The notes under the pieces: model-generated
What the model saw: the letters and a program-made list of their open reading frames with translations, nothing else
Database searches by the model: none
Told to the model about the DNA's origin: nothing
Assembly (NCBI RefSeq): GCF_002775205.1
Contig: NC_036460.1
Coordinates: 24,298,751 to 24,362,750, forward strand
Reading direction: 5' to 3'
Origin: Xiphophorus maculatus
Lineage: Eukaryota > Chordata > Actinopteri > Cyprinodontiformes > Poeciliidae
DNA length: 64,000 nt
In this document: positions 1 through 64,000 of the stretch, in pieces
How the letters are laid out: each line of letters opens with the position of its first letter
How positions within the stretch are numbered: the stretch's first letter is position 1
Position numbers and translations under genes: made by a program

Positions 1-388
1 TGTGCCTCCACTGGGAGGGAACGGTGCCATTTGGCCTTTATGTAACTCTGATTGATCTTTGATTTTAGACCAACCAGATTTTATGTTTTATCACCCGTCA
101 AAAGTGGCTGTGTTTCTCGAATGAGCACTAATTACATTGTGTAGACAGTTCTTTACTTGAGCTTTGCTGTAGCGAAAGAGGAAAGACGCTGTATTGATGA
201 ATTGGCAAACAGCACAGACTAGATGTTGCAGGGGGATTTTTATTCGCAGATTCTTTGATCGAGTTCAAAAATGAACCAGCTTGGTTGTAAATGTTTGTAA
301 AGGAACATACATTGATCCTGGGGGACGTAGATTTTAATCTCGGCCTTTTGCAGCTGCTATATAGTGACATGTATCCTATGGAAAACAG

Positions 389-3300
389 GGAATTCTGGGT
401 CTGAAGGAGCAGGAGCTGAGCCTCACGCTGCTGCTGTAAATGGGAGAGGTGAGCGAATCGTATGATGATGTAGCGTCGATGTTGCGCCACCGACTTTGTT
501 TCAATGCTTTTGTTTATGTATCCTCCTGACAGATGAACGACTTAATTTATGCTGTGAAAAATGCAAATCCGTCCATCAGGTGAGCTCAGAAACCAGATGT
601 GTTTTATATATAGTGTTTTGTTTTGCTGGTGCCGTGCTGTGACACTGCACCAGGTTAGAGGTTTCTTCAGTTTCAGCATTTTTGCCAAAGTCATATAAAA
701 TATAGTTTCCAAATTTTATGTATTAAGGGGAACAAAAGCTATCTAAATTAACCTGGTCTGCAGCATAGTGTCATTTAACTGAGACCCATTGCCTGATGGC
801 AGGACAGGTTTTGTGGTAGAGAAAATTTACGGTCCATAAATTAAGTCGTCCTGTGTCGCCTTGAAGAAGCAGAACGACCCCAGAAACATTGCCATTACAT
901 CTGACTGTCACCGTATGATATTTTAAATTTCTTTTCCTCAAATGCTGGATTAAGTGATTTCCGGATTCCACGGGTCAAGCCTCGGTTTCAATGTGGTTAA
1001 AACAGTTAATTCATAATTTAACAAGAGGAAATTTACTTTTCCTCAAAGGGCTGGGTGGCTCTGCACCGCTTTTTTCCCCCTTAAAAATAACACTATTTTC
1101 GTATTTTCTCTGGTTACATTTTTTAAATTAAATTTATTACGGTCTGAAACATTTAGCTGTGACGAAAAAAGCTAATTGAGAAGAAATCTGAAAATACATC
1201 TAATCAGCAATCTGTATTTTGCAGATTACTTTTTTATAAGCCTAATTTCCTATTTTATTCATGTTATTTGTATTGCTGTTGTACTGTTAGGATGATGAGT
1301 TGTGTGTGTTTCTGACAGACTCACGGCACGGAGCTTGTTACTCCTCAGAGGATGTCTAAGGGACGTTTCCAGTGAGTGAGATGCGGCGTCTCTGCAGCAG
1401 ATTTCGACGCAGTAAAACGTGCCGCCACTCATTCTGTGAATGTTTGTAGGTTGGCGTTGGAAGGAGAAGGAACGTACGAGTGTTCGGTCACCGGTCTGGT
1501 CTTCCAAGCAAGCGAGCCGGTTCTGGTGCGGTATTCTATCCTATCTTGGTCCAAGTTTGGCTCCTTCCTGCCGAACTCCTGGAAGTTTGCCGGACCGATC
1601 TTCAACGTCGACACCGTCAACAAGGACGCGTCCGTCCTCACCTCTATCCAGTTCCCCCACTCCATCTGCTTAGCCCGTAAGAACATCGGCGCTTTCTTAA
1701 CGTCTTTTTAACAAGGCGCACGGTTTAAAAGAGCTGAAATGAAACTGGTGTGTTCCCAAAGATCCAGAGGAGGACCTGACCTTCAGCGTCCTGCACGTTA
1801 AAGACAACCGTCCCCTCATTGAGCCGACCGCAGACCACTCAGGAAGCCACGTGAAGTGGAACGTGACGTCCCTCTCGCCGGTCGGTCCCATCATTCAGAA
1901 GTCAGGGTCTGTGGAGCACCACGGGGTGGTTCTGGTCTACAAGCAGCTCGGCAGCGACGCCAACAACTACAGCTTCCACGTCTACCTAGCGACAAACAGC
2001 TCCTCCGACATTAAAGTAAGCACCGCGCAACTTAATGTCAGTCAGTCGTCTCTAGTGAGGAACCAGAGGCATTCTGGAGGAGTTTTGGCTGACAGCAGCT
2101 CTGCTGTTCCAGAGAGGAGTTTATATCCACTCCTTATCAGTAAGCATTTAATCACATGATAAATCAAAATGAGTTTGATAATTAATGATTAATTATCTAA
2201 TGACTAATATTATTTGAAAGGCAATTTTGCAATTGCAATTTTGCTCCAGACGTCATCATCCATTTTATTTATAGCTTCTGTTTAACATGGTTTCTACTTC
2301 CGTTTTATTTATTGTTTTTGGCTGTGTTTTATTTCGGATGTTTAAAATACCTTTGTTACAAAATTAATGTTTCTTGGTTTTTGAGAGAGTAAATTTACAT
2401 CATGATGACATTTTCAATATATTACCGGTACTTCAAAATGACAATATTATTGCTTATCGCAATAATTACTGGGACAATTTATTGTGACAGGCCTACTTAT
2501 AAAAATGAAAGGCTCATTTCTGGCATTTTAATGATAAATTTAAGTTATTCCTTCACCACAGTGAGATGGTGGTACAATAAACACTTTTAATGAATTTTCA
2601 TATCAGGTTTTCTGAAGCGTTCCCGGTAATAAATCTTAAGTCCACAAATATTCAGAAATGTTGAGGTCAAGAGTCTTAATTTCAGCCTTTTTTCCCTCTG
2701 TTTTAAAATCTCTCTTTTTCTAAAAGTTTGCAGCAGATTGCCAAGCGGCCTGGGTTTCAGACCAGGAACAGCTGCACTGATGACTGTAGCCGCGGCTCTA
2801 ACATTGAGCCATGTCCTAAAACCAGCTTTGATACAAGTTTAGGATTATTCTCTTGTTAAACACATAATTGAGTCCAAATTTAACTATCTGTTAATTTCAG
2901 GTGAAGATAAAAATTGAGCAGGTAGTTTTTTTTTCTTGTTTGTTATTGTGCTATGCACCAGTACAACGGCAGTATGCACAATAGCTTAAATGTGTTAAAT
3001 GAGTTTAAACACATACAAATGGATACCTTCCATTTTTGCCAAATCGCACATCTCTTTTAATAATTTATTTGAAAATTACCTCCTTCAAGTCTGCTGTTTA
3101 TCATTGTGACTAAATAGCGTAATCGTTGAGACAGTACAAGTTTTCTCCATGAAATAATTGGGAGATTTTAGGTGGCTTTTTCATTTGATGAAAAACTCAC
3201 ACCTTTTGCTATTTGTATGTAAATTTCACCTTAGGAAAATCCCAGTTCAAGTAAAGGATTACTGGTAAGACGATGAATGAAATTCATACACGTAATGGGA

Positions 3301-6300
3301 ATATGCACAGAAATTGTAGCTGTGCTGTTATTGGCAGCATCTTGCAGCTGTGAAACAAAAGTAGTTCTAAAATTAGGTCAGATTTTTAAAAAAACATTCT
3401 GTAGTTTCAGGATCCTGTTTTATTCGTGATTTCAGTACCTGACTGTCACCAAACTGCCCGCTTAAAAACCCTTTTTAGAAAAAAAAAAACCTTTCTTATC
3501 TAACAACTATCCACAAAATTTCAGTGGTGATGCGAAGAAAATGTTTCCGTTACATAATTAGATACTGTACATGTGCAATTACTGTTTAAACTTAATTACG
3601 TAAAATCCCTTGAAAAGCCCTTGTGAATGGAAAATGTGAAATAATTACGGTATTTTGGGGGCAGTTTTGTCATAAAATTGACTGTTAGAAACTGTTGGGT
3701 TTCCAACATCTTCCACAAATAAAAATCTAAAAGGTGTGCCATGCCTTTTTATGCAACCCCTTTTACTTTGATGCCCCTAAATCTGCTACTTATTCCATTT
3801 AAAAGTCACCCAATTAGTAAATGGAGTCCACCTGTGTGTTATTTAAGTTTAGTAAAAATCTCTGACAAATTATATAAATTTCTCTGTATTTTTCTAGCCT
3901 TTTACTTAACTTAATATATTTCCCTTCAACTTAATAGTTGTGCATCACCTTGTTTGACAGATGTTGGTACAATTAGCATCGAGGTTTGTGGTTGTAATTG
4001 GACAAACTGTGTTAAAGTCTTGAGGGGGGTGAAGGCAGGTTTACACAGTTCCTGTGTCCAGTGATTTCTATTAATTTACAACTTTTTAAAAATATTCCTG
4101 AGTGACTAAATGGGTGTTTAGATTCAGGATTTTTTTCCCCCCTTTTGTGTGCAAGCACAACCAAAACAGGAGAGGGAAAAACAGCCAAAACAAAACAAAA
4201 CAAAACAAAAAAAAATATTCCGTCTCTACAGGGAGAAATATTCAACTCATCTCACACTTTTGATCAGCTCAACTGTCCGAGGCTAAAACTCCAGCAAAAT
4301 GCCTCACCTTTGAAACCGCGTGTGGAAACCCTAAGAACAGGCGTAGAGCTAGAGGTGACTTTCACTTCTGTTCCTGTTTGCGGCCGTGATTGCTTTGATT
4401 TCATCATGCTTCACATTTCCAAACTTGCTTAACACAGTGGTCACTAGCATTACTCCCTGCCTGATGGTAATATTGAGCTTTTTTTGTGAGGAGGTAAAAA
4501 AGTCAGAATACATTTTTAAAAAAGCCAGAGAGCGCCACACACACGCCTTTGGACGGCTGCATCACGGGAAGCAGAGCAGCTGTGATGTCATTCGGGAAGT
4601 GTGAATGTGGCTGCATGAACATGAACGTGTGGGCCTGGGAGGATCCAGCTGATGAATAATAAAACCAGATGAGAGATGCCAGTTCTTTAAATATGTTTGC
4701 AGTCAGTTTTTCCCTGCGGTTTCTCAGCTTTCGTGATTCTTTTGTTCACCAGGCTGAACTTGGAGTGACCTCTTCCTGCAAAACACCGTCGTTGGGGTTA
4801 TTTTTATCCCACCTGTTGTTGTTGCTGAGAAACCAAGCCTCTTCTTCATCTTGTTTTCTCTCTGTGCTGCTGCCATTTCAGGATATAGGCAAACAAGTCC
4901 GGGGCTACAAGAATCGATACATGAAGATCGATAAGCCTCCCACGTGTAAATTGGACGAGGGGACGTATCGCCTCGTGAGCGAACCGGAGGGGGAGATCAA
5001 ACCTGAGGTGTGTCTCTTTGCGTGTGGATAAGTCATGTTCATAAAGCATAATTTAGACTGGGTCATGGTCTATGCAGTAAAAATTATGTCAAACATCTTG
5101 GGGAAACTCTTTGAGCATTCTCAACCTGAAACATTGAAAATTGTTTAAAACTGTTAGATTTTAAACAATTAAAAACAGATCACTTGTGATCTGTTTTTTT
5201 TTTTTTTTTTACTTATTTATGTCTTTATAAGATTCTCCCAATCAGTGGGATCATTTTGTACCTCTTTGAAAAACATAAACAGTTTTTACCCAGCCTCATT
5301 TTAGCAGTATTTGAGAAACATATAGAATGTCCATTGCCTTCCTATACAATTCTGCTCGATTCTCATCTCTTCAGTGCTCCATCTGGGCTTTCTGCCATTG
5401 AACTCGATTTGTCCGGTAGAATTTCAGTCGAGCCAATCAGTGAACGGCAGGAGAAGTTGTGACTGCTTGCCGTTTATTTTCTGTGATGTTTTAGCAACGG
5501 CAGTGGAGGAAGTGAACGAAGCCCTTCAGTCCCTGTTTTCCACGCTTCCAAATGCTGAGCGATTGAAGTCGGAGAAAGAGGAACGTTTAATACATTTCAT
5601 AAGATCTCTGCGAACCAAAGAGTAGCACAAGGCGCTGATTGTTATGGTTGCTAAGAAAAGTTTATTGAAAATGATTCATGTGGTGCATAAGAGATTTTAT
5701 CAAGACTGTAGACAAAATTAACGTAATGTTTTACTCTACAGGTTATGTTTTAGAGTTAATACAGTATTTATTATTAAAAAAATGTTTAGATGTTTGTCAG
5801 TTCCATTTTTAATGTGAATGAGCCTACTCTGCTTTTAAATTGATCTGTGACGAGTGACTACCACTTCTGGAGGTTATTATGAACCTGTAGCTACTGTGAG
5901 CCATGATGAGTGTGAGGTGGTGATTCAGTGACACAAAGCATAGACAGCTGCTGAAGATGCAGGAGTTCACGGTACGCACAGGCTGAATGGCAGCTCCAGA
6001 GACACACTTCAGTTTATTGAGAGGTGACCAAAGACCCAGGCCAAAGTACGCCATTTTGTCTTCCAGGTAGGGCTTATGGGAAGCTGGCGGACCAAAGTTA
6101 AATCTTTGGGATTCAAAGGTTTAGCATCTGAATCCCAAACTTGGATACTTTTCTCTGTTCGAAAGGTTCCAAAAAACAGTTAAGTCAAATGAAATAAGTC
6201 CAAATTCTGTGGAAAATCCTTGACTTTAAACTTCGAAGAGAGACGTTTGATAGAACTTCAGATAAAAATAGATTTTAATCAGCTTAACTAATACTTTCAT

Positions 6301-9261
6301 TTACCCTAAAACTATCTCTACATACAAGTTGTGCTGGTTTTATGTTTGTCCAGATGTGTTGCGAAAGATTTCCATTTTCCATTTTTAATTGCATGTGTTT
6401 GGTATTTTGTTTTGATCAACATTTCCGCAGACTTTCTGAAGGCCTTTCATTTGGCTGCCTTGCACCTCTTGGTTGACGTGGAGAAAATAGTCATTACCTT
6501 ACAAAAACCTTTAGGTTTTGTGTCTCACGGCTACTAAACCATGTTTGTGTCTCATTAAAGGAGCTGAAGTTCACGCTCGCTGTGACCAAGATGAAAGGCT
6601 ACTTTGAAGCTTTCTTTGAGGAGCGGCCTCCTTTCAAACTGTCTCTAATAGAGATTAACACGGACGAGACTGTCTGGTCTGCCACCATCAGAGAAGGTGC
6701 CAGCGTGTTTATTCTCCTGCTAACATGTTTATGATGCTACACTGGCTTGAAAAAAAAATCTTTATTCTTCCATTTCAAATAGTAGCGTTAAATTGTGCCT
6801 CAAAATCTGGATCACATTTAATATCCATGTTGTGTTTTTTAAACTTTATAATAGAAATGCTTCCCAATTTATAGGATATTTTTGATAACATTGGTTGTGT
6901 AACAATGTAAATCGATATGTTTAGTAGAGTTATTAAAATCAGAATTCGGTTACTCCATTCAGTGTATCGGTAGGTGGAGCATAATCAACACATTTTGATC
7001 ATATCACAGCGATCTGTTAGGATTTAGGTGGAATTAATTGTATTCGTCAATATTTAATCACATGGGAGTCCGATAGCTCCTCGTGTCGTTTTGTTGAAAG
7101 CCGGTTTCGGCCGTCTGCTGAGATTTATAGTGGATGTTTTACTTTGATTATATTCTGTGTCGTGTGATTGATGTCCGTTTTTTTTTTTTTTTTTTTCTTT
7201 CAGGCGACTGTGTGGACAACTCAGAAAAAAAGCCAAGGAAAAGGACAATCTGTACGCTCCTTATTCGGTCTTCGGTGGGAGACAGATATTCCTTCGTGCT
7301 TTTGGCCTCTGCAGTTTGACTCGAATCAATCTGTTTCTTGCAGCTGGCAGACAGGGAAGCAGCAGCCACTCGGAAGAAGAAACGGCCTGTAAAAGACCAA
7401 AGTGGCACGACGAGTCAGGTGAATCATCATCCGTTTAATTGGATTACATTGAATTCAGTTTAATTAATGTGGCTCCGATTCAAAACAGATTATATACAGA
7501 AGTATGTGATCAGCTCAGTCTAATCATATTGAAATATTATCAGTTGCATATGTTCCAGTGCTAGAAATTAATGTTGACAAGCCGACTATTTAAGATTTCT
7601 AAAGAAACATAGCTTACTGTCCCACAACAGTGGAGAGTTGGTTGCATTGAGTTTAATTTTGATTTGATCCCTTATAATGAACATGCTGGGACTTTAGAGA
7701 ACTGAAGTGAATAGAGACACTGGTTTAGGAAAACTTTTTACATAAAAGAAAAAGTAAATAGTCAATAGCAGCTCCTTTAGTGGCTTCATCTAGAAGAACA
7801 ACACATCTAAATAATGAGCTGTGAGATAATTGTAAAATCCATGGGATGAAAAACAGAGTAGGTATTGCTGGTCGTGCCAATAGCTTCTTTAATTGCTTTG
7901 TCTAGGAGATGAACAGACGTCTCACTGCAACTTGCAGGATAAGCTGAAGGCTTTTAGCTAAACTTTTTAGGTTTCTTTATGGTAAAATGAACAACAGTTC
8001 TACCTGGTACTGTCGGGGATAAGATATTCTTCATTTTAGTAATTTTGTGAAGGTGAAAAAAAAAATCCTGAAAACCTGCTAAACATGGGATTACATTGTG
8101 TAAAACGAGCATATCCAAAACATCTGAGGTTAAAATAAATAGCTTTTTTTTATTGCGTTTTTTTTTTTTTTTTTCTCAGATGGAGTGAAAGCAGGGAAGA
8201 CTCAGGGTCAGGACTTGTCAGAGAAGCAGCTCCTGAAGATCGCCCGTCAACTTGGAAAAGAGTGGAAGGAGGTGGCCATCTTTCTGGGCATAGAGAGTAA
8301 ATATGTGGATGACCTCCAGGTTGCGGAAAACTGTGTGAGCATGCAAAAGCTGAAAATGCTGTTGGAGTGGAAAAAAAGGCAATCAGGAAAAGCTACAGCA
8401 TACCACCTGTTGTACAGTTTGAATGATTTGGACTCCTTGTCGATCGAGGTTCGTAAGGTACTGAAAGGTATGACCAAAGAATACACACATTCTTGTCTTT
8501 TTTCCCCCTTCCTAACATAAAGTCTTTTTTGTGCACAGCTAAAATAGTTCTTGATCAGTAGTTCCTTGAGCTTTCTTAAGGTTTTTGCGATTTGAATGCT
8601 TTTTTACTAACTTTCCTGACCATTATTGCATTTTAGCCAACTTCACCAAGCCTGTGCCAGAGGCCAGATAGATATTTTTTTCTTTTTTTTTGTAGCTATA
8701 GTTGGGTTGAGCGACAAACCTGACTCTGATTCAAGCAAAATTAAATAACAAAGTATGAACATGATTATTTAAAGTTTTGATTTTCTTGGTTTGGAGCTGA
8801 AGAGGCTCCTCTGCCACAATGTTGTCTGCTGAAAGGTGCTAGCTAACGACGAGCTAACGACCAAAAGCCCATATTTGATTACCAAGCTCTGGGGTGTTTT
8901 AATAAAACTACGACCTACTTACATTAAGAGAAAGAAGGTTGTACTTTCTATCAATGACAAGGAAACTGAAGCATCACGTCATGTGGCACAAAACAGGTAA
9001 ACCCCGCAAGATCAGTCAAACATGTATTAATGGAAGATGAGGCATAGAAAAAAAACCATTAATGAAATGTTTGTGTGGGGCGGTGCAGTTGTCACAAGCA
9101 GGACTTTCAGTCAGTTTTCTTATTGGTTTTGCGTGTCTCTCATTACATTTACTGCTTTATGGAAAAAAAAGAATACTTTTTCAAGACTGAACTGAATCAA
9201 ATTTATATGTTTTTTTTTTCTTCTGTTTTTAGGTATGATGGACAACCGAGCTGATAAGTAA
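389..9261 (+). CDS. FIIND (ZU5-UPA) plus Death domain protein, gene A, 5' partial
   Basis: Exons by splice signals: 389-448, 533-579, 1319-1371, 1450-1676, 1762-2015, 4882-5007, 6561-6696, 7204-7251, 7344-7418, 8180-8467, 9233-9261 (TAA). They join in one frame, giving 446 codons plus an incomplete first one. The 389 exon starts in phase 2, so more 5' exons lie before the window. Order: short Ala/Gly/Glu linker, a cysteine cluster (CCEKCK), ZU5 with the FIIND signatures SWKFAGPIF and LPH, UPA, then a DD (LSEKQLLKIARQLG, a Trp in the GKEWKEV helix, LLEWKKRQ). It aligns through the FIIND with human NLRP1. The autoproteolysis His (codon 1848-1850) and Ser (1875-1877) are kept. NLRP1 and CARD8 end in a CARD; here a DD takes its place, as in PIDD1. 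The N-terminal partner of this FIIND is unknown; from gene B it could be a caspase, from NLRP1 a NACHT-LRR. Family call is strong; the 389-448 exon is the least certain. Confidence 0.85.
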
Positions 9262-9412
9262 AGAAGAAATGTGTTCAAAAACTGAAATATCTGTTGCTTC
9301 ATCAAATGAACGCAACGAGGAGCTCAGGTGTGCAATGAAGCAGCGTCGACCTGTGGACCAAACTTCAACTTTTTCCTTTTTGTTTCCAGTAACATTTTAA
9401 AATCTCCATGTG

Positions 9413-9418
9413 AATAAA
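9413..9418 (+). promoter_or_regulatory. polyadenylation signal, gene A
   Basis: AATAAA about 150 bases after the gene A stop codon, in AT-rich DNA. It fits a short 3' UTR. No other signal stands closer to the stop. Confidence 0.55.
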
Positions 9419-10523
9419 TTCAGATGTGCGCCTTTGTTTTCTGTGAAAAGTACAGACTAATGATGACGTCTTTGAGTAACTATGTTTATGAATGACGCAG
9501 AGGTCGTTGAGAGGTTTGGTAGCTATTTATGTTGCCCATAGCAAACGACAACGTAGGTGCTACAGTCCTGGTACTGCAAAAATCATGAACAGTTTATTTT
9601 GTAACATATAATGTTTCAGTTTAAGGTGAAACCTTGTGAAATACTTAGTGAAAACAACCAGGCATTAGAACAGATCTGTGCTTCTGTTTAAAGATTTACA
9701 GACTGAATTTGTGTATTAGAAGCTTTTATACTCATTTTCTTCCTGTCCTGTACATATCATTTTTTTTAAACCAAGATCTTTTTTTTCCAAATTGTGGTTT
9801 ATTTTTCTACATCTGTTTAGACTGTATGTCTATTAGTGTCTTATTTTATATTTGCTATATTTGTCAGAAACTATACAGAAATGCAACATGTCCAAAATGT
9901 CATGTTTTAATGTGGCTCAGGAGTTATTTCCTTTTGTCTTCAGTCGAGAATAATGCATATTGTTTGTAAAGCTTAAACTAATTTGTGTATTTCAAATGGA
10001 TACTGTAAAAAAAAAAAAAAACTTCTTCTACTTGTTCTTGATTTAAGTCTGGACTTGAGTATAAATCTGGGAAATGTTTTTCTGAAACTGCTTTGGAAAT
10101 TTGTTGCACATATTTAGAACCACTAAGGTCAGTAAAACAAACTTGACTGGACCAAACTCTGGGAGATACATTAAGTTAAATTACTTGAAACATTGTTTTG
10201 TCAACACTTTTACAGAGTAACTGACGCAGCCATATTTTTTACAACTGAATCATTTCTTATGACGTCCAGATATTGATTAGCATTCAGAAAAGCAGCTTTA
10301 CAGAAGTTACAGCTGATGTTTTTATTTGTCCTTATTTTCGTCAGGTCTGAATCCCTCCAACAATTTTATAAAAATAAAAGTTGACTCTTAAAATGAATAA
10401 AACTTGAGATGGAGTTATGTTTTAATTTATTTTGTGTGATTATAGCCCTGTTTCTAAAAAAATAAAATAAAATTGGGACAATGTACCAAATGAGAATTCA
10501 TTTGGTACAGTTTTCTTGTTTTG

Positions 10524-10966
10524 TAGTTGATTCTCATGTGAAAGGTGTGATTTGACCTTTTTATTTGTTCTTTTCCTGTTAAATCTGTTAAAAGAGTGAC
10601 AGCTCTGGCTACTACATAAGAGAGATGTTTTTGGTCAGTTTTCTGCTAAAACTGAAGAGGTTTTATGTATTAAGCCATTTATTAATGGATGTATCCTGCA
10701 ACTACTGCAAACATCAGTAAAATATTGTTACACTGAAAGGTGTGGTGTGGAAGGAAAAAAAAAAAGTTGATTCTAGTTGACACGCAGTTTCTAGTTGATG
10801 CTCATCTGGAAGGTGTGATTTGGCCTTTTTTTTATTTTTTTGCCTGTTAAATCTCTTCCAAGAGTGACAGCTCTAACGCATAGCAGATATTTTGGGACAG
10901 TTTTCTGTTAAAACAAGAGAGGTATCAATGAATGTATCCTCCACTGCAAATTTCGGTAAAATACAC
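10524..10966. repeat. diverged direct duplication, about 200 bp units
   Basis: Two similar segments, about 10524-10726 and 10791-10966, share GGTGTGATTTG, CCTGTTAAATCT, AAGAGTGACAGCTCT, CAGTTTTCTG and a CTGCAAA...CAGTAAAATA tail. They lie in the 9.4-11.3 kb stretch between genes A and B, which otherwise shows no coding signal. A 26-base near-palindrome around GAATTC sits at 10483-10508. Confidence 0.6.
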
Positions 10967-11349
10967 TCAATATTAAATTTTAAACTCTCTCTTTTGTTAA
11001 GAAAGAGTTTACTAACGTTAGTAAATTTAACATTTACCAATGTAAAATTATTTCTCCTGTTTATCTTAAAATTTCTGTTGTCATGATTTAAAAAGAGTAA
11101 ACAGTGTTGGATTCACCCAACCACTAACTGTGAAAATATATATATATATTTTTTGCTTATCATTCAAATTCTTTGAAAAATTGTCAGCTTATAGGTAAAA
11201 CTTTCAATCCTTTACCATTACTTAATAATACTAATAATAAATACAGCATAATCGTTATTAAATTGAGGTCAGTTTAATGTTTTTCTCTCAGCAATCGTCA
11301 TTATTTTTAGCGAAACTTTCTATAACTTCATATAATCATCTGTATGAAA

Positions 11350-11564
11350 ATACTTGCATTGGTTTTCCAGAACAACATCCCACTGGCAATATGGCGACCG
11401 CGCTGACGCCTCCCTTCTAATGGACTCAACGTCTACAGGAAGTGACATCAGAAATTCACCAACGCCTCATTGGGTGCGTCACGCACATCCTGAAAGCTTT
11501 CCAGTTGTGTATTTTCTTCGTTTTGTTTTTGCCGGACGAAGTTTGGAAACTTCAGAGTCGAACA
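11350..11564 (+). promoter_or_regulatory. candidate promoter and 5' UTR of gene B
   Basis: A more GC- and CpG-rich patch in AT-rich DNA directly before the proposed 7-bp start exon. It holds CATTGGG (a CCAAT-box type element) near 11468, a CRE-like TGCGTCACGCA and a GAAGTGACATCA element. No clear TATA box. The call is positional inference; the transcription start is not visible from sequence. Confidence 0.35.
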
Positions 11565-14500
11565 ATGACAGGTCAGAGAACCAACTTTGAAATTTAAAGA
11601 TGGTACTTATCCTGTGTTGTATTCAGAATTAGAATAAACTTTATTCGTCAAATTTGTACACAAAAACACGGATTTTGATGTTGGTTACGCTTTTCTCTGA
11701 ATCCGGGGACAAGCGTAAAACATCCAGCCGTCCATTTTCTTTCGGGACGGGTTCTGGTGCTCATCTCCAGCTGCCGGTCCGGGCGAGAGGCGCCATCTGT
11801 GGGATATATTTTTTCGGATCCTTTGAGTTATTTAAGGGCGACTCCACCCAATTTTGCCACTACCTTCAACATTTTTAATCTACTTTAGTTAAAAAAAACT
11901 ATAACACCCAGATTCTTCAAACCTGGTCTAGATTATTGTCAGCTAATAGCAGACTATTTAAAAGCAAGTTTGTGAAACATTGATCTGATTTGTAAAACTT
12001 CTGTAACGGGCTGTTTGAGCCAGTGGCTGATGCATCTGGATCACACTGGATCTGCTCCAGCTGCAACACCTGGACACTTCAAAGGGGGACGAGATTACTC
12101 TATTTTATTGGATAAATAATTTGACCAGAATGAAAAGAAAAGTAAAAACAGGCAAGTGCTTGTTATTAGGACTAGTCCTAGTTAAAACCATGAAAAGAAT
12201 GCTCAACTTCAACCTTTTAAACATTTTTATGTCACAGCTTTTCTTTGGCTTTAGAAATATGAACATCTATTTCTGCTCAGAGTTACATGAGAAGCTCTTC
12301 TCTCTCACTGCAAAAAGAGACATTCGGTTATGAATCACTTGAATTATTATTTTATTTTTTTGTGCATGATTACGTTTTGACACTCATATTGTTTCAGCCA
12401 GTTTAAATTCTCTTACCTCTCCTCCTTTTGGCCAATGTTCAGTTTGTTCCACTGCCTCAGCCCTCGTTAGTGGTTTTGTGATTTCCAGTGGATGCCTGTG
12501 TTGCATACAAAAAGACAATGTTAAGAACTGTTTCCTAAAAATACAAATATTTACTTTACATTTTAATAAAGATGATTTACAAAACTTTCCTTTTTCTTTA
12601 TGCTTGCCTGTTTCGTTATTCAATACCCCGTTTTCTCCTCACCTGTTTCTATTTATCTTTGTTCTGACCAATGGACTTTGAAAGAACAAATTTCTTTTCA
12701 AATTTACTTAAATGTCATCTCGAGGAACTTTACCGAAATCATTCCAATTCAATCATACATGCATTCCATCTGATTCTATCAAAAAAAATGCATTTTATCT
12801 GGATTTGCATATGTCTAAGTATATGCATACATACATCCATGCCCACACTAACTCATATGCTTTAGCCCCAATTTGCATATTTTTTAAAAATTTTTTCTAT
12901 TAGCCAATTCACCGTTGCCACATCTGTTTGCACCACCTGCATTTTGTTTGATGAGCAGTAAATTTTCTTAATCAGATATCATAGATCTATTTAAGAATTA
13001 ATGTACTATTTTTTTAAATCTAATGATTTAAGATTGGAAAATTACCAAAAGTTTAAAAAACATAATTCATCTGGTCCGGCACAACCTTGCTATCGAATGT
13101 TTAAACTAGAAATCTTATAAGTAATAAAATGCATATAAAAACGTTAAAATGGAAATGTCTAGTAATGCAACCTAAGCTACGTCAATGACTTTTTACTGAA
13201 AAAGCCAGTAATCTTCTGATACTGCAAACTGTAACAGCTTTCACTGCAGTACAGTTTTAGGATTAGAGAATAGGATACTCAGTTTTTTTTGACTCAATAA
13301 CAGTATTTAAATAATGATGATGACTATTTTTTCCCATGTCTTTGCAATTACAGGTTTGGTACTTCAGAAAGTGAAATATCGATTTGTGTACAAGGTGTCC
13401 AGACATGTACTTCGTCGTCTCGTGGACCTCCTTTTAAAAGACCATGTTTTGAATGGAGAAGAAGAGGATATAATATGTGAGGGAAGGTATAGTAGGGCCG
13501 ATCAGGCACGTAGTCTCATTGACTATGTGATCAGAAAAGGAGAAAGAGCCAGCACAAGGCTGATTTATCACCTACAGAACATAGACCCAGTTCTTCACAG
13601 TGAGTTGGGTCTGTCCAGTGATCAACCTGGTCTGTCAGGTAAGAGGAAAAAATGTTAGTTTAAAAAGCATAAAAATTGATGGATTTTTCTTTATTAAGAA
13701 GTATAGCATTCTTGTAAACTCAAAAGTTTAGCACAATCAAATCTTCAATCCCTAAATCTTTGAGGGTTTATATAGAAATATTACCTAATAGACACAAGCT
13801 CAGCAAGGCTTTTCGTCCGGTGCGCCAATGCCTGACCCCGGCCGAAGGGCCTTCAGTGCATTGTTGGGCTTTGGGAGATTAACATCTTATGTGTTCTGGT
13901 CCAAATGTTGGGGTGTTTGTAGGTTTTATTCTGGGGTGAGACTGGCGAACGGCTGGGTGGTTCAGGATTATATTCCAGTTCAAGTAGACTTTGTGTCAAA
14001 CTTAGTGTTATTGTACCCTGCCATAAAGTTCCAGTTTGCAGGTGTTACAGCTTGCAGTTATTATTTTCATGTTTAGTGAAACATTGCTCAGCCGAAATGG
14101 ATTATTTATCATTGGAAGGTAACCAAAAAAATAACAAGTTAAACTCAGTTTTTCATATTTAAGCTGATGCTTTGATGAGTAGCTCTTTGTCTTACATGGA
14201 TATATGACATTATAAACTGTCTATTTGAGAAAACACTTAAAAGGCATCTCTAGCGGTGCTCCTTTGACATCCACTTTCACTTAAGAAAGAGCAAACCAAT
14301 TCTTTAAACACGGTTGCTCTCCTCATTGTAAGCTGATGTCTTTTATTTCTGTTCTTTTTTTTTTTTTTTGTTATTTGTAACGACAAAACATGTAAAGCTG
14401 AAGCTTAATGCTCTGGTGTGTTGCATGCCTCCACATATATAAATAATCATGGTGGACCACCATTTCTTTTGGTCCCAGTCCAGCCATGACTCGGTCACAG

Positions 14501-17500
14501 GGGTCTGTGACCGAGTCATAAACGATAAATCAATTAGTCGTACAATAAATGAAAACTATCGACATCATTTTAATTATCGGCTTTATCGTTTCTTCCAGCC
14601 TTTTTCTCTTTCTGTTGATGACACTGAATGAAAACAGGCTCAACTCTGTGTGTGACTGTGTGTGATAATCTCACACAGTCAACCCCGCTCTCTTGGAGAA
14701 AAACTGGGCTACAAATCGACACTCTTGTCTTTTTTCTTTCTCCTTTTGAAAACTTGACTTTATTATGACATAGTAACTGCCACAGTCGTTTTCCTCTTCT
14801 ACTGACTGCTGCTGAACACCGTCGCCGCTAAGCAGGAAGGAACCATTTCATGCAGATTCAAAGGAGGGTTCAGTGTAAATTTGAATGTTTGCGTTTTGGT
14901 CTGGGAGTGCTAACATTTATTTGTTATTGATAAAAACAGTTTTAAAAAACACGATAAAGTTTAATTTGTAATTGACAAGGCTCCAGTTTTTTTCTATTTC
15001 CATGAAGAAAAAAAACAAAAACAAAACTATTTTGTGGAGGGCCCCCAGTCGGTCAGGAGTTGTCCTGACTTTTTCCCCCCTTTACCAATGCATGCATCCC
15101 TACCCAGAACCCTCAATGTCTATATTCAACTTCTTAAAGACTCTGTTTATTTTGCTAAAACAGAAAAAAGCTTCAGTTATATATTAATAATCCTACAGGT
15201 AAGAAAAACATGTCCTGAGTCCTTCGTTAGTCCACATTGAATATAGTTGCGAAAAGAAAGTTTTCAACTAACATTCAAGCTATTAAAAAAACTATATTTA
15301 TTTTTTTAGTCCAATTAACTCCATCTGTGCCAACTGTGGAAGACTTCTTGAAAACCATAAGGACTAACCCAGAGGTCAGTAATTAAATTAAGTTATAAAA
15401 TATCCTTAGTTTAATAGATCAGGTTGAACTTTAGCAACACGTTAGTGAATTTAATGGAAGAGAATCATCTTATGCATACCATGTGTGTAAACAAAATTAA
15501 TCAATCTCACATTCAGCAGTTAAAACATTTACACTTTTGTCTCCCTTGGCTCTTTATTCGTCTCTCAGGTCTATCCTGTGACCCAAACTTCCTTGAAGAA
15601 CCGCGTAGCTCTGCTGATCACTAATATCAAGTTTTCTGAGGAATCAATGAACAGAAGGGGAGCAGAGAAAGACGAGGAGAACATGGAGAGACTGCTTTCA
15701 TATCTGGGGTATGAGGTGGTGAAATACACAAACCTCACTGGAAAGGTACTTTATTCTAGATGAGAGACTAAATGAAACAGATTCTCATCTGATTGATTAT
15801 TTAATTTAATAACTGGTGACATGATTTTCTGTCTTCTTTCAGGCGATTGATGAGGCTTTAATTGACTTCACTAAACATCCCAAACTAAAACACACTGACA
15901 GTGTGTTTGTGGTTCTCATGTCTCATGGGAAGCTGGGGAAAATTCTTGGGGTTGACTGGAAAGAGGACAAACCAGATGAATTTCCAATCAACAACATTTT
16001 CAAACACTTGGGCTCCAAGAGTTGTCCAGAGCTAAGAGATAAACCAAAGGTCATCATCATTCAGGCCTGCAGAGGAGGTGATTCAAATCTGCTGCTGCAG
16101 ATACTAAAGCTCACTGTGAGTTAATATAATGGTCTCACCTGTTTGCCTTTTTTATGCTTCAGGACACAGTGCAGGTTATGTTCTACAATCTGAGAACCAT
16201 GCAGCAGACATGCTTCATCATTTAATTTTGGAAAAAGACTTCATTTACCTTTCATCTTGTATTCCTGGTGGGTTGAAAGCGACACTTTAGATGAACTTAT
16301 TGTAGTGGTTGTAACTTCATTGCTTTTTATTCCCTGCTCATCTTCCTTCAGACAATGTGTCGTACAGACAACGAGATCGTGGGTCTCTCCTCATCCAGAA
16401 CATTGTGGAGGTTTTCAGTCCAGAGTCGTATCAGGAAGATATTTATGGACTTTTTGAGAAGATAGAAATGGTAAGCAAGAAATGTTGAGTGTGAGTTTAA
16501 AAAATATATATATATATTTTTAAAATATTAGCTTAAATATAATCACTACAGATAAGCAGAAAAATAGCTTGTTACTGATTGATGCTGATTTAATCTTACA
16601 ATCTTTTTTTAATTGTTTCGTCCCAACAGGAGACACAACAATACTCTTTTGATCAACAAATGATGTCAGAGATGACTAGAAACACACTGACAAAGCATTT
16701 TTACCCCTTAACAGGAATCAGGTAAGGTGCATCTTGTTGAAACTCCTACTTTATCAACAACTCGCTTCAATCCTAGGCTTAGAAAAATGCCCAGTAATTA
16801 GATTAATATGGTTAAAATGATATATCCTATTTTACTTACCTTCAACATCATGCAACATGTTTATTTGTCTTTTTAAAAAAATATGTAATTAAAGAACAGC
16901 TTCACATTAGCTGCATTTCTATAATTTGCAATTGCAGTGTTTCAGTTAAATAAGAAATTAAATTAAAATCGCATGTGAATAAGCTTGTTCAAGTGATAAG
17001 TCAGTAGAAATCACAGCAGTGACGAATGTAAACGGTTCCATTAGATATATTAGTATTTCAGCCATGCCGCTAGCGCTCATCATCTATCAGAGGTCTCACT
17101 CAGGCGTTGCAATGAGAAATACTTGGGAGTAACTTTGCATGCAGCGTTTTGGGGAAATTGTAGTCTGAAGTTTTACAGAAGATGGATTCAACGTGTTTGA
17201 ACGACACAACTTCTTATGAACAGTGCGATGCAGTGAGATCTCTGGTGGAGCACGTCGTCCTAAAATGCCCCCAAAACAAATCTACTACTATTTCCTGTCC
17301 TAGAAACTGAACTTGAAGTGGGATTATTTCAGTGCTTTTGTAAAACTAGAAAATACAGCTGTCGACAAAATGAAGTTGTTTCAAAGTAGTGGATTTTACA
17401 AATACATGCTTTTAAGCTTGTATTTATAATTGCTTAAATTTACTTAATACGAGTCTGACTCAAAATATAGTAAAATATATCAAAATTTTAATATACTCAC

Positions 17501-20500
17501 TACACTTTTTCCACTGGGGTTGTGTCTTTATCTTTCAGAAAAATGAGTGTCTTGGTGAAGGAAGACAAAGGTAAGGTAATTTTCAGTCACTCCTTCTTTG
17601 TGTCCTTTTAGCTGCTCATCTTCTTTCATCAGAGGGCAAATGCTTTTCTTCATCTAAACTACAGAACTTACTAACATTTATAATAAATCGTTTTTTTTTT
17701 TTGCAATACTCTGCCTCTCGCTTCACTTCTTTCTACATAATTTAGAAATGGCTCTAGTCTATCTGCTCTGTCATGACAACACACTAGATTAACACAAATT
17801 GTGATTGTATTGTGCAGCTTTACTGATGGCTTAAGCAAAAATACAGTATAACAGCTTTAATTGAGATTTAACAGAGATTCTTTATTATTGGGGTGATCAC
17901 ATATACTTTTCTTGAAATATTTAATTTTTTTTCTAATGTTGAAAACGTATAATAATTGCATCTTATTTGTATAGACACAGTTACAGATGCATTCTCAGAA
18001 AGTGAGGGCTGTAGCTATGGTAAGCACAAATATCACATCACTTTGAAGGTTTAATGCTTGGATTAGATTAAACTATTTAATTGTCTGCTACATGTCAATT
18101 TATTGAACAAACAGGAACATCCACTAAGGTCAGCTCACACGAGAAGGAGGAGCAGGAGGAGCGAGAGGAGGATGAAGAAGATGAGCAGGAGGAGGAAGAT
18201 GAAGAGTCTGGTGAGAAACACACTTTAAACTACCTGATCACACCATTGGAACACATTCCTCATTTGTGGTGCCTAATGGGAAGTTTTAAAACCAGTTTGA
18301 AGTTATTGTGGGTTATAATAACGCTTCTGATATATTTTTTTCTTCCTTTTCCTCCAATGTGGTGAAGAGACGAGCAGCAAATCATGTGATCAAGCAGGAT
18401 GTTTAACCTGCCGCTTGGCTGCAGTCAAACTTAGTACATATAGGCAGATGGGCTTGTGCCCGACCCAAAAAACAAAACAAAACAAACCATCAAATGGAAA
18501 ACAAAAATGAAAAATTTGTTTTTGCACGTTTTCACTGGTATTTTGTATACTTGCACAAAAATCTGTTTGGTACCGTCACTGAATACATTTTTATATGCAT
18601 TTGTCTATATGTGTTTTTCTGAAATATAAATCCAAACTAAAACAAATTAACAAGCAAAATTGTTTGCAAACTTTTTCTTTAACAAACTCAAATTCTTTGA
18701 CAGCATAAGGAAGTCCCTAGCGGTTTCTTTTTGTTGCAGAAATAGACAGCCAAACTAAACCGATTCATTTTGATCATAGTGATTTCTACAGGTCATAAAA
18801 CAAACCAAAGTAGATTTTGCTCATCCAATGATATAATGTTTGTAGATAAGACAATTAGGGCCACTGGAACGTTTAGTTTCTTTTTTTGTTTTCAGTGGCT
18901 CTAAACCTCTTCTGTATCATCTGAACTTTTTCTAAAGGATCACTGCTTGGTTTTAAAAAAAAAATGTTTATTTTTACAGCTCACACATTCAAGTTCTGCT
19001 GTGAAAAATGTAAAAGCATCACTCAGGTGAGGTCTGAAACCTGATTGTAATTTCACTCCAACTTGCAAATAAATTAAGAAGCCTAATTTTTCCCTCTCTC
19101 ATCCATCTTTATTTTACTGTTAATATTTATAATTGTGCAAATAAATTACTGGATGTTCTCTCCACAGACCCACGGCACAAAGCTTGTTACTCCCCAGAGG
19201 ATTTCAAACGGACGTTTCCAGTGAGTGAGACACACCGTCTATGCGGTAGAAATGTACCCGTTAATCAGTGCCGTCACTCACACTGTGTGTCTGTGTTTAA
19301 AGAATGCAGCTGGAAGGAGAAGGCTCATACGAGTGTTCGGTCACCGGTCTGGTTTTTGAAGCAAGCGAGTCGGTTCTGGTGCGGTATTCGGTCTTATCCT
19401 GGTCCAAGTTTGGCTCGTTCTTACCCAACTCCTGGAAATTTGCTGGACCAATCTTCGACATCGACGCTGTCAACAAGGAGGCGTCTGTGCTCACATCCAT
19501 CCACCTCCCCCACTCTGTTTGCTTAGGCCGTAAGAGCAATTAATGTCTTTAATATTGAGCATCTTCTAAAAGAGTCGCCATAAAACTTTCATGTCTGATA
19601 TTTTCTAGAGACTCTTGACAATGCCGTGTCATTCAAGATCTTGCATGTTGTCGATGAGGATTTCAGTGAGGCTTTCATTGAGCCACCTTCAGGCTACTCA
19701 GGTAGCCACGTTAAGTGGAGCGTGAGGTCCCTGTCCCCCGTGTGTCCCATCATTCCAGCTGATGAACAGGCTGAATATCATGGCATGGTTATGATCTACA
19801 AACAGATGAACACCAACAACATCTTCCATGTGTACCTGGTCCTAAATAACGTCTCTGCCATTAAAGTAGGTATTATTTACCTTGGTATCGTTATGGAAAC
19901 TGAGTGATTTCTGTGAAGTTTTAACTGACATTGGTTTTGTGATTTTTGCTGTTTACTGACTGAAGGGAAAACTGTTTTTGTTTTTTAAAGTCAGACACTT
20001 TAGAGTAGGCGTGTTTTCAACATGTAGCCTTATAGCATTAACTTTTCTCTCTGACAGTTTTCAATACAGAGTAAATATTTCACTAATTTCCCCCCAAACA
20101 AACACAATTGTTTCTAATTATAAGAAGCAATTAGTCTATTTGAAGTTATTTGTTTCCACTAGTGTGCACACAAAAACAAACTCCATCCTCACACAGAGAA
20201 ATATTCCATTCATGAAATAATGATCATTGCAGACATGAAATCAGCTCAAATGTTCATGATTAAAACTCCAGCAAAATGCCTCACTTTTGAAACCGTGAGG
20301 AAACAGTAAGAACAGAATTAGAGCCCAAAGTAACTTTCACTTCTGCCCGTGTTTGCTTCCATTGTGGTTTTGACATTATCACGGTTCGCATTTCTATTGT
20401 TTTATATCACCGTGGTCACTGCTTTTATTAGATACATGAATATCTGATAGTAACATTGAGCAGGAGGAAATAAGTGAATGTTTATATTTAAAACCAACCA

Positions 20501-22365
20501 AAAATCAGCCGTGATGCCATTCTGGAAGTGTGACTGTGGTTGCAGGAACATGTGGGTCTGGGAGGATCCAGCTGGTGAATAACGACACAAAATGAAAGAT
20601 GCCAGTTCTTTAAATATGTTGCAGTTAGTTTTCCCATTTCTGCCGTCATCGTGTTTTCATTTTAATTCTCCTGGTTGTTGTTTCCAGGAACCCGATTAAC
20701 CCTCTACTTTGTTTTTCATCCTGCTTTACTGTTTACATTCAGGATGTATGCGAACAGGTTCAGAGCTACCAAAATAAATACGTCAGGGTGACTAAATCCT
20801 CCATGTGCAGACTGGTTGAGGGGATATTTCGCTTTTCGAGTGAGCCGGTGGGAGTGGTCAGACCTCAGGTGTGCATACCTCCATGTTCATGAATTATGAG
20901 CGTCATTAGGATTGGCTCATGCTCCCAAGTGTAAAATTACTAAAGCATCAAGTTGTGTGCAGGACTTTTGTGGAACTAGACGATCTTGGAATATCTTTTG
21001 TCAATATATCTGCAGGACTTATTTTTATCTTGCTGTAACTTTTGTTACAACAGCAAGAATAAATTTCCCTGTCTTTTTGCAGGAGCTGGAATTTACACTA
21101 GCTGAGATAGCGGTAAAAGGCTTTTTCGAGGTCTTCTTTGACAAGCAGCCTCCGTTTGAATGGTCTCTACGAAAGAGGAGAACGGATGAGGTCGTCTGGT
21201 CTGCCGCCATCAGAGCAGGTACCAGTGAATTTAACTAAAGAGGAGTTCCACACTTTGACATTGAAAGGAATCTTACAGGACTGTGGTTTATGACTTATTT
21301 TTTGACTTATTCTGTTAAATACATTAGTATATTTTCCAGGACATATTTATGTCGTATTCATTATCTTGTTAACAATACAGACAGCACATGTAACTACATT
21401 CTTTATTTTTAAGTAACTTAAAATGTGGTGTTTATTGCCACAGCTCCTCTGATGCTAGTTTACTTGTTTTACCCTTGAAATGGGTATTTGTCATTTTTCT
21501 ATTTGTCCATTGCTGCTAAAGCAATTTTATCAACATACAATTAAAAAAAAACAAAAGTTACAAAAATAAATCTCATCAAGTTTTACAAAAATAAACTTAA
21601 TCAATTTCTACTTGTATGTCCCTTTTTTGATCTACATGACATTTTACATCTGACCAATGATTTCATCCCTCCTAAAAATGTCTTAAGTTTCTACTTTTTA
21701 CTCATATTTCATTGTGGCCAAAAGGGTTACCAATCACACAGCAACGTTAAATTGCCCATAGGGATTTTATGCTGGTTTGTAGTTTGATTTTTTTAGAACA
21801 TGGATGATGTCAGTCATTTTCTTTTCTTTTTCTTTTTCTCCAGACGACTGGCAAGCTGCATTAAAAGAAAACCCAAGGAAAAGAGCCAGATGTATGCTTC
21901 TGTTTAGCTTTTAGTTAGACAGATTTTCCATCATATTTTTCAGGTTTTGTCGTGTTACTAACATTCACATCTCTGTCCCACAGGTGACGGTGAGAGTGTC
22001 CTTACGGTGTTCATCTTTTGATGACTTACTGGACAAAAGATGGATTTAGTTACTAAACAAAGATTTTCTAGTTAACTTGTGTCATTTTTCCAGATGAATT
22101 GAGAGCAAAGAGCCATCGGGGTCAGGACCTGTCAGAGAAGCAGCTCCTGCGGGTCGCCAGTAAGTTTGGGTCAGAGTGGAAGGAGGCAGCCATCTACTTA
22201 GACTTACTGAGCAAAGATCTGGATGACATCCTGGAGAAAGAGAATGATGTGACCATGCAGAAGCATAGGATGCTGGTAATGTGGAAGAACAGAAGGAGGC
22301 AAGGAGAAGCTACTGCGTCTGCCCTGTTGGAAAGTTTGAAAGATATGGATAAGTTGTCCACGTAA
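11565..22365 (+). CDS. CARD - caspase-1-like - acidic linker - FIIND - Death domain protein, gene B
   Basis: Exons: 11565-11571 (ATG), 13354-13638, 15310-15374, 15569-15745, 15843-16077, 16163-16267, 16352-16470, 16630-16721, 17539-17570, 17975-18019, 18115-18210, 18980-19026, 19168-19220, 19303-19529, 19609-19865, 20743-20868, 21083-21218, 21844-21891, (21984-21989), 22094-22365 (TAA). All phases agree and the total is a multiple of three, about 807-809 residues. CARD is at about 5-95. The caspase (about 105-375) has His206 in MSHG, Cys254 in QACRGG, an S1-pocket Arg in NRRGAE and Arg297 in VSYR. An Asp/Glu-rich linker spans 394-419, a CCEKCK cluster 426-431, the FIIND about 436-702 (His562, Leu570/Ser571 at the predicted self-cleavage site), and the DD about 730-809. 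Caspase-1 normally stops just after the FYLFPG motif; here FYPLTG continues into more exons. I know of no caspase-FIIND-DD protein, but could not search. It could instead be two neighbouring genes. Confidence 0.7.
13639..15309 (+). other. large intron of gene B between CARD and caspase
   Basis: A 1.7 kb stretch without convincing exons. It contains a GC-richer patch near 13.82 kb with an 82-codon open frame that has no recognisable domain and no good splice borders, a long hairpin at 14486-14519, and degenerate AT-rich sequence around 14.52-14.6 kb that resembles an old DNA-transposon remnant. Confidence 0.5.
14486..14519. repeat. perfect inverted repeat, 15-bp arms, 4-base loop
   Basis: ATGACTCGGTCACAG, then GGGT, then the exact reverse complement. 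It sits in an intron of gene B, beside AT-rich sequence suggestive of a decayed DNA transposon. It is a strong cruciform or RNA hairpin former, most likely a transposon end rather than a gene. Confidence 0.7.
17539..18210 (+). other. three linker exons joining caspase to FIIND
   Basis: Exons 17539-17570 (KMSVLVKEDK), 17975-18019 (DTVTDAFSESEGCSY) and 18115-18210 (GTSTKVSSHEKEEQEEREED and then more Asp/Glu). All are phase 1 to phase 1, so the set could be spliced in or out without a frame change. The last is a low-complexity acidic tract. None has an ATG that would clearly start a separate FIIND-DD protein, which favours one continuous gene. The exact 3' splice site of the second is ambiguous by six in-frame bases. 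Confidence 0.55.
17682..17687 (+). promoter_or_regulatory. possible internal polyadenylation signal
   Basis: AATAAA followed by a T-rich run, about 110 bases after the exon ending at 17570. Reading through that donor gives GKVIFSHSFFVSF and a stop. Together these could end a shorter CARD-caspase transcript before the FIIND exons. AATAAA is common in AT-rich introns, so this alone is weak. Confidence 0.3.
18980..22365 (+). other. FIIND-Death domain half of gene B
   Basis: Homologous exon by exon to gene A: 47, 53, 227, 257 (254 in A), 126, 136 and 48 bases, in the same phases. ZU5 carries GSYECSVTGLVF and SWKFAGPIFDID; the predicted cut lies in RSL/SPVCP with His at 19707-19709 and Ser at 19734-19736. 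UPA runs through the 126- and 136-base exons (FFEVFFDKQPPFEWSL, DEVVWSAAIRA). The DD is in the last exon. A's 75-base Ser/Glu-rich exon (7344-7418) has no clear counterpart; only a 6-base micro-exon could stand in its place. Confidence 0.85.
21984..21989 (+). other. possible 6-base micro-exon in gene B
   Basis: GTGACG is flanked by a good acceptor (CTCTGTCCCACAG) and a good donor (GTGAGA). It keeps the frame (adding Cys-Asp across the junctions), as does skipping it. It lies where gene A has its 75-base exon. Only RNA data can tell. Confidence 0.3.
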
Positions 22366-22868
22366 GTTCGCGACATTCTGCAAGGTACGGTCTACAGATT
22401 TCCTCCACTACAGTTTTCTAAAGGTTTCAAAGTTGTACTTTAAACTTTGACTTATTTATTATTAGTGTTGAGGCATTTAATCTGTTTGCAGCAATGCATT
22501 GTGCAAAGTCTGCTCAAAAATTCATAATATTCCAGTGGTAAATTATTGTTGCTGTAATATGATGAATTATTATGCTGCCATGTTTACAGCTTTCCCAGTG
22601 TTGCCCTCCTTCTCTGCCCCCTCTCATTTACTTTAGCCTAATATTGGATTATTTATCTATCCAATTCATACTTTTGTTGTTTATTCCTCCAGCAAAAGTC
22701 CAAGTCAGTGTACAAAATATTTAACAAATGTCCACAAAATATTGAAAAGAGACATGTATCTTTTGCCCCTCCCAGCAGCTAAAGCCAAATGATTAAATGT
22801 TGTTTTCTTTTCTGTTGCGTCTGCTTTCAGATTTAATGACGGCAGACGATGAACGCATGGACGAATAA
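22363..22868 (+). pseudogene. premature stop and orphaned last exon of gene B
   Basis: In gene A the DD exon reads through SIEVRKVLKG into a 29-base last exon. In gene B the GAG codon is TAA (22363-22365). Past it the old reading VRDILQ still runs to a donor at 22385, and a matching last exon at 22831-22868 still encodes DLMTADDERMDE and a stop. So an intact end was lost recently and about 18 residues are removed from the tail after the DD core. The change also creates a GTAAGT at 22362 that could act as a new donor. Confidence 0.75.
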
Positions 22869-23012
22869 GAAAATCCATAAAAATGGATTCAGTTACACCC
22901 ACTCAGAGACGATATCAAAGAAACGGGGACGCCTGCTGGAGACTTTGTGGATCTAAAGGAGCCGACCACTTCTATGTTGTACTTGGGCAAGCTACAGTTG
23001 GACACATGGACC

Positions 23013-23018
23013 AATAAA
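23013..23018 (+). promoter_or_regulatory. polyadenylation signal, gene B
   Basis: AATAAA about 650 bases after the TAA and 145 after the ancestral stop. Other AATAAA hexamers follow near 23.80 and 23.83 kb. From 23.0 to 24.1 kb I see no coding exon. Confidence 0.45.
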
Positions 23019-24099
23019 GACAAAAAACTGCTGGCTATAGTAAGAAAGCCATCACAAGGAAATGGCTAAAACCAGATCCACCCACTATCGATGAATGGAT
23101 TGAAATTGTTTACCAGAATTATGCTATGGAAAAGATTTCTTTTTCCCTCCAAGTTGAAAGAGGAACATTTTATACCAAATGAACTGAGTATGTAAAACCA
23201 ATTAGATCTGACTTCATTTGATTGTTCTTGTGAATGATGTGTCCTGCCCTTTTTATCTTCTTGTGCTTTTTATTGCTCGAGGCGGTGCAATCCCCATTTT
23301 TGTTAAAGTTTCTTCATTTTTCTTATCGTTCACAACTAAAATTTGTAATAGTCTGTAAAAGAAAATACCAGAAAGGCGGTATGGACAAAATCACTTGGAC
23401 TCTCTGTGTCCTGTGACATGTTCATGAAGGTTCCCCTTGTGAAGCTGCTGGACAGTGTATGAATGTGTGTTTACCATTTTAGGTCAAATCCTGTAGAATA
23501 TTTAGTAAAGCAGCATTAAAACAGATTCATATTCTTGAGGTGAATTATGCCATCGTTTACTCATCATGTGAGTGTGACTCAGTGGAAAGATGAATGCAAT
23601 TGGGTGAATCTGGGTGTGTAAAGTGGTTTGTGTGGTCAGTATAATTGAAAAAGTGCTATGCAGAAATTGGATCTAATTACCATTTATGTTCACCATGTTC
23701 TTTATATATCGTTTTATCTATTACAATTTATTTTTTTTACTCGTGGTCAAATTTTATACACCTATTTAACTGCATGTAATAGGTTTTCTATTGTGTACCA
23801 GACAAGAATAAATATGTTGTATTTGTAAAATAAACCTGTCTGATGTATTCATTAGGCGACGGTCTAAAAACAACATTTTTAGGCTGTGAGTTTTCGTTTT
23901 GCCAGTGCAGCTAAACCACACTGGCAAAGTCTGAGCACATTTTGGAAACTTCATTTGGAAAATCTAACGGACAGATTTGCAATAACTGTTAATTAGAAAA
24001 AGTAAACACTACTGTAAACACTGCTGTTTTAGTTAACTAATCTGAAATAATGTTATTCTCCTATGTGTAAACACTGGTACAAAAGAGCTAAAGATGAAA

Positions 24100-24728
24100 T
24101 ACAGTGAACCGTCGCTATATCGCGGTTCACCTTTCACCGTCTCGCTGCTTCGCGGATTTGCATCGTGCGTTGTGTTCTGCATTCTGATTGGCTAAACGGT
24201 CTCTCCGCTTCTTCTCTACCTGTGTGTCAACAACGTTGCGGTTTAATATGTACATGTACGTAAAACAGCTTGCCAATTTTAACATAATCGATGAATTATA
24301 AGAATCTTTTTGCCCAGAAGAAAAGAGCGCGACAACAACTACCGATAACTATGTTCGAGCGGAGTCAGGCTGCAGCGGCTCAGTCAGAAGAGCAGTGAAA
24401 TACACGTGGGTCACTATTTGTCCTACTGTACTTTGTTTTTTTTCATAATATTTTTTTATTTTCTAATCCAATGACTCAGGTCGCGGTGGGGCGGCGCTGA
24501 TCTCCGCAATTCGTGCACTGGAATCCACCTTCAGTTTGTATTAAAATTATTATTTTACAGTACAGTAGTTATTTGTAAAAAAAAAAAAATTTTTTTTTTT
24601 TACACAGTACCTTTTATTTGTTAGACAAATGCTTGGGCCTGTAAAAAAGTTTTGTTCTTTGGTTTCAATGTATTATGGAGCATTTTATTGTATAATAATT
24701 GTAAAAAAAAAAAAAAGGGTTCACTGTA
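24100..24728 (+). mobile_element. mariner/Tigger-like non-autonomous element, copy 1
   Basis: Starts TACAGTGAACCGTCGC and ends GGGTTCACTGTA, so the ends are inverted and bounded by TA, the target of Tc1/mariner transposons. The left end contains a near-perfect palindrome (GTGAACC...GGTTCAC). No transposase frame is present. It is over 80 percent alike by eye to the copy at 45485-46202, but its right sub-terminal part is deleted and has poly-A/poly-T runs. Confidence 0.75.
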
Positions 24729-25010
24729 ATAATACTGTAATAAGTTAATACAAATAAATAATAAATAAATAAATTAAATCGAATACTGGAATACATTCAT
24801 AAACTGACACCGGGCCAATATGACCGTTCTTAACAGACTGGCGGACCCTTGGCTCTTACAAAGAGAAGAGGGTCCACGGATAGCTTATGCCTGAGCAGCT
24901 TCGTTTGGCGCTAAGCACCACACGTTCAGTAGCTTGTGACGACAGCGAGGGACAGTTGCGGGTTTGGTGCGGTGAATCATATGGAGGGAAGACAGGAAGC
25001 TTCGGTGTGT

Positions 25011-27089
25011 CTACTTCCTGTGGTCCCCCGAGGAGATGTAGCCCACGGCTCGGTTGATGGTGACGGCGCGAACGTGGAAGCCTCTCATCATCTTACACAT
25101 CTTCTGTCGGTTCACGTAGGAGGCGTTTCCCCACCGACCGGGCGCGTCCTAAATGCAGGACAGACGGAAGAATGACCATCGTGCTAACAACAGAAATGCC
25201 CCATTAAAAATAATTACAGGAAAACACTAATCTCCCTGTAAGGATTAGATGAAAAACAAAACCAAAAATAAACAGTGGTGTAAATGGGGAACAAACACAA
25301 AAAGACTAGAAAAAAAAATACCTCAGAAGAGTTGTGCTCTCCTGTTTCCATCGAGGAGCAGTTCTGTGCAAACCAAGAAAAAGATTTTATCATGCAACTT
25401 CCATTTTCCAAATTTCCCTACCGATTCCTTCAGCATCACATGTCCAGCAGCTCTCACTGACCTTCCTCAGGTCCCGAAGGATTCCCAGAGTCGGACTCAG
25501 AAGTGGAATTTCCGTCTCTGGCCTGTGGAGTGGGGACTTGAGGTACGTTTCAATGGCGGTATGGTAGAAGGCCAAATCCCTCATGATGTTCATCACACAC
25601 TCATTCTGTCAGGATGAGAATAACAAAAGAAAACGTGACTTTAAGGTTTACTTTATTGAGTCCAAAAATCAACCTTTTAAAAGCGACTCGCAGCAACAAC
25701 GTACCTCACTGAAGGACGAATTGGAGGACGAATTGCTCAGCATCCCGCAGCCGGAGTTCTGAGGGGAAAGTACAAGTTTCTTGAGGTTTTGTTGTTGCTG
25801 TTGTGGAGTTTACATTCCTGGTCAACACAGATACCACAGTATCAATGGAAACTGTAAACAAAGCTGAAACCAGCTTCATGTGTCTGTTTTTATTGTAATG
25901 CAAGACATTTGGTAGAAACTGATTCCGAAACTTATTTATCCAGTCTTTTAATGCTGAACGGTATTAAGTAACAAAGAATTGCCGTGTTGTTTATTTTATT
26001 AGTTGTTTTCTTATTTGGTCTAATAATAAACTCATTTTCATTTCGAATGGAAGGGCCGGATATGGCAGAAGCTGTTCATGCAACTACCCAATAACAGACT
26101 GTTAAAATATTACAGCTTTCCCTGCATTCAATTAATACTAATAAAAAAAATCAAACACTATTTAACACTTAAGTAAATGGTACGATACAAATAATAAAAA
26201 AACCCCAATATCTAAGCACACAACTGTTATCACAAAGTTCTGTTTCTGCGACCACAGAAACAGCTACGGCGAGCCGGATTTGGCCCACGAACCTTCAGTT
26301 TGACGCATGTGATACAGATTCTTTCTCAATGCCGTATAAGTGCATTTTAAAGTTATTTTAATGTAATTTGCGAGCTGGAGGACAACTTCTAACTCTGATT
26401 ATCTGTAATTACGACTCCAGTGCGCTTTACTCTAAAATGTTTCGCGCATCCATGCACGAAACAGCTGCTCTGGGGACACCGCCACAACCAGCAGGCCAAG
26501 ACGAGACATGGACACAACAACAACAACAACAACAACAATAATGTCTTAATTATTTACCTGAGTCGAAGCGGGAGAGCAGGCCCGCACTGTTTCGCTGCTC
26601 CTCATTGGCATCTCGTTGGATTTGATCAAGCTGGAACACAAATCTTCCTGCAATCCAAAAATGTACATTTATTTAATTACATTTTTTAAATTAATCTTGA
26701 TGGGGATTATAGTTGAATAATAAGTAAAAAAAAAAAAAAAAAAAAATAATAATAATAAAAAAGAAGTGTACTCACGCTTTTGAGAACCTCCGTGACACTC
26801 AGCAGAAGGTCCCTGAAGAGACTTGCGCACTGTGCGCTGTTGTTTGCGCTCGGCGGCAGCGGCAGCCCCGTGGATGTGCGCCAGTTGAGCAGCATCAGCA
26901 TCAGCGGCAGCGCGGCGCAGCTGGAAAAGCCTGCAGGAGAAACATCAACACCGGCGATAGCATCAAGTTTTGGGCAACCACACAACCAAAACGGAACAGT
27001 AAAAAAAAAATAAAAATAAAATAGATCAATTTAAAAAGCGCATTTGATCACTCGGTTGTCACTGACTTACATAAATGAACGTGTCTCAT
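25011..27089 (-). CDS. il12a: interleukin-12 subunit alpha (p35)
   Basis: Seven exons on the minus strand, in transcript order: 27089-27071, 26930-26776, 26647-26558, 25758-25705, 25605-25462, 25363-25322, 25148-25011 (TAG). All splice sites are GT-AG, phases agree, and the total is 642 bases, 213 residues. A signal peptide (AALPLMLMLLNW core) precedes a four-helix cytokine. Diagnostic matches to mammalian p35 are SETVRACSPASTQ (human STVEACLPLELTK) and the last helix FHVRAVTINRAVGYI (human FRIRAVTIDRVMSYL). Cysteines recur in helix A (QCASLF), the linker and near KMCKMM. p35 pairs by a disulphide with p40 (IL-12) or with EBI3 (IL-35) and is secreted by antigen-presenting cells to drive Th1 responses. 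Fish can have several p35 paralogues; which one this is I cannot tell. Confidence 0.92.
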
Positions 27090-27166
27090 TTTTTCGGAGC
27101 AGACAGAGAGACCTGTGATGGGACTTGGTAAAACAGTAACACTGAGCTGCTGCTTTCATCTCCAGG

Positions 27167-27173
27167 TTTTATA
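27167..27173 (-). promoter_or_regulatory. TATA box of il12a
   Basis: TATAAAA on the minus strand, about 80 bases before the il12a ATG, leaving a short 5' UTR. It is the only TATA-like motif close to the start. Confidence 0.6.
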
Positions 27174-27182
27174 CAAACAAGC

Positions 27183-27193
27183 GGGGAATTCCC
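27183..27193 (-). promoter_or_regulatory. NF-kappaB site of il12a
   Basis: GGGGAATTCCC, a palindromic match to the kappaB consensus, ten bases upstream of the TATA box. Mammalian IL12A is induced through NF-kappaB (c-Rel), so the site fits an inflammation-responsive promoter. Confidence 0.65.
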
Positions 27194-27859
27194 GCACAAG
27201 CAAGACGTAACGTAATTTCCACATGATTTCTCCTTGAAACCCGATTATTCTATAAGACGGTGGGACTGCTCTGACTACAACCTGTACAGTGTGTCATGAA
27301 AGACACACAACACCCTGGATTCAGAGCGAAGGCGCAGCGACCCATCACCAGGGAGAACCAGCGCTTCCAATTAGAGCTGCATTAAGTTGGTGCTGTGATT
27401 GTGACGTGATCTCCCGTGCAGCGTAATATTGGTAAATTCTGCCTGTTCGGTCACATCAGCGCTATTAAAGGAGCGACAACCAGTGGCTAACAATTAATCA
27501 TGCCAGGAAGATCGCTATGCGGGGTCGTGAGGGTGAAGTGAATCACATGTGACATCAAACAGCATCATTTCACGACTCAAGAGCCAGCTGGAGGTCAGCC
27601 GGCCTGTCCGCGTGGGCCCCTCAAACGCAGGAGGGATTGTTATAAAAATAAAATAATAATATATTATAGTAGGCAGCTCAGAGCTCACTTTACAAAGATA
27701 TAGTTTGAACCGAAGAACACAATTCTACTTACACTTATCTTAAACAACAGGATTTACTTGATAAATAAATTTATTTATATAAATAAAGACAATTGATTGT
27801 CCCCACTCAGTCTCCTTCTCCTCTCAAAATTTCACAAAATTTGAAATAAGCATAAACAA

Positions 27860-28168
<309 letters not shown>

Positions 28169-28639
28169 CTCCCGTGTTATTTTTCATGTGATGGATTATT
28201 GGCAAATGTCTTCAGAAGTTTCACAAAATGCACTGTAACTTTCTAGCAAGAGAAAGAAAATTCTGGTGACTGAACAGAGAATCCCAAACCAACCCACACC
28301 ACAACTTGCTGCAAAATGAAAATGTTGCATAGACCATCTATCCGTGGAGCAGCTCATCCAGGAGGGAAACCCAGCATCGTTCTCCCGACCTCGTTCTGGG
28401 GAACTCCTAGGCTTTCACAGGCCACAAGACGTCGCTCAAACGTCGTTCACAAATCTGTGCTAGTGAACACTTTTCCGTTGCGGAGAAAATCCATCCCACC
28501 TCACAGGTGTGGTATATCGAGATGCTGGTTAGACTAGACAGCATGACAGACGTGCATTAGGTTAGTCACGATAAAAGGAAACTCTGAATTCTGCAGTTTT
28601 GCTTTTATTCTGGGTGGTGGGGAATTTGGGAGGGTAAGA

Positions 28640-29640
28640 AAACCCGTCACTATTTGGTGTTTCCACCATTTGCCTCATGTGGTACAACATCTTGGCCTAT
28701 TGACAGGTTGTTGATTGTGGCCTGTGGGATGTTGGTCCACTCGTCTCCAATGACTGTGGGAAGTTGCTGGATGTTGGCAGGAAGTAGAACACACTGATCC
28801 AGAGCATCCCAAATATGAACTGGGATGTTATCAGCTTCCAGTAGCTATGTCCAGATCCTGGGTCGTACATCATCATGCGGCAACATGAGGTGAAGGTCAA
28901 ACTAACGGGGTATCTTGGTGTGTTCAAAATGCCGTCAATAAAATACACCTGTGTTCATTGTTGGTAGCATATCATTGTCATCCACCGCCATGGGTCACTC
29001 CATTTATAACATCAGCATCACCCACACAACGCCACACACACTGTCTGCAGCCTGAGCAGTGAAAACCGGGACCCCTCCGCATAGAGAACACCTCTCCAAT
29101 GTACCAGACTCAATCAAACCTGAGCGTTTTCCATATCAAATCGGTTATAATGACAAAGTGCGTTCAAGTCAGGACTCCAATGAGGATGACAAAAATCCAA
29201 ATGAGCTTCCCCAAGACTGTTTCTGACATTTTGTAAAGGCACTGTCTGGTTTTGCAAACTGATTGTGGAAGCCGATGTCCGGGTGGCCGTCCTCAGACTG
29301 TCTTTCAGGTGACCAGGTGGAGGTGTGGCCACACGTGGTCTGTGGTTGTGAACATGATAATTGCGCTCTCCCTCAAAACCTGCAACGTCTGTGGCATCGT
29401 GCTGTGTGACAAAGCTGCAGATTTCAGAGAGGCCTCATTGTGGCGCTAATCCTGCTGTCCAGTCAGCATCCTGACACGCCACACCTGTAAGGGCAGGATG
29501 GATTATCTCGGCGAGGGGTAAAGTATTCACTAACTCGGATTTAGGCCGCTTTGTGAACAATCCACTCATATGCATGCCTCACAGAGTGTTTGAAGGGAAA
29601 CGCATTTCTTTGAAACTAGTTTTCTGCGTGTGGCTGCAGG
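28640..29640 (-). pseudogene. decayed Tc1-like transposon with transposase remnant
   Basis: On the minus strand, broken frames match Tc1-like transposase: near 29.1-29.33 kb a DNA-binding part (HLKDSLRTATRTSASTISLQ), and near 28.7-28.95 kb the catalytic part (QVYFIDGILNTPRYPVSLT, then SSNFPQSLETSGPTSH). Stops and deletions interrupt it, and the DNARPH-type segment is degraded. It is an inactive cut-and-paste element. Outer ends are approximate; non-coding transposon sequence seems to run to about 29.6 kb. The 28.17-28.64 kb flank shows nothing else. Confidence 0.7.
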
Positions 29641-29779
29641 AGTTTCCTGCTCTTTGTACACGTTGACCACAGGACTGTCGAACACTGAAACCCACGGTCC
29701 CGGTATGAGTTACAGGATGTGTTCAGGTGTACAACCCACCAGGAGAAAGTGATTTACCTAAAAAAAAAAAAAAAAACTA

Positions 29780-31056
29780 AAACCTTTTTATTCATCACGA
29801 AACATTCAAGTCATACAGATTTATCTCAGTATGGTTTGGTGCCTCACCACAAGTGAACTTTATGTTATACATTTTAAGATCACCGGTGGTCATTTGGTTG
29901 AGAGAAAAATTCCTCATAATGACCTTAAAAGGGGTTGCCCAAATTAACTTGCAGTCACCTTGAGAAAAAGACATAGAAGAAGAAGAAGGAAAAAAAACAG
30001 CTTGCCTCAATAAATCACATAGTGAAGTAAGACGAAGAAAAGCAGCAGCTGAGTCACGGTACGTAATATCACATTTCTTAGAAAGAGGAAGCTGAACGCT
30101 CGGCTCGGCTGACGGGGCGACGAACTGCACAGGCCAACAAATACGAAACCAAGTTTATTCTTTATTTTACATTTCTGTACATAAACGTTTCTTTCCCTCA
30201 AATAAAGCATCTGAAGACAGCAGGATGAAAATGATATTAAACACACCTATTCATTGGAAATGACTCATGTCAGAAAGATTCAACATTCACAAAATGCTGA
30301 TAGAGCAATTCAGAGTGAACGTGTTACCAGTCTACAACTCCACTACAAAGCAGGCATGTTTCCTTCACACTCTTTTTAGCACCTTCGGACAAACGCTTCT
30401 CAGTTGAAAACTACCATTTGTGCAGAATAAAAACGGTTCAACCTTTTGAGTCCAACTTAAAAATGTTCTGAAGAAATTCGTTTTCAGTTTTCTTGTCATA
30501 CAGTGTTTTTCCTTTTTTTTTTTTTTTTCTTTTCATGACTGACTTTCTACTAAAGTTTGAACTATCATTTGATTTTTTCCACACCTTTTTTAAAATTTTT
30601 ATTTATTTATTTATTTATTTATTTTTGCATCTGAACAGGTATAATTTAGTGGCAACTGTAGAAAGTCGAAAGGAAACAGTAGCAAAGCAAGGCCGACTAC
30701 TGCACAGGAAGCTGGGGGACAGAATCTATGACGACACACAATCGGTTCTCCTCTTCTCCCAGGAAGTCGGATGCGCCGCTCCATCCTTCGGCGCCGGGAA
30801 GAAGCAGTTAAAAGAGAGTGGGTTTTTTTTTTCTTCTTTTTTTTTTTCTTCTTCTGTGCTGTTGCTACCAGTGAAGTCAGTGAGTTGGTAGAAGGGTAGA
30901 GGAAGAGAAGGGGGGGAGGAAGGAGCGAAAATACTTGGGGCAGGCGGGGCGGTTTTGGATAGACACGGGGTGCAGAGGAAGTGATCCAGGGAGGAAAGGT
31001 TTCATCTTGGTAGGAGGGAAACAGACGGGAGCAGGGACAGGGAAAGGACGGGCGTC
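29780..31056 (-). other. schip1: probable 3' UTR of schip1
   Basis: Sequence following the schip1 stop. It contains minus-strand AATAAA signals near 30.15 and 30.20 kb and at about 29.79 kb, and a (TTTA)n run at 30598-30625. No coding exon is seen. The true poly-A site cannot be chosen from sequence alone. Confidence 0.5.
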
Positions 31057-58072
<27,016 letters not shown>

Positions 58073-58670
58073 CCTTCACAGCATCCTAGAACGGGGCTGG
58101 CTGAGCTGGAAGTAGCAGGATAAAATTCCCAGCCCTGCAGCGGTATTCCAATGGGAAGGGGGGAGAGGTCCCAATGAGTCCTGGATCCGAACTAACAGGG
58201 TGGTGGAAAGAAAAAAAGTCCACAGCTTGTGCCCTGTCGCGAGTCGGGCAAGTCTTCACCCACCTTCTGCTCTAAATCGTTGCTTGTTATCTGCTCTGTT
58301 TTTTAGAGGAAGGGGAAAAAAAAGGGTAGGGTTTGATCTGCTTCCCGAACGCTGAAAAAGAAGGAGGGGCGCGAGAGACAGGAGGAGGAGGGGTGAGAGA
58401 ATGGGAGAGAGGCTTAGAGAGAGAGAGAGGGGAGAGCTTGCTTTTTTCGCTCTGCTTTGGACTGAAAAGAGGGAGGAGTTGTGTTGAGCTGAGTGTAAGC
58501 GGAGCTGGCCGGTTGGGGAGAGGGGACCGTGGAGATGGGAACGGAGGGGGCGGCGTGGGCAAGAGCTGGGATGTCGTCCGGCTTTTAATGTGGAGCTACG
58601 CCAGAGGAGGAGAGACGAGGAAGGGCAGAGGACCAACTTTCATTCCTCAGTCCTGCACCGGTCATCATTA
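58073..58670 (-). promoter_or_regulatory. schip1: 5' UTR and promoter region of short schip1
   Basis: A GC-richer, CpG-containing block directly upstream of the MVHQ exon, with purine-rich runs on the plus strand (GAGAGAGAG, GGAGGAGGAGG) and GGGGGCGGCG near 58.55 kb, a possible Sp1 site. No TATA box. Open frames here on both strands are low-complexity. Confidence 0.45.
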
Positions 58671-61600
58671 GAATGAAAATATAACACAAGTATCGACAGA
58701 AGTTTACATTTTCATAAGCAAATCTGTAAAAATGCAAAATATCAAAAGCAGGTGTCGAATGATATCATATATAGCCACAGGTTTTGCTTTATGTCTGTAT
58801 TTATACATTAAAAACTACAAAGATCTCCCCGTCAGTAATGTCATCTGTATATTTCTGTTTCCTGTACATCTCACTTTGAAATTACAGGTCATGAATGGAA
58901 ATGCGTTGACTGTGCAGCTTCTCTTCATTGTTTGTGTCTTGTTGTAGGGCTATAATCCCTTGGCAGCAGATGGCCGCTCTATAATCCACATCAAAACTAC
59001 TCAGATAATTCCTCTCTTCTCCATCTATTTATTACTCAGTTCAGACATCTTTTCATTACTGGGAAAAATCCATGTTGTCGTTTTCCTTGTTTGTGTACTA
59101 AAAAACACTCCGAGCATTATTACCGCTGTATGCAAAGATAAATGCTAACTCAAAGACAAAACTTTAAAAATAACCTAGCTAGAAATGCACGCAGGAATCA
59201 GCTGGTGATGGACCACTAAAAAAATATTTAAAAATCATATTTTCTAGTTTGTAAATTTACCATAACCTTAGTGCTACCAGATCATAACAGCAACACTGTT
59301 CGGTGTGGATGTTGTTACTGATGAAAGAAGATTCAACGTTAGCTATTTTCAGTTACATTGACATATTTCTCAGTAAGTGAGATGTGTGAAGACAATTAAA
59401 ATAAAAATACATATTGTAAGACATGTTGAGAGAGAAAGAGAGCAAGACTTAAAGCAGATAACAAGAAGGTAAAACTTAGAACAGCAAGGACAATAGGCCG
59501 ACAAATAATAATACTAAATAATAATAATAATAATAATAGCAGCTAATGTTTTTAGGATTATAAATCATCTTCAGTTTTAGTTTGCTAATTTCTTACAACA
59601 GATAAGAAAAATGTATATATTATACTTCAGTAATTATTGGCAAAAACCGATGTACATAAATGTAAGCGGCTCCACAGCAAGTTGCCTGGACGCATCTAGA
59701 TTGCTTACATGTATTGATGAGATTTTCAGTGTCCAGTTAGATTTAGTCATTAAAAACTTCACAATATAGTTAGTTAGGAAATTCTTGACATTTAAAAACA
59801 ATTCACTGCCAGTAAAGCATCGATAGCACAGGCCTGCAACTTCTTTTTTTGATATGTTCATGTACTTTACCACTGCTTACTAATTTATTTATTTTGGTAG
59901 TTGAGTATTTTGATTTGAAAATATAAAGTACTTTAAAAAGGATCTAAGATTCTATTTCTATTGATTGTGATTCTGACTCCCCTTTGGTACAGTTGACTCA
60001 CGAAACCAAAATAGAGCGTCCTCTGGTTTGGTAGATATTACTTACTGACGTCACGTTACCGCATCTCCTTACGGTAAGCTGTGAGTAAATTATAGAAAAT
60101 AAATTTCAGTCATCAGCTTTAAAGAAAGTATTCAAATAAATAACCGAAGGCGGTTCCAAAAAGAACATTGTCTGTAAAAGACGTCCCCTTTCCTTTCAAA
60201 CTGTTTTGGGCAGAAATACAAAAAACATAAAATTGAAAAAATAAAATTCATAAGGGCTGATTAGCATTTACATTTTCTCATAATATTGTCTTGGAGAAGC
60301 ACATGCAAACTATTCTTGGAAGGTGTGGATGACTTTCATGTCATGATGCAAAAACTGGAATCGACTGGATAAATCACGTTTAAATGAGTCCAAATCTGTT
60401 CCCTTCATCCCAGAGAAATTGGACAGTGTTCAGATGAAATGATCAATGTTACTTCATCATGAGTCAAAGCACTGCAGGAGGTACGGGCGTCTCTCAAAGC
60501 GGGAAGCGATAAGCAGACATCGGTGCTGATTTGAGGCCAAAATTAAAGTAAATAGATTAACAGTAGATGTGACACTGGCAGGGAAATCAGCAACCTGGAT
60601 CTAATTTGCTGCGACAAATTAATGCTTTAACATGCTCCTTGTTTTTCTCCCCCCGTCAAAACTCAAATTAATGACAATGAAAAGTGAAAAATATTACATC
60701 CGGACGCAATTAAGCATGCATCTATTTCCAGCTTTCGCTTTTTGTCATTGGCTGGGTTGCATACGCGCCGCTCTCTCCCCCGTCTCTTTCTCTCGGCCCA
60801 AACCTCTCTATCCAATATTGATCCCTCCTGGGTGATGCTGCTTTTCCCAATAAGACCACTCTTGGGTTTAATGACCTGGAAGTGGATCGATGAGCTGCCT
60901 CGCTCTCTGATCTCTCTCGGCTCAGGCCTGTGCACCGTTGGCCCCGGCTTAGCCTTCAGCTCGGCTGCCAGCTGGGACAGACTGGAGCGCTGCCCATCCT
61001 CTGACACCGGAGGATATAATCATCTGTGTTAAAAGATACCAACTCGGCCTCACGAAAGCCTTCTTAATCTGTTTCAATGTTACAAGTAAGCTTATTTAAG
61101 CTTAGAGAAAAAAGTGGAACAGCAAGTAACTGGACCCTTTCCAGTTTGCTGTAGATGATGCTGGGTTTCAAGTGGATGTGCGAAGATGGTTATACGAACT
61201 CATGACTTTAGAAGAGGCGACGCTGATTCGGTAAAACACAGGCAGGATCGTCCAACATTCCTATTTCTTCCTAGATGCTTCTGAGTAAAAAATTGAAAGA
61301 ACCACCACATAGTGCCAATTCATTAGCGCACACTTTTCTTCCTCTATTTTTTGTTTGGTTTAATAAAAAACAAAACAAACTTGAAGAAGTCTGTACAATA
61401 TGCTGGTATTTGTATAGATTAGTATCTAATGATCTTACAAGAAAGTTGCACACAACCTTCCCAAAGAAGGGCAGGATTTTAACATAGTTAATATTAAAAG
61501 TGCAAATATTATCCTACTTGAAGTAGCACCCTTCATTCAAATCAAATCCGGTCCTGAGGAGTTGTCAGAGTTCAAAACAAGAATCCCATATTGGTCATTT

Positions 61601-63599
61601 AAGGTAGCCTGACCTATGTAAACAGTATAAACAAATCCGACAGAACATCTCAAAATGGTTTTTTGCAAAAACAATTTAAAAATCCCAAATGTTATCGTTT
61701 AGCCTCGCACATGCTTTCATCTTCCAGGTTTAGCTTTCAAGAGATATCGTGCAGCAGGACGTTAAATCAGAAAGAGAAATACAAAACGCAAAGCTGATTG
61801 GTCAGATTTGCGTAAAAGTTGCAATGATGGGAGAAAATTTGCAAGTCTGTGCAACATTTGCGAATGATGAGTGAATTTGCTGTAATAGTTGAGATCACAA
61901 CTTCTTTGAAGCCCTTCAAAATGACTGAGTTGACATTTTAAACTGTCTTTAGCATCTTATAGTAGTGACTAGCCTTGTTAGCTTTCCTAACGTGACTGAG
62001 ACATCTGTGTTTGTGTGCTCCCCAGAAGTGCTCAGATTTGCTTAATAAATACAACTTCATGTTGCAGCAAAAATAAAGTTATTTATTTTTTTCATTTAAA
62101 CTGCACATTTTTGAAAAAGGTGTTGTAAAATCAGTAATTTTAGGCTGCAACAATTATAACCAAACATTGCAACATCCTAGAGGGACTTTTTTTTGTCTGT
62201 ATTACAGGAACTGCTCTTTCACACTTGCACTATTACGCCACCTGTTTCAGCTCCTAATGTAAATAAGTAATGACACCTCAAGGCAAGAAAACTGGGAAAA
62301 TATTTTCAATTCTGTTCTCATAATAGAACAGAATTGTTCACAATTCACAAATCACAAAAGCCTGGTGATTTTTGTTCACCAGGCTTAACAAAAATCAGAG
62401 ATCAAAAGCTGCCATGGTGCATCAACAAAGATTTGATCACAAGAACAGCAATCTGGTGGCAAATGTAATCACACAACATTTGGTTTCTCTGCTGTCTTTG
62501 AGTTCACAGTCTAAGCCAGGCTTTCCTAAATCAACCAGTTGAAAGCAGTTTGTTTTTAAACAGAGTCTCGTCCGTTTTTATGAATGCTGAAGACTAAAAT
62601 GAAACCTAACACACTTGAATGTGACGTTCTCACTTCCGATGCCATGAGTTCAAAACTGCAGGCTCAGAAAAAAAAGCCTGCTGCTTCTCTCTTCTGAATA
62701 CAAACACATGGTGAGGAGTGAAAAACTTTGATCTGCTCAGATAAATTAAGTCAAGGCAGCCTTTCCTTGCTCCTCTGTCGCCATAGCAGCAGTCAGTCCA
62801 AAGACATCTCTAACCTCATCTCCTCTCCTCCCCACCCCCAGTTCTGACCTTCACATGGTTGTCAGGGTTATAATCTGAGTCAAAGCACAGGTGGAGACCA
62901 ATACACAGCATTATTTAATTTACACCAAATGAGGATAAAACAACAGCAAGAGCTCTGGGCTGTTCACACATCATGTCTACAAATCCCTTTGAAGGTCATC
63001 AAATAAGATTCAAGAGCAAAAAAAATACAGTTTTAAAAACCATTGATTATGTAAGTGGCCCAAACTTGCACAAAGATGACATATAAAGACTATTATTAGT
63101 GGGAGACAGCAGACGGCAGCAGTCAAAGCCTCCCACACACCGACCCTGTGATGAGTTCGCTGTCTGGTCGGTGAAAAGCTGCAAGAACTCTGCACATACT
63201 CTCATCTTCTAAAATGAAGCGTCTACATTAGAGACGAAAGCTACAGATTAATGAGTTCATCTGAAGTTGGTTGATCTTATCCATCGACTAACCACTAACC
63301 GATAAGCGTTCATTTTCTTAAAAACCTGAGTTTTCTCTTGTGTCGACCATCTTTCCGTAACATAAAAGGCTAAATCTTTCATAATATGCTGAATTAAAAA
63401 AAAAGACATGATTAAACTTTTACAATATTTTGTGTCAGCCATATTAAATATTGACTGAATGAACAGAAAATGGTGGTTTTACTACATTATTAAACTTAGA
63501 TATAGTTATAAAATATAACAAAACAGAATCCTCTTAATAGAAAAATAAAATATGAAAAGAATAAAATATGTGAAACACTTAATCCCCATGAACAGAGAG
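58671..63599 (-). other. non-coding DNA upstream of short schip1
   Basis: No exons recognised; probably intron of longer schip1 isoforms. A GC-richer block at 60.70-61.02 kb and a quieter one at 60.29-60.48 kb stand out. A short (AAT)n run lies at about 59.52 kb. Confidence 0.45.
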
Positions 63600-63945
63600 A
63601 TATTCATAGAGAAGTACTGTCTGTGGGTTTTTGCGCTGTCAATCACTCTCGTGCTCACCCTCTCACCACTGTATTTCACCACAACATAGCCTGCCCAGAA
63701 AGCTAAGGCTAGTTAGCATACCCACCGATGACGGTGGATAATTGATAAATTGTTTCTCTTTCAATAGCACATTGAACAGCATTGATTGACAGCGCTAAGA
63801 CCCTTCTCCTGGCTCTGATTGGTTGCTTTTAAACGGGAGAGGTGCAATTCTTCAGATGGCAATAGTTGCACAGATTACCTGTCTCATAATGTAATGTGAC
63901 GGTTTTAACAAATATGGAAACAGCTACATACTGCAGATTTAATCG
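63600..63945. mobile_element. diverged relative of the 34.7 kb MITE
   Basis: Shares CTGTCAATCA, TTGACAGCGCTAAGA, ATTACCTGTCT, GTTTTAACAAAT and a right end CTGCAGATTTAA with the element at 34683-35266, in the same order. The left terminus is not recognisable. Confidence 0.55.
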
Positions 63946-64000
63946 ATTTCAAATAATTTTATTCCAACAAACCGTTACAATCAATTGTAAATGGTTTGTG

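Follow-up and report, generated by a model that had tools for sequence, protein, structure and literature searches.

A predicted CARD-caspase continued by a FIIND-UPA-Death tail in Xiphophorus maculatus

In the 64,000-nucleotide stretch of DNA analysed here (the window), from the live-bearing fish Xiphophorus maculatus, the exons of a caspase are followed on the same strand by exons for a FIIND and a Death domain (DD). Do both sets belong to one gene, and what might a protease do when built onto such a tail? No description of a fused CARD-caspase-FIIND-UPA-DD protein was found in the literature searched.

A single frame from caspase to Death domain

The 20 exons listed in Table 1 splice into 809 codons plus TAA, with zero stops inside the spliced frame and AG/GT borders in correct phase at the internal ends of all 20. 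The first-pass annotation had claimed exactly this, one open frame with matching phases from ATG 11565 to TAA 22365. Its domain order, a caspase followed without a stop by an acidic linker, a FIIND and a DD, agrees with the five Pfam calls above the curated cut-offs on the 809-aa translation: CARD (6-89), Peptidase_C14 (131-356, profile positions 2-233 of 233), FIIND (450-578), UPA-FIIND (586-698) and Death (735-805, profile positions 2-74 of 86). Less can be said for TAA 22365 as the end of the gene. The codon is present (22363-22365), but it occupies the position where relatives have Tyr (LSTYVRD), and the last residues of the X. hellerii model fit a splice at AC/GTAAGT to a further local exon, so that the true C-terminus is uncertain.

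Table 1. Positions of exons and neighbouring features in the window (a slash marks a splice border)
Feature	Coordinates	Strand	Remarks
Exon 1	11565..11571	+	Start codon, ATGACAG, phase out 1; X. hellerii model begins MAGLVLQ at the same join
Exon 2	13354..13638	+	CARD
Exon 3	15310..15374	+	Linker between CARD and caspase
Exon 4	15569..15745	+	Caspase p20 start; has Arg148
Exon 5	15843..16077	+	p20 with His206, Cys254 (QACRG)
Exon 6	16163..16267	+	Short interdomain linker (single Asp left, 272) and p10 start
Exon 7	16352..16470	+	p10; has Arg297
Exon 8	16630..16721	+	Final caspase exon; donor CAG/GTAAGG overlapping in-frame TAA
Exon 9	17539..17570	+	32 nt, phase 2 in/1 out, like exon 2 of upstream FIIND-DD gene
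Exon 10	17975..18019	+	Linker, symmetrical phase 1; TVTD377/A
Exon 11	18115..18210	+	Acidic linker; ends TCTG/GTGAGA, as acidic exon of upstream gene
Exon 12	18980..19026	+	47 nt (FKFCCEKCKSITQ); length equal to upstream-gene counterpart
Exon 13	19168..19220	+	Immediately before and at start of Pfam FIIND match
Exon 14	19303..19529	+	FIIND/ZU5
Exon 15	19609..19865	+	FIIND end (His541, Glu553, Leu570/Ser571) and UPA start
Exon 16	20743..20868	+	UPA
Exon 17	21083..21218	+	UPA end
Exon 18	21844..21891	+	Linker UPA to DD
Exon 19	21984..21989	+	6-nt microexon; X. hellerii protein has it as RCDDE
Exon 20	22094..22365	+	Death domain; final TAA
Candidate alternative last exon	22831..22852	+	FNDGRR-stop, joined from 22361, as X. 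hellerii model end
Upstream tandem FIIND-UPA-DD gene, si:dkeyp-97b10.3 type	about 385..8517, in part	+	First exon lies 12.6 kb ahead of the window; no adjacent caspase found

With its CARD and full-length Peptidase_C14 domain, the first half has the make-up of an inflammatory caspase of the caspase-1 type. His206 and Cys254 are intact at the residue numbers claimed for them, and the alignment with caspase-1 adds Arg148 and Arg297. These two align with Arg179 and Arg341 of caspase-1, the arginine pair of the S1 pocket. The window protein thus resembles teleost caspase-1 (caspase a) in its CARD, its caspase domain and its catalytic residues; it differs in the short interdomain linker and in a 448-aa tail. 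Where aligned stand-alone relatives end in FYLFQGLL.. or FYIFQGLL.., the window caspase has a splice donor.

The upstream neighbour and the junction after exon 8

The first-pass annotation omitted a second FIIND-DD gene just upstream that has no caspase. The tail corresponds exon by exon to this si:dkeyp-97b10.3-type gene and is a tandem copy of it: exon lengths and phases are equal, except for one exon that is 3 nt longer, and the SLS site is common to both. Unlike the fusion, this direct paralogue has a first coding exon of its own, and caspase exon 8 stands at the place where that exon would be expected. That the fusion as a whole was duplicated in tandem is rejected, since no caspase match for the upstream copy was found within 10 kb ahead of the window, and the caspases of two relatives, used as queries, gave only short chance-level matches in the 40 kb before the window, where the first exons of the upstream gene lie, and in the 10 kb after it.

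The exon 8 donor matches eight of nine consensus positions and, because it overlaps an in-frame TAA, retention of intron 8 would yield from the same gene a stand-alone 361-aa caspase ending in ...PLTGIR. A TAA directly at the donor would also suit two adjoining genes, namely a CARD-caspase that ends at GIR with intron 8 retained and a FIIND-UPA-DD gene that begins at exon 9 or later, the fused models then being chimeras or rare read-through. The X. couchianus caspase model P0121 stops exactly at the GIR of exon 8; ATTAAA occurs at 16888, 16957 and 16962 and AATAAA at 17682; exon 9 contains a Met (residue 363) that might start a separate tail; and tail models without a caspase are found in five relatives. 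However, four of these five look partial, because they begin inside the FIIND or UPA: the start Met lies within exon 14 in Gambusia (P0240), P. latipinna (P0241) and Anableps (P0253), while the X. couchianus tail model (P0245) starts within exon 15. The fifth, Crenichthys P0008, has the tail together with the acidic linker and its own start. The consensus fit of the donor, the compatible exon phases across the junction and the X. hellerii model, in which exons 9-11 are joined to the caspase, all argue against two genes, which we regard as unlikely but worth keeping in view. Likewise, the sequence before exon 9 showed no remnant of the first exon of the upstream gene (score 17 against a mean of 18.5 for shuffles, 86 of 100 of them as good), a search that says little, since the same insensitive method misses the pairing of upstream exon 2 with exon 9 (62 of 100 shuffles as good by DNA score), which rests on length and phase. 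Exons 4 and 8 were detected by it (0/100 shuffles each).

Across linker exons 9-12, only the frame that caspase and FIIND have in common is open, the remaining two containing stops. This, together with an X. hellerii protein of the same exon content that was annotated separately, argues that the shared frame is not due to chance. The linker is identical to that of X. hellerii at 58 of 58 residues, a figure that is not significant as a signal of selection, as we estimate that about two changes would be expected at such divergence. A conserved caspase site in the linker is ruled out, given that Girardinichthys has no Asp there. The acidic part encoded by exon 11 is predicted to be of low confidence, or disordered, in model P0001. 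Overall, the observation holds: the caspase and FIIND-UPA-DD exons are predicted to form one gene and one protein.

Spread of the joined models among fish

The suggested search for a caspase and a FIIND in one fish protein was successful, and its results support the one-gene reading alongside the open frame and the exon match to the upstream gene. The predicted X. hellerii protein has all five domains and 96% identity over its whole length, that of Girardinichthys has five domains at 55% identity, and that of Ilyodon is partial (p10-FIIND-DD). An NCBIfam search of P0001 returned no family. The caspase tree joins Girardinichthys to a stand-alone caspase from Xenoophorus (100/97), and the Girardinichthys model may therefore combine exons from two different caspases. 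A single origin in poeciliids and goodeids is opposed by the whole-caspase tree and favoured by the p10-only tree (83/95, not starred, with long branches), the FIIND tree giving no resolution.

As judged from these models, the lineage spread of the fusion is narrow, and among the best 120 matches none from Gambusia, Poecilia or Anableps was a fused model. Such a distribution could reflect a fusion of recent date, little used or in decay, whose chain is produced while its caspase or tail loses function. The p10 divergence in goodeids and P. mexicana and the shortened C-terminus of the window protein are consistent with decay. Against it stand the catalytic His and Cys, kept in the window protein, X. 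hellerii, X. couchianus, P. mexicana and Girardinichthys, as well as the five domains above Pfam cut-offs and the stop-free frame, and we consider decay improbable.

Three grouper (Epinephelus) models, P0015, P0071 and P0114, also place a CARD-caspase before a FIIND, with a full p10 in one of the three. P0015 and P0071 continue with a UPA and a second CARD in place of the DD. These models belong to another FIIND lineage, and the two that cover the cleavage site read AFS. A single origin of all caspase-FIIND models is not supported for the groupers, which form a long separate branch; their joining is probably independent of that in the live-bearer.

Cleavage, clustering and what a one-chain protein would mean

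In NLRP1 and CARD8, too, a death-fold domain follows a ZU5-UPA (FIIND), but theirs is a C-terminal CARD with an SF/S cleavage motif and they recruit a separate caspase, whereas the window protein has a DD, an SLS site and a caspase in the same chain. Among the structure matches listed, the fold predicted for the Gambusia tail comes closest to the NLRP1 FIIND; these matches include 2of5_H, the PIDD DD, and no PDB chain of PIDD ZU5-UPA, an absence with no bearing on relationship. PIDD1 carries N-terminal LRRs and reaches caspase-2 via RAIDD. The window protein lacks that LRR region and has a caspase-1-type CARD-caspase instead, while sharing with PIDD1 (PIDDosome) a link to caspase signalling and the C-terminal order ZU5-UPA-DD, as given for PIDD1 in passages of PMC3210808. 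Amphioxus caspases, in passages of PMC3196919, occur in unusual death-fold combinations through domain shuffling, like the window protein, but with DED/DD prodomains, unlike it; that text contains neither ZU5 nor FIIND.

On NLRP1/CARD8 logic, the FIIND would cut itself after residue 570, leaving the caspase on an N-terminal fragment whose loss frees the UPA-DD for signalling. The cleavage His and Ser of the first-pass annotation are indeed there, and Leu570/Ser571 fall at the residue number it gave for the cut. His541, Glu553 and Ser571 pair with NLRP1 residues in the alignment and, together with His523, correspond to residues important in CARD8 (passages of PMC3210808). Glu553 and Ser571 are present in 131 of 131 relatives. 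However, the motif reads SLS, not the SFS of CARD8/NLRP1, in the window protein and 127/131 relatives, P1 is Leu in 129/131, and the Gambusia copy has changed its His to Cys. The same passages of PMC3210808 describe CARD8 F296H as severely defective, so that Phe matters there, note that UNC5b carries Leu at this place, and contain no test of Leu at P1. NLRP1-type self-cleavage is therefore doubtful, and the proposed destruction of the caspase by N-terminal degradation lacks a secure first step; we hold this route to be rather unlikely.

The other proposal, that DD clustering brings caspases together, fares better, as it does not require FIIND self-cleavage, the clustering itself being putative. 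UPA promotes oligomers in NLRP1 and CARD8. Through its UPA and DD, the tail might make the chains cluster or bind them to a death-domain adaptor; either way caspase dimerisation would follow, and the attached caspases would activate one another. Once active, the caspase may release the tail by cleaving the disordered linker of residues 362-419, which contains Asp. Such clustering and docking of the CARD-caspase is the most likely role of the tail. We put the probability of the full reading, one predicted gene that joins a CARD-caspase to the duplicated tail of its neighbour, which gathers caspases for mutual activation, at about 45%.

Known FIIND sensors signal through a separate caspase, which an adaptor or a CARD filament recruits. 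It is tempting, if still rather a long way from probable, to see here a one-chain inflammasome with no recruited caspase and with self-shedding of the tail as off-switch, which would have arisen two or more times among fish (ending in a DD in live-bearers and their kin, in a CARD in groupers) and would yield a plain or a tailed caspase through a stop-overlapping donor. If true, a chain that carries its own protease would reveal which of recruitment, self-cleavage and N-terminal loss are dispensable, and it would illustrate how a new immune protein can arise from a splice donor placed at a stop codon. The SLS family raises the question of whether an uncut FIIND can work, and a natural caspase-FIIND chain would, if real, be a ready tool for studying how FIIND clustering starts a caspase.

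One gene or two

The gene was rebuilt from the sequence and studied through protein-collection searches, comparison with the neighbouring copy, trees and fold prediction. Along the linker between caspase and FIIND (exons 9–12), only the caspase/FIIND frame is open, stops closing both others. The predicted fusion protein already has an 'uncharacterized' entry in public databases: its nearest named relative, LOC116708286 isoform X2 of the swordtail Xiphophorus hellerii (P0001, 820 aa), possesses the full set of five domains and shares 96% identity with the window product over its whole length (CARD, 99.0%; caspase, 97.3%; linker, 100%, 58/58; FIIND-UPA, 95.7%; DD, 95.4%). Girardinichthys multiradiatus LOC124884047 X2 (P0002, 55% identity) has the identical domain set, and a partial Ilyodon model (P0007) starts in the C-terminal caspase part (p10) and continues into FIIND-UPA-DD. 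The first-pass annotation was right to place CARD, caspase, FIIND and Death domain in one frame, and the open linker frame and these three proteins support it beyond what its author could know. In follow-up searches, where match clusters were represented by one member's name, neither a stand-alone X. hellerii caspase nor a stand-alone tail of this pair was named among the best 120 of 606 and of 284 matches.

Against a fusion stand models from five relatives, in which the FIIND-UPA-DD tail occurs without the caspase. The tail model begins at a Met within exon 14 in Gambusia (P0240), in P. latipinna (P0241) and in Anableps (P0253), and at one within exon 15 in X. couchianus (P0245); the Crenichthys model (P0008) comprises the tail plus the acidic linker, with its own start and no caspase. 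The X. couchianus caspase P0121 terminates in ...PLTGIR, and the next codon in the window is a TAA within the donor. Since P0121 is less like the window (86.8/89.7% identity for CARD/caspase) than the tail P0245 (94%), it may be a paralogue. In P. mexicana, caspases P0127 and P0131 have PLTGIRYVASC as their C-terminus, which would fit reading through AG/GTATGT and suggests, at the protein level, that a donor may persist in these genes. Weighing all of this, including the Crenichthys tail-only model, which lowered our estimate from 0.75, we predict one fused gene with a probability of about 0.7.

The upstream gene and the origin of the predicted fusion

The window covers positions 24298751-24362750 of contig C18. 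A FIIND profile search of the whole genome (704,300,149 bases in 101 contigs, matches counted exon by exon) gave at least 11 match places on five contigs, two of the genes lying inside the window. The upstream caspase-free FIIND-UPA-DD gene, a tandem copy of the si:dkeyp-97b10.3 type, begins 12.6 kb before the window start; its relatives are found in many teleosts, with an SLS site replacing SFS. The exon series of the two genes correspond (see table), so that the last caspase exon (donor phase 2) stands in the place of upstream exon 1. For the short exons, the correspondence is based on length, phase and order, the borders of upstream exons 1–7 being placed by eye. DNA similarity exceeds shuffles for the acidic exon and upstream exon 8 but is no higher than shuffles between fusion exon 9 and upstream exon 2. 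After the 47-nt exon, lengths agree (53, 227, 257 vs 254, 126 and 136), and the FIIND-UPA copies are 61% identical over 277 aligned codons (dN 0.25–0.28, dS 0.60–0.77).

Features of the window and exons of the two FIIND-DD genes
Feature	Position	Strand	Description
Fusion gene	11565-22365		predicted CARD-caspase-FIIND-UPA-DD
Fusion exon 9			32 nt, phase 2/1
Fusion exon 10			45 nt, phase 1/1
Fusion exon 11			acidic, ends TCTG/GTGAGA
Fusion exon 12			47 nt
Upstream gene	385-8517 and beyond window start		FIIND-UPA-DD
Upstream exon 1			ATG, phase 2 out
Upstream exon 2			32 nt, phase 2 in/1 out
Upstream exon 3			33 nt, phases 1/1
Upstream exon 4			acidic, ends TCTG/GTGAGA; three more exons before exon 8
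Upstream exon 8			47 nt
Fusion stop	22363-22365		TAA at place of relatives' Tyr; same bases form GTAAGT donor fitting X. hellerii model's end
Simple-repeat array	27856-28191		long; SIYL repeats in all three + frames
Transposase-like frames	28650-29434	minus	like broken Tc1/mariner transposase (by eye)
334-aa frame	38538-39542		resembles end of non-LTR retrotransposon reverse transcriptase protein (by eye)
Putative gene	39901-42130	minus	acidic exon-like frames

In the FIIND tree (25 rows picked from matches), the window groups with X. hellerii (83/99), close to second copies of Gambusia and P. latipinna, and goodeid FIINDs, including Crenichthys, form one group (100/100); branching does not settle how the poeciliid and goodeid sets are related. 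In the whole-caspase tree (28 rows), the window, X. hellerii and X. couchianus cluster (100/100), and Girardinichthys pairs with a stand-alone Xenoophorus caspase (100/97). The latter grouping speaks against a single origin of the whole, or may signal that the Girardinichthys model mixes two caspases. In the tree of p10 alone (22 rows), a single branch separates the six fused-type p10s from the other rows (83/95, present in 84% of bootstrap trees), and a warning about long branches applies to it. Poeciliids and goodeids both belong to Cyprinodontoidei, and a single origin before their split is possible rather than shown.

In the FIIND tree, grouper FIINDs are distant from the rest. Three Epinephelus models join CARD-caspase to an NLRP1-like FIIND, two of them also with UPA and a second CARD: P0015 (E. 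fuscoguttatus, CARD-caspase-FIIND-UPA-CARD) covers the whole caspase profile, P0071 (E. coioides) has no p10 (matching 2–130 of the 233 profile positions), and in P0114 (E. lanceolatus) both caspase (2–208) and FIIND (4–98) are truncated. This join is probably an independent fusion. Precomputed Pfam assignments join the same CARD-caspase type to a HECT ubiquitin-ligase domain in groupers P0117–P0120; the grouper joined models may reflect genuine alternative splicing or annotation joins. In Gadus morhua P0115, several death domains (by eye) precede a caspase.

The candidate FIIND cleavage site

From 261 proteins fetched, 133 aligned to FIIND with a score >150, leaving 131 after exclusion of the partial P0245 and P0253. 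Their motif at this site is SLS in 127, VLS in two (Girardinichthys, Ilyodon) and AFS in two (groupers P0015, P0071). Ser571 and Glu553 are conserved in 131/131, His523 in 130/131, and His541 and the P1 Leu each in 129/131; the second Gambusia copy, with Cys in place of His541, is one of the two exceptions at that His. In the alignment with NLRP1, window His541 corresponds to His1186 and Ser571 to Ser1213. In CARD8, His252, His270, Glu279, Phe296 and Ser297 matter, F296H is severely defective, and UNC5b has Leu677 at the position of Phe296 (PMC3210808); the FIIND structure paper terms the FS motif catalytically essential (PMC8081665). Compared with CARD8 and NLRP1, the fish FIIND-DD family thus mostly retains the chemistry residues, but its P1 anchor differs. 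The proposal of a self-cleaving FIIND, cut after residue 570 and leaving the caspase on the N-terminal fragment, keeps His541, Glu553 and Ser571 in its favour but is weakened by the P1 Leu of the SLS motif. Self-cleavage is a candidate property and not part of our best reading.

A proposed caspase with a tail

No caspase-FIIND protein was named in the titles or abstract openings listed from the mainly open-access literature covered, and the accessible portions of fish inflammasome reviews treat FIIND in NLRP1 (literature base: PMC9978379, PMC12436146, PMC8122782, PMC6988351, PMC3196919, PMC3210808, PMC8081665, PMC7794386).

Sequence analysis establishes the parts of the predicted chain and their order. 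Initiator caspases start through proximity. Here, UPA and DD would cluster the chain or dock it, and UPA is described as lowering the threshold of filament formation (PMC7794386). The window linker contains six Asp (371, 373, 377, 407, 410, 416), at which an active caspase could possibly cut and so shed the tail; the Girardinichthys linker has no Asp, and such possible shedding is thus not a conserved feature. Overall, our best reading is that the predicted protein would be a caspase carrying its own clustering tail.
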